Position numbers and translations under genes: made by a program. The notes under the pieces are model-generated. The model was not told the DNA's origin, ran no database searches, and saw only the letters and a list, made by a program, of their open reading frames with translations. 56,004 bases of DNA from an uncultured Brachyspira sp. (GTDB lineage: Bacteria > Spirochaetota > Brachyspiria > Brachyspirales > Brachyspiraceae), in assembly GCF_944393015.1 (NCBI RefSeq), contig NZ_CALXYQ010000016.1, positions 1-56,004 of the forward strand, in the 5' to 3' direction. This document shows, piece by piece, positions 1-56,004 of this stretch (its first letter is position 1; each line of letters begins with the position of its first letter).

Positions 1-1190
1 ATAATGGATATATAGATTTATTCAATGAAAATAATTATTCTTTAACTTCAATTGAATTGGAAGGTACAGCCCGTTTATCTTCAGTAGAAATAGCAGAAGA
101 AATAGACAATACAAATATAATGAACAAATATATAAAAACTTATATAAATAATAGATTAGCTAATGATGATATAGAAGACTATTTAGAATATTATCAAAAT
201 TATTATAATATTAATGCCGTTTATTGTTATGACGGTTGGAACAACCTTAATTTACTTGAGTTTAAAAAGGATACATTTTTAATTGAAAGCACTATGAAGG
301 GATTAGTAAATATGCATTATTATAATCCTGAGTTCATAAAAGATAATTTATATGCTTCATTTAAAGAAATAAAAAATTATAATTTCAGACTTGGAGATAT
401 AGATAATGTAGAATCTGCCAAAATTAATTCAATTTCTACAAATGATTTGAAAGATTATACTAAAGCCTCCAAATTTATAGATTCAGGAAACTTTGATATA
501 AAACAATATTCATCTTATATAGCTAGCAACATGTATTATCCTTTACATGAAGTATCTTTCTTCTTATGTGATATCAATAATGACGGCAAAGAAGAATTAA
601 TGCTTTTAGGTGAATATACAAGTTCTGCTGGAAGAGGCGGTATAGCACATTATACTTTACTTTTAAAAGAGAATTTGGAAATAGATTTTGATTCAGAAAT
701 AGGACAGTTTATTAATTATCGAGATTTTCAAGATTTGGGATGTACTCAAAAAATATACACAGAAAATGGTAAAAATAAAATGTTTTTATTGGATACTCTT
801 AATAATAAAGCATATGATATATTCATTGATAATAATGAAATAAAGAATGCAGAAGTTTTTGATTATATTACATATAGTTATCAGCCAAAATTGGAATGGA
901 AAGGAAGCATACTTAATGGAGTACCTGAAGGAGCTTTAAAAACTGATGCCAGCTTTGATATGTCTAAGGCAGAGAATGCATCAGACAAAGCAATAGTGTC
1001 CGACAGAACTTTAAGAGTAGCTGACAAACTTATAAGCGATGCGTATTTTGCTAAAAAAGCTACTTTGGATAAAAAAGGTCAGGAAGAATTGTTGGAGCAA
1101 AGAAGAGCAGAAATAAAAGCTATTCAGGAAGCAAAAGGAGATATTAAAGCGATAGAAGCTGAAATGGTTAAGATTTTGGGCATACAATAA
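1..1190 (+). CDS. 5'-truncated protein with LprI-like C-terminal domain
   Basis: The frame stays open from base 3 to the window edge, so the true start lies upstream. The first in-frame start-like codon (TTG at 57) has no reason to be the start. The middle of the protein has a calcium-loop-like motif DINNDGKEEL, as found in EF-hand/VCBS-type repeats. The last 80 residues (SDKAIVSDRTL... then KKGQEELLEQRRAEIKAI) resemble the helical DUF1311/LprI lysozyme-inhibitor domain, but the cysteines usual in that domain are absent. Function is otherwise unknown; the domain call is by eye only. A hairpin terminator follows at once, so this is the last gene of its transcript. Confidence 0.6.
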   Translation, partial: NGYIDLFNENNYSLTSIELEGTARLSSVEIAEEIDNTNIMNKYIKTYINNRLANDDIEDYLEYYQNYYNINAVYCYDGWNNLNLLEFKKDTFLIESTMKGLVNMHYYNPEFIKDNLYASFKEIKNYNFRLGDIDNVESAKINSISTNDLKDYTKASKFIDSGNFDIKQYSSYIASNMYYPLHEVSFFLCDINNDGKEELMLLGEYTSSAGRGGIAHYTLLLKENLEIDFDSEIGQFINYRDFQDLGCTQKIYTENGKNKMFLLDTLNNKAYDIFIDNNEIKNAEVFDYITYSYQPKLEWKGSILNGVPEGALKTDASFDMSKAENASDKAIVSDRTLRVADKLISDAYFAKKATLDKKGQEELLEQRRAEIKAIQEAKGDIKAIEAEMVKILGIQ

Positions 1191-1198
1191 AATAAGTT

Positions 1199-1240
1199 AA
1201 TCCCTTAATTATATATTTAATATAATTAAGGGATTTTATT
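1199..1240 (+). terminator. Intrinsic terminator after the 5'-truncated gene
   Basis: A perfect inverted repeat of 15 bp (1199-1213 with 1221-1235), with a 7-base loop, is followed by a T-rich run. It also sits downstream of the minus-strand XRE gene and may act on both strands, although the minus-side T-tract is weaker. Confidence 0.75.
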
Positions 1241-1269
1241 AAAAGAAGATGGATAAAGTCTATAAAAAT

Positions 1270-1689
1270 TCAATCTATTATATTTTTCAAATCCTTTATT
1301 ATAGTATCTATATTCGATAACTGCAAAGCTGAATAATTTTTAAGTTTATTTGCTATATATAAAAGTTTCTTAGTTTTTTCTATATGATCATAACTAAATA
1401 ATATGGCTATAGGCACATTCAAAGCATTAGCTATTTTATTTAAATTTATTATGGATATATTTCTTTTACCTACCTCAACACTTTGAAGATATTTAGCAGA
1501 TATTCCTGACATTTCTGCTATTTCTGATATTGTTTTAGTCTGTGATTTTCTTATAGCTCTTATATTTTTACCTACAGAAGATATAAGCTCATCATCTTCT
1601 ATCAATCTCTCTTTATTAGTATTATCTTCTTCTTTATTATCACTAAGCATATTATTATAAAAAGGTTTCTTTAAATTAGTAGTAAGCAT
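1270..1689 (-). CDS. XRE-family helix-turn-helix regulator
   Basis: A cytoplasmic DNA-binding protein of 139 residues. A Cro/C1-type HTH lies at about residues 39-95: GKNIRAIRKSQ, then SEIAEMSGISAKYL as the helix-turn-helix, then NALNVPIAILF. The N-terminal 35 residues are polar and the C-terminal 40 form a helical tail of unknown role. I chose ATG at 1689 because GGAGG lies 7 bases upstream, inside the end of radC; the TTG at 1695 is too close to that site. The gene starts 2 bases after the radC stop, so the two are probably translationally coupled. The target operator is unknown. Confidence 0.85.
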   Translation of the reverse strand: MLTTNLKKPFYNNMLSDNKEEDNTNKERLIEDDELISSVGKNIRAIRKSQTKTISEIAEMSGISAKYLQSVEVGKRNISIINLNKIANALNVPIAILFSYDHIEKTKKLLYIANKLKNYSALQLSNIDTIIKDLKNIID

Positions 1690-1691
1690 AC

Positions 1692-2393
1692 TCAAACCTC
1701 CGCATTATGTTTGTATTTGTCAAACATACCATCTTCCCTAAAACTATAAAAAGAATTACCGGCAACTATAATATGATCTATCATTTTTATTTCTACCATT
1801 AAAAATGCTTTATATAAAACCTTTGTAATTTCAATATCCTCTTTTGATGGTTTGGATATACCAGATGGGTGATTATGAGATATTATAACATAACTTGCTC
1901 CTAATGATAATGACTTTTCTACTAAATCCCTTGGATATATAGTAGCAGAATCTATTGTGCCTCTAAATATATGCTCCATAGATATGAATCTTTTATTTAC
2001 ATCTAAACAAATAATAGAAAAAGTTTCAAATTTTAATTTCCCTAACTTTATAATAAGATAATTAATTAAATCTTTTTTCTTTATATGAGGAGAAGCTACT
2101 TTCAAACTGCTCAGTAAATAATACTCCAAAATAGAAGGAATACTTTTTATTAGACTAATCTTTTTTGAATTAAGCCCCTTAACCTTTGACAGTTCTTCTT
2201 CTGAAGCATTAACTATATTATGCAGATTATAGAAATTATAATAAAGTTTTTCTACTATAGTATTTGCCTTCTCTAAAGATATGCCATTAGATATAATTGA
2301 AGCTAATATTTGCTTTTCATTCGCTATATCTGCATTGCTGCTTGCTAAGGCATTACTAAATTTTGTATTATCATTATAAAAATCATTATACAT
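1692..2393 (-). CDS. radC: RadC/JAB-domain protein
   Basis: MPN/JAB metalloprotease-fold protein of the RadC (DUF2466) family, about 233 residues. A helix-hairpin-helix-like segment (EEELSKVKGLNSKKISLIKSI) lies near residues 65-87. The zinc motif HNHPSG lies at about 175-180 and is followed by SKEDIEITK, the typical RadC signature. The family was named for a supposed repair role that has since been doubted, so the function is unsettled. ATG at 2393 is preferred over ATG at 2399 because AAGGA lies 7 bases upstream of it. It is co-transcribed with the XRE gene just downstream. Confidence 0.88.
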   Translation of the reverse strand: MYNDFYNDNTKFSNALASSNADIANEKQILASIISNGISLEKANTIVEKLYYNFYNLHNIVNASEEELSKVKGLNSKKISLIKSIPSILEYYLLSSLKVASPHIKKKDLINYLIIKLGKLKFETFSIICLDVNKRFISMEHIFRGTIDSATIYPRDLVEKSLSLGASYVIISHNHPSGISKPSKEDIEITKVLYKAFLMVEIKMIDHIIVAGNSFYSFREDGMFDKYKHNAEV

Positions 2394-2541
2394 ACGCATT
2401 TCCTTAATAAATTATAGTATAGCCTTAGTTAAACAAATTCTTTTTTAAAAATAAGCCATTTATTAAAGAAAATAAACAGTATATATTTAACTTTTATAAC
2501 TTTTTTAAAAAAAATTCATTATTATGAAAAAATTACACAAT

Positions 2542-4047
2542 TCAATAGGATAATGTATATATTAATTTTATTTCTCCAGAAGTTTCATCTGCACCTATAG
2601 TATCATTTTTTATTGTAATTACAAATTCTTTAATTTCGCCTTTTTTAAGAGTAAAACTTTTATCATAAGAAATATTTGCAGTATCTCCTATAGAAGAATC
2701 AAATACAAACATCGCTTGAGTTTTATCATACTTAAACTTTATCATAGGTTTTTGATGTTCTATTAAAATAGTGCCATTAACAACCTGAGGTATTTTATAA
2801 GTTTTATCATACATTGTTATAGAAGCATCTAAAGAAAAATAAACTTCATCTTTATCTTCATACTGAATATCTGTAGTATAAACTGTAGAGAGAATACTTT
2901 TTCTCTCACCAATATTTACAGTTGTCAAAGAATCAAAGAATAAACTAGGTTTTTCTTTTGAAGCTATAGTATTTAATACAGGTTCTTCAGTATTTAAACT
3001 GCCTGCCAATCTAATATCATATATAAAACCAGCATAATCATAATATTCTGTTTTACCGCCTAATTTAGTATTCAAAGTTTTAGCACTAATATTTTCTATC
3101 TCTAAATTCTGAACCTGCAAAGCTATTTTATTTTTCTCAATAATTTTTATGGGCATATAAGGAGAGCGTCCAGGTTTTCCAATATCAGCAATATCCCTTG
3201 ATAAATCTACTTTACCGCCTTCTACTCTAGGTGCATAACTATTATCATTTGCTATAGATGAAGTACACCAAGGATATATCTCTATAGTACCATCGGAATG
3301 AACTATTCCCACAGGATCATATTCATAAAAATAAGTAAATCCATCAACAGCAAATTTCACCTGTTTATTTAAAGTAGCACTGTCAGCACTAGCTTCCCAG
3401 CCCAATTCAACAGCTCCCCATTCCATAGGCGCAGGTATTCCTACAATAGTTTTCCATTTTACAGGTATAGCAAAAGCAAATACCAATTTTGAATAACTAT
3501 CTATTGCTATTAAATAATTATCAGTATCAAGTCCTGCACTTCCAGTAAATCTATAAAACCAAAATCTCTGTAGTCTTTCACTTTTATTATAGGCACTTGT
3601 AGAACTAAAAGTAGGATTCATATTCCTATACATATAATATTTAACTTTACTAACTGTAAATCCTGCAGCTTTAGTATTTGTTCCATTATAATAATATTCA
3701 TTTCTTAAAGAATCTTTCAATTTCCAAGTACCATCTTTGATAAGCATGTATGTAGGTTCATTTTTTAATCCGAAAGAAGCGGCAATTACATACTCATTGT
3801 CAAGATCTAGTTCAAATCCTCCATAGTTTTTTTCATTCCAAGGTCTTTCATTATTATAATTATAAAATGGGTCTCCTTCAGGTTTTAAAATATCCTCCCC
3901 GCCAATATCAGGCTCTTCTGTTTTATCTCCTCCGCCTGTATTTCCCATTTGCTGATAATAATATCTTGGACTGAAATAATTGCCGCAAGTATTCAAAAAT
4001 ATTAGATTAAATATTAATAATAAAGTAATAAATAAAGTATTTCTCAT
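2542..4047 (-). CDS. Lipoprotein of the FxPRYYY family
   Basis: A signal peptide with lipobox-like LNTC at residues 18-21 is followed by the sequence GNYFSPRYYYQQ. The same CGxxFxPRYYY start is found in the two lipoproteins at 17819-19513 and 19594-21312. All three share the later blocks YLIA(I/V)D(S/T)YSKL, FYEYDP(I/V)G and KPGRSPY (the last less exact in the 17.8 kb copy). A glycine-rich, acidic linker follows the cysteine, as is common for surface-tethered lipoproteins. The C-terminal half looks beta-rich. I recognise no enzyme motif, so the function is unknown. This copy is the most diverged and stands alone, 21 kb of its relatives' cluster being separated by the iron genes. Confidence 0.8.
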   Translation of the reverse strand: MRNTLFITLLLIFNLIFLNTCGNYFSPRYYYQQMGNTGGGDKTEEPDIGGEDILKPEGDPFYNYNNERPWNEKNYGGFELDLDNEYVIAASFGLKNEPTYMLIKDGTWKLKDSLRNEYYYNGTNTKAAGFTVSKVKYYMYRNMNPTFSSTSAYNKSERLQRFWFYRFTGSAGLDTDNYLIAIDSYSKLVFAFAIPVKWKTIVGIPAPMEWGAVELGWEASADSATLNKQVKFAVDGFTYFYEYDPVGIVHSDGTIEIYPWCTSSIANDNSYAPRVEGGKVDLSRDIADIGKPGRSPYMPIKIIEKNKIALQVQNLEIENISAKTLNTKLGGKTEYYDYAGFIYDIRLAGSLNTEEPVLNTIASKEKPSLFFDSLTTVNIGERKSILSTVYTTDIQYEDKDEVYFSLDASITMYDKTYKIPQVVNGTILIEHQKPMIKFKYDKTQAMFVFDSSIGDTANISYDKSFTLKKGEIKEFVITIKNDTIGADETSGEIKLIYTLSY

Positions 4048-4147
4048 AAAAATAAATTCTCATATATAATTTTTACTTAATAATTATACTAATAAAATAA
4101 ATTAAGTAAACAATATTTTTATTGATTATTCTACTAATTATCAATAT

Positions 4148-4184
4148 AAAAAACGCCCAAGACCTTGCCTAAACAAAGCCTTGG
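4148..4184 (-). terminator. Intrinsic terminator of feoAB
   Basis: On the minus strand an 11-bp stem (4174-4184 with 4157-4167, including three G-T pairs) with a 6-base loop is followed by GCG and a run of six T. It lies 40 bases beyond the feoAB stop. Confidence 0.8.
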
Positions 4185-4223
4185 ACTAAACACTATATTA
4201 AAAAACTATCCTATGGATCAAAA

Positions 4224-6713
4224 CTATATAATACCTGCTATCCTTCCTGCAATCTGATAGAAAGCAAAACTTACTATCCAAGCAACAGCTAAAGTATAAA
4301 TCATTAAGAAAGGTATCCATTTATTACCAATCTCAGCACCTATAACACCAATAGCCGCAAAACAAGGGAAATAAAGCAGTACAAAAAGAAGTAATGTATA
4401 TGCCACTATAGGATTAAATACAGGGTCATTCTGTAATGATTCAGTAAGAACTGTTTCATCTCCATCTTCTATAGATTTAATCTGTGCTATAGTAGAAACA
4501 AATACCTCTTTAGCAGCACCTCCGGCAACAAGCCCAATACCTATTCTCCAATCAAAACCTAAAGGCTTTAATACAGGTTCTATAAATGTACCTATTTTAC
4601 CAGCATAACTATTTCTTAAACCTTCAGAAGCTACTAATCTGTCATATTCAGCAGTGACAACTTCTTCATCATTAGCATCTAATCCCTGACTAACAGCCAA
4701 TGATTTAGCTTCCTGCATGAGTCTTGCACTATCTTCTTCTGTAGGAGTATATTGAGGGAATGTCATTAAAGCCCATATTATAACAGAAGCAGCAAATACA
4801 TAAGTACCGGCTTTTTTAATATACATCCAGCCTCTGTCAAACATATGTCTTAATACAGCCTTAGCTCTTGGTATTCTATATGGAGGAAGTTCCATTACAA
4901 AAGGAGTTTCCTCGCCTTTGAAAAATGCTTTTCTGAATATGAATGCCATTATAAATGCCATCAATACACCAATCATATATATACTAAACATCACAGAAGC
5001 AGCCATTTTAGGAGCAAAGAAAGCACCTATAAACAATATATAAACAGGAAGTCTAGCACCGCAGCTCATAAATGTTGTAATCAATATAGTTACTACCCTA
5101 TCCTTCTTACTTCTCAATGTTCTAGCCGCCATAACTGCAGGAATTGTACAACCAAAACCTAAGAAAAGAGGTATGAATGACTGACCATGCAAGCCTAATT
5201 TATGCATTATCTTATCCATTAAGAAAGCAGCCCTAGCCATATAACCGCAATCCTCTAAGAATGAAATTCCTGTAAACAATATCAATACTAATGGAAGGAA
5301 CGATAATACAGCACCAACACCTCCTATAACACCATCAACAACAACAGACTGTATCAAACTGCCTTCAGGAAGCAAACTTCCTACAAAACCAGATAATGCC
5401 CCTATTCCTGCTTCAAGCCAAGCTTGAGGATAAGCTCCTACAGTAAATGTTACTTTAAATATCAGCCATAATACAACCAAGAATATTGGAAGACCAAGCC
5501 ATTTATTTAAGAATATTACATCAGCGGCCTCTGTAAAATTGAATGCCTGTATATTATCTTTATGAACAGCCTCCTGTAAAGCTCCTCTTATATATGAATA
5601 TCTTTTATCGGCCATTATAGAGTCTGTTTTTGCATTCATAGAAGTTTCTAATTTAATTATTTCTTTATTTAATACTTCTATTACTTCGCCACCATTATTG
5701 CATTCTCTTCTTATAGAATGAATAGCTCTTTCATCTTTTTCTAAAGTTTTAATAGCAAGCCATCTTTTATGAATCTCGCTTATATCGCCATGCATAGTAT
5801 CAACAATATTCTTAATAGACTTTTCTACTTCTTCACCATATCTTATCGCAGAATCTCTATGAAGTTTATTTCCGGAAGTATGCATCTTTTCTATTTCATC
5901 TAATATCCTAACAACACTTTCATATTTATTTCCATGAACTTTCATAACCGGGAATTTGAAAAGCTCACTCAAATTCTTTTCATCTATTTTAATACCATTC
6001 TTTTCAGCATGCTCATACATATTGAGTACGCATACAATAGGAATACCTAATTCTACAAGCTGTAATGTGAGATAAAGATTTCTTTCTAAATTTGTAGAGT
6101 CTATAACATTTATTATAAAATCAGGCTTCTCATTAAGAAGAACATCGCATGCCACTACCTCATCTTGAGAATATGCACTTAAACTATAAACACCAGGCAA
6201 ATCTATCAAATCATAAGTATAACCATTATAAAGCATATTAGCCTGTCTTTTTTCTACTGTTACACCCGGATAATTAGCAACTTTATAATTAGCACCTGTT
6301 AAAGCATTGAATATAGTTGTTTTTCCAGAGTTAGGATTTCCTGCTAAAGCTATTTTAAATTTAGTATTATTTGACGGAGCTTTTATTTTCTTTGCTATAT
6401 CAGATTTACTTTCCATTAAAGTATCATCTTCATCTTTCACATCTTTATGTTCTATAGGCTTTAATACTCTTTCCTTTTTTATTTCCACATTTGATTTAGC
6501 AACTTCTATCCCATTAGCCTCTGATTTTCTAAGAGAAATTTCATAGTCCATAATATGAACTTGTATAGGGTCTCCTAAAGGTGCTTTTCTAACAACCCAG
6601 CCTTTAGCTCCAGGAGTGAATCCCATTTCTATAATTCTTTGTCTAATCTCACCATCGGTGGCTACTTTATCAACAACAAAACCTTCTTCAATATCTAGTT
6701 CTGTTAATTTCAT
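4224..6713 (-). CDS. feoB: FeoA-FeoB fused ferrous iron transporter
   Basis: An 829-residue inner-membrane Fe(II) uptake protein. Residues 1-75 are a FeoA (SH3-like) domain with the typical RQRIIEMGFTPG motif. A FeoB G domain follows: G1 GNPNSGKTT, G3 DLPGVYS, and G4 NMYE, where FeoB usually has NMxD. The C-terminal half has the FeoB membrane core with two Gate regions and the conserved FGCTIPAVMAARTL segment. FeoA and FeoB are usually separate proteins, though such fusions occur in several phyla. ATG at 6713 has AAGGAG about 8 bases upstream. A consensus promoter overlapped by an inverted repeat lies just upstream, which suggests iron-responsive repression. The gene is monocistronic. Confidence 0.95.
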   Translation of the reverse strand: MKLTELDIEEGFVVDKVATDGEIRQRIIEMGFTPGAKGWVVRKAPLGDPIQVHIMDYEISLRKSEANGIEVAKSNVEIKKERVLKPIEHKDVKDEDDTLMESKSDIAKKIKAPSNNTKFKIALAGNPNSGKTTIFNALTGANYKVANYPGVTVEKRQANMLYNGYTYDLIDLPGVYSLSAYSQDEVVACDVLLNEKPDFIINVIDSTNLERNLYLTLQLVELGIPIVCVLNMYEHAEKNGIKIDEKNLSELFKFPVMKVHGNKYESVVRILDEIEKMHTSGNKLHRDSAIRYGEEVEKSIKNIVDTMHGDISEIHKRWLAIKTLEKDERAIHSIRRECNNGGEVIEVLNKEIIKLETSMNAKTDSIMADKRYSYIRGALQEAVHKDNIQAFNFTEAADVIFLNKWLGLPIFLVVLWLIFKVTFTVGAYPQAWLEAGIGALSGFVGSLLPEGSLIQSVVVDGVIGGVGAVLSFLPLVLILFTGISFLEDCGYMARAAFLMDKIMHKLGLHGQSFIPLFLGFGCTIPAVMAARTLRSKKDRVVTILITTFMSCGARLPVYILFIGAFFAPKMAASVMFSIYMIGVLMAFIMAFIFRKAFFKGEETPFVMELPPYRIPRAKAVLRHMFDRGWMYIKKAGTYVFAASVIIWALMTFPQYTPTEEDSARLMQEAKSLAVSQGLDANDEEVVTAEYDRLVASEGLRNSYAGKIGTFIEPVLKPLGFDWRIGIGLVAGGAAKEVFVSTIAQIKSIEDGDETVLTESLQNDPVFNPIVAYTLLLFVLLYFPCFAAIGVIGAEIGNKWIPFLMIYTLAVAWIVSFAFYQIAGRIAGII

Positions 6714-6752
6714 AAATAACTATCTCCTTTATATATTTTTATAACAGAAATT

Positions 6753-6781
6753 AATATACACTTACAAAGTGTTTGTATATT
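6753..6781 (-). promoter_or_regulatory. Candidate metal-regulator operator at the feoAB start site
   Basis: An inverted repeat AATATACA (6753-6760) / TGTATATT (6774-6781) with 13 bases between the arms overlaps the -10 box and the expected transcription start. That is a repressor position. A Fur/PerR/DtxR-type protein is inferred only from the gene it controls. Confidence 0.45.
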
Positions 6782-6806
6782 CTAACATTTAAAATAAAAT
6801 TGTCAA
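6779..6806 (-). promoter_or_regulatory. feoAB promoter
   Basis: On the minus strand, -35 TTGACA (6801-6806), a 16-base spacer and -10 TAGAAT (6779-6784), with about 66 bases from the -10 to the feoAB ATG. Confidence 0.7.
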
Positions 6807-6861
6807 TATACTAAAACACATTTTTGTTATTTTATTGCACAAAAAAGTAATAGAATAACAA

Positions 6862-7719
6862 TTATTTTTTACTGCCTATCACCATACTTATTGTGGAGAG
6901 TATTATTAAAATAGAACCTATAATAATATTAATAGTAAGCTCTTCTTTATATATAAAAATAGAAGCAACAACAGTAGTAGCCGGTTCAAACATATTAAGT
7001 ATAGATGCTAAAGAAGAACCTAATCTTTTTACTCCATAAAGCAAAAGCCCAAGAGAAAATATTGTAAATACTAAAGATATCGCAGCAAAATTTCCAAATA
7101 CATATAAATTATTAAGAAGCTGTAAAGAATCTGTAAATATTCCTGCTATAAAAAAAGCAATAGATACAAATAAAGACATATAGAAAAGAGAAACCATAGT
7201 ATCAACTTCAGCAAAACTGCATTTTTTATTAGCTATTATATAAGAGCCGTAAGTAATGGTAGTTATTAATGCATACACTACTCCCAAAAATGACTCAATC
7301 TCTACAACTTGAGTGAGCATTACTATTCCGACAACAGCAAATATTATAGAAAGAACTTTTAATATATTGGCTTTTTCTTTAAACATAAATATCATTACAA
7401 GTAAAACTATAACAGGATATCCGAAATGTATCATATTACTTAATCCTGCAGATATATATAATAAAGATTGTGATAAGAAAAAGAATGTAAGTCCAAGCCC
7501 TATTATACTAAATATCAATAATTCTATGAATTGTCTTTTTGTTATTTTAAAACTTTTCTTTGAAACAATAATGATTATAAACAAAAAAATTGCTGTAAGA
7601 AAATATCTATAAAAAACTATTGAAAGCGAAGAATAATTATAGGCAATAATATTCTTAACAAAAATAGGAAGAAATCCATAAGCAATAGAGCCTATTATAA
7701 CTAATAAAATATTTAACAT
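6862..7719 (-). CDS. EamA/DMT-family membrane transporter
   Basis: A 285-residue protein made almost entirely of about ten hydrophobic segments, arranged as two repeated five-helix halves typical of EamA (DMT) permeases. The second half carries the usual PATTVVASIFIYKEEL-like segment before the last helix. EamA proteins export or import small metabolites; the substrate cannot be read from the sequence. ATG at 7719 has AGAGGA 5 bases upstream. It is upstream of feoAB on the same strand but separated from it by the feoAB promoter, so it is probably its own transcript. Confidence 0.85.
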   Translation of the reverse strand: MLNILLVIIGSIAYGFLPIFVKNIIAYNYSSLSIVFYRYFLTAIFLFIIIIVSKKSFKITKRQFIELLIFSIIGLGLTFFFLSQSLLYISAGLSNMIHFGYPVIVLLVMIFMFKEKANILKVLSIIFAVVGIVMLTQVVEIESFLGVVYALITTITYGSYIIANKKCSFAEVDTMVSLFYMSLFVSIAFFIAGIFTDSLQLLNNLYVFGNFAAISLVFTIFSLGLLLYGVKRLGSSLASILNMFEPATTVVASIFIYKEELTINIIIGSILIILSTISMVIGSKK

Positions 7720-7926
7720 TGAAGTCCTCTATAATAATATAAATAATGTAATAAAATAAGTATTTAGAAAAAATTGGAATATTGTTTTCAAATTATGAAA
7801 TAAAAGAAAATATCACTGCATATACAAACCCTAAAATAATTATAGTTAATTAATGATATATTATATTATTAATAAATCAATATAGTTATTATATAAAATA
7901 ATTCTTTTAATAATTTAAATATTTAA

Positions 7927-7942
7927 TTTACATATTTGTAAA
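7927..7942 (+). promoter_or_regulatory. Inverted repeat upstream of the bit operon
   Basis: TTTACA (7927-7932) / TGTAAA (7937-7942) lies about 20 bases upstream of the bitA -35 box. It shares TTACA...TTTGTA with the region of the feoAB inverted repeat, though with different spacing. It is a possible regulator site, with weak support in such AT-rich DNA. Confidence 0.3.
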
Positions 7943-7962
7943 GAAGTATTTTCTTTTTAGTA

Positions 7963-7991
7963 TTGATTTGCATAAAAATATCTACTATAAT
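7963..7991 (+). promoter_or_regulatory. bitA promoter
   Basis: TTGATT (7963-7968), a 17-base spacer and TATAAT (7986-7991). The upstream in-frame TTG at 7968 overlaps this -35 box, which rules it out as the bitA start. The 248 bases between the EamA start and this promoter hold nothing else I can support apart from the inverted repeat at 7927-7942. Confidence 0.65.
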
Positions 7992-8024
7992 AGATATATA
8001 ATTAATAAATTAAGGATTCTTATC

Positions 8025-9035
8025 TTGAAAAAATATATACTAACTATCTTATTTTGTGCTATGTTTTTCTGTTCATGTTCTTCAAAAGAATCTAACACTA
8101 AAAACGGTAATTCGCTTGTAATATATTGCCCGCACCCTTTAGAATTTATAACCCATCTTGTAAATGATTTTAAAGCTAAAAACCCCGGTATTAATGTTGA
8201 TGTTATAGCAGCCGGAACAGGAGAACTTATAAAAAGGGTTGAATCTGAAAAAAATAATCCATTAGGCGATATACTTTGGGGAGGAAGTTTAAACCTCATA
8301 AGAAATAAAATAGAGCTATTTGAAAACTACACTTCTACTAATGAACCTAATATAGCTGATGCATATAAAAATACTGAAGGCCCTTTAACTAGATTTACAA
8401 CTATGCCTAGTGTAATAATGATTAATACTAACTTAATAGGCAATATAAAAATAGAAGGTTATCAAGATTTGCTTAATCCGGCATTAAAAGGAAAAATAGC
8501 ATTTGCCGATCCTTCTGCTTCTTCATCTTCTTTTGAGCATTTAGGAAATATGCTTTATGCTATGGGTAAAGGCGATCCTGAAAAAGGATGGGATTATGTA
8601 AAAAAATTATGTGCTAATTTGAATGGTAAATTATTAAGCGGTTCTTCTGCCGTTTATAAAGGTGTGGCTGACGGTGAATATACTGTTGGTTTAACTTTTG
8701 AGGAAGGCGGTGCTAATTATGTATCTGCTGGTGCTCCTGTTAAATTAGTATATATGAAAGAAGGTGTTGTTTTTAAAGCAGATCCTATATGTATAATAAA
8801 AAATGCCAAGAACTTAGAAAATGCTAAAAAATTCGTTGACTATGCTACAAGCTATGATGCTCAAAAAACAATAAATGATAAATTAAACAGAAGATCTGTA
8901 AGAAATGATTTGCCTCCTTCTCCTATACTTCAGTCTATAGATACTATTAATGTTATAAAAGATGATGATGATGCGGTTGATAAAAATAAACAAAATTGGC
9001 TTAATAAATTTAAAGATATTTTTACTAGTATATAA
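8025..9035 (+). CDS. bitA: BitA-like iron ABC transporter substrate-binding lipoprotein
   Basis: About 336 residues. The signal peptide ends in a lipobox (FFCSC) and the mature protein is a type-2 periplasmic binding protein of the Fe(III) family (AfuA/FbpA/FutA-like). It begins LVIYCPHP and contains the block NPALKGKIAFADPSASSSSFEH. It would bind iron outside the inner membrane and pass it to the BitD/permease complex. TTG at 8025 is the likely start: AAGGA lies 8 bases upstream and a good promoter sits in between. It is first of three tandem paralogues and closest to the third; stretches of the two genes are nearly identical at DNA level. The letters A/B/C follow gene order. Confidence 0.85.
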   Translation: MKKYILTILFCAMFFCSCSSKESNTKNGNSLVIYCPHPLEFITHLVNDFKAKNPGINVDVIAAGTGELIKRVESEKNNPLGDILWGGSLNLIRNKIELFENYTSTNEPNIADAYKNTEGPLTRFTTMPSVIMINTNLIGNIKIEGYQDLLNPALKGKIAFADPSASSSSFEHLGNMLYAMGKGDPEKGWDYVKKLCANLNGKLLSGSSAVYKGVADGEYTVGLTFEEGGANYVSAGAPVKLVYMKEGVVFKADPICIIKNAKNLENAKKFVDYATSYDAQKTINDKLNRRSVRNDLPPSPILQSIDTINVIKDDDDAVDKNKQNWLNKFKDIFTSI

Positions 9036-9077
9036 AAAATATTATTTTATATTGTTCTTTCAAACATTTCTAATTTT

Positions 9078-9115
9078 TAATAAAAGATGCAGTTTTTATT
9101 ATCATCTTTTTATTA
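9078..9115 (+). other. Hairpin in the bitA-bitB intergenic space
   Basis: A 12-bp imperfect stem (9078-9089 with 9103-9115, one bulged base) with a 13-base loop. No long T-run follows, so it may protect or mark the end of the bitA message, or weakly attenuate, rather than terminate fully. Confidence 0.45.
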
Positions 9116-9163
9116 AAGAATATCTAATATTTTTCACAAATTAACAATTTAAAGGAGTTCGCT

Positions 9164-10174
9164 ATGAAAAATTTTATTATTTTTTGTATGCTTATCATGT
9201 CAATGACTTTATTCTATTCATGCTCTTCAGGAGATACTAAAAGCGGTAATTCATTGGTAATATACTGTTCTCATCCATTGGATTTAATGAATACTATTTT
9301 AGATGATTTCAAAGCTAAAAACCCTGATATAAATGTTGAAGTGGTTACAGCAGGTACAGGAGAATTATTAAAAAGAGTAGAAGCTGAAAAAATGAATCCA
9401 TTAGGTGATGTTCTATGGGGAGGAACATTGAACAGTGTTAAATCAAAAACAGATTTATTTGAAAGTTATACTTCTACTAATGAAGCAAATATTTTAGATG
9501 AATTTAAAAATACAGAAGGACCTTTCACTAGATTTTCAGCAATACCTAGCATATTAATGGTTAATACCAATTTAGCAGGCAATATAAAAATAGAAGGTTA
9601 TGAAGATTTACTCAATCCTGCATTAAAAGGAAAAATAGCTGCTGCGGATCCTTCTGCTTCTTCATCTGCTTTCGAGCATTTGGTAAATATGCTTTATGCT
9701 ATGGGAAAAGGTGATCCTGAAAAAGGCTGGGATTATGTACAAAAATTATGTGCTAATTTAGACGGTAAACTATTAAGCGGTTCTTCTGCTGTTTATAAAG
9801 GTGTAGCTGACGGTGAATATGCTGTTGGTTTGACTTATGAAGAACCTGGAATAAGCTATATGTCTTCAGGCTCTCCTGTAAAAGTAGTATATATGAAAGA
9901 AGGTGTTATATCCAAGCCTGACGGAGTATATATTATAAAAGGCGGTAAAAATTTAGAGAATGCTAAAAAATTCATAGACTATTGTGTAAGTTTAGATGCT
10001 CAAAATATGCTTGTTGAAAAACTTAGCAGAAGGGCAATAAGAAATGATGCTGTTGTTACAGATATCGTAAAACCTATGTCAGAAATATATTCTATTACTG
10101 ATAATGCTGATGTTGTAGAAGAAAGCCGTCAAAAATGGTTGGATAAATTTAAAGATATTTTCACTAGTATCTAA
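9164..10174 (+). CDS. bitB: BitB-like iron ABC transporter substrate-binding lipoprotein
   Basis: A 336-residue paralogue of the genes on either side. It has a lipobox (FYSCS) after a 19-residue hydrophobic leader and the same binding-protein fold, starting LVIYCSHP. AAAGGAG precedes the ATG by 6 bases. It is the most diverged of the three: the second half has PGISYMSSGSP where the others have GANYVSAG. It may therefore differ in ligand form or affinity. The gap to bitA is 128 bases and contains a hairpin; the gap to the third gene is 35 bases, so these two are co-transcribed. Confidence 0.85.
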   Translation: MKNFIIFCMLIMSMTLFYSCSSGDTKSGNSLVIYCSHPLDLMNTILDDFKAKNPDINVEVVTAGTGELLKRVEAEKMNPLGDVLWGGTLNSVKSKTDLFESYTSTNEANILDEFKNTEGPFTRFSAIPSILMVNTNLAGNIKIEGYEDLLNPALKGKIAAADPSASSSAFEHLVNMLYAMGKGDPEKGWDYVQKLCANLDGKLLSGSSAVYKGVADGEYAVGLTYEEPGISYMSSGSPVKVVYMKEGVISKPDGVYIIKGGKNLENAKKFIDYCVSLDAQNMLVEKLSRRAIRNDAVVTDIVKPMSEIYSITDNADVVEESRQKWLDKFKDIFTSI

Positions 10175-10209
10175 TAATTTATAAATAAAAATCAAAAAGG
10201 ATTGATATC

Positions 10210-11229
10210 ATGAAAAAAATTATTCTAATCTGCAGTGCAGTAATACTATCACTAGCACTATTTTATTCTTGTTCTTCAAGCGAATCTGGTGAACAAGGCG
10301 GTAATTCACTTGTAATATATTGCCCTCACCCATTAGAATTTATAAATCCATTGGTAGATGATTTTAAAGCTAAAAATCCAGGAATCAATGTTGATATTAT
10401 AGCTGCCGGAGTTGGCGAACTTTTAAAAAGAGTTGAATCTGAAAAAGATAATCCATTGGGAGATATACTTTGGGGAGGAAGTTTGAATACTGTAAAACCT
10501 AAAGTAGAATTATTTGAGAATTACACTACTACTAATGAAGCAAGCATAGCAGATGCATATAAAAATGTTGAAGGTGCTATTACAAGATTCACTGCTATAC
10601 CAAGTGTTATAATGGTTAACACTAATTTAGCAGGCAATATAAAAATAGAAGGTTATGAAGACTTACTCAATCCTGCATTAAAAGGAAAAATAGCATTTGC
10701 TGATCCTTCTGCCTCTTCATCTTCTTTTGAGCATTTAGTAAATATGCTTTATGCTATGGGTAAAGGCGATCCTGAAAAAGGATGGGATTATGTAAAAAAA
10801 TTATGTGCTAATTTAGACGGTAAATTATTAAGCGGTTCTTCTGCAGTTTATAAAGGCGTAGCTGACGGTGAATATACTGTTGGTTTAACTTTTGAAGAAG
10901 GCGGTGCTAATTATGTATCTGCTGGTTCTCCTGTTAAATTAGTATATATGAAAGAAGGCATTATAATTAAACCAGACGGAATATACATAATAAAAAATGC
11001 TAAGAACTTAGAAAATGCTAAAAAGTTTGTTGACTATGCTACAAGCTATGATGCCCAAAAAACAATAACTGATAAATTAAACAGAAGATCTGTAAGAAGC
11101 GATTTACCTCCTTCTGCTATACTTCAGTCTGTAGATACTATAAATGTTATTACAGATGATGAGGCTGTAGTTGATAAAAACAAACAAAATTGGCTAAATA
11201 AATTTAAAGATATTTTTACTAGTATCTAA
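10210..11229 (+). CDS. bitC: BitC-like iron ABC transporter substrate-binding lipoprotein
   Basis: A 339-residue third tandem paralogue with lipobox FYSCS and the same Fe(III)-binding protein fold. Long stretches of its second half match the first paralogue almost base for base, mostly differing at silent sites. This points to recent duplication or gene conversion between the outer two genes. AAAAAGGA lies upstream of the ATG. A strong hairpin follows the stop, before the ATPase gene. Confidence 0.85.
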   Translation: MKKIILICSAVILSLALFYSCSSSESGEQGGNSLVIYCPHPLEFINPLVDDFKAKNPGINVDIIAAGVGELLKRVESEKDNPLGDILWGGSLNTVKPKVELFENYTTTNEASIADAYKNVEGAITRFTAIPSVIMVNTNLAGNIKIEGYEDLLNPALKGKIAFADPSASSSSFEHLVNMLYAMGKGDPEKGWDYVKKLCANLDGKLLSGSSAVYKGVADGEYTVGLTFEEGGANYVSAGSPVKLVYMKEGIIIKPDGIYIIKNAKNLENAKKFVDYATSYDAQKTITDKLNRRSVRSDLPPSAILQSVDTINVITDDEAVVDKNKQNWLNKFKDIFTSI

Positions 11230-11248
11230 TAAATAAAAAAATAATATT

Positions 11249-11280
11249 AAAGAGTATAAATATATTTTATACTCTTTATT
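11249..11280 (+). terminator. Intercistronic terminator/attenuator between bitC and bitD
   Basis: A perfect 12-bp stem (11249-11260 with 11266-11277) with a 5-base loop, followed by a moderately T-rich stretch. Inside an operon this would let only part of transcription reach the ATPase and permease, giving an excess of binding proteins. Confidence 0.65.
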
Positions 11281-11316
11281 TATATAATTAATAATAAATA
11301 AAAAAGAGAGGTTATA

Positions 11317-12441
11317 ATGAGTGTATCTATATCCATTGAAAATGTAGTAAAACGTTATGAGAAGCTGACAATAATACCTGATCTTTCATTAGAGATAAAA
11401 AACGGAGAATTTTTTACTCTGCTTGGACCATCTGGATGCGGCAAGACAACACTGCTTCGTATGATTGCAGGCTTTAATACAATAGAAGGCGGAGAAATAA
11501 AATTTGATAAAGATGTAATCAATAATATTCCTGCTCATAAAAGAAATATTGGTATGGTATTTCAAAACTATGCAATATTTCCGCATATGACTGTTAGAGA
11601 AAATGTTGAATACGGATTAAAACTCAGAAAAGAAAATAAAGAATCTATGAAGAAAAAAGTAGATGAAATGCTTCATGTGGTAAAAATAGAAGAATATCAG
11701 GACAGACTTCCTGAAAGATTATCCGGAGGACAGCAGCAGAGAGTAGCTTTGGCAAGAGCAATAGTTATCACTCCAAGTGTTTTACTTATGGATGAGCCTC
11801 TTTCTAACTTGGATGCCAAATTAAGAATAGAAATGAGAAGTGCAATAAAAGATATACAAAGACATGTAGGCATTACAACTGTTTATGTTACACATGATCA
11901 GGAAGAAGCACTTGCGGTATCTGACAGAATAGCTGTAATGAAAAACGGAGTTATACAGCAGGTTGGAAGCCCTGTAAGTATTTATACAAGACCTTATAAT
12001 GTATTTGTTGCTACTTTCATAGGACATTCAAATTTATTCTATGCAACTATCAAAATAGAAGGAAATGATACTTATCTTTTATTTAGATGCGGATATAAAT
12101 TGAAAATGGATAATTTATTGGATGTTAAAGACGGCGATGAAGTTATTGTTGGAATAAGACCTGAAGAATTTTTTGTTAATTCTGAAAATCAAGAAGGAAT
12201 CAAAGCAAAAATCTTATCAAAAACTTTCCTTGGAAAATATACTAATTATTTCTTACATTTCAATGATAATGAAGTTGTTCCGGATCAGCCTAGCATAGAA
12301 TATTCACAAGACTCATCATATACAGATAGAATGTATGAGAAAGATGAAGTTATAACTTTAAAACCTAATGCTAATAAAATCAATGTATTTACTCCAGATA
12401 TGGAAAAAAGTCTTATTAAAGGAGTAAAAAAATATGAATAA
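11317..12441 (+). CDS. bitD: BitD-like iron ABC transporter ATP-binding protein
   Basis: A 374-residue ABC ATPase of the FbpC/PotA type. Walker A is GPSGCGKTT at about 38-46, the Q-loop follows at QNYAIFPH, the signature is LSGGQQQR, Walker B is LLMDEPLSNLDAKLR, and the H-loop is VTHDQEE. The last 130 residues form the TOBE/OB regulatory domain. It energises iron import through the downstream permease. A good AGAGAGG site precedes the ATG. Its stop overlaps the permease start by 8 bases, so the two are translationally coupled. Confidence 0.92.
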   Translation: MSVSISIENVVKRYEKLTIIPDLSLEIKNGEFFTLLGPSGCGKTTLLRMIAGFNTIEGGEIKFDKDVINNIPAHKRNIGMVFQNYAIFPHMTVRENVEYGLKLRKENKESMKKKVDEMLHVVKIEEYQDRLPERLSGGQQQRVALARAIVITPSVLLMDEPLSNLDAKLRIEMRSAIKDIQRHVGITTVYVTHDQEEALAVSDRIAVMKNGVIQQVGSPVSIYTRPYNVFVATFIGHSNLFYATIKIEGNDTYLLFRCGYKLKMDNLLDVKDGDEVIVGIRPEEFFVNSENQEGIKAKILSKTFLGKYTNYFLHFNDNEVVPDQPSIEYSQDSSYTDRMYEKDEVITLKPNANKINVFTPDMEKSLIKGVKKYE

Positions 12442-14083
12442 ACGTTTAAAAATAGATTTTTGGACTTATATTACTTTAATAATAGCTGTAATTTTTGCTT
12501 TATTTTTAGTATATCCATTATTCTCTTTGTTTATAAGCAGTTTTAAAGATCCTGAAACAGGAGCTTGGACTTTAGATAACTTTTTACGTTTCTTCAGCAG
12601 AAAATATTATTATCAGGCACTTGTAAATAGTTTTTCAGTAACTATATGCGTAACTATATTAGCTATAATCATAGGAACTCCTATGGCATATTTTATGAGC
12701 GTTTATAAAATAAAAGGTAAAACTTTTTTAGAAATACTCATAATAATATCCATGATGTCTCCTGCTTTTATAGGTGCTTATTCTTGGATACTTTTACTAG
12801 GAAGAAGCGGAGTAGTAACTAAATTTTTTGCAGGATTTGGAATTTCAACTCCTACAATATATGGTTTCGGAGGAATATTATTAGTATTTACTTTGAAATT
12901 ATATCCATTCATATTTATGTATGTTTCAGGTGCTTTAAGTAAAATAGATGTTTCTTTAATGGAAGCTGCAGAAAGTTTGGGATGTTCTCCTTTTAAAAAG
13001 GTTGTTACTATAGCTATGCCTTTAATAACTCCAACTATATTGGCTGGTTCATTATTAGTATTTATGAATGCATTAGCTGATTTCGGTACTCCTATGCTTA
13101 TAGGCGAAGGATACAGAACTATGCCTACTATGATTTACTCTGAATTCGTAAGCGAAGTAGGAGGCAATGCTAACTTCTCTGCTTCTATGGCTAGTATTAT
13201 GGTATTTATAACCGCTATGATGTTTATAGCTCAAAAATACTTTGTTAATAAAAAATCATTTACTATGAGTTCTATGAATCCTATAAAACCTAAAGAAATC
13301 AAAGGAGTTATGTCTGTATTAGTACATATATTCATTTATTTCATAGTATTTTTATCTATAATTCCTCAGCTCACAGTTATATATACTTCATTCTTAAAAA
13401 CAAACAGAGCTATATTTGTTAAAGGTTTCTCTTTGAATAGTTATATTTCAATATTCTCTTCTCTTGGAACTTCTATAAAAAATACTTATCTATACGGAAT
13501 TATAACTATATTTATTATTGTTATACTTGGTATGTTTATAGCATATATTTCCATAAGAAGAAAAAATATTTTAACAAGTGTTATAGATACAATAACTATG
13601 TTTCCATATATAATACCTGGATCTGTTTTGGGTATTACGCTTCTTTTAGCTTTTAACAAACCTCCTATAATATTAAGCGGAACATCTATGATAATAATAA
13701 TGTCATTGGTTATAAGAAGAATGCCTTATACATTAAGATCAAGTTCTGCCATACTATATCAAATAAGCCCAAGTATGGAAGAAGCCTCTATAAGTTTGGG
13801 AGCTTCTCAAGTAAAAACTTTCTTCAAGATAACCGCTATGATGATGCTTCCTGGTGTTATTTCAGGAGCTATATTAAGCTGGATAACAGTAATCAATGAA
13901 TTGAGTTCTTCTGTAATATTGTATACAGGAAAATCAAGAACAATGGCTGTTTCTATTTACCAAGAAGTTATAAGGGCTAGTTACGGAACTGCTGCTGCTT
14001 TATCCACAATATTAACCTTATCAACTATAATATCTCTTTTAATATTCTTCAAATTGACTGGTAAAAAAGAAGTAAGTTTATAA
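12434..14083 (+). CDS. Fused double-domain iron ABC permease (BitE/BitF-like)
   Basis: A 549-residue inner-membrane protein with about 12 hydrophobic helices in two MetI-like halves. Each half has its own EAA loop: EAAESLGCSPFKKV in the first and EEASISLGASQVKTF in the second. FbpB-type iron permeases are commonly fused this way. In the bit system described earlier the permease is two genes, bitE and bitF. Here the frame is continuous, either a true difference or an old sequencing artefact. AAAGGAG 9 bases before the ATG lies inside bitD. Confidence 0.9.
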   Translation: MNKRLKIDFWTYITLIIAVIFALFLVYPLFSLFISSFKDPETGAWTLDNFLRFFSRKYYYQALVNSFSVTICVTILAIIIGTPMAYFMSVYKIKGKTFLEILIIISMMSPAFIGAYSWILLLGRSGVVTKFFAGFGISTPTIYGFGGILLVFTLKLYPFIFMYVSGALSKIDVSLMEAAESLGCSPFKKVVTIAMPLITPTILAGSLLVFMNALADFGTPMLIGEGYRTMPTMIYSEFVSEVGGNANFSASMASIMVFITAMMFIAQKYFVNKKSFTMSSMNPIKPKEIKGVMSVLVHIFIYFIVFLSIIPQLTVIYTSFLKTNRAIFVKGFSLNSYISIFSSLGTSIKNTYLYGIITIFIIVILGMFIAYISIRRKNILTSVIDTITMFPYIIPGSVLGITLLLAFNKPPIILSGTSMIIIMSLVIRRMPYTLRSSSAILYQISPSMEEASISLGASQVKTFFKITAMMMLPGVISGAILSWITVINELSSSVILYTGKSRTMAVSIYQEVIRASYGTAAALSTILTLSTIISLLIFFKLTGKKEVSL

Positions 14084-14105
14084 TAAACAATTAAAACATT
14101 ATAAA

Positions 14106-14140
14106 AGGGTCATAAGATAAATATCTTATGACCCTATTTT
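14106..14140 (+). terminator. Intrinsic terminator of the bit operon
   Basis: A perfect 13-bp stem (14106-14118 with 14123-14135), a 4-base loop and a T-rich tail. It closes the operon. Confidence 0.9.
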
Positions 14141-14256
14141 TATATTATCTAAAATTGCAATTTTTCTACTTTATTATATTTACATTTTATGTTATTATTA
14201 AGTTTTAATAAAAAAATATTTTACCTATATATTAGATTTTTAAGGAGTTTATACTA

Positions 14257-17199
14257 ATGGGAGCAATGGACTTAGTATTCAAATTAATATTCGGCTCTAA
14301 AGAACAAAATGACGCTAAAATATTAAAACCTATAGCAGAAAAGACATTAACATTTGAAGAAGAAATAAAGAAATTAAGCAATGAAGAATTAACTAATAAA
14401 ACAAAAGAATTCAGGGAAAGAGTAGAAAAATACATAGGATGCAAAACAGAAGAATTAGATTTAAGCAAGGAAGAAAATAAGAAAAAACTTCAAAATATAT
14501 TAGATGATATACTTCCAGCGGCATTTGCTGTGGTTCGTGAGGCTAGTATAAGAACTACAGGAATGAGACACTTTGATGTACAGGTTATGGGAGGAGCGGT
14601 ACTTCATCAAGGAAGAATTGCTGAAATGAAAACAGGTGAAGGTAAAACTCTTGTTGCCACACTTGCCGTTTATCTTAATGCTTTAACAGGACTTGGAGTG
14701 CATGTTGTTACAGTAAACGATTATCTTGCCAAAAGGGACGCTGAATGGATGACTCCTATATATTCTATGCTTGGTATAAGTGTAGGTATACTTGATAATA
14801 CAAGACCTCATTCACCGGAAAGAAGAGCCGTTTATAACTGCGATGTTGTTTATGGTACTAATAATGAGTTCGGATTCGACTATTTAAGAGATAACATGGT
14901 AACTAGAAAAGAAGATAAAGTTCAGAGAAAATTCTACTTTGCAATAGTCGATGAGGTAGACAGTATCTTAATAGACGAAGCTAGAACACCTCTTATCATA
15001 TCAGGACCTGCTGAAAAAAATATAAAAATGTACTATGAAATTGATAGAATCATACCAATGCTTAAACAGGCTGAAGTTGATGAAAGAATGCGTGAGGTGG
15101 CAGGCACTGGTGATTATGTACTTGATGAAAAAGATAAAAACGTATACCTTACAGAAGAAGGCGTACACAAGGTAGAAAAACTGCTTAATGTTGAGAACTT
15201 ATACGGTGCTCAAAGCAGTACAATAGTTCACCATGTTAATCAGGCATTAAAAGCACATAAAGTGTTTAAAAAAGACGTTGATTATATGGTTACAGACGGA
15301 GAAGTTTTAATCGTAGATGAGTTTACAGGACGTGTACTTGAAGGAAGACGCTACAGTGACGGACTTCACCAAGCAATAGAAGCTAAAGAAAAAGTTGCTA
15401 TACAAAATGAATCTCAAACTTATGCTACAATTACATTCCAGAACTATTTCAGAATGTATCCTAAACTTTCAGGTATGACTGGTACTGCTGAAACAGAAGC
15501 TGAAGAATTCTATAAAATATACAAATTAGACGTTGCTGTTATACCTACTAATAAGCCTATAACAAGACAGGATTTATCAGATAGAATATACAGAACAAGA
15601 AAGGCTAAATTTGAGGCTTTGGCAAAATATATTAAAGAACTTCAGGATGCCGGAAAACCTGCTCTTGTTGGTACTGTATCAGTAGAAATGAACGAAGAAT
15701 TATCAAAAGTATTCAAAAGACATAAAATCAATCATGAAGTATTGAATGCCAAAAACCACTCAAGAGAGGCTGCGATAATAGCACAGGCAGGAGAACCGGG
15801 AGCCGTTACACTTGCTACAAACATGGCAGGACGTGGTACGGATATTGTGCTTGGAGGAAACCCTGTTGCTAAAGGTGTTGCTGAAATAGAGCAGATACTT
15901 GTACTTATGAGAGATAAGGCTTTCAAAGAGAGAGATCCTTACAAAAAAGAGGAATTAACAAAGAAAGTAAAATCAATAGACCTTTATAAAGAAGCATTTG
16001 TAAGAAGCGTTATTGCCGGAAAAATTGAAGAGGCTAAAGAATTGGCTCAAAAAAATAATGCCGATGAAATGATAGAAAAAATTGACAGAATTATACAAAT
16101 AAATGAAAAATCCAAAATAGATAAAGAAAAAGTACTTGCTGCAGGCGGTTTGCATGTTATAGGAAGTGAAAGACATGAAGCTAGACGTATTGATAATCAG
16201 CTTAGAGGCAGAAGCGGAAGACAGGGAGACCCAGGACTTAGCGTATTTTTCTTATCTCTTGAAGATGATTTAATGCGTTTATTCGGCGGTGAGAGAGTTT
16301 CTAAGATGATGCTTGCTATGGGAATGGGCGAAGAAGAAGAACTTGGACATAAATGGCTTAACAAATCAATAGAAAATGCTCAAAGAAAGGTTGAAGGCAG
16401 AAACTTTGATATAAGAAAGCATTTGCTTGAGTATGATGATGTTATGAATCAGCAGCGTATGGCTGTTTACGGTGAGAGAGATTATATACTTTACTCTGAT
16501 GATATATCTCCTAGAGTAGAAGAAATCATATCTGAAGTAACTGAAGAAACTATTCAAGACATATCAGATAATAAAAAACATGTTGATCCTTTAGAAGTAA
16601 CTAAATGGCTTAACAGTTATTTAATAGGCATAGATGAAGATGCTGCTAATAAAGCTGTAGAGGGCGGTGTTGATAATACTGTAAAAAATCTTACTAACCT
16701 ATTATTAGAAGCATACAGAAAAAAAGCGTCCGAAATAGATGAAAAAATATTCAGAGAGGTAGAGAAAAATATATTCCTTTCAATAATAGATAACAGATGG
16801 AAAGACCATTTATTTGCTATGGACAGTTTAAGAGAAGGTATAGGACTTAGAGGATATGCTGAGAAAAACCCTCTTACAGAATACAAACTTGAAGGTTATA
16901 AAATGTTCGTAGCTACTATGAATGTTATACATAATGAGCTTGTGAACTTGATAATGAGAGTAAGAATAATACCTAATTCACTTGACAGTATGGAAAGAGA
17001 GAGTGCATTTGACGGAGGTGTTGAAGAGAAAAGCAGTGCTAGTGCTATGAATGGAGGAAATACTCAAACTATCCAAAGCAAAGTAAAAACTGCACAGGCT
17101 AATGTTAAAATGACTCAGAAAATAGGAAGAAATGATCCTTGTCCTTGCGGAAGCGGTAAGAAATATAAACACTGTCATGGAAAGGATAATCCTCAGTAA
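14257..17199 (+). CDS. secA: Preprotein translocase ATPase SecA
   Basis: A 980-residue motor protein that drives unfolded preproteins through SecYEG. It has Walker A MKTGEGKT (GEGKT at about 127-131), the DEAD-like DEVDSIL, the helicase motif GSERHEARRIDNQLRGRSGRQGDPG, the helical scaffold near FLSIIDNRWKDHL, and a C-terminal zinc-binding SEC-C motif NDPCPCGSGKKYKHC that binds SecB or lipids in other bacteria. AAGGAG 8 bases before ATG fixes the start. It is monocistronic between two terminators. Confidence 0.98.
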   Translation: MGAMDLVFKLIFGSKEQNDAKILKPIAEKTLTFEEEIKKLSNEELTNKTKEFRERVEKYIGCKTEELDLSKEENKKKLQNILDDILPAAFAVVREASIRTTGMRHFDVQVMGGAVLHQGRIAEMKTGEGKTLVATLAVYLNALTGLGVHVVTVNDYLAKRDAEWMTPIYSMLGISVGILDNTRPHSPERRAVYNCDVVYGTNNEFGFDYLRDNMVTRKEDKVQRKFYFAIVDEVDSILIDEARTPLIISGPAEKNIKMYYEIDRIIPMLKQAEVDERMREVAGTGDYVLDEKDKNVYLTEEGVHKVEKLLNVENLYGAQSSTIVHHVNQALKAHKVFKKDVDYMVTDGEVLIVDEFTGRVLEGRRYSDGLHQAIEAKEKVAIQNESQTYATITFQNYFRMYPKLSGMTGTAETEAEEFYKIYKLDVAVIPTNKPITRQDLSDRIYRTRKAKFEALAKYIKELQDAGKPALVGTVSVEMNEELSKVFKRHKINHEVLNAKNHSREAAIIAQAGEPGAVTLATNMAGRGTDIVLGGNPVAKGVAEIEQILVLMRDKAFKERDPYKKEELTKKVKSIDLYKEAFVRSVIAGKIEEAKELAQKNNADEMIEKIDRIIQINEKSKIDKEKVLAAGGLHVIGSERHEARRIDNQLRGRSGRQGDPGLSVFFLSLEDDLMRLFGGERVSKMMLAMGMGEEEELGHKWLNKSIENAQRKVEGRNFDIRKHLLEYDDVMNQQRMAVYGERDYILYSDDISPRVEEIISEVTEETIQDISDNKKHVDPLEVTKWLNSYLIGIDEDAANKAVEGGVDNTVKNLTNLLLEAYRKKASEIDEKIFREVEKNIFLSIIDNRWKDHLFAMDSLREGIGLRGYAEKNPLTEYKLEGYKMFVATMNVIHNELVNLIMRVRIIPNSLDSMERESAFDGGVEEKSSASAMNGGNTQTIQSKVKTAQANVKMTQKIGRNDPCPCGSGKKYKHCHGKDNPQ

Positions 17200-17232
17200 A
17201 TAAAAGAAAAACAAAATAATTAATGCAAAAAT

Positions 17233-17270
17233 AAAAGGTATATATAATTGATTTTATATATACCTTTTTT
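17233..17270 (+). terminator. secA terminator, probably bidirectional
   Basis: A perfect 15-bp stem (17233-17247 with 17254-17268) with a 6-base loop and T-runs on both strands. It also serves the convergent small lipoprotein gene. Confidence 0.88.
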
Positions 17271-17312
17271 ATTAAAAAATACTAATGATTTATTTTAATA
17301 TATTTTTTAATT

Positions 17313-17696
17313 CTAATTATTATATGATATTTTTTTTAATTCCTGATTGTTTATAGGATAATTTCTTCCAGTTCTCACGCTAATAACTAAGCTGCTATTT
17401 CCATAAAAACTAATACTATAAGCATAATCTTTATTATTTTCTGATTTAAGAGTAAAATTTCCTGTTGTTGTAGATGCATTTATATCATAAACATCATTAA
17501 GAGCTATGCCATTAACATCTCTAATATCAATAATCAGATTTTGCTTACTAGCCTTTGTTACACTTACAGTAATATTTTTTAAATCATCCTGATAAGTACC
17601 TTCTCTATCTTTAAATTTGATTCCCATCTGTCCGAAAGGAGAAGTACAAGAAAGTAAAAATAAAGATATTAATAATAAAATAATTTTTTTATACAT
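17313..17696 (-). CDS. Small hypothetical lipoprotein
   Basis: 127 residues. The N-terminal hydrophobic leader ends in a lipobox (FLLSC at residues 13-17); the mature part of about 110 residues looks beta-rich and has no motif I recognise. The pattern YQDDLKNITVSVTKAS suggests a small extracytoplasmic domain. It is a single gene between terminators on both sides, convergent with secA. Confidence 0.7.
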   Translation of the reverse strand: MYKKIILLLISLFLLSCTSPFGQMGIKFKDREGTYQDDLKNITVSVTKASKQNLIIDIRDVNGIALNDVYDINASTTTGNFTLKSENNKDYAYSISFYGNSSLVISVRTGRNYPINNQELKKISYNN

Positions 17697-17762
17697 TTTA
17701 TTTATCCTAACATTATATAGTATATATTATATAAAAAATATAGTTTTTGTAAATATTAATTT

Positions 17763-17801
17763 GATAAAAAAGCGGAGAGAGTTTATTTATTCCCTCCGCT
17801 T
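17763..17801 (-). terminator. Intrinsic terminator of the 17.8 kb lipoprotein gene
   Basis: On the minus strand, an 8-bp GC-rich stem (17794-17801 with 17770-17777) is followed directly by a run of T (an A-run at 17766-17770 on the plus strand). Confidence 0.8.
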
Positions 17802-17818
17802 AATTTATTTATTGTAAA

Positions 17819-19513
17819 TTATTTTCTGTTAGCAGAATATCCATACGAAGAACCTGAACCAGGTGTTAATATTGTTCCATAACTTCCGCTTACTTTTATA
17901 GTGCCATCATTATTACCCTCTAGAACAACCCATCCATGTCTAATATCACCAGCAGTACCCCATGTACCTTCTGGAACTCCATAAACAGCCCTGTAATTAT
18001 TATTTGCATCATTATCAAATCTGCTTAATGTATATGTAAATGATTTACTTCTCCATTTATATTCAAACCATTCCCAATATTCCTCTTCATAAGTCAAAGT
18101 AAATTCAGTTCCATCAGAATTAAATTGATAAACTATATTTCTAGTAGAGCTATCTCCAGTTCCTTCAAATCTAGCACCAATAACTCTATCTGTAAATATA
18201 GGTCCATGATCTTCAAAGTCTGGATCTAATGAAGTACCATCAAAAGATATGCTATCTTTATTATTTACTCTTACCAATGACACTATAACAGTATCTGAAG
18301 GATTAGCAGTATTTTCATATATAGCCTTATACTTAGAAGTAATAGTTTTTACTTTATATGTTTTTTCTTCTCTAGCACTGGCATTATTATATGTTTCTAC
18401 TACAACTTTTATATTAGGAGCTTCTCCATTTCCACCTGAAGCTGTTTCAAATGTATAAGAATATGATTTAAGACTAAGACTGCCATAATTTCCTGATTTC
18501 CATAAATTCAAATCTATTGCTGAAGTTCCATCAACCATATATCCTGAATAATCACGATACTTAAATTCTGGATAATTAGATTTAATAGTATTTATATTAT
18601 CTTTAAAAGTTTTTTGATCTTCTTCAGGAGCAGGTTCTGTAGACGATGCATTTAAAGGTCTATAAGGAGAGTAACCCTGTCCTGTAGGAGTAGGCTGTGC
18701 CATTTTATCAAAATTATGATCTTTAGGCATATAAGAAGTAGGAGCATCAACAAACTCTGTTTTATAATGTTCATACAAAATAACAGATCCATTTTCTGTA
18801 ACATATCCTATAGGATCATATTCATAAAATGCTTTTTTATCTCCATGTTTTTCAACAGCCTCAAATGAAACTGGTACATCTTGTCTCATAACATTTTTAG
18901 TACCGGTAATAGCTCCGAAGGCAAATATAAATTTAGAATATGTATCAACTGCTATTAAATATTGTTTTAATGGAGCTACAGAAGCTTCACCATTTATAGA
19001 ATAGAAATTGAATCTATCCATCCTTCCTGGTAAATATCCTAAACTGCTGTAGAGAGGATTATTTCCAGGATACTTATATACTTTTAAGCTAGTAATACTA
19101 ACTGTCAAAATTCCACTAACAACATAATTCTCACCATCTTTTCCATTATAGTATTCTGCTGTTATATTATTCCAGTCAGCACCTCCTGGAATCCAGCTTC
19201 TAGAATTATCATTAAAGAAATTGTATATAGGAAGCTTATCCCCCTGAAAACTTGCTTTAAACAACCAATTTTTAAATTTATCAGCAGGAAACTGATAATT
19301 AGGATCATTATAATCTTCAGGAAGTTTAAAAGGATCTTCATCGGCAGGTACTTCATCTGGAAGTTTTTCAGGACCTGTATCTGGGGCAGAACCTGATGAA
19401 GAAGAACTGCTTGATCTATTATAATAATATCTAGGATTAAAGAAATGTCCTCCGCAAGAAGTTAAAAATAATGCTGTGATTGAAAAATAAATAATAAATA
19501 GTAGTTTTTTCAT
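17819..19513 (-). CDS. Lipoprotein of the FxPRYYY family
   Basis: 564 residues. The lipobox FLTSC is followed by GGHFFNPRYYYN, a run of serines and a Pro/Asp/Glu-rich linker. It then shares blocks with the adjacent 19594-21312 protein over its whole length: LPGRMDRFNFYSI, QYLIAVDTYSKFIFAFG, FYEYDPIGYV, LYEHYKTEFV.APTSYMP, and near the end DRVI.ARFE and NIVYQFN.DGT.FTLTYE. The repeated beta-type segments near the C-terminus (DGTEFTLTYEEEYWEW) suggest an extracellular beta-sandwich. Function is unknown. It is a tandem duplicate of the next gene, with a terminator between them. Confidence 0.82.
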   Translation of the reverse strand: MKKLLFIIYFSITALFLTSCGGHFFNPRYYYNRSSSSSSSGSAPDTGPEKLPDEVPADEDPFKLPEDYNDPNYQFPADKFKNWLFKASFQGDKLPIYNFFNDNSRSWIPGGADWNNITAEYYNGKDGENYVVSGILTVSITSLKVYKYPGNNPLYSSLGYLPGRMDRFNFYSINGEASVAPLKQYLIAVDTYSKFIFAFGAITGTKNVMRQDVPVSFEAVEKHGDKKAFYEYDPIGYVTENGSVILYEHYKTEFVDAPTSYMPKDHNFDKMAQPTPTGQGYSPYRPLNASSTEPAPEEDQKTFKDNINTIKSNYPEFKYRDYSGYMVDGTSAIDLNLWKSGNYGSLSLKSYSYTFETASGGNGEAPNIKVVVETYNNASAREEKTYKVKTITSKYKAIYENTANPSDTVIVSLVRVNNKDSISFDGTSLDPDFEDHGPIFTDRVIGARFEGTGDSSTRNIVYQFNSDGTEFTLTYEEEYWEWFEYKWRSKSFTYTLSRFDNDANNNYRAVYGVPEGTWGTAGDIRHGWVVLEGNNDGTIKVSGSYGTILTPGSGSSYGYSANRK

Positions 19514-19543
19514 AAAATCTCCTATAAAATAAAAATATAAACC

Positions 19544-19572
19544 AAACAGGTAATTTTAATAATTACCTGTTT
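19544..19572 (-). terminator. Terminator between the two tandem FxPRYYY lipoprotein genes
   Basis: A perfect 12-bp stem (19544-19555 with 19561-19572) and a 5-base loop. The minus-strand side has an interrupted T-tract, so some readthrough into the second gene is likely. The plus strand also has a run of T after it. Confidence 0.65.
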
Positions 19573-19593
19573 GATTTTTTATTAATTATTAAT

Positions 19594-21312
19594 CTATTTA
19601 CTTACTCTATTACCCATCATCTCAAGACCAAGATTACTTGTAGGTGAATCAGTAGCTAAATCTAATGAATGCAAAGTCATACTAGAGCGTACAACTGTTC
19701 CTATTTCATTAGGTCCAGGGTTTGAAGTTCCTTCTCCATTTCTTAATACAATTCTTAAATACTTTCCTCCTAATCCTCCTTTATCACTTTCATACTTAGC
19801 TGTCCAATGTTTATCAGCATCAGAATCAAAACGAGCCAATTTGTTAACATATGTATAATGCTCACCATCATAATCATATTCTAATGTAAATGAAGTACCA
19901 TCTTCATTGAACTGATATACTATATTTTTAACAGTTCCGCCAACTATAGTTCCAATAACACCTGGAATATAAGTATTACCTGCTGGTAAATATTTACTAT
20001 CATATTCAAATCTTGCATTTCTTATTCTATCAACAAATATTGGTCCATAATCTTGGAAATTAGGATCTAACAACTTACCGCTTACAGATATAGTTTTTGA
20101 TGAATCTGTTTCCTGTATAGTAACAGATAAAGATTCTCCGCTGCTGTTTGTATATGAAGCTTTATTAGTAGCTGTAATTTTATCCATATTATATTCTTTT
20201 GTAGTAACTTGCTTTGTATCAAAATCAGTTTCTTTTATAATAAGTTTATTACCAGAATCTGTTATTGTGTAAGTATATAATATAAGACTCTTACCTGCAT
20301 ATCCTGATGATTTCCAATTTTCTAAATCAATCTGTTTTTTAGTACCAGGAGCTGTAGAATCATATCCGCTATAATCACGCCAATTAAAGTCTTTAGATAC
20401 CAAAGAAGCTACATTATCATAGAATGTTTTTTTATCTTCTTCACTAGCCTCTCCGTCTAAGATAATCAAATATGGAGATCTTCCAGGCTTTGATTTATCA
20501 AGCTGAGCTATAGTATCAAATCCATGCTGTGAAGGCATATAAGAAGTAGGAGTTTTAACAAACTCAGTTTCATAATGTTCATATAAAACAACTTTACCTG
20601 TACTCTCAACATATCCTATTGGGTCATACTCATAAAAAGCTATTTTTTGTCCATATCTTTCTATAGCATCAAAATCAGTAGGGTAAACATTTCCAAATAA
20701 ATCATCTGTTTTTGTAATTTTTCCATAAGCAAATATCAACTTAGAATATGTATCAACAGCTATTAAATACTGCTGTAAAGTTATGCTTGCTTTACCATCT
20801 ATAGAATAGAAACGGAATCTATCCATTCTTCCTGGTAAATATCCGCTGCTTCCATAAAGAGGATTTTCTCCATTATATTTATATATAGTTAAAGGGCTTA
20901 TATCTAAAGTTACAACTATAGGAGCATCATAAACTTTATTTTCTCCTTTATTAGGAATATAATAATCAGCCATATTTCCTTTCCAATCTGATTTACTTGA
21001 TATCCAATTCTTACCATCAGGCTCTTTAAAATTATATATAGGAAGTTTATCGCCTCTGAAGCTAGCTTGGAATAACCAGCTGTCAAATTTATTTCCATCA
21101 TATCCTCCATAACCTGGATTATTCCAATCCCCTTTTTCAAAAGGATCATCAACTCCTTCAGGCAATTCTTCAGGCGGAGCTGGAGGTTCAGGATTACTTC
21201 CGCTAGAAGAACTTGAACTTTTATTGTAATAATATCTAGGATTAAAAAAGTGATTTCCGCAAGATAATGCAAAAATAGATATTAATATTAACAAAAGATA
21301 TATTTTTCTCAT
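19594..21312 (-). CDS. Lipoprotein of the FxPRYYY family
   Basis: 572 residues. A lipobox-like FALSC is followed by GNHFFNPRYYYNKSSSSSSG and a proline-rich linker. It is the closest paralogue of the downstream 564-residue lipoprotein, with the shared blocks YLPGRMDRFRFYSI, YLIAVDTYSKLIFAYG and FYEYDPIGYV. KPGRSPYL matches the copy at 2.5 kb. No enzymatic motif is seen. It starts 35 bases after the stop of the barrel-like protein gene, so the two are probably one transcript and may form a surface complex. Confidence 0.82.
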   Translation of the reverse strand: MRKIYLLLILISIFALSCGNHFFNPRYYYNKSSSSSSGSNPEPPAPPEELPEGVDDPFEKGDWNNPGYGGYDGNKFDSWLFQASFRGDKLPIYNFKEPDGKNWISSKSDWKGNMADYYIPNKGENKVYDAPIVVTLDISPLTIYKYNGENPLYGSSGYLPGRMDRFRFYSIDGKASITLQQYLIAVDTYSKLIFAYGKITKTDDLFGNVYPTDFDAIERYGQKIAFYEYDPIGYVESTGKVVLYEHYETEFVKTPTSYMPSQHGFDTIAQLDKSKPGRSPYLIILDGEASEEDKKTFYDNVASLVSKDFNWRDYSGYDSTAPGTKKQIDLENWKSSGYAGKSLILYTYTITDSGNKLIIKETDFDTKQVTTKEYNMDKITATNKASYTNSSGESLSVTIQETDSSKTISVSGKLLDPNFQDYGPIFVDRIRNARFEYDSKYLPAGNTYIPGVIGTIVGGTVKNIVYQFNEDGTSFTLEYDYDGEHYTYVNKLARFDSDADKHWTAKYESDKGGLGGKYLRIVLRNGEGTSNPGPNEIGTVVRSSMTLHSLDLATDSPTSNLGLEMMGNRVSK

Positions 21313-21347
21313 ATGTGTTTCTCCAATCGTACTATATCAATAATGAA

Positions 21348-22178
21348 TTATCCTTTAAAAGCCAATCCTACTGTTATACCAAAATCTAATGAATTAATAT
21401 AATATGATTTTAATGGAGTATCAGTTGTAAATTCAGGTCTTATTAATTTTAACTGCTCCAATAAGCTAGGAGGCATAGTTATATATCCAGGAGAATATAC
21501 ATTAAATCTTGTATAAGCACCCAATATTACTTCTACTCTATCATTAATAGGCTGATTATATTCTATCATAAATTTAAGACTGAACATTACAGGATTCATA
21601 TTTTTGATCATAAAATCATTTACTATTATCTCCCCTATTTCAGGAAAACCAGGCATCTCCTGATCTGCATATGCTAAATATTCAGGAGATAAATCAGCTA
21701 TTAATTTTCCTCCTATATGTAAACCTAATGCTAATCTGCTATTTAAGAAATAAGCCTTAGTTCCAACTCCAAAACTTATTACAGGAGCATAAGAAACATT
21801 TATATAGAAGTTAACTGTTTGAGGACCGCTTCCATCTCCTAAATCAATAGTATTTCCTGCAACCTGTCCTGCAAATCCATTTCCAACACCTAAAGAAACA
21901 AATACACTCATACCGCTAAATTTAGAAGGGTCCATTCCATTAAACCATTTTTCAGATCCGAATAAGTAACCAAGTTCAGCCTCACCATCCATAGTGTATC
22001 CAACACCGCCTTTCATATATGCAGCACCTATTTTATCCAAATCAGATGAGTTTATAGAAGGTAATGTTGCTGTACCATTAAAGTTTGCTTTTAATGCCCA
22101 AATAAAACCTTCATCAAAACCATAAGCCGCCGAAAAGCTAGCTAATAACAAAATGTTAATAAATATCTTTTTCATCAT
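21348..22178 (-). CDS. Putative outer-membrane beta-barrel protein
   Basis: 276 residues with a cleavable signal peptide (start MMKKIF, cleavage near AAYG-F). The mature part alternates short aromatic/glycine strands (SVFVSLGVGNGF, VISFGVGTKAYF, MFSLKFMIEY, FGITVGLAFKG), a pattern of outer-membrane barrels. There is no lipobox cysteine. The role is unknown. It heads a probable two-gene unit with the FxPRYYY lipoprotein downstream. Confidence 0.65.
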   Translation of the reverse strand: MMKKIFINILLLASFSAAYGFDEGFIWALKANFNGTATLPSINSSDLDKIGAAYMKGGVGYTMDGEAELGYLFGSEKWFNGMDPSKFSGMSVFVSLGVGNGFAGQVAGNTIDLGDGSGPQTVNFYINVSYAPVISFGVGTKAYFLNSRLALGLHIGGKLIADLSPEYLAYADQEMPGFPEIGEIIVNDFMIKNMNPVMFSLKFMIEYNQPINDRVEVILGAYTRFNVYSPGYITMPPSLLEQLKLIRPEFTTDTPLKSYYINSLDFGITVGLAFKG

Positions 22179-22436
22179 AAATTAATTTTCTCCCACTAAT
22201 AAAAATCGACATATTAATTAAAATGTTTATATAAATTGTACTATCTTTTTGACATAAGTAAATACTGTTTTTCTCTTGTTTTTACAAAAAATTTACTATT
22301 ATGTTTTCTTACTTAAAAAAAACACTACATATCAAACATATTTATTAGACATTTAATAATTTTTGTATTATTTTTTGTAGACATTTTCTATATAATGTTG
22401 ATTTTTACATAGTTAATTTATACTATTTTATTAAAT

Positions 22437-23405
22437 TTAGTTTTTAATAGTATCTTTATAGTATTTAATTGTTTTGTATGGAGGCTTTAATTGAAAATTT
22501 ATTATGTTACTATACCAGTTAACATAATCAAATCTATCAACTTCTGACATTATTGAATGTTTTTCATCGGAATGTATATCATATTTAGCAAACATCATTG
22601 CTATAGTCTGTACAATATAGTAAGAAAATATATTCTTTAATTCTTCATTGTTTAATCCGGCAGTTAAAAATTGATATGTGCTTATTATAGAAATTGATTT
22701 GCATGGTTTTATATTATTATTTTCGCATACTATTCTATCTACAAATCCGCCATCAGCAATAGATTTAGCACTCATACCTCTATAATTTGAAGTTAATGGC
22801 ATGTTTACTATTACTATAGAACTATCTCTAAATTCATTAGCAACTATTCTCCAATATAGAGATGTAAATATAAATAATCTTTTTCCATCTAGAAGTTCAT
22901 TTCTGCCTTTTACAGGACTATTCCAAATATTAAGTATACTTTGCTCATAAGATGGAGTTATATTTTCTGCTATAATTTTTAAAGGAGTTCCATATTCATA
23001 TCCAAATAATTTTTTTATATTTGCACTAGTTTCATTAGAAAGCGAATATAATATATCTTTCTCTAATTGATTATAATCTATATTTTTTATATCTATAAAA
23101 TCTCTTTTAAATATATCTGAATTTTCTATTATGACTTTTCTATTGTCTGAATAAAATTTATTAACATCTACACCATTTTTAAGATTGTACTTTATTTTGT
23201 AGCCTAAGATATCATAAGTGAGTTTTGATAAATCATCATCAAAAATATCGAGAAAATCTCCAGGAGTAAAACCAACAATATTATCATCTTCTATATAAGT
23301 AATATTAACATCATATATTTTATCTTTATTAAGAGGCTCATTACTTTTCTGACATGATACAAAAAATATCAAAGACAAAAATATTATATTACTCAGGTAT
23401 TTCAC
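22437..23405 (-). CDS. Hypothetical lipoprotein at the end of the lpt cluster
   Basis: 322 residues. The leader ends at FFVSC. The mature protein is rich in Asn, Ile and Lys with no motif I recognise. It overlaps the lptA-like gene by 17 bases, so its translation is tied to the Lpt genes. That suggests, but does not prove, a role in envelope lipid transport. The 258 bases between its stop and the next gene (22179-22436) are very AT-rich and hold no hairpin or clear promoter that I can support. Confidence 0.7.
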   Translation of the reverse strand: MKYLSNIIFLSLIFFVSCQKSNEPLNKDKIYDVNITYIEDDNIVGFTPGDFLDIFDDDLSKLTYDILGYKIKYNLKNGVDVNKFYSDNRKVIIENSDIFKRDFIDIKNIDYNQLEKDILYSLSNETSANIKKLFGYEYGTPLKIIAENITPSYEQSILNIWNSPVKGRNELLDGKRLFIFTSLYWRIVANEFRDSSIVIVNMPLTSNYRGMSAKSIADGGFVDRIVCENNNIKPCKSISIISTYQFLTAGLNNEELKNIFSYYIVQTIAMMFAKYDIHSDEKHSIMSEVDRFDYVNWYSNIINFQLKPPYKTIKYYKDTIKN

Positions 23406-24729
23406 CGCTTACACCCATAGCTTCAACTTTTTCAGTATCTATATAATATTTTATTTCCCTAGCTCTTACAACACTCTCTTTCTGCTTCAAATAAGGACTT
23501 TCACCCCAAAGTCTTAGATATTTCTGCTTATCAAAATAAGTGGCCCAAGCACTTTGTGAGTTCATATCTTTGCCTTCTACATGTACATTACCATTAGCAC
23601 GAAGTTTTTCTTCATCATTAAACATCTGCATAGTTACAGAGGTAATCTTAATACTTCTATCTTCTACATAAGCCTTAGGACTGCCGCTTACTGTAGCTAC
23701 TTTAGTATCCGGATCAAGATGCAGTAAATCTCCTTCTAATGATAAACTTTCATCATAATCTATCATAACAACATCATTGTGGAATATAACATCTTTAAAC
23801 TTTTCATCTTTTTTATATTCTATCCATTCACCAAAAGCTATAATTCCCCTGTCAGGCATTCTAACAGAAGGATCCTGATACATATAAATATGTTCATTAT
23901 CTATTTCATATTCTATGTATCCGCCTTTAAGTATCATATTCTCTTCATAGAAATAGGCTGTAACATTTCCATAAGCATATAAAGTACGAGTATTATTATC
24001 CTTTCCGCCATATTCATTCAAAAACAATCTATCTGCAACTACTATATTATAATTGCTTACATTATCTTTCTTTTTATTTGTTTCAGAAGAGTTTATATAA
24101 TTATTAGTTTGAAGTACATATATTTTTCCTCTTCCCATAACATTAGCAGTAGCTGTTTTAGCATTATACTCTAATATTTCACCTTCTAATCTATCAGCAC
24201 CTTGATAAAGTCTAGGGTTTCCTGTAAGATATGCTGTCTCTTTATCCATATCATAGATCAAATTATCAGCATAACCATCTGTTTTTCTTTTGCTTTCAGT
24301 ATCAACATGTGTTAAATGTACATTACTTATAGCCTTAGCTATTGGAGTATTGAAATCTCTTTCCATAAATGAACTTCTTATAGTCATATTATTAGTAGGA
24401 GACCTTAAAACAGGTTTGTTTTTTACATAAGCATATCTAGTTTTACCATTATAGCTTGCATATCCGCCTGATATTGTAGAACCATTAGTTTTACTTAATA
24501 GTCTAACCCCTCCGCTAAATGTAGCCAATTCTGTTTCCTGATAGAATGTCATAACATGGCTTGTAATTACAGCAGATGAATCCTCCATCTTGGAATTACC
24601 TGTATATTGAAAAACTTTTGTTTTATTATTGTAAGTAAATTTATCAGCACTTCTTCTAGATTGAGCAAGTAAAGACAATGCCAATATGAACAATATTATT
24701 ATAACAAAAATTTTATTGATCTTCAGCAA
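23389..24729 (-). CDS. lptA: LptA/OstA-like periplasmic lipid-transport protein
   Basis: 446 residues with an N-terminal signal or anchor segment (IIILFILALSLLAQS). The rest is repeating beta-jellyroll OstA segments: FTYNNKTKVFQYTGNSKMEDS, LTGNPRLYQGADRLEGEI, TRTLYAYGNVTAYFYEENM, GDLLHLDPDTKVATVSG, LRANGNVHVEGKDMNS. It is about twice the usual LptA length and resembles the extended OstA-like proteins of other phyla. It would bridge lipo-oligosaccharide from the inner to the outer membrane. It overlaps lptC by 17 bases. No lptB lies next to it. Confidence 0.8.
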   Translation of the reverse strand: MLKINKIFVIIILFILALSLLAQSRRSADKFTYNNKTKVFQYTGNSKMEDSSAVITSHVMTFYQETELATFSGGVRLLSKTNGSTISGGYASYNGKTRYAYVKNKPVLRSPTNNMTIRSSFMERDFNTPIAKAISNVHLTHVDTESKRKTDGYADNLIYDMDKETAYLTGNPRLYQGADRLEGEILEYNAKTATANVMGRGKIYVLQTNNYINSSETNKKKDNVSNYNIVVADRLFLNEYGGKDNNTRTLYAYGNVTAYFYEENMILKGGYIEYEIDNEHIYMYQDPSVRMPDRGIIAFGEWIEYKKDEKFKDVIFHNDVVMIDYDESLSLEGDLLHLDPDTKVATVSGSPKAYVEDRSIKITSVTMQMFNDEEKLRANGNVHVEGKDMNSQSAWATYFDKQKYLRLWGESPYLKQKESVVRAREIKYYIDTEKVEAMGVSGEIPE

Positions 24730-25276
24730 CTGGAACTCCTATAGCATCACCTTCATCAGTTTCATTATATACTGTAATATGTTCTAATCCCATATCACCT
24801 TCCATACTGCTTCCTGTAAGCCAGCTTCCATCTTCCTGTTCTACACGAATTGGTACAGGGCTTTTAAATTGCTGTTTTTCATTATCCCATTGTAAATATT
24901 CAGTATAAAGTTTAGTATTATTTGATGCTTTAACAATAACATTTGTATATATTTGAGTAAATAATGTTTCCTGATTTATAGTTATAAATTCTCCTGATAC
25001 ACTGGCAGCTATAGTATTATTAGAATCATAAGTATAAGTTCTGCTTTCATAGAGTTCAACTAATTTCTGTTTATTATAAAATTTAGCATTAGTTGCAAAA
25101 GAATCTAACTGTTTAAAATTAGTGTCATAACTTTCTCTTCTAAAGCCATAAAATTCCATTTCTGGCGGAGGTACAAAATCATCAGCCTGATTAAATTCTT
25201 TTCCGATATCATTAAAATTAGTGCAGGAAACACATAGCAGTAAAAATAGAATATTAAAACTTACTAATAATTTCAT
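24713..25276 (-). CDS. lptC: LptC-like lipoprotein
   Basis: 187 residues. The leader ends in a lipobox (LLCVSC), so this LptC would be lipid-anchored, not membrane-spanning as in E. coli. The core matches LptC/DUF1239: MEFYGFRRES early, then LYTEYLQWDNEKQQF, then GSSMEGDMGLEHI, the most typical LptC segment. AAGGG lies 8 bases before ATG. It overlaps kdsC by 23 bases and lptA by 17. Confidence 0.82.
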   Translation of the reverse strand: MKLLVSFNILFLLLCVSCTNFNDIGKEFNQADDFVPPPEMEFYGFRRESYDTNFKQLDSFATNAKFYNKQKLVELYESRTYTYDSNNTIAASVSGEFITINQETLFTQIYTNVIVKASNNTKLYTEYLQWDNEKQQFKSPVPIRVEQEDGSWLTGSSMEGDMGLEHITVYNETDEGDAIGVPVAEDQ

Positions 25277-25805
25277 TATAAATACCCTTAGATTTAAGTA
25301 TCATATCTATTACTACCCTAACAGCACCATATCCGCCTCTTTTATGTATTACAACATCTGCAGCTTTCAAAGCTTCATAATGGGCATCTTTAGGAGAAAA
25401 AGATATTCCTGCATATTTCATAACACTTAAATCTATTAAATCGTCTCCGATATAAGCTATCTCTTCCTTTTTTAAACCATATTTTTCCATTAAAGTTAAA
25501 ATAACAGGCATTTTATTTTCATGACCAAGTATCAAATCTTCAAAACCATGTTTTCTAAATTTATCGAATCTTGTTTTTATAGCATTAGAATTACTTCCTG
25601 AAATAACAGCAACTTTTATACCAGCTTTTAATGCTAAAACCACTCCCATACCATCTTGAGTATTAAAAAACTTACTTTCAACACCATTATCATCAAATAT
25701 CAATCTGCCGTCAGTCATAACTCCATCTATATCGGATACCAAAAGCTTAACTTTTTTTAGCTTATTTTTATTTAATAGATATGAAATATAATCTTTGATA
25801 TTCAT
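25254..25805 (-). CDS. kdsC: KdsC-like HAD phosphatase
   Basis: 183 residues, HAD superfamily C0-type (capless). Motif I is DIDGVMTDG at about 24-32, motif II AVISGSNS, motif III a lysine in GHENK, and motif IV YIGDDLIDL. The typical end HKRGGYGAVR is present. KdsC removes phosphate from Kdo-8-phosphate; related YrbI-type enzymes act on other 8-phosphate sugar acids. The gene order kdsC-lptC-lptA supports an LPS/LOS role. It starts 39 bases after the tRNA-Arg gene, with no room for a separate full promoter and leader. Confidence 0.82.
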   Translation of the reverse strand: MNIKDYISYLLNKNKLKKVKLLVSDIDGVMTDGRLIFDDNGVESKFFNTQDGMGVVLALKAGIKVAVISGSNSNAIKTRFDKFRKHGFEDLILGHENKMPVILTLMEKYGLKKEEIAYIGDDLIDLSVMKYAGISFSPKDAHYEALKAADVVIHKRGGYGAVRVVIDMILKSKGIYNEIISKF

Positions 25806-25844
25806 TTTAAGAAACTTTTATTAAGATATTAGGACAAAACATTT

Positions 25845-25917
25845 TGGGGCTTACAGGACTCGAACCTGCCCACCCGGTTTAGGAAACCAGTGCTCTATCC
25901 TGATGAGCTAAAGCCCC
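25845..25917 (-). tRNA. tRNA-Arg (anticodon CCT)
   Basis: A full cloverleaf on the minus strand. Acceptor GGGGCTT pairs with AAGCCCC; D arm GCTC/GAGC; anticodon stem CTGGT/ACCGG around loop TTCCTAA (anticodon CCT); T arm GCAGG-TTCGAGT-CCTGT. CCA is not encoded. It reads AGG codons. Confidence 0.95.
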
Positions 25918-25950
25918 TTATAATAAAGAAGCTATCAAGTTTTACAAAAT

Positions 25951-26033
25951 CGGAGAGTGTGGGACTCGAACCCACATGGGTGTTAGCCCGGCGGTTTTCA
26001 AGACCGCTGCTCTACCAATTGAACGAACTCTCC
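25951..26033 (-). tRNA. tRNA-Ser (anticodon TGA)
   Basis: A class II tRNA on the minus strand. Acceptor GGAGAGT pairs with ACTCTCC; D arm GTTC/GAGC; anticodon stem GCGGT/ACCGC around CTTGAAA (anticodon TGA); long variable arm; T arm GTGGG-TTCGAGT-CCCAC; discriminator G, as expected for serine. CCA is not encoded. Confidence 0.95.
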
Positions 26034-26096
26034 AAACAAATATAAAAAGCATTATAACATATATAAAATTTATTTCAAGTTTTTTTTTACTTAAAT

Positions 26097-26849
26097 TTAA
26101 AATTCATCTTTAAAAAAGGCTCTTCTGAAATAAAGTCCATGTGCCGGTGCTGTTACAAATGCCCTTGCTCTGTCTTCGCTTTTCAATATATCTTCTATAA
26201 AATTAATAGGCATTTTTTTCTTCTGTCCCTCTACTAAAGTACCTACTATTATTCTAACCATATTATGTAAAAAAGCATTGCCTCTAATTATAAAATATAT
26301 AGTATCTCCTTTTCTTATAGCCTTAACTCTCTCCAAATACCTAAATTTAGAATCATTCTCATCTTCTGTAGAACAAAATGAAGTAAAATTATGCTCACCT
26401 ATTAAATACTTAGCATATTCATTAATTAATTTTTCATCTATAATATTTTTTCTATAAAACCATGCATATCTTTCATAAAAAGGAAAAGATGTACTGCTAT
26501 TATGAACTATATACAAATACTCTCTAAAAGTAGCGGAGGCTCTTGCATTAAAACTATCAGGCATCTCTTCAGCTTTTATTATTCTTAAATCTCTATCTAA
26601 ATAAGAATTCAAAGCTATATGAACCTTATGTATTGGAACAAGCATTTTAGGAACTCTGAAATTAGCAACCTGGCCCAAAGCATGAACTCCAGCATCCGTT
26701 CTTCCGCAGCCGTATATAGTAATCTTTTCTCCATATACTTTCTGAACAGCTTTATATATCTCACCCTGAACCGTTCTTAAATTAGGCTGTATCTGCCAAC
26801 CATAGAAATCTGTACCGTCATATTGTATTGTTATCTTTATATTATTCAT
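26097..26849 (-). CDS. truA: tRNA pseudouridine(38-40) synthase TruA
   Basis: 250 residues. It has the TruA opening IQYDGTDFYGWQIQPNLRTVQGEI and the catalytic aspartate in GCGRTDAGVHALGQV (about residues 46-60). The conserved FLHNMVRIIVGTL motif lies near the C-terminus. It modifies U38-U40 in the anticodon arm of several tRNAs. It lies directly upstream of tRNA-Ser and tRNA-Arg on the same strand. Confidence 0.96.
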   Translation of the reverse strand: MNNIKITIQYDGTDFYGWQIQPNLRTVQGEIYKAVQKVYGEKITIYGCGRTDAGVHALGQVANFRVPKMLVPIHKVHIALNSYLDRDLRIIKAEEMPDSFNARASATFREYLYIVHNSSTSFPFYERYAWFYRKNIIDEKLINEYAKYLIGEHNFTSFCSTEDENDSKFRYLERVKAIRKGDTIYFIIRGNAFLHNMVRIIVGTLVEGQKKKMPINFIEDILKSEDRARAFVTAPAHGLYFRRAFFKDEF

Positions 26850-26861
26850 AAATTAAAAAAT

Positions 26862-26893
26862 AAAAGCCCATATAAATAATTATACAGGCTTTT
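26862..26893 (-). terminator. Terminator of the TrpX-type binding protein gene
   Basis: On the minus strand, a stem AAAAGCC (26887-26893) / GGCTTTT (26862-26868) with an 18-base, partly pairable loop is followed by a T-rich run. It separates this gene from truA. Confidence 0.65.
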
Positions 26894-26915
26894 GTATAGT
26901 CATAAATTATAGTTA

Positions 26916-27878
26916 TTATAAATCTGCAGGTATTGTAATATTTAATTTTTTTGCTGCATTAGTATTAATTTCCAATACAGGATTTTGTATATATTCTATA
27001 GGCATATCTGCAGGCTTAGCTTCGCCTTTTAATATTTTTACTGCCTGATTAGCTGTTAATTTTCCTAACTCATAGTAATCTATACCATAAGTAGCAACTC
27101 CGCCGGCATCAAGCATAGCAGCCTCCCCGCATATTACAGGTATATTAGCAGGACCTGTAACACCTATAACATTTGCCATACCAGCTGATACCATATTATC
27201 TGTAGGTACATATATAACATCTACTTTACCTATTAAACTTTGAACAACCTGCTGTAAATCATTAGGAGTTGTTACTGTAGCATCTACATAAGATAGACCT
27301 AATTCATCGGCTTTTGCTTTAGCTATATCTATTTGAAATTTAGAATTCTGTTCGCTTGAGCTATATAAAAAACCTATATTTTTAGCTGAAGGAACTAATT
27401 TTTTTAAAAGCTCCATTTGTTCTTTTACTGGTGTCAAATCTGAAGTACCTGTAACATTTCCGCCTGGAACTTTATTATCAGCAACTAACTTTGAATCTGC
27501 AGGGTCTGTAACTGCTGTTATAAGTATAGGTATATCTTTAGTTAAATTAGCTACTGCCTGTGCTGCTGGTGTTGCTATTGCCAATATCAAATCTACTTTA
27601 TCATTAATAAATTTCTGTGATATTGTAACACAGTTTGCTTGTTCACCTTGAGCATTTTGATAATCTATTGTTATATTCTTACCATCTTCATATCCGGCTT
27701 CTTTAAGACCGTCTACAAAACCTTTATTGGCCTGATCCAATGCTGAATGCTCTACAAGCTGAAGTATTCCTATTTTTTTAGCATCTTTACTCAAAGATGA
27801 AGTATTTGCATTATCTTTTTTTGAACATGATGCAATGAATAATAATGCAATTGACAAAGCAATAAGTAACTTTTTCAT
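26916..27878 (-). CDS. ABC transporter substrate-binding lipoprotein (ABC_sub_bind/TrpX type)
   Basis: 320 residues. The leader ends at FIASC, then a DUF534/ABC_sub_bind fold: KKIGILQLVEHSALDQANKGF, LVADNKVPGGNVTGTSDL, NIGFLYSSSEQNS, PTDNMV. The family binds amino acids such as tryptophan or tyrosine, or unknown solutes. No permease or ATPase gene lies beside it, so its partners are elsewhere. AAGGAG precedes the ATG. A terminator directly follows, so it is monocistronic. Confidence 0.85.
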   Translation of the reverse strand: MKKLLIALSIALLFIASCSKKDNANTSSLSKDAKKIGILQLVEHSALDQANKGFVDGLKEAGYEDGKNITIDYQNAQGEQANCVTISQKFINDKVDLILAIATPAAQAVANLTKDIPILITAVTDPADSKLVADNKVPGGNVTGTSDLTPVKEQMELLKKLVPSAKNIGFLYSSSEQNSKFQIDIAKAKADELGLSYVDATVTTPNDLQQVVQSLIGKVDVIYVPTDNMVSAGMANVIGVTGPANIPVICGEAAMLDAGGVATYGIDYYELGKLTANQAVKILKGEAKPADMPIEYIQNPVLEINTNAAKKLNITIPADL

Positions 27879-27921
27879 TATTATACTCCTTATAAAATTT
27901 CAGATAATTACTATTACCAGT

Positions 27922-27950
27922 AGTATATAATACTGAACTAATAAAGTCAA
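27922..27950 (-). promoter_or_regulatory. Promoter of the TrpX-type binding protein gene
   Basis: On the minus strand, TTGACT (27945-27950), a 17-base spacer and TATACT (27922-27927). A short inverted repeat TACTA/TAGTA (27909-27925) overlaps the -10 box and start site and could be an operator. Confidence 0.6.
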
Positions 27951-28055
27951 ATAAAATTTACAAATATATATTTATCATAATTGAATTTTATTGAAAATAA
28001 TATATTTTATGATATTATCATTTATAATATTTTAATTTGATATGAGGAATAAAAA

Positions 28056-29108
28056 TTGATTAGACATTCCAGACCTACTATAAGAAAGAAAGATTTAGAA
28101 TCCGCTTTAAAAGTAATGATTAGTGATAATCTTGCAACAGGTGATGTTATACAGGAATTTGAAAGAGCTTTTGCTAATTATTTTGGAAAAGGTTTTACAG
28201 CAATATTTGTTAATAGCGGAACTGCAGCATTAGAGCTTATATTAAGACATTTAAAAGTTGGCGAAGGCGATGAAGTTATAATGTCATCTTTTCTTAATGC
28301 TTCACCTCTTCAAGTAGTTACAAGTTTAAAAGCTACTCCTGTTTTAATAGATATAGATGAAGACAGTTTTCAAATATCTATGGACAATGTTATAGAGGCT
28401 ATCAATGAAAAAACTAAAGCAATTATAGTTTCTCATATGTTTGGAAATTGTGCTTTAATAGATGAGCTTGCTGATATTAAAGTACCTGTTATAGAGGATG
28501 CATCTCATAGTTTGGGCGGAAAATATAGAGATACTTTGCTTGGAAGTTTTGGAGATTTTGCATACTTTTCTCTTTCTGCAACTAGAATGATTACTTCAGG
28601 CGGTGCGGGCGGAATGATACTTACAAAGAAAAAAGGAATGGATGCTATAAGAGATATTATTCATTATGATAAAAAAGAAAATTTTGTAAGAAGATTCAAT
28701 TATTGTGCAACAGATCTTCAGGCTTCAATAGGAATAGAAGAGCTTAAACATCTTGAAAGAATGGTTGAAGTAAGAGGAGATATAGCTTCATTTTATGATA
28801 ATGCAATACTTGAAAGTAATTTGATGAAACTATCTACTCATGACAGTGAAAGTCCTTCATATTATAGATATGTATGTATGCTTAACGGCAGCATGAATAT
28901 ATACGATGCTATAAAAATGTTTGAAAGACATAATGTAGAAGCGGCAAGACCTATATTCAAGCCTTTGCATCAGTATCTTAATTTACCTAATGAAAATTAT
29001 CCTAATACTGAGAATGCATATTTAAAAAGCATATCATTGCCTATATACCCTACTTTGCAAAAAAATGAAGCTGAACTCATTTGCAAACTTATAAAGCAGA
29101 TAAGATAA
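28056..29108 (+). CDS. DegT/DnrJ/EryC1-family protein lacking the PLP lysine
   Basis: 350 residues with the fold type I aminotransferase pattern of sugar aminotransferases: NSGTAALELIL for the phosphate pocket and the PLP-binding aspartate in EDASHSLGG. Where the family has an SxHxTK-type lysine, this protein reads SATRMITSGGAGGM: arginine 177, codon AGA at 28584-28586. Without the Schiff-base lysine it cannot work as a normal aminotransferase. It may be a PLP-binding dehydratase-like variant, a regulator or a degenerate copy. TTG start with GAGGA 7 bases upstream. It is followed after 36 bases by the metal permease gene. Confidence 0.82.
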   Translation: MIRHSRPTIRKKDLESALKVMISDNLATGDVIQEFERAFANYFGKGFTAIFVNSGTAALELILRHLKVGEGDEVIMSSFLNASPLQVVTSLKATPVLIDIDEDSFQISMDNVIEAINEKTKAIIVSHMFGNCALIDELADIKVPVIEDASHSLGGKYRDTLLGSFGDFAYFSLSATRMITSGGAGGMILTKKKGMDAIRDIIHYDKKENFVRRFNYCATDLQASIGIEELKHLERMVEVRGDIASFYDNAILESNLMKLSTHDSESPSYYRYVCMLNGSMNIYDAIKMFERHNVEAARPIFKPLHQYLNLPNENYPNTENAYLKSISLPIYPTLQKNEAELICKLIKQIR

Positions 29109-29144
29109 TAATATACTTTTTTAGTGATTATATGGGAAAATCCT

Positions 29145-29960
29145 ATGGAAATATTTGAATATGATTTTATGCGTAAAGCTTTCTTAGTAGGTATTATGCT
29201 TGCTGTGATAATACCTTGCATAGGAGTAGTCGTTGTATTAAAAAGGCTTTCTATGATAGGAGATGCTATTTCACATACTTCGCTTGCAGGTGTTACATTC
29301 GGATTAGTTTTTAATATAAATCCAATAGTAGCTTCAATCATATTCTGCATACTCTCTGCATTATCAATAGAGTTCATAAGAAAGAAAATAGCTAAATACG
29401 GAGAAATGTCTATATCTATAATAATGTCTTTGTCTATAGGTATTGCTGGGCTTCTTTCAGGGTTCGTAGCTAACAATTCAAACTTTAATAGTTTCTTATT
29501 TGGAAGTATTGTTGCTATAAGTGATTTTGAATTGAAATTAGTAATATTAATAAGCTCCATATCAATACTAATTTTCATTTTCTTATATAAAGAAATTTTT
29601 TATATAACTTTCAATGAGAGATTAGCAAAACTTTCAGGAGTTCCTGTAAATAGAATTAATTTTATTTTCACAATATTAACTGCTGTTACCGTATCAATAT
29701 CAGCAAGGGCTGTAGGTGCTTTAATAGTGTCATCAATGATGGTAGTTCCTGTTGCCTGTTCTATGCAAATTGCTAATAGTTATAAAAAAACTATTATTTT
29801 TGCTGTGATATTCAATCTATTTTTTACAATATTAGGGATATTTATTTCATATTATCAAGGTCTTAAGCCTGGGGCTACTATAGTTTTAATAAGCATAATT
29901 ACTTTTATTATTATAATATTATTAAAATCTGTATTATCATCAAGGCATAATGTAGCATAA
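29145..29960 (+). CDS. Zinc/manganese-type ABC transporter permease (ZnuB-like)
   Basis: About 271 residues of ABC-3 family membrane permease with roughly eight helices. Conserved segments: KRLSMIGDAISHTSLAGV near the start and the loop SVSARAVGALIVSSMMVVPVA near the end. It would form the channel for the ATPase and binding protein encoded convergently at 30.6-32.2 kb. I prefer ATG at 29145, with GGGA about 8 bases upstream, over GTG at 29124, which has no ribosome site. The split from its partner genes is unusual, since the three are normally one operon. Confidence 0.85.
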   Translation: MEIFEYDFMRKAFLVGIMLAVIIPCIGVVVVLKRLSMIGDAISHTSLAGVTFGLVFNINPIVASIIFCILSALSIEFIRKKIAKYGEMSISIIMSLSIGIAGLLSGFVANNSNFNSFLFGSIVAISDFELKLVILISSISILIFIFLYKEIFYITFNERLAKLSGVPVNRINFIFTILTAVTVSISARAVGALIVSSMMVVPVACSMQIANSYKKTIIFAVIFNLFFTILGIFISYYQGLKPGATIVLISIITFIIIILLKSVLSSRHNVA

Positions 29961-30625
29961 AATTCTATTACATCTGCCCACCCTCTAAATTTAGAGTTTC
30001 ATTTAATAATATAATGTTATATTCCTTTTTTGATTTTTCTGTAACTATAACACCCACCCTAAATTTATTTAAATTTTTAATCATCTCAACGCACACAAAA
30101 TGAAATTTAAAATATAGATTGATTAAAAATAGAATTTAAATTATACCTAAACAACTATATTTTGTTAAAAATAAATTTATATTTTTTTGATATTTGGGGC
30201 TTTGCCCCAAACCCCACTTCTTTTGTTGCCACAAAGAAGCAAAAAGGCCACATTTTGACTTTAATTTAGTAACTTATATTACCTGTAAAACACAATTAGT
30301 ATTATTTAATACTAATTTTATACTTGCACTTTCGCGAAGCGTATCTGAGTTTATCTATGATATTAGGTTCTTTAATGAAGTACACCTGCAACTGAATGGA
30401 GTACCTTTATGTAGGTGTGCGGCGGGAAAAGAACAACAAAAAATTAATAAACTTAAAAATTTTCAGTATGTATAAAAAAGGCGTACACCGTGCGTTGAAT
30501 AAAATTCTAAATTTAATCAACACTTGGGCGGGTGCTAAAAATTCTAATTAGGCAATAAATATGATGAAAATTAAAATACAAAATAAAGCAGTAAAGAATA
30601 AAGGGCGGGTATGTAAATAAATCAA
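29961..30625. other. Repeat-rich 665-bp junction between convergent metal-transport genes
   Basis: No real gene here. The centre (30141-30474) is one copy of the dispersed repeat. Around it lie mirror-image GC-rich motifs: GCCCACCCT (29976-29984) and CACCCACCC (30051-30059) on the plus strand, and ACCCGCCCT (30610-30602) and CACCCGCCC (30534-30526) on the minus strand. The inner pair is followed on each strand by 26-27 bases and then TCAACGCAC (30086-30094 and 30498-30490). Confidence 0.7.
30141..30474 (+). repeat. Dispersed structured repeat, copy A
   Basis: Begins TTATACCTAAACAACTATAT, holds the hairpin TTTGGGGC-TTT-GCCCCAAA (30193-30211) and the stem CTTCTTTTGT/ACAAAGAAG (30217-30239), then the palindrome TTAGTATT/AATACTAA (about 30297-30316) and GCGGCGGGAAAAG. 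It ends near TTTCAGTATGTATA. The left end read outward gives TTAACA-17 bases-TATAAT (30168 to 30140). Confidence 0.85.
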
Positions 30626-31366
30626 TTAACAAGAACAAACACTATCGCTATTAGGATGCTTATGCTTATGTGAAAGCTCATCGTATATTTGTTTCTTTTC
30701 AAGCTCTACTAGAGAACCTTCTTCAAAACAAAATACCCTATTTGATATATTAGACATCTTCTCTACATCATGCGTAACCATTATGATAGTTACTTTTTTT
30801 TCTTTATTTAAATCCTGTAAAATTTTGTATATTAAATCAATAGTTTCTCTGTCCACACCATTTGTAGGCTCATCAAGTACAAGTAAATCAGGTTCAGATA
30901 TCAATGTTCTTGCTAAAAAAACTCTTTGAATCTGTCCGCCTGAAAGTTTGGATATCATTCTATTTTTATACTTTTCCATACCCAAAAGCTTTAATGCATT
31001 TATAACTTTTATACGATGAGTTTTATTCGGAAATTTAAATAAACCTATGTCAGCAAAATTATTGGACATAACTATTTCATAAACAGTAGCAGGAAAATTC
31101 ATAATTTTTGAATAAGCATTCTGCTCCAAATATCCTATTCTTTTCCAGTCTTTGAATTTGTTAATATCCTCTTCATATAATTTTATGCTTCCTCTAAATT
31201 GGCTAATCTCTCCTAAAATAAGTTTTAATATAGTACTCTTTCCCGCTCCATTAGAACCTATTATAGATACGAAATCACCTTTATTCACATCAAAACTTAT
31301 ACATTTAAGTATATCTTCAGAAGTATAACCAAAATGTACATTTTTAAACTCTATAATCTTACTCAT
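30626..31366 (-). CDS. Zinc/manganese-type ABC transporter ATP-binding protein (ZnuC-like)
   Basis: 246 residues. Walker A GSNGAGKST at about 37-45, signature LSGGQIQR, Walker B LLVLDEPTNGVD, H-loop VTHD. The ABC-3-linked family is ZnuC/MntB-like. The C-terminus is odd: HKHKHPNSDSVCSC, a His/Cys tail that could bind zinc or a related metal and tune transport. It starts 9 bases after the binding protein gene, as one operon. Its permease partner lies beyond the repeat junction on the other strand. Confidence 0.88.
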   Translation of the reverse strand: MSKIIEFKNVHFGYTSEDILKCISFDVNKGDFVSIIGSNGAGKSTILKLILGEISQFRGSIKLYEEDINKFKDWKRIGYLEQNAYSKIMNFPATVYEIVMSNNFADIGLFKFPNKTHRIKVINALKLLGMEKYKNRMISKLSGGQIQRVFLARTLISEPDLLVLDEPTNGVDRETIDLIYKILQDLNKEKKVTIIMVTHDVEKMSNISNRVFCFEEGSLVELEKKQIYDELSHKHKHPNSDSVCSC

Positions 31367-31375
31367 AATATTATT

Positions 31376-32233
31376 TTAATTAAGACCATTAGTCAAAGAA
31401 ACAAGATTACTTTCCATTACAGAAAAATAATCTTCTCCTGCATTAATATATTCCTCGCTTAAAGATTCTATAGGATTTAATGTAAGTATTTTTGCTCCTG
31501 TTTCTTTTGCTATAGAATCTACAAGTTTAGAACTTGAAAAATCTTCATAAAATATAGCCTTTACATTATTATTCTTAATAAAAGCTATAGTATCAGACAT
31601 AGCCTTTGGATCTGCCTCATCTCTTGCAATAGCAACTTGATTTAATGAATAAGCTTCACAAAAATGTCCGAAAGCAGGATGAGTGACTACTACATTAGTA
31701 TTTTTTATTTTTGATAAAACATCTTTAAAATGATTATCTAATTCATCTAATCTGTCAGCATAGTAATTATAATTAGAATTGTAATAATCGGCATTAACAG
31801 CATCTATCTCTGCCAATGCATTTTTTATATTCTCCATCTGTTTCTTAGCTTTTATAGGCGAAAGCCAAAAATGCGGATCTACACCTTTATCATCTATATT
31901 GGAAGAAGTTTCTACATATTTCAATTCTTTTATACTATCTTTAACCGTATCAACCCAATGCTCCATTCCGCCTCCATTGTAAATAAATAAATTAGCCTTT
32001 GTTAAATTAGCCATATCTTTTGAAGTTATTTCAAAATCATGAGGCTCTGATCCTGCAGAAGTCATATTATATACATCTGCCTTATCCCCGCATATCTTTT
32101 TAGCAAAATCATACATCGGATAAATACTAGCATAAACTTTTAGCTTATTTGAAGAATCTTTATTATCTTTTGATACATTGCTGCATCCAACTAACAATGA
32201 CAATATAAAAAGAATTGTTAAAAATTTTTTCAT
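31376..32233 (-). CDS. Zinc/manganese-type ABC transporter binding lipoprotein (ZnuA-like)
   Basis: 285 residues, cluster A-I/TroA fold. Lipobox LLVGC; ligand motifs typical of the fold: the first histidine in GSEPHDFE, DPHFWLSP, VTHPAFGHFCE and a late acidic residue in FYEDFSS. The His-rich loop of many zinc-binding ZnuA proteins is absent, so manganese cannot be excluded. It is first in the operon with the ATPase and has its own promoter with a Fur-like box. Confidence 0.88.
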   Translation of the reverse strand: MKKFLTILFILSLLVGCSNVSKDNKDSSNKLKVYASIYPMYDFAKKICGDKADVYNMTSAGSEPHDFEITSKDMANLTKANLFIYNGGGMEHWVDTVKDSIKELKYVETSSNIDDKGVDPHFWLSPIKAKKQMENIKNALAEIDAVNADYYNSNYNYYADRLDELDNHFKDVLSKIKNTNVVVTHPAFGHFCEAYSLNQVAIARDEADPKAMSDTIAFIKNNNVKAIFYEDFSSSKLVDSIAKETGAKILTLNPIESLSEEYINAGEDYFSVMESNLVSLTNGLN

Positions 32234-32278
32234 TAGTTTTCATACCTTTATATTTAAATTTCATATTATATTTTCTTA

Positions 32279-32306
32279 ATTATATATGAGAATCATCAAA
32301 TTGCAA
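32279..32306 (-). promoter_or_regulatory. Promoter of the metal-transport operon with Fur/Zur-like box
   Basis: On the minus strand, TTGCAA (32301-32306), a 16-base spacer and TATAAT (32279-32284). The spacer contains TGATGATTCTCATAT (32298-32284), whose left half matches the TGATAAT half of Fur-type boxes in six of seven bases. Binding there would block RNA polymerase. Confidence 0.55.
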
Positions 32307-32416
32307 TATGTTTTATCATACTAACATTATAAAATATTATATAAAATTACATTATCAAATATAAGAAGTTTTTACCGAAAATATTTATAATATTATATAT
32401 TAAATTTAGGATAATT

Positions 32417-32821
32417 ATGAAATATATTGTACATGTTTTAATAGCAGCATTATTTATATTTTCATGCTCAACAGCAAAAGTTACTCATATAGAAGAACCA
32501 AAAAACGACTCTCTTTTTGGAAGAAGATTTAAATTGGTAAGTTTATATCCTGATATGGGTATTACGATAGAGTTCACACCAGATACAATACATGGTTTTT
32601 CTGCTGTTAATAATTATTCATCTTCATATACTGTTGATGGAGATATATTTAACATATTATCTATTTCAATGACAAAAAAATCAGGTACAAGTGATAAAAT
32701 TGCCGCTGAAATAGAATATCTTAATATGCTGCAAAATGCTACTTCCTATAAAATTAATGGAAATCAGTTAATAATATATACTTTATTATCCAATGAGAAT
32801 TTAGTCTTTGAAGAATTTTAA
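32417..32821 (+). CDS. META-domain-like lipoprotein 1
   Basis: 134 residues; leader with lipobox FIFSC. The mature part resembles META/HslJ domains: FGRRFKLVSLYPDMGITIEFTP, GFSAVNNYSSSYTVDGD, SISMTKKSG, LNMLQNATSYKINGNQLIIYT. META proteins are small envelope lipoproteins, some linked to motility or drug tolerance. It is a tandem paralogue of the next gene, 32 bases away, in one operon with an ABC permease and ATPase. Confidence 0.75.
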   Translation: MKYIVHVLIAALFIFSCSTAKVTHIEEPKNDSLFGRRFKLVSLYPDMGITIEFTPDTIHGFSAVNNYSSSYTVDGDIFNILSISMTKKSGTSDKIAAEIEYLNMLQNATSYKINGNQLIIYTLLSNENLVFEEF

Positions 32822-32853
32822 GTAATATGTTACAATGCATATAGGATATTTTA

Positions 32854-33264
32854 ATGATAAGAAAATTTATTTTAATACTAAGTTTTACTATAATAATGTT
32901 TATAAGCTCCTGTGCTACAACTTCGCAATCAATAAATGTATCTACAAGTACCTTAAATGGAAAAACTTTTCAGCTTACAAATATGTTTGAAGGAAGAGGA
33001 ATTACAATATCATTCTATAATGATGAATTTTACGGATATAGTGGATTTAATACATATTTAGGAAAATATGAAATGCGTAGAGGTAATATGATAATATTTA
33101 CCGATATGGTTGTTACTAAAATGGGCGGTGCATCAGAAGCGGTAGAAGAAGAAAAAAAATATATAGAACTATTAAGTAAAACCTCTTCAATAGAACTTAC
33201 AAGTAATAATCTTACAATTACTACTTTGGATAATGAAATACTTATATTCAAAAGAATAAAATAA
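32854..33264 (+). CDS. META-domain-like lipoprotein 2
   Basis: 136 residues; lipobox FISSC. It follows the same plan as its upstream neighbour: GKTFQLTNMFEGRGITISFYNDEFYGYSGFN at the start, a mid segment VVTKMGG, and a C-terminal LTITTLDNEILIF. It ends 2 bases before the permease gene, implying coupled translation. A link between these lipoproteins and the ABC genes is inferred from position. Confidence 0.75.
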   Translation: MIRKFILILSFTIIMFISSCATTSQSINVSTSTLNGKTFQLTNMFEGRGITISFYNDEFYGYSGFNTYLGKYEMRRGNMIIFTDMVVTKMGGASEAVEEEKKYIELLSKTSSIELTSNNLTITTLDNEILIFKRIK

Positions 33265-33266
33265 TA

Positions 33267-33995
33267 ATGAAAAATAAAAAACTTATATATGTAATATTAG
33301 GTGTTATTATATTCATTAGTTTATGGTATTTTACAGCTTTAAAAGTAAATTCTGAAATAGTATTTCCAAATATACCAAATATATTAAAAAAATTTGCAGA
33401 AATAATATCTGAACAATCATTTTATAAAGATTTATCATCAAGTTTAATTAGAGTATTAATAACATTTACTTTATCTTTTTTATTGGCATTTATAGTAGGC
33501 ATATCAGCAGGAATATTTCAGCCTATCAGATATATATTAATACCAATTATAAATTTTATAAGAACAATACCTACTATACCATTAATATTAGTTGCTATAA
33601 TATGGTTCGATAATAATACTGTTCCAATATTCGTTTCTATGCTTGTTATTTTCCCAATAATGTATGATTCTATAACAAACGGCATAATAAATGTAGATCA
33701 AAAATTAATAGAAATGTCAATATCATATAATGTATCTTTAAAAACTCAGATAATCAATCTTTATATACCGTATATAAAACCATATATATTTACTGGAATA
33801 TCTCAATCTATGGGGATAACTTGGAAAAGCATATTAGCAGCTGAAATATTAGCTTTGCCTTCTTTTGGAATAGGTACTAAACTTTATGAATCTCATCTAT
33901 ATTTAGATAGTGTAAGTTTGTTTGCATACTGCCTTATTGCAATAATATTTAATGGTATATTTGAAATCATTATAAGGATTAATCATGACAGATAA
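33267..33995 (+). CDS. ABC transporter permease (SsuC/TauC-like)
   Basis: 242 residues with about six helices of the BPD-transp-1 fold used by taurine, nitrate, sulfonate and thiamine-precursor importers. Segments: SLIRVLITFTLSFLLAFIVG, IIPxIxxxRTIPxxPLI-type FIRTIPTIPLILVAIIWF, and the EAA-like loop VDQKLIEMSISYNVSLKTQI. It overlaps the ATPase gene by 11 bases. No binding protein gene lies in the cluster, which is unusual for this family. Confidence 0.85.
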   Translation: MKNKKLIYVILGVIIFISLWYFTALKVNSEIVFPNIPNILKKFAEIISEQSFYKDLSSSLIRVLITFTLSFLLAFIVGISAGIFQPIRYILIPIINFIRTIPTIPLILVAIIWFDNNTVPIFVSMLVIFPIMYDSITNGIINVDQKLIEMSISYNVSLKTQIINLYIPYIKPYIFTGISQSMGITWKSILAAEILALPSFGIGTKLYESHLYLDSVSLFAYCLIAIIFNGIFEIIIRINHDR

Positions 33996-34671
33996 AATAA
34001 ATGATTATATATTCAGACTTGAAAATATAAATCTTTCTTATAATGATTTAATAATATTCAAAAATTTTAATATAGATTTTCATTTGGATAAAATAAATAT
34101 AATACTAGGTGCTTCAGGTTCAGGAAAAACTTCTCTATTAAATATAATATCATCAAAAATAAATAAAGATGATAAAGCATTCGTATATCAAGAGCCTAGA
34201 CTTTTAGATTTTTTAACTTCATACAAAAATATAGAATATGTATTAAAAGACAAAATAAAAAATAAAAATGAAATGGATAAAAAAATAAAGAATGCATTAG
34301 AAATTACAGGACTAATAAATAATATAAACTCAAAACCTAATGAATTAAGCGGAGGAATGAAGCAAAGATTATCTTTAGCTAGGGCTTTGGCTTATGATTC
34401 AAACTTTATATTTATGGATGAGCCTTTACAGGGACAGGATATAAAAAGAAAAAAAGAACTTATTGATATAATAAAAAATATAAAATCAAAAACAAATAAA
34501 ACTATTTTTTATGTTACCCATGATGTATATGAAGCAGTTATGCTTGGGGACTATGTATATATATTATCAAATAAAAATAACTTCACTCAATTAATATTTC
34601 AAACATATATTGACAATAATACACTAGAAAATCACCAAGCAAAACTTACTGATATATTAATAAATAATTAA
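33985..34671 (+). CDS. ABC transporter ATP-binding protein (SsuB/TauB-like)
   Basis: 228 residues. Walker A GASGSGKTS, signature LSGGMKQRL, Walker B FIFMDEPL, H-loop VTHDVYEA. The D-loop reads QGQD rather than the usual SALD. The region between Walker A and the Q-loop is short, giving a small ATPase. Last gene of the META-ABC operon. Its TAA directly abuts the stop codon of the convergent antiporter gene, with no base between. Confidence 0.88.
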   Translation: MTDKINDYIFRLENINLSYNDLIIFKNFNIDFHLDKINIILGASGSGKTSLLNIISSKINKDDKAFVYQEPRLLDFLTSYKNIEYVLKDKIKNKNEMDKKIKNALEITGLINNINSKPNELSGGMKQRLSLARALAYDSNFIFMDEPLQGQDIKRKKELIDIIKNIKSKTNKTIFYVTHDVYEAVMLGDYVYILSNKNNFTQLIFQTYIDNNTLENHQAKLTDILINN

Positions 34672-35679
34672 TTATGATACAGATGTAGTTTTAAGAAGAT
34701 AAACAACATAAGCAATATATATAATCAAAAAGAAGCAGCCTTTTACTTTGCCTAAACTCTTTCCTTTTACAGTAAAAGCTAATAATAATAATCCTACAAA
34801 TACCATAATAGAAAAGTCCATTAAATAATCTTGTGCTTCGCTTAAAACAATACCGCCGAATTTAAATGAAGCCATAGATGATATACCTAAAACGCCTCCA
34901 ACATTGAATATATTACTTCCTACTATGTTTCCTATAGATATATCAGCCTCTTTTTTAATGGCAGCTATTACACTTGTAACAAGTTCAGGTATGCTTGTAC
35001 CTACAGCAACAACTATGAAACCTATTATATGTTCGCTTAAGAAATTTCTGAATATTCCTGTAACACCTTTAATAAATATATCAGAACCGAATGCCAATGC
35101 CAATACAGCAACTATTATTTTAAATATTGCCCTTGCTATAGAATTAGTTTTAGTAGATGATGAAACTTCCTTCTCAAATACAGCTAATTCATCTTTATCT
35201 TTGGATATTACACTATATAAATAATAAACATATATACATAATAAAACTATAAGTATTACACCTTCAATTATAGATATTTTATCTCCGCTTAATCTCTTTG
35301 TATTAAAATTAAGAAGCATAATACCTAAAGCTGCATACATTATAAACATAGATATCATAGAAACATAGTATGACTTTTTGCCGGCAGACATAGTCATAAA
35401 TAAAGCAGATACCCCAAGAACAAATACAACATTAAATATATTACTTCCTATAACATTACCTACCGCAATGGCACTCTCCCCTCTCAAAGCTCCGAATAAA
35501 CTTACAAAAAGCTCCGGCATAGAAGTACCCATAGCAACAACAGTAAGCCCTATAACTATAGATGGTATTTTAAGCCTATTAGCTACCATAACGCTTCCAT
35601 CTACAATATATGTTCCGCCCAAATATAATAGCAATATTCCTGCTACCGTAAAAACTACATTTAACAACATATTTTCCAT
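34672..35679 (-). CDS. Calcium/sodium antiporter (CaCA, YrbG type)
   Basis: 335 residues, about ten helices, with the two inverted alpha-repeats that form the ion site: GTSMPELFVSLFGA...GNVIGSNIFN in the first half and GTSIPELVTSVIAA...GNIVGSNIFN in the second. It exchanges Ca2+ (or K+) for Na+ or H+ in the inner membrane. It is 28 bases downstream of the 4-helix membrane protein gene, so may share its transcript. Confidence 0.9.
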   Translation of the reverse strand: MENMLLNVVFTVAGILLLYLGGTYIVDGSVMVANRLKIPSIVIGLTVVAMGTSMPELFVSLFGALRGESAIAVGNVIGSNIFNVVFVLGVSALFMTMSAGKKSYYVSMISMFIMYAALGIMLLNFNTKRLSGDKISIIEGVILIVLLCIYVYYLYSVISKDKDELAVFEKEVSSSTKTNSIARAIFKIIVAVLALAFGSDIFIKGVTGIFRNFLSEHIIGFIVVAVGTSIPELVTSVIAAIKKEADISIGNIVGSNIFNVGGVLGISSMASFKFGGIVLSEAQDYLMDFSIMVFVGLLLLAFTVKGKSLGKVKGCFFLIIYIAYVVYLLKTTSVS

Positions 35680-35707
35680 TAAATTATATTCCTTTTATTT
35701 TATTTAA

Positions 35708-36358
35708 TTATTCTGTTTTATTATCTGTATTATCTGTATTATCTGTATTATCTATGTTATCTATGTTACCTGTATTTTCTATTTTTTCCGTATTCTCTGT
35801 CTTTTCTGATGAAGATTGTTCAGAACTATTATCTTCTTCTTTGGACTTATCTTTTTTACTTAATGCTGATGCTATAAACACTATTATAAATATTAATAAT
35901 ATAACAAGCACTAATGCAGTGGAAAGCCATAAAGGAGAAAGAACCCATACCCAACTCCAGCCAACAGCATTAAACAATTTCAATATAACAAATATTATTC
36001 CCAAAAATGCAAAAAATATAACGGCTATATTCAATACTGAAAATTTATTAGCAACTGCCACTTCAGATGTTTGCGACTTTTCTTCTTCAGTATTATCTGA
36101 TGAACTGCTTGAAGCATTATCAGAAACTTTCTTATTTTTGAAAAACATAGAATCAAAAGCCAATGCAAATATTACAAGTATCACTTCTATTAATAACATA
36201 ACTAGAACAAAATACCAGCTTAAATCAATCAATACTTTTGATACTTTTAATAAAGATACTATAATTATAAATACCGGCAATAATCTTGAAGAAAAATTTA
36301 GTAAATTCTTGATAAGATATAAAGTTGCCATAGTAAAAACATTTTTCACTTTTCCCAT
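35708..36358 (-). CDS. Hypothetical membrane protein with repetitive tail
   Basis: 216 residues: two helices at about 25-70, a Ser/Glu-rich linker, two more helices at about 105-165, and a charged tail of NTE/NID/NTD triplet repeats ending NKTE. The tail is encoded by a 9-bp tandem repeat, so its length may vary between strains. No known family recognised. An open frame on the opposite strand (35754-36365) is its shadow. Confidence 0.65.
   Translation of the reverse strand: MGKVKNVFTMATLYLIKNLLNFSSRLLPVFIIIVSLLKVSKVLIDLSWYFVLVMLLIEVILVIFALAFDSMFFKNKKVSDNASSSSSDNTEEEKSQTSEVAVANKFSVLNIAVIFFAFLGIIFVILKLFNAVGWSWVWVLSPLWLSTALVLVILLIFIIVFIASALSKKDKSKEEDNSSEQSSSEKTENTEKIENTGNIDNIDNTDNTDNTDNKTE
35719..35775. 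repeat. 9-bp tandem repeat in a coding tail
   Basis: About six copies of a TTATCTGTA-like unit (variants TTATCTATG, TTACCTGTA), followed by more decayed ones. Because the unit is a multiple of three, slippage would change tail length and keep the frame. Confidence 0.8.
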
Positions 36359-36452
36359 AATATAAATCCTATAAAAAATATATATCTAATAATATATATT
36401 ATTTTCATTAAATTTTAAATAAGTATTTATAATATTTTTACATTATATAAAG

Positions 36453-36484
36453 ATGGTATGGGACAAGAAATAATCCCATACCAT
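36453..36484 (-). terminator. Terminator of the cupin gene
   Basis: A perfect 11-bp stem (36453-36463 with 36474-36484) with a 10-base loop and a moderately T-rich tail on the minus strand, 20 bases past the cupin stop. Confidence 0.7.
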
Positions 36485-36504
36485 AATTATGAATTTATTT
36501 AGGG

Positions 36505-36837
36505 TTACTCGGATTTCACTTGTATAACTAATATCTTGAATGCTTCTATAGCCTTCAATGAATGAGGAGCATTAGCAGGAATTAAAATAGATTCTCCAGA
36601 TGATGTTTCAAATGAAGTTCCATCAATTATTATTTCTGCCTTTCCATCAATCACAGTAACTAAAACATCTCCTGTGCTTGTATGTGTAGGAATTTCTTTA
36701 CTTTTATCAACTGATATTATATTCATAGCTAAACTTTTTCTATCAACTAATGAAAGCATAGATATATCTTTAATTGCTACTAAATCTTTTAAAGCAACTA
36801 CTTTTTTATAATCTATATTATTAATATAATTCTCCAT
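36505..36837 (-). CDS. Small cupin-domain protein
   Basis: 110 residues, a single cupin barrel (about 40-105): IPTHTSTGDVLVTVIDGKAEI for the first cupin motif and GESILIPANAPHSLKA for the second. The first motif keeps one histidine and lacks the usual HxH pair and glutamate, so the metal site would be reduced. Similar small cupins lie under redox or nitrosative regulators in anaerobes. A perfect 14-bp palindrome sits in its promoter region. Confidence 0.82.
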   Translation of the reverse strand: MENYINNIDYKKVVALKDLVAIKDISMLSLVDRKSLAMNIISVDKSKEIPTHTSTGDVLVTVIDGKAEIIIDGTSFETSSGESILIPANAPHSLKAIEAFKILVIQVKSE

Positions 36838-36891
36838 ATATAAACCTTGATTATTTTGCTACTATTATCTAACTTATATATATAAAAATCC

Positions 36892-36905
36892 GTTGCTGCA
36901 GCAAC
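36892..36905 (-). promoter_or_regulatory. Perfect palindrome in the cupin promoter (operator candidate)
   Basis: GTTGCTGCAGCAAC is a perfect 14-bp palindrome about 55 bases upstream of the cupin ATG, overlapping a plausible -35 region (TTGCTG). A second half-site TTGTTGCT lies upstream on the same strand. GC-rich palindromes are rare in this DNA. Confidence 0.5.
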
Positions 36906-36931
36906 AAAAAATATTTTTTTATAAAAATATT
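36905..36931 (-). terminator. AT-only terminator of pyrG
   Basis: A 9-bp A/T stem (36910-36918 with 36923-36931) followed on the minus strand by a run of T. It lies 24 bases after the pyrG stop, directly before the cupin palindrome. Confidence 0.55.
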
Positions 36932-36954
36932 CGATATTAAGCAACAATAAATAA

Positions 36955-38571
36955 TCATGCTTTTAATTTTTTAGCAGCCTCTACAAATCCTACAAATAAA
37001 GGATGAGGATTAGTGATTCTTGATTTTAATTCAGGGTGGAATTGTACTCCTATCATAAAAGGATGATCTTTCAATTCTACAATCTCAACCAAATCAGCAT
37101 TTTTCATGCGTCCTGTTACAAAAAATCCAGCTTTTTCCATTACATCTATATATTCATTGTTAAATTCATATCTATGTCTATGCCTTTCGCTAATTTCAGT
37201 TTTATCATATAGTTTATTAGCTAAACTTCCTTCTTTTATATCGCAGGCAAAAGCACCAAGCCTCATAGTACCGCCTTTTAATATGCTTTTTTTCTGCTCT
37301 TCCATAAGTGTAATTATAGGATTCTTAGCATTTTCTTTAACTTCTATAGTATTGGCATCTTCCAATTTAAGTACATTTCTAGCAAATTCTACGCTCATAA
37401 GCTGCATACCCAAACATATTCCCAAATAAGGTATTTTGTTTTCTCTAGCATATTTTATAGCCTGTATTTTTCCTTCTACTCCTCTCTCTCCGAATCCACC
37501 AGGTATTATAAGTCCCTGAATATCTTTGAAATATTCTGATATATTATCCTTATTTTCTAATTCTTCAGCTGAAATCCATTCTATATCAACATTAATATCA
37601 TTATATATACCGCCATGATTTAATGCCTCGATTAAAGATATATAAGCATCTTTCATAGAAATATACTTTCCAACTATAGCTATTCTCACTCTTTCATTTG
37701 TTATAGAAATATTTTTCTGCCTAATTATTAACTCTGTCCAATCTGTTAAATCTATTTTAGCAGTCTGTAACTTAAAATGTTTGCATACAACATCTGAAAG
37801 TCCCTGTGATTCAAGCATTATAGGTACATTATAAATATTAGGCTCATCAAAGTTTTCAAATACATTTTCTTTAGGAAGATTGCAGAATAATGCTATTTTT
37901 GATTTATGAGAGTCCTGCAAATGCTTACTAGTTCTGCATACCAAAATATCCGGTATAATACCGCTTTGCATAAGTTCTTTTACGCTATGCTGAGTAGGTT
38001 TTGTCTTTATTTCTTCAGATGAACTTATAAAAGGAATCAATGTTACATGTATATATAGAACATTATCCTGACCTAATTCTGTTTTTATCTGTCTTATAGC
38101 TTCAATATAAGGCAAAGATTCTATATCACCTATAGTTCCGCCTATCTCTGTTATAACTATATCAGTTCTTTTTGTATCATTCTCTCTGTATATTCTTCTT
38201 TTTATTTCATTGGTAATATGAGGTATAACCTGAACAGTTTCACCTAAATATTTACCTTCACGCTCCATATTTATAACATGCTGATAAATTTTTCCTGTCG
38301 TAACATTACTAAATTTATTTAAATTTTCATCTATAAATCTTTCATAATGCCCAATATCCAAATCCGTTTCTGCACCGTCATCAGTAACAAAAACCTCACC
38401 ATGCTGAAATGGACTCATAGTACCGGGGTCAAGATTGATATAAGGATCAAATTTCTGTATAGTTACGCTTAATCCTCTAGCCTTTAAAAGTCTTCCTAAT
38501 GAAGATGCTGTTATCCCTTTTCCTAAACCAGATACAACTCCGCCTGTTACAAATATGTATTTAGTATTCAT
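36955..38571 (-). CDS. pyrG: CTP synthase
   Basis: 538 residues. The N-terminal synthetase domain opens [26 protein letters not shown] with a P-loop, and contains the nucleotide site around [26 protein letters not shown]. The C-terminal glutaminase domain has the nucleophile in [10 protein letters not shown] and the His-Glu pair in GVQFHPE. It makes CTP from UTP, ATP and glutamine in the cytoplasm. It appears to be a single gene. Confidence 0.98.
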
Positions 38572-38674
38572 ATAATCCTCAATTAATTTTTTTATTTTTA
38601 TTTATTATTATCAAACCTCTTAACATTATCATAAATTAGTATTAAATCAAGTAATTATTAATTTTTAATTCAAT

Positions 38675-40687
38675 CTATTTTAAATATTTTTCAAACCAAT
38701 CTGTAATTTCTTTTAGCCTTCTAAGTCTGTGCTTAGGTTTTCCGCTTCTTGAAAGGTCATGATTTTCACCTTTAAACAAACATATCCTAGATTCAACACC
38801 ATAATATTTCAAAGCAGTAAACATTTGAAAAGCCTGACTCTGATAGCATCTGTAATCTTCTTCGCTATGTATGAATAATGTAGGAGTCTTTGCATTATTA
38901 GCATATTTTAACGGCGACTGTTCCCATAACTTATCAAAACCACTCCATACATCTCCGCCTAACTCATCAGGATTGAAATAATAACCTATATCAGTAGTTC
39001 CGAAATCATCTATCCAATTTGATATAGAACGCTGAGAAGCTGCACATTTGAATCTATCAGTATGCCCTATTATCCAATTAACCATAAATCCGCCGTAAGA
39101 TCCGCCTGTTACTCCTACTCTGCTTTTATCTATATTAGTATATTTTTCAAGAACAATATCAGTAAACTTCATTATATCTTCATAATCAATAGTTCCGTAT
39201 ATTCCTCTTATATCGGCAAATGCATTTCCTTTTCCTTCGCTTCCTCTAGGATTGCAGAAAAATACAAAATAACCCATATTAGCCAAGACCTGCATTTCAT
39301 TAAAGAATATTTCTCCGTAAGCAGTTTTCGGCCCTCCATGTATATCAAGTATTGCAGGATATTTTTTATTTTCATCATAATTTATTGGCTTTAATACCCA
39401 GCCGTCTATTTCAAAATTATTAGGAGTCTTAAATGAAACTTTCTCCGGTATTGATAAACTTTTTTCTTTTAATATATCTTCATTGAAATAAGTTAATTGC
39501 TTTTCTGTTTCTTTATTAATACAATATATTTCTTCTAGTTTCAAATCTCTGAAAGCTATAAAATATATATCATCATTAGAAACATCAAAATAATTAACCG
39601 CTCCTTGTTTATTAGTGATATTTTTTATATTTCCTTTTAAATCCAAGCATTTAATATGAGCATTTTCATTTTCTGTGCCTACAAAATATATTTTATCTTT
39701 ATAAACTCTTATATCCTTACCGCCTCCAAAAGAACAATCAGTTCCTATCATATTTCCAAGCCCATTATCATAATGATATACAAGATTAATATTATTATTT
39801 TCATCTATTAAATAGAAACTGCTATTTTCATTGAGTCCGTATTTTTTCATGTCAGTCATAACAGATATAATTTTTTCTTTATTATCATCATCGATTATAA
39901 AATCAGCAAAGTATATTACGTATTTATTAGAATCTATAATAATTTTTTCTTTTATATTATTAAGATCATTTATATCATATAATCGAAGTTCTGAAGTGGT
40001 AGGAGCTTTGTCTTTAAAAGAGTTTATAATACATAATACTTTACCATCTTTATATTTAAAAGAATTAACATTACTGTATTCATCTGTAATAGCAATCAAT
40101 TTATTTTCTTTTTTATTATAATGATAGAGTCTATCCCTTTTCTTATTTGTTACGCCTACATTATTAATCCAAAAAGGAATTTCATCAAATACTTCATAAT
40201 CAATTTCTTCTTTAGCCCATTCTAAATAATTATCTTCTTTTCTTTTTTTATCTCTGTTAATATCATAAATTGCTTTTATCAAAAAATTATTTTCATCTAT
40301 AGAATATAAATCTATTACTTCAAGTTCAATATTAAATAAACTCTCTGCCTCTCCTCCGTTTATATTAATAGAATAAATTAAAGAATAATCAATAAACTCC
40401 TCATATTTTTTGCTTTTCAATTCTTCATCTCTTAATGATGATTTAAATATTACAGTATCATTATCAAGCCAAGAAACAAGAGAAGCATCTTTTACTGAAG
40501 TGAGTTTATAAATTTTATTTTTTTCAATATTATAAATGAAAGCATCTGAAATATAATTATTATTTTCATAATCCTGATTGCTTTTAACAAACAGTAAATT
40601 TTTATTATCTTTTGAAAGCTCTATATTTGATAAAAAATTGAATTTCAAAAAGTCTTTGATATTTAAATTTTCCATATATAAATCCAT
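38675..40687 (-). CDS. S9-family serine peptidase (acylaminoacyl-peptidase-like)
   Basis: Up to 670 residues. An N-terminal beta-propeller-like region (about 1-420) is followed by an alpha/beta hydrolase with nucleophile GGSYGG, the aspartate in HSEEDYR and the histidine in GENHDLSRSG. It cleaves short or N-blocked peptides, probably in the cytoplasm as no signal peptide is seen. ATG at 40687 or 40675 could be the start; neither has a strong ribosome site. It follows the PD-(D/E)XK gene by 25 bases, so the three genes may be one transcript. Confidence 0.88.
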   Translation of the reverse strand: MDLYMENLNIKDFLKFNFLSNIELSKDNKNLLFVKSNQDYENNNYISDAFIYNIEKNKIYKLTSVKDASLVSWLDNDTVIFKSSLRDEELKSKKYEEFIDYSLIYSININGGEAESLFNIELEVIDLYSIDENNFLIKAIYDINRDKKRKEDNYLEWAKEEIDYEVFDEIPFWINNVGVTNKKRDRLYHYNKKENKLIAITDEYSNVNSFKYKDGKVLCIINSFKDKAPTTSELRLYDINDLNNIKEKIIIDSNKYVIYFADFIIDDDNKEKIISVMTDMKKYGLNENSSFYLIDENNNINLVYHYDNGLGNMIGTDCSFGGGKDIRVYKDKIYFVGTENENAHIKCLDLKGNIKNITNKQGAVNYFDVSNDDIYFIAFRDLKLEEIYCINKETEKQLTYFNEDILKEKSLSIPEKVSFKTPNNFEIDGWVLKPINYDENKKYPAILDIHGGPKTAYGEIFFNEMQVLANMGYFVFFCNPRGSEGKGNAFADIRGIYGTIDYEDIMKFTDIVLEKYTNIDKSRVGVTGGSYGGFMVNWIIGHTDRFKCAASQRSISNWIDDFGTTDIGYYFNPDELGGDVWSGFDKLWEQSPLKYANNAKTPTLFIHSEEDYRCYQSQAFQMFTALKYYGVESRICLFKGENHDLSRSGKPKHRLRRLKEITDWFEKYLK

Positions 40688-40712
40688 TATTAAAATTATT
40701 TATAAAAATATA

Positions 40713-41264
40713 CTAATAAAAATTAACTTCAATACCTAATATATTTTTCATATAATTATTCCAAGAATTTTCTGATAAAACATTAGAAGTATGTATAAAT
40801 TGATTAGTATATAATTTATCATCAACTTTTGAAAAAATAGGTAAATAACGTTCCAAATCTTTACGCATATTTCTTAATACAAAATTAGGAACAGTATTAG
40901 GCATAGAAACAATAACATAATAATGTATATTGCTTCCTAATTTATTTGATGAATATTCTCTTATAAATGTATCTCTTGCTTTTTGTATACAATCATAGGT
41001 GTATGAATGTCCATTTTCTGGTTTTCTATATACAAATTTTGAAAAGAAATCTTTTCTTTCTTCTTCTGTTTGAAGTGATAAATATTTTTTATTATAATTT
41101 TTTACTTCAATAAAAACAATTATATTATTAACATATACAATAAAATCAACATTCTTCATGAAATGACTATAATTCAAATTCTCATCATCTATTTTTCTTA
41201 CAGTGATATTAGAATTATCATCATAAATCATTTTAAAATTACTTTTCTTTTCAAATACTTCCAT
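40713..41264 (-). CDS. PD-(D/E)XK nuclease-like protein
   Basis: About 183 residues with no annotated family that I recognise. Residues 40-57 (in the frame starting at TTG 41270) read NVDFIVYVNNIIVFIEVK, which gives D42-x12-E55-V-K57: the core strand pair of PD-(D/E)XK nucleases, with an upstream E30. A helix with Q/K (CIQKARDTFIREY) follows, as in that fold. ATG at 41264 lies 2 bases after the upstream ATPase stop and is the likely re-initiation start. It is paired with an ABC-type ATPase, as in several two-gene defence systems. Function is inferred. Confidence 0.65.
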   Translation of the reverse strand: MEVFEKKSNFKMIYDDNSNITVRKIDDENLNYSHFMKNVDFIVYVNNIIVFIEVKNYNKKYLSLQTEEERKDFFSKFVYRKPENGHSYTYDCIQKARDTFIREYSSNKLGSNIHYYVIVSMPNTVPNFVLRNMRKDLERYLPIFSKVDDKLYTNQFIHTSNVLSENSWNNYMKNILGIEVNFY

Positions 41265-41266
41265 AA

Positions 41267-42313
41267 TCAATTTTTAAATGCTTTTTCTATAGATTGTAAA
41301 TGCTGTTCTTCAAATTTATCTTCTATTGAATTATGCTGTATATTATTTAAATATTCATTACTTTCAATTAATACACCATTGTTTTTATCTTCATCAAAAT
41401 AAAAAGAATGAAACTTTATTTTATCATTTTCTTTTCTTTGTAATTCAAAATCTTCTATGATAAAATTATTATGTGTGGCTAAAAATATTTGAACACCTAA
41501 TCTTGATAAACTTAGTAATATTTCAACTAGAACTCTTGTGAGTTTAGGATTTAAATTTGATTCAGGTTCATCAAAAAGAAGTATAGTATCTTTATCTATC
41601 TCTCCATTTTTTATAAGAAGCCAAAGCAAAGCAAGTTTTTTATGCCCTTCTGCCACCATTGTAAACTGAACTTCACCAAAATCTTTATACTTAATAAAAA
41701 ATACTTCATCTTTTTGAATAACTATTCCGCCTATTGCATTTTCTATTTTTTTTGTAATATCTTCTAAATATGGATCTAATTCTCTTAATTGAGGCACAAA
41801 AGCCTTATTTAAAATATCATAGTATACAGATTCAAAAGATACTTCCCTTTTATTATATAATGAAATAAAACCTTTTGAATTAGTTAAAATATCTTTGCAT
41901 GGTATGTATGTAAATTTTTTATTAAATGGAAAAATATTCATTTCTTTTAAATAAAGATTAAACGAGTCAATAGTAGAAGCCTCATCTAAATTATTAGCAT
42001 ATTCATTAACTAACATTGAAAAAGGTTTAAAAAATATATGTTTATTAAAAATAATTTCCCAAATTTTTAAAGGAAGATAATTACCAGATACAGAATCTAT
42101 ATTATCTAATGGAAAATGACTGCCAGATAATGCAGAATAATATGTTGGATTTTTCACATCATAGAAATATTCATTTAAACAATAAATAACTTTAAGTAAA
42201 TGAGTTTTGCCTGTTCCATTCTCACCAATAAATATGTTAACTCCTTTACTGAAATCTGTATAGCAATCTTTAAATACTGTAAAATTATTTATACGAACAT
42301 TTTCTACATACAT
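41267..42313 (-). CDS. AAA_15/AAA_21-type (RecF/OLD-like) ATPase
   Basis: About 348 residues. It opens YVENVRINNFTVFKD with Walker A IGENGTGKTHLLK, has a degenerate signature AEGHKKLALLWLL, Walker B ILLFDEPESNLNP and H-loop ATHNNF: the ABC-type fold of SMC/RecF/OLD ATPases. No TOPRIM domain is present. I chose ATG at 42313 because GGAG lies 9 bases upstream. It is adjacent to and probably coupled with the PD-(D/E)XK gene. Its promoter-like sequence lies in repeat copy B. A host-defence or DNA-processing role is an inference. Confidence 0.78.
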   Translation of the reverse strand: MYVENVRINNFTVFKDCYTDFSKGVNIFIGENGTGKTHLLKVIYCLNEYFYDVKNPTYYSALSGSHFPLDNIDSVSGNYLPLKIWEIIFNKHIFFKPFSMLVNEYANNLDEASTIDSFNLYLKEMNIFPFNKKFTYIPCKDILTNSKGFISLYNKREVSFESVYYDILNKAFVPQLRELDPYLEDITKKIENAIGGIVIQKDEVFFIKYKDFGEVQFTMVAEGHKKLALLWLLIKNGEIDKDTILLFDEPESNLNPKLTRVLVEILLSLSRLGVQIFLATHNNFIIEDFELQRKENDKIKFHSFYFDEDKNNGVLIESNEYLNNIQHNSIEDKFEEQHLQSIEKAFKN

Positions 42314-42368
42314 ATTAAAATACTCCATTATCAATATCGGAGTTAACATTATTAAAATTATTTATTAT

Positions 42369-42397
42369 GTTATACCTAAACAACTATATTTTGTCAT
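42369..42397 (-). promoter_or_regulatory. Outward promoter in repeat copy B driving the ATPase-nuclease pair
   Basis: On the minus strand, ATGACA (42392-42397), 17 bases, TATAAC (42369-42374). Expected start about 50 bases before the ATPase ATG. The sequence is the left end of the repeat itself. Confidence 0.55.
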
Positions 42398-42640
42398 AAA
42401 TAATTTTTTTGAATTTTAAATATCTGCAGGGCTTTGCCCCGCACCCCAGTTCTTTTGTTGGCACAAAGAACCAAAAAGCCTGCATTTTTAATCTAAATTT
42501 AGGTTATATCCTATATTTAATAAATATTTTTCAAATATAAAGTTCTAGTAATTGAGTTTTTTGCTACTTTTTTGTGCGGAAAAAAGTAGATAATATATAT
42601 AAAGTACATCAGTTGACAAAGTTAAAAATTTTTAGTATAT
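42370..42640 (+). repeat. Dispersed structured repeat, copy B
   Basis: Starts TTATACCTAAACAACTATAT and carries TGCAGGGC-TTT-GCCCCGCA (42425-42443) and GTTCTTTTGT/ACAAAGAAC (42449-42471). The distal part (GTGCGGAAAAAAGTAGATAA) is diverged. Its end runs into the 3' end of psuG and includes that gene's stop codon. The 272 bases between the ATPase frame and psuG contain nothing else. Confidence 0.82.
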
Positions 42641-43563
42641 CTAATCAAATTTGAATAATAATAAGCAATGTTAGCAGCAACACGGCAATTATTATAAACT
42701 AGCTCTTTGTTAGCTTTAAGACTCTTATTTTCTGTTACGCTATGAAGCTTAGCTAGTATATAAGGAGTAACATTTTTTCCTGATATGTTTTTATCCCTAG
42801 CCTCTTTTACAGTATCATCTATTATTTTATTGATGTAATCTTTATCCATTTCATATTCTTCAGGTATAGGATTACAAACTAAAACCCCGCCGTTCAAATC
42901 TAATTTCCATTTTGTATTAAGTATATTAGCTATATCTTTTGTAGTATCTATTTTATAATCAACTTTGTATCCGCTTTCTCTTGTGTAGAATGCTGGGAAA
43001 TTTTCTGTTTTATAACCAAGAACAGGTATACCAAAAGTTTCAAGATATTCTATGGTAAGCCCTATATCAAGTATTGATTTTGCTCCTGCACATACAACAG
43101 CAACATTTGTTTTGCTTAATTCCTGCAAATCGGCTGATATATCAAAAGTTTCCTGAGCATATCTGTGAACTCCTCCGATTCCTCCTGTAGCAAATACTTT
43201 TATTCCTGCAAGAGAAGCACCTATCATAGTAGTTGTTACCGTAGTAGCACCGTCTTTTTTTAAAGCAAGCATAACAGGTAAATCTCTTCTGCTTGATTTT
43301 GCTATATTTTTATTAGAGCCCATATATTCGAGTTCTTCTTTATTTAAACCTACTTTTATTCTTCCTTTTATTATCGCAATGGTAGCAGGCACTGCATTAT
43401 TTTCACGTATATTTTTTTCAGAGTTTAAAGCACTTTCAACATTTTCAGGATAAGGCATACCATGTGATATTATTGTACTTTCTAATGCCACAACAGCCTT
43501 TTTCTCATATAAAGCCTCTTTAACTTCTTCGCTTATATCTAAAAATTCTTCTAAATTATTCAT
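42622..43563 (-). CDS. psuG: Pseudouridine-5'-phosphate glycosidase
   Basis: 313 residues with the PsuG (indigoidine synthase A) signature: ALESTIISHGMPYPENV at the start and FATGGIGGVHR in the middle, with SRRDLP and ESGYKVDYKID segments. It splits pseudouridine 5'-phosphate into uracil and ribose 5-phosphate. GGAG lies 7 bases before ATG. It follows the PfkB kinase by 28 bases, giving a complete two-step pseudouridine salvage unit. The last residues (KNF-stop) are read from the edge of repeat copy B. Confidence 0.94.
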   Translation of the reverse strand: MNNLEEFLDISEEVKEALYEKKAVVALESTIISHGMPYPENVESALNSEKNIRENNAVPATIAIIKGRIKVGLNKEELEYMGSNKNIAKSSRRDLPVMLALKKDGATTVTTTMIGASLAGIKVFATGGIGGVHRYAQETFDISADLQELSKTNVAVVCAGAKSILDIGLTIEYLETFGIPVLGYKTENFPAFYTRESGYKVDYKIDTTKDIANILNTKWKLDLNGGVLVCNPIPEEYEMDKDYINKIIDDTVKEARDKNISGKNVTPYILAKLHSVTENKSLKANKELVYNNCRVAANIAYYYSNLIRYTKNF

Positions 43564-43591
43564 ATTTATTCTCCAATATTTAATTAATTTT

Positions 43592-44527
43592 TTATTCCAA
43601 AAATATATCTATTCTTTTTGTTACTTTATCAAAATTAGTACCGTCATTAACCGTTTCCTCGCTCTCCAAAGCAAACATAGCCATAACAGCAGCAAACTTC
43701 ACTTTATAATCCAAATCATAATCATGAAATATAGAATATACAATTCCAGCCATAAAAGCATCACCTGCCCCTGTAGCATTTACAATATTAACCTTTGGAG
43801 CTTTAAGATAATATGCTTCATTAATATTATTATAAGTACCGTAACATATACCTAAAGCCCCGAATGTTATATAAATTTCTTTGACGCCTTTTTCTAAAAA
43901 TATTTTTACAGCCTCTTTTCCTTCTTCTATAGTATTTATATCTCTGTCAATAAGAAAAGATGCTTCATTAGAATTAAGCTTCAAAGCATAAATATGTTTT
44001 TCTAATCCTTTTATATGTTCTGATTTTTTTATTGAAACGGCATCGGTAAGAAGTTTTTTATTTGGAAAGTTTTTTATAATGTATTCAAATATATCTCTAT
44101 TCATAACGGCATCCATAGTTATGAACTCAGCATTTTCTATAATATCTTTTATACTCTCTAAATACTCGATATTTATATTCTTATCTAAAGTATCCATATC
44201 AGACATAGCTATTTCCATATCTCTGTCATTATTCATAATAGCTATATATGAAGTGCTGCTTCCATTCCTTACTATATAAGAAACATCAACACCTAATGAT
44301 TTTATATTATTGAAAAGTATATCACCGAAAATATCATTTCCTATAGAAGTAATAAATTTTATATTTTTCAATCCTATATTCGATAAGTTATTAATGATAT
44401 TTCTTTCTACTCCGCCTGTACAGACTTTTATTTTTCCCGGATTGGATTCTTTTAAAAGTATTCTGCTTTTTGAAAATCCTTGTATATCTATATTTGAGCC
44501 GCCAATAGATACTATATAATTTTTCAT
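43592..44527 (-). CDS. psuK: PfkB-family kinase, probable pseudouridine kinase
   Basis: 311 residues, ribokinase fold: the N-terminal IGGSNIDIQGFS, GGVERNIINNLSNIG, and the C-terminal PfkB signature NATGAGDAFMAGIVY with the catalytic aspartate. Pseudouridine as substrate is inferred from its place directly upstream of psuG. It phosphorylates the nucleoside at the 5' position. Confidence 0.88.
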   Translation of the reverse strand: MKNYIVSIGGSNIDIQGFSKSRILLKESNPGKIKVCTGGVERNIINNLSNIGLKNIKFITSIGNDIFGDILFNNIKSLGVDVSYIVRNGSSTSYIAIMNNDRDMEIAMSDMDTLDKNINIEYLESIKDIIENAEFITMDAVMNRDIFEYIIKNFPNKKLLTDAVSIKKSEHIKGLEKHIYALKLNSNEASFLIDRDINTIEEGKEAVKIFLEKGVKEIYITFGALGICYGTYNNINEAYYLKAPKVNIVNATGAGDAFMAGIVYSIFHDYDLDYKVKFAAVMAMFALESEETVNDGTNFDKVTKRIDIFLE

Positions 44528-44589
44528 TTAATGCCTTTTATATAATAATTATAATAACTATAAACAAAAAAACTAAAAAAAATTAAAAA

Positions 44590-45195
44590 TTAATTCATTT
44601 CGACTCTGTCTAAAATACTTCTAGCTAAAGACCTTGAATCTGCATTTTCTATATCGCTTGCTAAAGATATTCCATAAGTGATGCGTGTTACTTTACCGCT
44701 AAAATTATTTTCTTTTAATGTTTTATAAATATATGATGCAGTTGTATCAGCTTCTAAAGATGCACTGAATGCTATCATTATTTCTTCTATATTATTTTTA
44801 TTAACTCTTTCTATAAGTTCTCTTATTCTTATGTCGCTTATACCAATGCCTTTAAGAGGAGATATAAGCCCTCCTAATATATGATAAACTCCATTATATT
44901 CTTCTGTTTTTTCTATAGCAAGCATATCCGGATAAGATTCTACAATACATATTTTATTATGCTCTCTCTTATCATTACTGCATATATCACAAATATCATT
45001 ATCACTCAAACTATAGCATATATTGCATAACTTAATATTTTCATGCAAAGAAGATAAAACCTCTGAAAATTCTTTTAAATATTCATCATCACAGTCAAAT
45101 AAATACAAGGCAAGCCTCATAGCTGTCCTTGTACCTATGCCTGGAAGTCTTGATATAATCTGTGTAAGTTTATCTAAGGATTGTATATTATTCAA
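44590..45195 (-). CDS. recR: Recombination mediator RecR
   Basis: 201 residues. Helix-hairpin-helix segment LTQIISRLPGIGTRTAMRLAL at 10-30, a C4 zinc finger CNICYSLSDNDICDIC at about 57-72, a TOPRIM domain starting ICIVESYPDMLAIE, and the C-terminal Walker-B-like region. It loads RecA at gaps with RecO and RecF. It starts 5 bases after the ybaB stop, the usual ybaB-recR pair. Confidence 0.96.
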   Translation of the reverse strand: MNNIQSLDKLTQIISRLPGIGTRTAMRLALYLFDCDDEYLKEFSEVLSSLHENIKLCNICYSLSDNDICDICSNDKREHNKICIVESYPDMLAIEKTEEYNGVYHILGGLISPLKGIGISDIRIRELIERVNKNNIEEIMIAFSASLEADTTASYIYKTLKENNFSGKVTRITYGISLASDIENADSRSLARSILDRVEMN

Positions 45196-45200
45196 AATGA

Positions 45201-45635
45201 TTATTCCTTTTTATTATCATCATCATTTTTATTATTCATGTTATTCATCATATCATTCATCTTTGATATCATATCTGGAGTTATAGAATCTAAAGAAATA
45301 TTTATTTTGCCGTCTTTATACTCTACGGAAGTCATTTTGCTTATATCATTAAACATCTGATTCATATCTTTAAAATTCATATTAAACAAATTAGGCTGTG
45401 GTTTAGCCTGTTCTCTTTCATTATCAGAATCTTCTTCCTCTAATTTTTTTCTTAACTCATTTACTTTTGAAACAGCTTCATTAATGCTTGAGCTTATCAT
45501 TTCTTCTAATAATTCTTTCTGATCCTTTGCTAAAAGACTTTCATCTATACTAAAACTAGTTATATTATACGATTTATTCATAGTCAAAGATACTAAATTA
45601 CCTGCTGAACTGTATTTTATACTATTTTCACTCAT
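45201..45635 (-). CDS. YbaB/EbfC-family nucleoid-associated protein
   Basis: 144 residues; the YbaB family is usually about 105. The core is present: YSSAGNLVSLTMNKSYNITSFSIDESLL, then LLEEMISSSINEAVSKVNEL. A Glu/Asp-rich insertion and a second DNA-binding-like tail with KMNDMMNNMNNKNDDDNKKE (Met/Asn/Asp) extend it. EbfC is a DNA-binding nucleoid protein in spirochaetes. It shares a transcript with recR. Confidence 0.85.
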   Translation of the reverse strand: MSENSIKYSSAGNLVSLTMNKSYNITSFSIDESLLAKDQKELLEEMISSSINEAVSKVNELRKKLEEEDSDNEREQAKPQPNLFNMNFKDMNQMFNDISKMTSVEYKDGKINISLDSITPDMISKMNDMMNNMNNKNDDDNKKE

Positions 45636-45716
45636 AATTTTATACTCCTCTTTATTAATATGATATAATATATATTCTTTTTAATAATTTATCAACAATA
45701 ATAAAACTGTATAAAT

Positions 45717-45745
45717 TTGACTTTTTTATTCTAAGAATATAACAT
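45717..45745 (+). promoter_or_regulatory. Promoter of the CsgG-barrel gene
   Basis: TTGACT (45717-45722), 17 bases, TAACAT (45740-45745); TATAAC two bases upstream is an alternative -10. No ribosome site is seen before the ATG at 45785. Confidence 0.5.
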
Positions 45746-45784
45746 ATACTAGGTTAATGAAAATTGAAATAAAACTATATAATA

Positions 45785-47254
45785 ATGTTTATAAGAAAAA
45801 TTGTATTTTTAATATTGATATTTCCATCTCTATTGCTATCTCAGCAAATAAAAAAAGAAATAGGCGAAACTTACGAAAAGGAAAATATAGCTGTCTTCGA
45901 AATACAAGGTACATCATCTGGATATGGTGAAGAGGTAGGTGCTAAAATGACAGCATTAATAGAAAATTCATTAACAAGAATGAATAGATTTAATATAGTA
46001 GATAGGAAAAATTTAGATAAATATTTAAAAGAAATGGAACTTCAATTAACTGGTATCACAGAAAAACAAGTAATTGAAGTTGGTAAAATATACGGATATT
46101 CAAAAGCAGTAACAGGTAAAATAGTGGCCGCTAATGTTGCAGTAGAATATAATGATGACGGCAGTTTTAGTTTATATTCTACAGTTGATATGGTACTTCA
46201 AATAGTTGATGTAGAAACTACTAAAATACTTTACTCTTCAAAATTACAAGGTTCTGCTTATTACAGTACTAGTACATACCCTTCTTATTCTTTAAGAGAA
46301 AGTCTTATTGATAATGCCTGCAATAATTTGGCATACAAAGTAGAAAGTAAAATGAAAAGCATATTCAAAATAACATTAACTATAGCTGATGTAGACGGCG
46401 GAAATGTAATACTTCTTGCTGGTAAAAATCATGGAGTAAGTTCAAAAACTAGATTTAAAGTTTATTCCAAAAAAGAAGATATAATACTGCCTTCTGGAAA
46501 TGTAATAAGCGGAGGATATAACTATAAAGGTACTTTAAGAATAAAAGAACTTAATAATGAATATTCAATAGCAAAAATATCAAGAGGAAATAATATATTG
46601 CCGGGAGATATTGCTAGAGAAACAGTTATAGGTGATTTCGGATTCGGAATATTCTTAAATTATGCTTCTTATAACATACAGGCTACAGAAAAAATATATC
46701 AAAGCAGTTATAACCCAAATGCAGGAAAAATAAAAATATCATTAAAGAAAAATGAATATGCTTTGGGTCTGCATCTTAAAATGGGATATAATGGTGTATT
46801 ATTTTCACCAAATTTAAGTATAGGTATATTATTCGGAGACTTTTTAAAATCAAGTTATGCTGTAGACACTAGATTTAATTTCGATATTAATATAAATTTA
46901 TATCAGGAAGTTTTGAGATTTGTAATTGCTCCTTATATAGGTATGGGAATATCGTTTACAACTATAGGAGAAGTAATTGGAGGAAATTACTATACTGACA
47001 GCTACAGCTATTTAAAAAGCGGATCTAAAATAGATTCAAGAGATATTATGTTTGGCATAGGAGCTATAGCTTCTTTACAGTATAATGTTACAGATACTAT
47101 AGGATTAAATTTAGGAGTTGGATATAGATTTTACACTAATCCTATTAATTTAGGCGTTTTCAGTGATGGTCATGAGGTTTCTTTACCGGAAAAGATTAAA
47201 ACTGTTAATCTTACAGGATTAGAATTTACATTTGGAGCGTTTTTTATACTATAA
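45785..47254 (+). CDS. CsgG-like domain fused to an outer-membrane barrel
   Basis: 489 residues. Signal peptide (MFIRKIVFLILIFPSLLLSQ), then a CsgG/LpoB-type domain at about 35-195 (NIAVFEIQGTSSGYGEEVGAKMTALIENSL, GKIYGYSKAVTGKIV). Next comes a short beta domain at about 200-285 like FlgT-C (GKNHGVSSKTRFKVYSKKE). The last 200 residues are aromatic/glycine beta-strands with an aromatic end (LEFTFGAFFIL), as in outer-membrane barrels. This order is unusual: CsgG proteins are normally lipoproteins without a barrel. The stop overlaps the next start by one base. Confidence 0.75.
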   Translation: MFIRKIVFLILIFPSLLLSQQIKKEIGETYEKENIAVFEIQGTSSGYGEEVGAKMTALIENSLTRMNRFNIVDRKNLDKYLKEMELQLTGITEKQVIEVGKIYGYSKAVTGKIVAANVAVEYNDDGSFSLYSTVDMVLQIVDVETTKILYSSKLQGSAYYSTSTYPSYSLRESLIDNACNNLAYKVESKMKSIFKITLTIADVDGGNVILLAGKNHGVSSKTRFKVYSKKEDIILPSGNVISGGYNYKGTLRIKELNNEYSIAKISRGNNILPGDIARETVIGDFGFGIFLNYASYNIQATEKIYQSSYNPNAGKIKISLKKNEYALGLHLKMGYNGVLFSPNLSIGILFGDFLKSSYAVDTRFNFDININLYQEVLRFVIAPYIGMGISFTTIGEVIGGNYYTDSYSYLKSGSKIDSRDIMFGIGAIASLQYNVTDTIGLNLGVGYRFYTNPINLGVFSDGHEVSLPEKIKTVNLTGLEFTFGAFFIL

Positions 47255-47856
47255 TGAGTACTAAAATTATATTAATACTATTTATCATATCAAATACATT
47301 TTTTGGTGCCTTTTATTTTTCTGATATAGCTAAGGAATACGGAACTAATGAAAATAATAATGCAGTGAAAAAAACTGTAACTGAAACAAATGAACAATTA
47401 AAAACTGAATATAATATTGATACTAACAGTGTAGGCTCATTCTTTAGTATGGAAGGTACAAATATTATAAATCAAAATGGAGTTGTAAGTTCACCTGTTA
47501 TATTGGAAGATACTTATAAAAGCAATCCTTTTAGATATACCGAAGTAACATTTATTTTAACTGCATTTTTCTCATATACTTATGCTACTTATGCAATAAT
47601 GTTACTATCATCTATAGAAAACTCCAATGTTATTACTTCAACTACAGGAAGAAAAAGATATAAAGATTTATGGGTATCAACTTTGCTATTTGAAATAACA
47701 GCTGGATTATTCTGCGGAGCTGCGGTAGCTTATGACAGCTATCAAAGGGTTTATGGTAATAAAAAGAATGACGGATTCAGCTTTAGTTTTGTGCCATTTT
47801 ATGAGCCAATAAATAAAGATGCTGGATTTCTATTTTCTTTGAATCACCCTCTCTAA
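47254..47856 (+). CDS. Hypothetical membrane protein paired with the CsgG-barrel protein
   Basis: 200 residues: an N-terminal signal or anchor, a polar region of about 70 residues, then two hydrophobic segments (FILTAFFSYTYATYAIMLL and LLFEITAGLFCGAAVAY). It ends in an aromatic segment. No family recognised. The 1-base overlap (TAATG) makes it strictly coupled to the upstream gene, so the two probably work together at the envelope. Confidence 0.7.
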   Translation: MSTKIILILFIISNTFFGAFYFSDIAKEYGTNENNNAVKKTVTETNEQLKTEYNIDTNSVGSFFSMEGTNIINQNGVVSSPVILEDTYKSNPFRYTEVTFILTAFFSYTYATYAIMLLSSIENSNVITSTTGRKRYKDLWVSTLLFEITAGLFCGAAVAYDSYQRVYGNKKNDGFSFSFVPFYEPINKDAGFLFSLNHPL

Positions 47857-47995
47857 CAAATAAAATAAACCATTAATTATTTTTTCATACATATAAATAT
47901 TATAGTAAATTTGTATTGTATACTTAATTTAAATAAAAAATTATGATAGAATACATAAATTTATACCTTAAGCTTATTATAATATTGATATAAAC

Positions 47996-48487
47996 TTAAC
48001 CTCTGGAAGTAATTATTTTTTTCTTTTTCAATTTTGGAAGTAAATTTTTGTTTATAAGAAGTAAATATGTTATAAAACATAGAGCTATCATTGAAGCTAA
48101 TATTAAAGCACCCCTGATATTAATATAATTATCATTTTCTTTTATATCTGATGATATTGATGCCTCTCCAGCACTTTTTGTTTCATCTTCATTTTTAATA
48201 ATCTTTATAATCTTTTCGTTTTTAGTATCATCTAAATAACCGAATGTTTTAGCATAAGATAATATATATTCTTTATCAGTTTTTAACCTTTCTATATTAT
48301 TTGATATCTGAATTTTTCTTCTATTTAATTCTTCAACTTTCTTTTTTTTAGTTTCTATAATAACTTTTTTAGCATCTAATGTAAGAAACCCTTTAGGGCT
48401 GAATACAAATAAATATACCATAAAAGCTATTCCAACTAATATGATACCATAGAATATTTTAGAGCTGATTCTCACATTGAAATACAT
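47996..48487 (-). CDS. FtsB/DivIC-like septum protein with extra C-terminal helix
   Basis: 163 residues: a short cytoplasmic start, one helix (FYGIILVGIAFMVYLFVF), a coiled coil of about 45 residues (IIETKKKKVEELNRRKIQISNNIERL), then YILSYAKTFGYLDDTKNEKIIKI, which matches the DivIC/FtsB end (YxxxxARexxGxxxxgE). A second helix near the C-terminus is not normal for this family. Assignment is by pattern only. The 139 bases to the convergent upstream gene hold no clear terminator. Confidence 0.55.
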   Translation of the reverse strand: MYFNVRISSKIFYGIILVGIAFMVYLFVFSPKGFLTLDAKKVIIETKKKKVEELNRRKIQISNNIERLKTDKEYILSYAKTFGYLDDTKNEKIIKIIKNEDETKSAGEASISSDIKENDNYINIRGALILASMIALCFITYLLLINKNLLPKLKKKKIITSRG

Positions 48488-48582
48488 AAAATTATTAACC
48501 TTATAAAATATACAACTTATTATCGGAAGTAATTTATTAAAGTTAATACTATTACATATAAATATTAAACCTACATATATAT

Positions 48583-50100
48583 TTATATAGTGTTTTTAAT
48601 ATTTAAAATACTATAATTATCTACTATTTTTATATTCCATAAACTATTTACTACATTCTTGATAAAATTTCTATTATGGCTTACTATTATCAAAGCACAA
48701 TTAAAAGAAATTAAAGCCTCTTTCAAACGCTCTATTGAGTCTATATCCAGATGATTCGTAGGCTCATCTAACATTATAATATAAGGCTTTTTTATAACCG
48801 CCATTCCAAGCATTATTTTACGCATCTCACCCGGACTATGATTCAATGAATTAATAACAGATTTAGCATTGCTTCCAAGCCTATTTACAAAACTCATTAA
48901 AAAACCTAATGATTCATGATCCAATGCCTTTATATTATTAAAAGTATTATTCCAACTTTCTCTATCTATATCCTGAGGAATATATATTATCTTTTCTCTA
49001 TCTATAGAATTATTATGCATTGTTTCAATTATATAATTTAATAAACTGGTTTTACCTGCTCCGTTTACACCTTCAATTCCTATTCTGCTGTCTTTTTTTA
49101 CTATAAGTTCGGGATGTCTTAAAACTATACTATTTATTTTTGTTTCTCCTGCCTCTAAATAAAATAAAAACTTACCTTTATATCTTTCTCCAATAAACTC
49201 CATATCCATAACTTCTCTTTTCTTAGTATAAAGAGATTCCATTTCTATTACAGTATTATTGTATAAACTTTTGGCCTGCTTAGCCTTAGTTGCAAGTCTT
49301 GAATCTTTACCTGTAAGTCTTGCAGCATCAATTTTTCCCTTAGCATCATGATCTTTTTTATCTATATGTCTTTTACTTCCGCATTTGCTTTTTTTAGCAT
49401 CCGATTCATTTTGTAGTTTTTTGTATCTATTTTCTAATATTTTAGCTTTCTTCCTGCTTTCCTCATATAAACTAAAATTATAATCTTCTTCATCTTTTTC
49501 ATATCCTCTGCATTGAGTGTAATTACCTATTCTTATCTTGCAATTTCCATTTCTTATAAATATACATTTTTCTACTAACTCATCAAGAAAATCAATATCA
49601 TGGCTTATAATTATAACTATACAATCGAGTCTTTTTATTACATTAATAAGTATATCTTTGCATTCTATATCAATATGATTCGTAGGCTCATCTAATACCA
49701 ATATATCAGGATTAGAGTATAAAGCAGAAGCTATTTGTAATCTTTTTCTCTCTCCGAAACTAAGAGTATCAAATCTATATAAATAATTATAATCTATTTT
49801 AAATATAGAAGTTAAATATCCTGAGTATGAACTATCATCATAAAATAAATTTTCAGCATTATCAGGTAAATTAATACACTCCTGATCGCAGTAAGCAGTT
49901 ATAATATTTTTATTTGAATATTCTATGCTTCCTGAATTAGGCTTTAATATTCCTGTTATAAGTTTAGCTAACGTGGTTTTACCGCATCCATTTTCACCTA
50001 CTATTGCAGTGCATGAATTATCTATATGAAAAGAAACATCATTTAATATATTATCAGAACTATCATAAGAAAAAGAAACTTTATTGAATTTTATAAACAT
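48583..50100 (-). CDS. ABC-F ribosome-protection-type ATPase (Tva/Lsa/Vga-like)
   Basis: 505 residues, two ABC domains in one chain and no membrane helix. First site GENGCGKTT with signature LSFGERKR and LVLDEPTNHID; second GVNGAGKTS with SPGEMRK and IMLDEPTNHLD. A charged helical linker of about 80 residues lies between. This layout and length fit antibiotic-resistance ABC-F proteins that displace pleuromutilins, lincosamides or streptogramins from the ribosome. A pleuromutilin-linked ABC-F, Tva(A), is known in Brachyspira; whether this is that gene cannot be said by eye. A strong promoter lies about 70 bases upstream. Confidence 0.85.
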   Translation of the reverse strand: MFIKFNKVSFSYDSSDNILNDVSFHIDNSCTAIVGENGCGKTTLAKLITGILKPNSGSIEYSNKNIITAYCDQECINLPDNAENLFYDDSSYSGYLTSIFKIDYNYLYRFDTLSFGERKRLQIASALYSNPDILVLDEPTNHIDIECKDILINVIKRLDCIVIIISHDIDFLDELVEKCIFIRNGNCKIRIGNYTQCRGYEKDEEDYNFSLYEESRKKAKILENRYKKLQNESDAKKSKCGSKRHIDKKDHDAKGKIDAARLTGKDSRLATKAKQAKSLYNNTVIEMESLYTKKREVMDMEFIGERYKGKFLFYLEAGETKINSIVLRHPELIVKKDSRIGIEGVNGAGKTSLLNYIIETMHNNSIDREKIIYIPQDIDRESWNNTFNNIKALDHESLGFLMSFVNRLGSNAKSVINSLNHSPGEMRKIMLGMAVIKKPYIIMLDEPTNHLDIDSIERLKEALISFNCALIIVSHNRNFIKNVVNSLWNIKIVDNYSILNIKNTI

Positions 50101-50179
50101 ATATAAACCTCTTAAAAAATAATTAATTTAGTGAGAACACTTTTTGATTTTTGGTTAATATAATTTATCACATATTTGT

Positions 50180-50207
50180 ATTATATTGCTGTTATAAAAA
50201 ATGTCAA
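50180..50207 (-). promoter_or_regulatory. ABC-F gene promoter
   Basis: On the minus strand, consensus TTGACA (50202-50207), 16 bases, and TATAAT (50180-50185). It directly follows the SDR terminator. Confidence 0.75.
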
Positions 50208-50210
50208 TAA

Positions 50211-50240
50211 AAAAGACATGCCAAAACAGCATGCCTTTTT
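50211..50240 (-). terminator. Terminator of the SDR gene
   Basis: A stem GCATGCCTTTT/AAAAGACATGC (50229-50239 with 50211-50221, one mismatch) with a 7-base loop, followed on the minus strand by a T-run. Confidence 0.75.
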
Positions 50241-50275
50241 CGTTTTTTACATAATAAATAATTATTGAAAATTAA

Positions 50276-51085
50276 TTAACCTTTCTTTCCACCCATATCC
50301 ATATACTGACTGTACATAGGTGAAGGAAGCCCGAAACCTCCAGCTACAGGCATAGTTTCACCTGTTATAAATGAAGAATTATCACTTGCAAAGAATAATA
50401 CTGCATTAGCTATATCTTCAGCAGCTGCCGCTCTGTTTAACGGTACATTCTTCAAAAATGATTTTAGAAACTCTTCTGACATACTCTCCATTGCCCCATC
50501 TGTTGCTACAAATCCGGGTAACACAGCATTGCATCTTATATTATTTCTAGCATACTGCACTGCTATATTTTTTGTAAGGAAATTTATTGCTGATTTTGAT
50601 ATACCATAAGCTAGTCTTGACATATCAGGAAAAATACCGCCTACAGATGATATATTTATGATGCTTCCGCCTCCTGTTTTAATCATTTGTTTAACAGCTG
50701 CCTTTGAAGGAAGATAAACACTCTTTAGGTTTTCATTAACTATTTTAAAAAAGGCTTCAGTGTCACCATTAACTAAGTCAAAATCTTTACTAGTATCAGT
50801 AGTACCGAAATTATTTACAAGTATATCTATTCTATTTTCTTTTTTTATAACATCTTCAATCATAGAAGTAAATGTTTCTTCTTTTGTAGCATCAAAATAT
50901 ACAACATCAGCTTCGCCTCCGTTTTTTATTATCTCATTTGCCACTTCTTTTCCGGCATCAAGTCTTCTTACAGCTAAATAAACTTTCGCACCATTTTCTG
51001 CAAGTTTCTTTGAGCATGCTAAGCCTATACCTCTTGTAGATGATGTTACCAATGCTATTTTTTTATCTAAAAGTTTCATAACCAT
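50276..51085 (-). CDS. Short-chain dehydrogenase (7-alpha-hydroxysteroid-dehydrogenase-like)
   Basis: 269 residues, Rossmann fold. Cofactor motif TSSTRGIG (TGxxxGxG type), NNFG, catalytic serine in NISSVGG, YGISK as the YxxxK pair, and IRCNAVLPGFVATDG. The C-terminal tail PSPMYSQYMDMGGKKG is like that of clostridial bile-acid 7-alpha-hydroxysteroid dehydrogenases. A gut anaerobe could use it on bile acids; the substrate is not proved. AAGGAG precedes ATG. Its promoter may be in the end of repeat copy C. Confidence 0.85.
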   Translation of the reverse strand: MVMKLLDKKIALVTSSTRGIGLACSKKLAENGAKVYLAVRRLDAGKEVANEIIKNGGEADVVYFDATKEETFTSMIEDVIKKENRIDILVNNFGTTDTSKDFDLVNGDTEAFFKIVNENLKSVYLPSKAAVKQMIKTGGGSIINISSVGGIFPDMSRLAYGISKSAINFLTKNIAVQYARNNIRCNAVLPGFVATDGAMESMSEEFLKSFLKNVPLNRAAAAEDIANAVLFFASDNSSFITGETMPVAGGFGLPSPMYSQYMDMGGKKG

Positions 51086-51156
51086 ATATCTCCTTTATAT
51101 TTTATTATTACATTAAATTTAATAAATATTTTTATAATGAATATAACTATTTTAAA

Positions 51157-51468
51157 TATAACTAAACAATTACATTTTATTAATTTATATATTTTGTAAA
51201 TGTATTATCAACTTTTTCCCGCCGCATACGCTCTGCGGACTTCGTCAAAGTTGCTGCCGCAGGCACGCTTTGCGAAAGTGCAAGTATAAAATTAGTATTA
51301 AATCATACTAAAATTGTCTTATATGTAAGATAACCTATTAAATAAAATCCTATATGTAGCCTTTTTGCTTCTTTGTGGCAACAAAAGAAGTGGGGTGCGG
51401 GGCAAAGCCCTGCAAATATTTTAAATTTAAAAAATTTATTTTTAACAAAAAATATTTGTTTAGGTATA
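51157..51468 (-). repeat. Dispersed structured repeat, copy C, with terminal inverted repeats
   Basis: A 312-bp element on the minus strand. Its ends (51157-51183 and 51442-51468) are inverted repeats identical at 22 of 27 positions. It carries the TGCAGGGC/GCCCCGCA and CTTCTTTTGT/ACAAAGAAG stems, the TTAGTAT palindrome, a GC-rich part and GGCGGGAAAAAG. Each end read outward gives a -35/-10-like pair with 17 bases: TTAACA-TATATA (51442-51470) and TTAATA-TATATT (51183-51155). Between the SDR start and the MATE stop (51086-51459) there is nothing else of note. Confidence 0.82.
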
Positions 51469-52776
51469 TATAATTCTGTATTTCATAAAAAATACCATAG
51501 CAATAATAAAAGTTATAACTTCTGTAATAGGCATGACATACCAAATACTATCTTTTACAAATATTAAAGGCATTATAAATATTAAAATACCGCTTATTAT
51601 TAGTCCTCTTAATACAGCAATTATAAAAGAAGATGAAGGCTTCATTATTGCCTGAAAATAGTAAGTTGCATATACATTGAAAGGAAGTATTAAAAATGAT
51701 ATAAAATAGGCTCTCATAATATTTTTTGATATAGACAAAGCTTCTTCTGAAGGCTTCATAAATGCTTTCATTAAAAAGTCTGTATTAAAGTATGTGAATA
51801 AAGTATATACTATGCTAAGAACCAAAGCTGAAAATATACTGCATTTTACTGCTGATTTTATTCTCTCCATTTTTCCAGCACCTAAATTAGTTGATATTAT
51901 AGGCTGAGCTGCCTGCCCTATTGCATAAGCTGATGACTGAACTAATATATTAATATTTATTATTACAGAATAAACTGCCAAGGCTGATGTTCCGAAATAT
52001 TTCATTATCTGCCTATTAAACATTAAAGCCAGTATTCCCATTGCTATATCTATAAAGAATGTAGAAAAGCCAATAGAAGCAATATTCTTTGATAATGAAA
52101 ATAATTTATTAACCTTTTGAAATTTCAAAGTATTTTTTTTAGTAAATAAATGAGATATCAATATAGAAGCAGTAATAATTTGTCCTATAGCTGTTGCAAG
52201 TCCTGCACCAAATATACCCATATCGCATATAAACACAAAGAAATAATCACCGAATACATTGAAAATACCTCCTGCCATAACTCCTAAAGTGGCTTTCATA
52301 GGGGCATTATCGTTTCTAAGAAATGCAGCAAAAAATTGACTGAAAGCAAATAGAGGAAGAATAATTTTTATAGGAAGAAAATATCTTTTAGCTAAATTGA
52401 GCAGTACTTCATCAGCACCGAAAAAATAAAGTATATTATCTTCAAATATTAATGATAATATCCAAACTATAAATATTACTATTGATAAAGCAATAAATGA
52501 GGCGGTAAAGAAATTATTTTGTTTATCATATTCTCCTGAGCCTTTTGCCTTACTGAAAAGTACAGAGCCTCCTATACCAAAAAGAAGTCCTATACCATAT
52601 ATTACATTCCATATAGGAGCAAATACTGCCAAAGCAGCAGCCCCATTATCGCCCTCATATTGTCCAACCATAGCAACATCAACTATAGAATAAATAGCAG
52701 CTATCAATGCACTTCCAAAACTAGCAGATAAATATTTAAAAAATATTTTTTTTACATCTGTTTTTAGCATATCCAT
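51460..52776 (-). CDS. MATE-family multidrug efflux transporter
   Basis: 438 residues with about 12 helices in two halves, NorM/DinF/VmrA-type MATE. Typical segments: SIVDVAMVGQYEG in helix 1-2, and QAAQPIISTNLGAGKMERIK after helix 7. It exports cationic drugs with Na+ or H+ in exchange. GGAG lies 8 bases before ATG at 52776. A leader with a terminator hairpin and an overlapping small reading frame lies between promoter and gene. The final codons and stop are in the end of repeat copy C. Confidence 0.92.
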   Translation of the reverse strand: MDMLKTDVKKIFFKYLSASFGSALIAAIYSIVDVAMVGQYEGDNGAAALAVFAPIWNVIYGIGLLFGIGGSVLFSKAKGSGEYDKQNNFFTASFIALSIVIFIVWILSLIFEDNILYFFGADEVLLNLAKRYFLPIKIILPLFAFSQFFAAFLRNDNAPMKATLGVMAGGIFNVFGDYFFVFICDMGIFGAGLATAIGQIITASILISHLFTKKNTLKFQKVNKLFSLSKNIASIGFSTFFIDIAMGILALMFNRQIMKYFGTSALAVYSVIININILVQSSAYAIGQAAQPIISTNLGAGKMERIKSAVKCSIFSALVLSIVYTLFTYFNTDFLMKAFMKPSEEALSISKNIMRAYFISFLILPFNVYATYYFQAIMKPSSSFIIAVLRGLIISGILIFIMPLIFVKDSIWYVMPITEVITFIIAMVFFMKYRIIYT

Positions 52777-52874
52777 AAATAAACTCCAATATTAAAGTTT
52801 AAAAACAAAAAAGGCTGAATAAGAAATCTAATAATTAGACATCTTATCCAACCTTTGGTATTTTTTCTCTCCAA
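52764..52874 (-). CDS. Putative leader peptide upstream of the MATE gene
   Basis: A 36-residue frame starting at TTG 52874, with GGAGG 5 bases upstream. It reads through the terminator hairpin and ends just inside the MATE gene. The peptide is MERKNTKGWIRCLIIRFLIQ followed by a hydrophobic part. A strong ribosome site with no other gene behind it argues for translation. If translated, ribosomes would cover the terminator's left arm, which fits drug-responsive attenuation. Confidence 0.45.
   Translation of the reverse strand: MERKNTKGWIRCLIIRFLIQPFLFLNFNIGVYLWIC
52813..52853 (-). terminator. Attenuator hairpin in the MATE leader
   Basis: On the minus strand, GGTTGGATAAGA...TCTTATTCAGCC (52853-52842 with 52824-52813, 12 bp with two G-T pairs), an internal 2+2 loop, then TCTAA/TTAGA, followed by TTTTTTGTTTTT. 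Upstream CTTAT (52878-52874) can pair with ATAAG (52847-52843) and would break the terminator stem, so two exclusive structures are possible. Confidence 0.75.
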
Positions 52875-52900
52875 TAAGTCCTCCGATGAACTTGACATGT

Positions 52901-52928
52901 ATTATATCATATACAATTTATAAGTCAA
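52901..52928 (-). promoter_or_regulatory. MATE operon promoter
   Basis: On the minus strand, TTGACT (52923-52928), 16 bases, TATAAT (52901-52906). Transcript would start near 52894, giving a leader of about 118 bases. The rest of the gap to the 53077 gene has nothing I can support. Confidence 0.7.
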
Positions 52929-53076
52929 ATTTTGGACTAATATTTTTTTATAAATACTAAATTTTATTTCAGTACTTATCATATTTATTTATTGATATTT
53001 TTTACATAATATATTATATTAGTATAGTATAAAGTGTATTATTATAGAAAAAATATAAATTAAGAAGATTAAATTT

Positions 53077-53823
53077 ATGAAAAAGTTTTTATTTACATCT
53101 ATTTTAATGTTAATACTATCTGCATTGGCTTACTCTTTTCCATACAAAATGTATACAGGTATGACTGGAGCATTACGTCTTGGCGGAACTCTTTATCTTA
53201 ACAATGACAGAATAGGTACATCAAAATATACTTTATCAAGCCCTTTAATGATAAATTTCGGAATATTAAGAAATTTAGATATATTTGCAAGAGTAGTTCC
53301 TATAACTTATCTTCCTGAACTAGGTGTAGGTGTACAAGGACAGCCTCAATTTTCTATAATGCCTAGATTCCAATTTTTTAATGGATTCATAGGAGCCATT
53401 GAAGTATTATTTCCAGGATCAGATAAACAGAAATTCGGACTTAATCCTCAGCTTCATTATTTAATAGGTTTAGGAGACTTTTTTACAGCCTTCTTCAATT
53501 TTGAACTTCCTATGTATTTCGATGATCCAAGGGGAGTTGTTGAATCTATAAGATTAAAGACGGCTTTTGGGGTTTATCCTGGAGCATTATTCGGCTTCTC
53601 TTTAGCTGGTATATATTTAGAATATCATTTCGCTTATGATTTTTATAATAGTGCAGTATTATATCTTAATCACTTAGGAGTAGGTCTTTATTTAGTATTA
53701 AACAGTGATGCTAGCCTATCTCTAAACTTTACTCCTTATTTAGAGCAATTAGCCTCAGGATTCTATTTCGGAATAGGTGCTTCTATATCATATACATTTG
53801 ATTTCAGCCAATTCCTTAGATAA
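53077..53823 (+). CDS. Putative outer-membrane beta-barrel protein
   Basis: 248 residues with a signal peptide (cleavage near ALAYS-FP). Mature part of amphipathic strands with many Phe/Tyr/Gly: GALRLGGTLYL, LMINFGILRNLDIFARV, MPRFQFFNGFIGAIEVLF, and a last strand FYFGIGASISYTFDFSQFLR near the C-terminus. No known family; probably a porin-like or structural outer-membrane protein. Monocistronic, transcribed away from the MATE gene. Confidence 0.65.
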   Translation: MKKFLFTSILMLILSALAYSFPYKMYTGMTGALRLGGTLYLNNDRIGTSKYTLSSPLMINFGILRNLDIFARVVPITYLPELGVGVQGQPQFSIMPRFQFFNGFIGAIEVLFPGSDKQKFGLNPQLHYLIGLGDFFTAFFNFELPMYFDDPRGVVESIRLKTAFGVYPGALFGFSLAGIYLEYHFAYDFYNSAVLYLNHLGVGLYLVLNSDASLSLNFTPYLEQLASGFYFGIGASISYTFDFSQFLR

Positions 53824-53975
53824 TAATATATTTGATAATTTAATTAACTAATGCAGTTATAAAAACTATACTATTATTTTTTAGTGTAATGAAAGTTTGA
53901 AAGTATCAGGATTTTGATTTGAATTAAAGCTTATAAAATATATTCAGAATACTAATCTATTAATAATTTTATATA

Positions 53976-54002
53976 TTGACTTTTTTTATGTTTTTATATA
54001 AT
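53976..54002 (+). promoter_or_regulatory. Promoter of the BatD-like/moxR pair
   Basis: TTGACT (53976-53981), 15 bases, TATAAT (53997-54002); or TAATCT (53999-54004) with 17 bases. The start would be near 54009, only a few bases from the ATG at 54011, so the message may be leaderless. Confidence 0.5.
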
Positions 54003-54010
54003 CTACTTCA

Positions 54011-54544
54011 ATGATTAAATACTATATTTTTTTAATAATAATGATAACAGTAAATGCACTATACCCCATAGTGATAGTAGAAGAAAAAGTAAGTAAAAAG
54101 AGTATGTACCTTTGGCAGAATTTAGAGTATACCCTAACATATACAGGAGATGCTGATAAATTTAAACCTGAAGGTATAAACACAAATGCTATAAGCGATT
54201 TTGAAGTGCTTAATGAAAGAGTGGAAATAGAAACTATACATAAAGATAATGAAATTCCAACTATGAATTATAAAATAATATATACTATGAAGCCTTTAAG
54301 AAACGGTAAATTAAAAATACCTGAGTTGGAAGCAAGATATTATAATGTAGAGAGAGGAAACAGTTTAGTACCTAAAGAACAGATGATAAATGAACATAAT
54401 ATAAGAGTATTTAGTTCATGGTTCTTATTAATAATGATAGGACAGTGGATTGTAATAATACTTATAGCACTTTTAATTTATAAGTTCATAAAAGATCAGC
54501 ATAAATTAAATAAAAAGAACTTTGCAAATAAACAAACACCATAA
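54011..54544 (+). CDS. BatD-like membrane-anchored protein
   Basis: 177 residues: signal segment, a beta-sandwich of about 115 residues (VVEEKVSKKSMYLWQNLEYTLTYTGDAD, YTMKPLRNGKLKIPELEARYY) like one BatD (oxygen-tolerance) domain, then one helix (FLLIMIGQWIVIILIALLIYKFI) and a basic tail. BatD proteins are much longer, so this is a short version. Partner of the MoxR ATPase gene 33 bases downstream. No ribosome site before ATG. Confidence 0.7.
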   Translation: MIKYYIFLIIMITVNALYPIVIVEEKVSKKSMYLWQNLEYTLTYTGDADKFKPEGINTNAISDFEVLNERVEIETIHKDNEIPTMNYKIIYTMKPLRNGKLKIPELEARYYNVERGNSLVPKEQMINEHNIRVFSSWFLLIMIGQWIVIILIALLIYKFIKDQHKLNKKNFANKQTP

Positions 54545-54577
54545 TTTTAATATATAAAGAACTATGAGGAATAACAT

Positions 54578-55621
54578 ATGACAGATAATATCAATAACAG
54601 CGAAAATACAAATGAAATCAGCAGTGAAATAGCTAATGCCAGCAAGGATTTACAAGCTATATCAGAAGCTTCAAAAATGGCTCTTGATGTTGTAAATGCT
54701 ATAAAAAATGAAATAAAAAAAGTAATTATCGGACAGGAAAATATGCTCGATAAACTTCTATTAGGAATTATATGTGATGGGCATGTATTGTTAGAAGGTG
54801 TGCCAGGACTTGCAAAAACATTAACTGTAAAATCATTGGCAAGCACAATAGATGCAAGCTACAAAAGAATACAGTTTACACCGGATTTGCTTCCTGCAGA
54901 TATAGTAGGTACTGAAATTTACGATATAAAAAATTCAGTATTTCTTCCTAAACAAGGTCCTATATTTTCTAATATAATATTAGCCGATGAGATAAACCGT
55001 TCACCTGCTAAAGTACAGTCAGCACTTTTGGAAGCTATGGGAGAACATCAGGTTACTATAGGAGATAAAACATATAGACTTCCTGATGTATTTTTAGTAT
55101 TAGCAACTCAAAACCCTATAGAACAGGAAGGAACCTACCCTCTTCCAGAAGCTCAGGTTGACAGATTTATGCTTAAAGTTATAGTAAAATACCCTACTAA
55201 AAGCGAAGAAAAAACTATAATAAAAAATATGTCATCTTCAAAACCAGCTTCTTTAAAACCTATTACTACTATAGAAACAATAGAAAAATTAAGAAAGTTA
55301 GCTAATCAAATACATATAGAAGAAAGATTGATTGATTATATAGTAAACATTATAGATGCCACAAGAAATCCAAAAGATTATAAACTTCAAAGCGAATATA
55401 TAGAATACGGAGCTTCTCCAAGAGCAGGAATATATTTAACTAAAGCGGCAAAAGCAAATGCTATGATGCAGGGCAGAGGATTCGTAATGCCTGAAGATAT
55501 AAGAGCCGTTGCTTATGAGGTATTAAGGCACAGAATAAGCGTAAGCTATGAAGCACAGGCTGAAAATGTTAATAGCGATATGATTATAGAAAATCTTCTC
55601 GCTAATATCAATGTACCTTAA
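54578..55621 (+). CDS. MoxR-family AAA ATPase
   Basis: 347 residues. Walker A EGVPGLAKT, Walker B ILADEINRSPAKVQSALLEAM, sensor 1 VLATQNPIEQEGTYPLPEAQVDRFMLK, and the C-terminal lid with YIEYGASPRAGIYL. These ATPases act as chaperones for VWA-domain proteins. In Bat operons, DUF58 and VWA genes follow. Here a terminator follows, so only a BatD-like protein and the ATPase are together. GAGGA precedes ATG. Confidence 0.92.
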   Translation: MTDNINNSENTNEISSEIANASKDLQAISEASKMALDVVNAIKNEIKKVIIGQENMLDKLLLGIICDGHVLLEGVPGLAKTLTVKSLASTIDASYKRIQFTPDLLPADIVGTEIYDIKNSVFLPKQGPIFSNIILADEINRSPAKVQSALLEAMGEHQVTIGDKTYRLPDVFLVLATQNPIEQEGTYPLPEAQVDRFMLKVIVKYPTKSEEKTIIKNMSSSKPASLKPITTIETIEKLRKLANQIHIEERLIDYIVNIIDATRNPKDYKLQSEYIEYGASPRAGIYLTKAAKANAMMQGRGFVMPEDIRAVAYEVLRHRISVSYEAQAENVNSDMIIENLLANINVP

Positions 55622-55648
55622 TAGTTTATAAAATATGATTGATTATTA

Positions 55649-55680
55649 AAGCCTGATTATTAAGTAATCGGGCTTTTTTA
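55649..55680 (+). terminator. Terminator after the moxR gene
   Basis: An 11-bp stem (55649-55659 with 55665-55675, one G-T pair) with a 5-base loop, followed by a T-run. Confidence 0.85.
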
Positions 55681-55810
55681 TAAAGTGATAAACGAGCAGA
55701 TGATAACTGATAAATAAAAATAAAAAATTGGGTATATATTAACTTACTATGTATATTACTAGATTTTCTATTATACAAATAATAAATTTATTTCTAACAT
55801 TAGTAATAAA

Positions 55811-56004
55811 ATATATCAACTTTTCCCGCCGCAAAAGTTGCAAAAAGTGAAAATATAAAATTAGTATTAAATAATACTAATTTTGTCTTACTTGTAATAT
55901 AAAATATTAAATTTAAGTTAAAATATGGCCTTTTTGCTTCTTTGTGGCAACAAAAGAAGTGGGGTGCGGGGCAAAGCCCTGCAAATATTTTAAATTTAAA
56001 AAAT
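55811..56004 (-). repeat. Dispersed structured repeat, copy D, cut by the window end
   Basis: On the minus strand. It carries the same TGCAGGGC/GCCCCGCA and CTTCTTTTGT/ACAAAGAAG stems, the TTAGTATT/AATACTAA palindrome and GGCGGGAAAAGTTGA. The GC-rich middle of copy C is missing. The left end lies beyond the window. The rest of the 383 bases after moxR (55681-55810) is AT-rich with nothing else I can support. Confidence 0.82.

Follow-up and report, generated by a model that had tools for sequence, protein, structure and literature searches.

A probable riboswitch-type transcription attenuator ahead of a MATE efflux gene in Brachyspira, found also in other phyla

The MATE gene and its leader

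The window (the whole stretch of 56,004 nucleotides [nts] analyzed here, from an uncultured Brachyspira sp.) carries a gene whose product matches the MATE family (PF01554; E = 2.5e-35), in agreement with the initial annotation; the closest NCBIfam model is PRK09575, with a score below its cutoff. The strong promoter that had been described upstream is present, and a leader of about 87 nt lies between it and the gene. The features of the locus, in the order of transcription, are as follows.

52922-52940, minus strand: conserved element TTAGTCCAAAATTTGACTT, which overlaps the -35 box and forms an imperfect inverted repeat (genome search)
52901-52928, minus strand: promoter TTGACT-16-TATAAT (11/12 matches; conserved in Brachyspira leader alignment A1)
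near 52893-52896, minus strand: predicted transcription start
52876-52893, minus strand: P1 hairpin AAGUUC-AUCGGA-GGACUU with the invariant CGGAGG core (covariation; exact P1 register uncertain)
52885-52888, minus strand: pseudoknot 5' element CAUC, in loop 1 (covaries with 52840-52843)
52855-52874, minus strand: P1b, a small hairpin UUGG...CCAA (sequence; matching hairpin in relatives)
52764-52874, minus strand: 36-codon TTG leader frame that extends into the MATE start (judged fortuitous; not conserved)
52807-52856, minus strand: intrinsic terminator, a 14- to 15-bp stem with a 6-bp upper hairpin, then six T (folding)
52842-52856, minus strand: terminator left arm AAAGGUUGGAUAAGA (folding and alignment)
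52840-52843, minus strand: pseudoknot 3' element GAUG, in the terminator left arm (covariation)
52826-52840, minus strand: top hairpin (helix 3) of the terminator (5 of 6 pairs changed on both sides)
52807-52824, minus strand: terminator right arm UCUUAUUCAGCC plus U tract (folding)
52784-52787, minus strand: GGAG, the ribosome site of the MATE gene (sequence)
51460-52776, minus strand: MATE efflux gene, 438 aa

The full intrinsic terminator placed between promoter and gene by the initial annotation was borne out by folding. The 87-nt leader folds at -28.1 kcal/mol, versus -13.75 ± 2.73 kcal/mol for shuffled sequences (z = -5.3; 0/200 as stable), because of the terminator stem, its upper hairpin, and the six U's; the leader thus has a GC-containing stem that is more stable than chance and is followed by a U tract. 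A simple terminator scan of the window made no call here, probably because of its loop limit of at most 8 nt.

The promoter-leader region had a DNA match in 21 of 26 Brachyspira genomes, and in the Brachyspira alignments the promoter, TTCATCGGAGG, and GGATAAGATG were nearly invariant. Elsewhere in the window, a repeat whose core is palindromic, GCCTTTTTGCTTCTTTGTGGCAACAAAAGAAGTGGGGTGCGGGGCAAAGCCCTGCA, is dispersed over three sites, 42425-42443, 51396-51414, and 55965-55983, in each case together with about 40 bases upstream. These three copies have no mismatches in the core, and none would be expected by chance.

Covarying stems and a pseudoknot

When the leader was sought in other Brachyspira, as the initial annotation had proposed, and in other taxa, and was tested for covariation, the RNA proved to be conserved, and both its stems and a pseudoknot covary. 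The conserved RNA consists of a 5' hairpin (...CAUCGGAGG...), to which a second one is added in most cases, and the terminator (GGAUAAGAUG...) with its top hairpin, plus a pseudoknot between the loop of the 5' hairpin and the terminator arm. The GGAUAAG of the left arm is nearly invariant across phyla.

In a 43-sequence alignment, A6, 92.2% of the cells in nested stems were paired, and 16 of 25 pairs had double changes. There were 146 doubly changed cells, versus 47 in shuffles (0/500 as good) and 5 to 32 in slid controls; A6 was fitted to the model, which favors nested stems, and the slid controls, which fall far below, share that bias only partly. For P1, 82% of the cells were paired and 4 of 6 pairs had changes on both sides, with an ambiguous register. 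P1b is weak in the window, well formed in relatives, and much reduced in some members.

The pseudoknot was left out of every covariance model and was tested by comparing loop 1 (before CGGAGG) with the bases after GGATAA. At least 3 bp could form in 37 of 41 distinct loop combinations, versus 26.7 in shuffles (0/5,000 as good). A separate count gave the full 3 bp in 38 of 43, versus 23.9 (0/20,000). The versions found were CAUC/GAUG, CAC/GUG, UGC/GCA, CGC/GCG, UAGC/GCUA, and CUC/GAG.

By computation, the GAUG and the adjoining left arm can either kiss loop 1 or form the full terminator, and about 14 kcal/mol of stem energy is lost when GAUAAGAUG is kept from pairing. Thus, two exclusive folds exist, as had been claimed, but the alternative fold is the pseudoknot between the CAUC of the P1 loop and the GAUG of the terminator, not the pairing of CTTAT with ATAAG that the initial annotation put forward. 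Those two segments are indeed complementary, with CTTAT at 52875-52879 and ATAAG in the left arm, but their pairing is confined to the Brachyspira MATE_A leader type (1 of 59 leaders elsewhere). We rejected this anti-terminator; the P1 AAG/CUU arms explain the match.

Distribution of the RNA and the genes behind it

Brachyspira has a second leader type with the same signature, in which the top hairpin is rewritten (ACGGG/CCCGU for UCUAA/UUAGA); the MATE behind it is only 24% identical to that of the window. R1, a covariance model built from the Brachyspira leaders, detected the RNA in Treponema, again ahead of MATE. In one Clostridia genome the RNA is followed by an orthologue of the window MATE, 56% identical. 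When the second MATE subfamily served as bait, 70 loci were obtained, about half with the RNA directly upstream.

Broader models (R2 and R3) gave matches in 26 of 391 Clostridia, where the weaker matches are not all real; in 51 of 250 genomes in the family to which the Lachnospiraceae genome L114 belongs; and in 8 of 348 genomes in the phylum to which the Acidaminococcaceae genome L117 belongs, where, too, not every match is real, with 10 of 61 in one order there. Model matches on the reverse strand reflected the palindrome of the terminator and were excluded. The RNA ranges over Brachyspira, Treponema, Lachnospiraceae, Ruminococcus, and Negativicutes. A plasmid search found one copy, on Treponema saccharophilum plasmid pTS2 (NZ_AP025290.1), where the gene that follows carries a MATE annotation; a phage search gave no match. 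In a literature search we found no paper on such an RNA in Brachyspira.

Downstream genes were counted in 47 contexts, comprising leaders from the whole-genome scans plus L148 (another locus of a bait genome), with the MATE-bait loci left out; these contexts come mostly from Lachnospiraceae and Negativicutes. MATE, MFS, ABC-F, or GNAT genes followed 44 of the 47 leaders, and 3 had no gene assignment. MATE genes accounted for 34 (19 orthologues of the window MATE, 13 of the second subfamily, and 2 of further types) and MFS genes for 8, of two kinds, one of them Bcr/CflA-like. One leader preceded an ABC-F gene that passes the NCBIfam cutoff for ribosomal-protection-like proteins, and one preceded an Eis-type GNAT acetyltransferase. 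No context had sugE, a PRK07324 transaminase, PnuC, or a carboxylase. At L206, a ribosomal-protection-like ABC-F gene lies behind the same RNA, with the leader near 1500 on the minus strand. Leaders from the order of genome G703 and its relatives (L200, L202, L203, L207, L164, and L166) have a much longer insertion atop the terminator, with an MFS transporter family behind them.

Four Brachyspira loci, of which three have no MATE gene (L017, L019, and L020) and one a broken MATE (L016), have kept the terminator, but their CAUCGGAGG part is decayed. L018, also Brachyspira, has MATE and terminator intact and the aptamer partly deleted. On these sequences, the aptamer goes when the MATE gene goes, with L018 the one exception. 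Like L018, four Ruminococcus MATE genes (L102, L111, L126, and L088) have the family terminator and a reduced or missing 5' aptamer; these leaders are possibly decayed or altered versions.

The proposed switch and comparison with known RNA classes

The terminator, the covarying stems, and the pseudoknot support the proposal of the initial annotation that a regulated transcription attenuator precedes the MATE gene. Its alternative suggestion of a small riboswitch is the one we have kept, given a covarying RNA that is conserved across phyla before genes of efflux and resistance types. The leader is probably a riboswitch-type attenuator acting as an ON switch, similar to guanidine-IV and to its orphan variant Gd4v but forming a sequence family of its own. 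Its ligand is probably not guanidine.

RNA polymerase would start shortly before the P1 hairpin. According to the computed fold and terminator, the left arm AAAGGUUGGAUAAGA would by default pair with UCUUAUUCAGCCUUU and transcription would stop at 52807-52812. A ligand may stabilize kissing of the P1 loop CAUCGGA with the GAUG of the left arm, a pairing that the covariation demonstrates, and this form would be favored while the terminator is still incomplete. Kissing would then block the upper terminator and allow read-through into the MATE gene, whose product may export the ligand or a related toxin. More tentatively, the RNA could be a third, previously undescribed branch of the guanidine-IV/Gd4v fold that is widespread among gut anaerobes (51 of 250 Lachnospiraceae genomes), senses a gut toxin or antibiotic-like compound and turns on defense genes (MATE, MFS, ABC-F, and GNAT).

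If this interpretation is correct, efflux genes of many gut bacteria, including Brachyspira, would be turned on by a small-molecule-sensing RNA, the ligand would reveal the real purpose of these multidrug pumps, and one RNA fold, that of guanidine-IV, would have been retuned to other ligands. Because the pseudoknot exists in several base-pair versions, compensatory mutations offer a direct test of the switch; the family also supplies a defined list of putative ligand-controlled transporters for metabolite screens.

The main control might instead lie at the promoter, with a repressor on the 19-bp element TTAGTCCWAAATTTGACTT and a leader that only tunes expression. A search for the TTAGTCCAAAATTTGACTT element at ≤2 mismatches gave matches in 22 of 26 Brachyspira genomes (a control pattern gave 1 match). 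Most of these genomes have a single copy, and almost all copies precede one of the two MATE leader types; the element is nearly unique to two MATE promoters per genome and is possibly the operator of a regulator. However, the element is absent from the leader-bearing loci read outside Brachyspira, where the RNA is conserved, and the covariation of the RNA needs an explanation of its own. We consider promoter control as the main layer unlikely; initiation and attenuation may both be controlled. Still less likely is control of termination by a protein bound to the RNA in place of a small molecule. The conserved single-stranded GGA and the hairpins could form a protein site, but no gene for an RNA-binding regulator was linked in the loci read, a compact pseudoknot inside the terminator matches metabolite riboswitches, and the RNA is found across phyla with varied genes.

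Induction by ribosome stalling on a leader peptide, the other mechanism of the initial annotation, was rejected as very improbable because the frame is not conserved. The window does have the GGAGG and a 36-codon TTG frame that overlaps the start of MATE, and one ABC-F gene of the ribosomal-protection type lies behind the same RNA. In fifteen other Brachyspira homologues, however, the frame has 27, 9, 36, 27, 15, 9, 9, 9, 15, 25, 37, 37, 14, 7, and 9 codons (a range of 7 to 37 over all 16), with frameshifts between sequences 98 to 99% identical in DNA, and elsewhere only 11 of 59 leaders keep it open for at least 20 codons; most other taxa lack the frame. The GGAGG is part of the invariant RNA core, and in most leaders elsewhere no start codon with an open frame follows it. 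The TTG frame is under no selection as a frame.

The riboswitch-type reading was compared with known RNA classes. An Rfam search with the leader gave no match at the gathering score, and at E ≤ 10 the best matches (microRNA hairpins and the like) were all far below their cutoffs and are chance. Guanidine-I, -II, and -III, T-box, and glycine riboswitches gave no match at either level; the glycine riboswitch was rejected, and the vague likeness to glycine aptamers that had been remarked on was not sustained. The guanidine-I riboswitch (RF00442) also precedes export genes in Clostridia (sugE loci), but its model did not match the window leader even at E = 10. Rfam 15 likewise had no match to the transaminase-linked Gd4v leaders or to a guanidine-IV-like sugE leader, and therefore its silence on the guanidine-IV group is uninformative.

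Most Gd4v RNAs (>50%) precede a PRK07324 transaminase, others GNAT or MATE genes, and an ON switch by the same kissing mechanism has been proposed for them (PMC9788692). A first transaminase search gave loci without Gd4v-type leaders. Among PRK07324 genes fetched in the order of G703, four leaders fit the published description, and we identify them as Gd4v on that description, not on the published alignment. Two (L239 and L242) have the form ...CCCUGUCACCGGAU...GCAGGUAAU-[hairpin]-UGAAAGGC..., and the other two (L240 and L243) have CACCGG and GGU elements in common. At L240, two predicted tRNA genes adjoin the leader region.

The likeness to Gd4v is considerable: two hairpins joined by a pseudoknot, of which the 3' one is the terminator with an extra top hairpin; loop 1 CACCGGA, compared with CAUCGGA in the window and CAC-n-CGGA in Treponema; loop 2 GGUAAU, compared with GAUG and GGUG, respectively; and a position ahead of MATE and GNAT genes in gut bacteria, as a predicted ON switch. 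Because of this shared architecture and the similar loop cores, and because MATE and GNAT genes are listed for both the guanidine-IV and Gd4v motifs (PMC9788692), the RNA might be a plain member of Gd4v, or MATE-linked guanidine-IV, sensing the same ligand. We regard this as the strongest alternative, but a rather doubtful one. By covariance model the window RNA is a separate sequence family: R3 matched no leader in 12 PRK07324 loci at E ≤ 5 (one 9.4-bit chance match fell elsewhere) and reached 12.3 bits in one such locus with filters off. The window RNA has P1b, CGGAGGG, and GGAUAAG(RUG), which the transaminase-linked leaders lack; its 47 contexts have MATE in 34, GNAT in 1, and transaminase or sugE in none; and it occurs in Spirochaetota, a phylum not listed for Gd4v.

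With guanidine-IV (the GGAM-1 or mepA motif), for which the kissing and read-through mechanism has been demonstrated (PMC7736828, PMC11611296), the window RNA shares the kissing loop into the terminator, the transcriptional ON switch, MATE among the targets, presence in Spirochaetes, and, in its Treponema form, A-C/G-U kissing pairs. A sugE leader (L259) that we read as likely guanidine-IV, CUACCGAGUAG ... UUAGGUCUUAG, has kissing elements in common with the window RNA and is without a separate top hairpin. The differences are the top hairpin, never present in the sugE-linked guanidine-IV set, and the lack of sugE (COG2076), PnuC, or carboxylase genes in the 47 contexts. We filed the RNA in neither class because one defining feature of each failed: for Gd4v the sequence match, and for guanidine-IV the absence of a top hairpin and the association with sugE. 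Some of these MATE leaders may already stand in the published Gd4v or guanidine-IV alignments.
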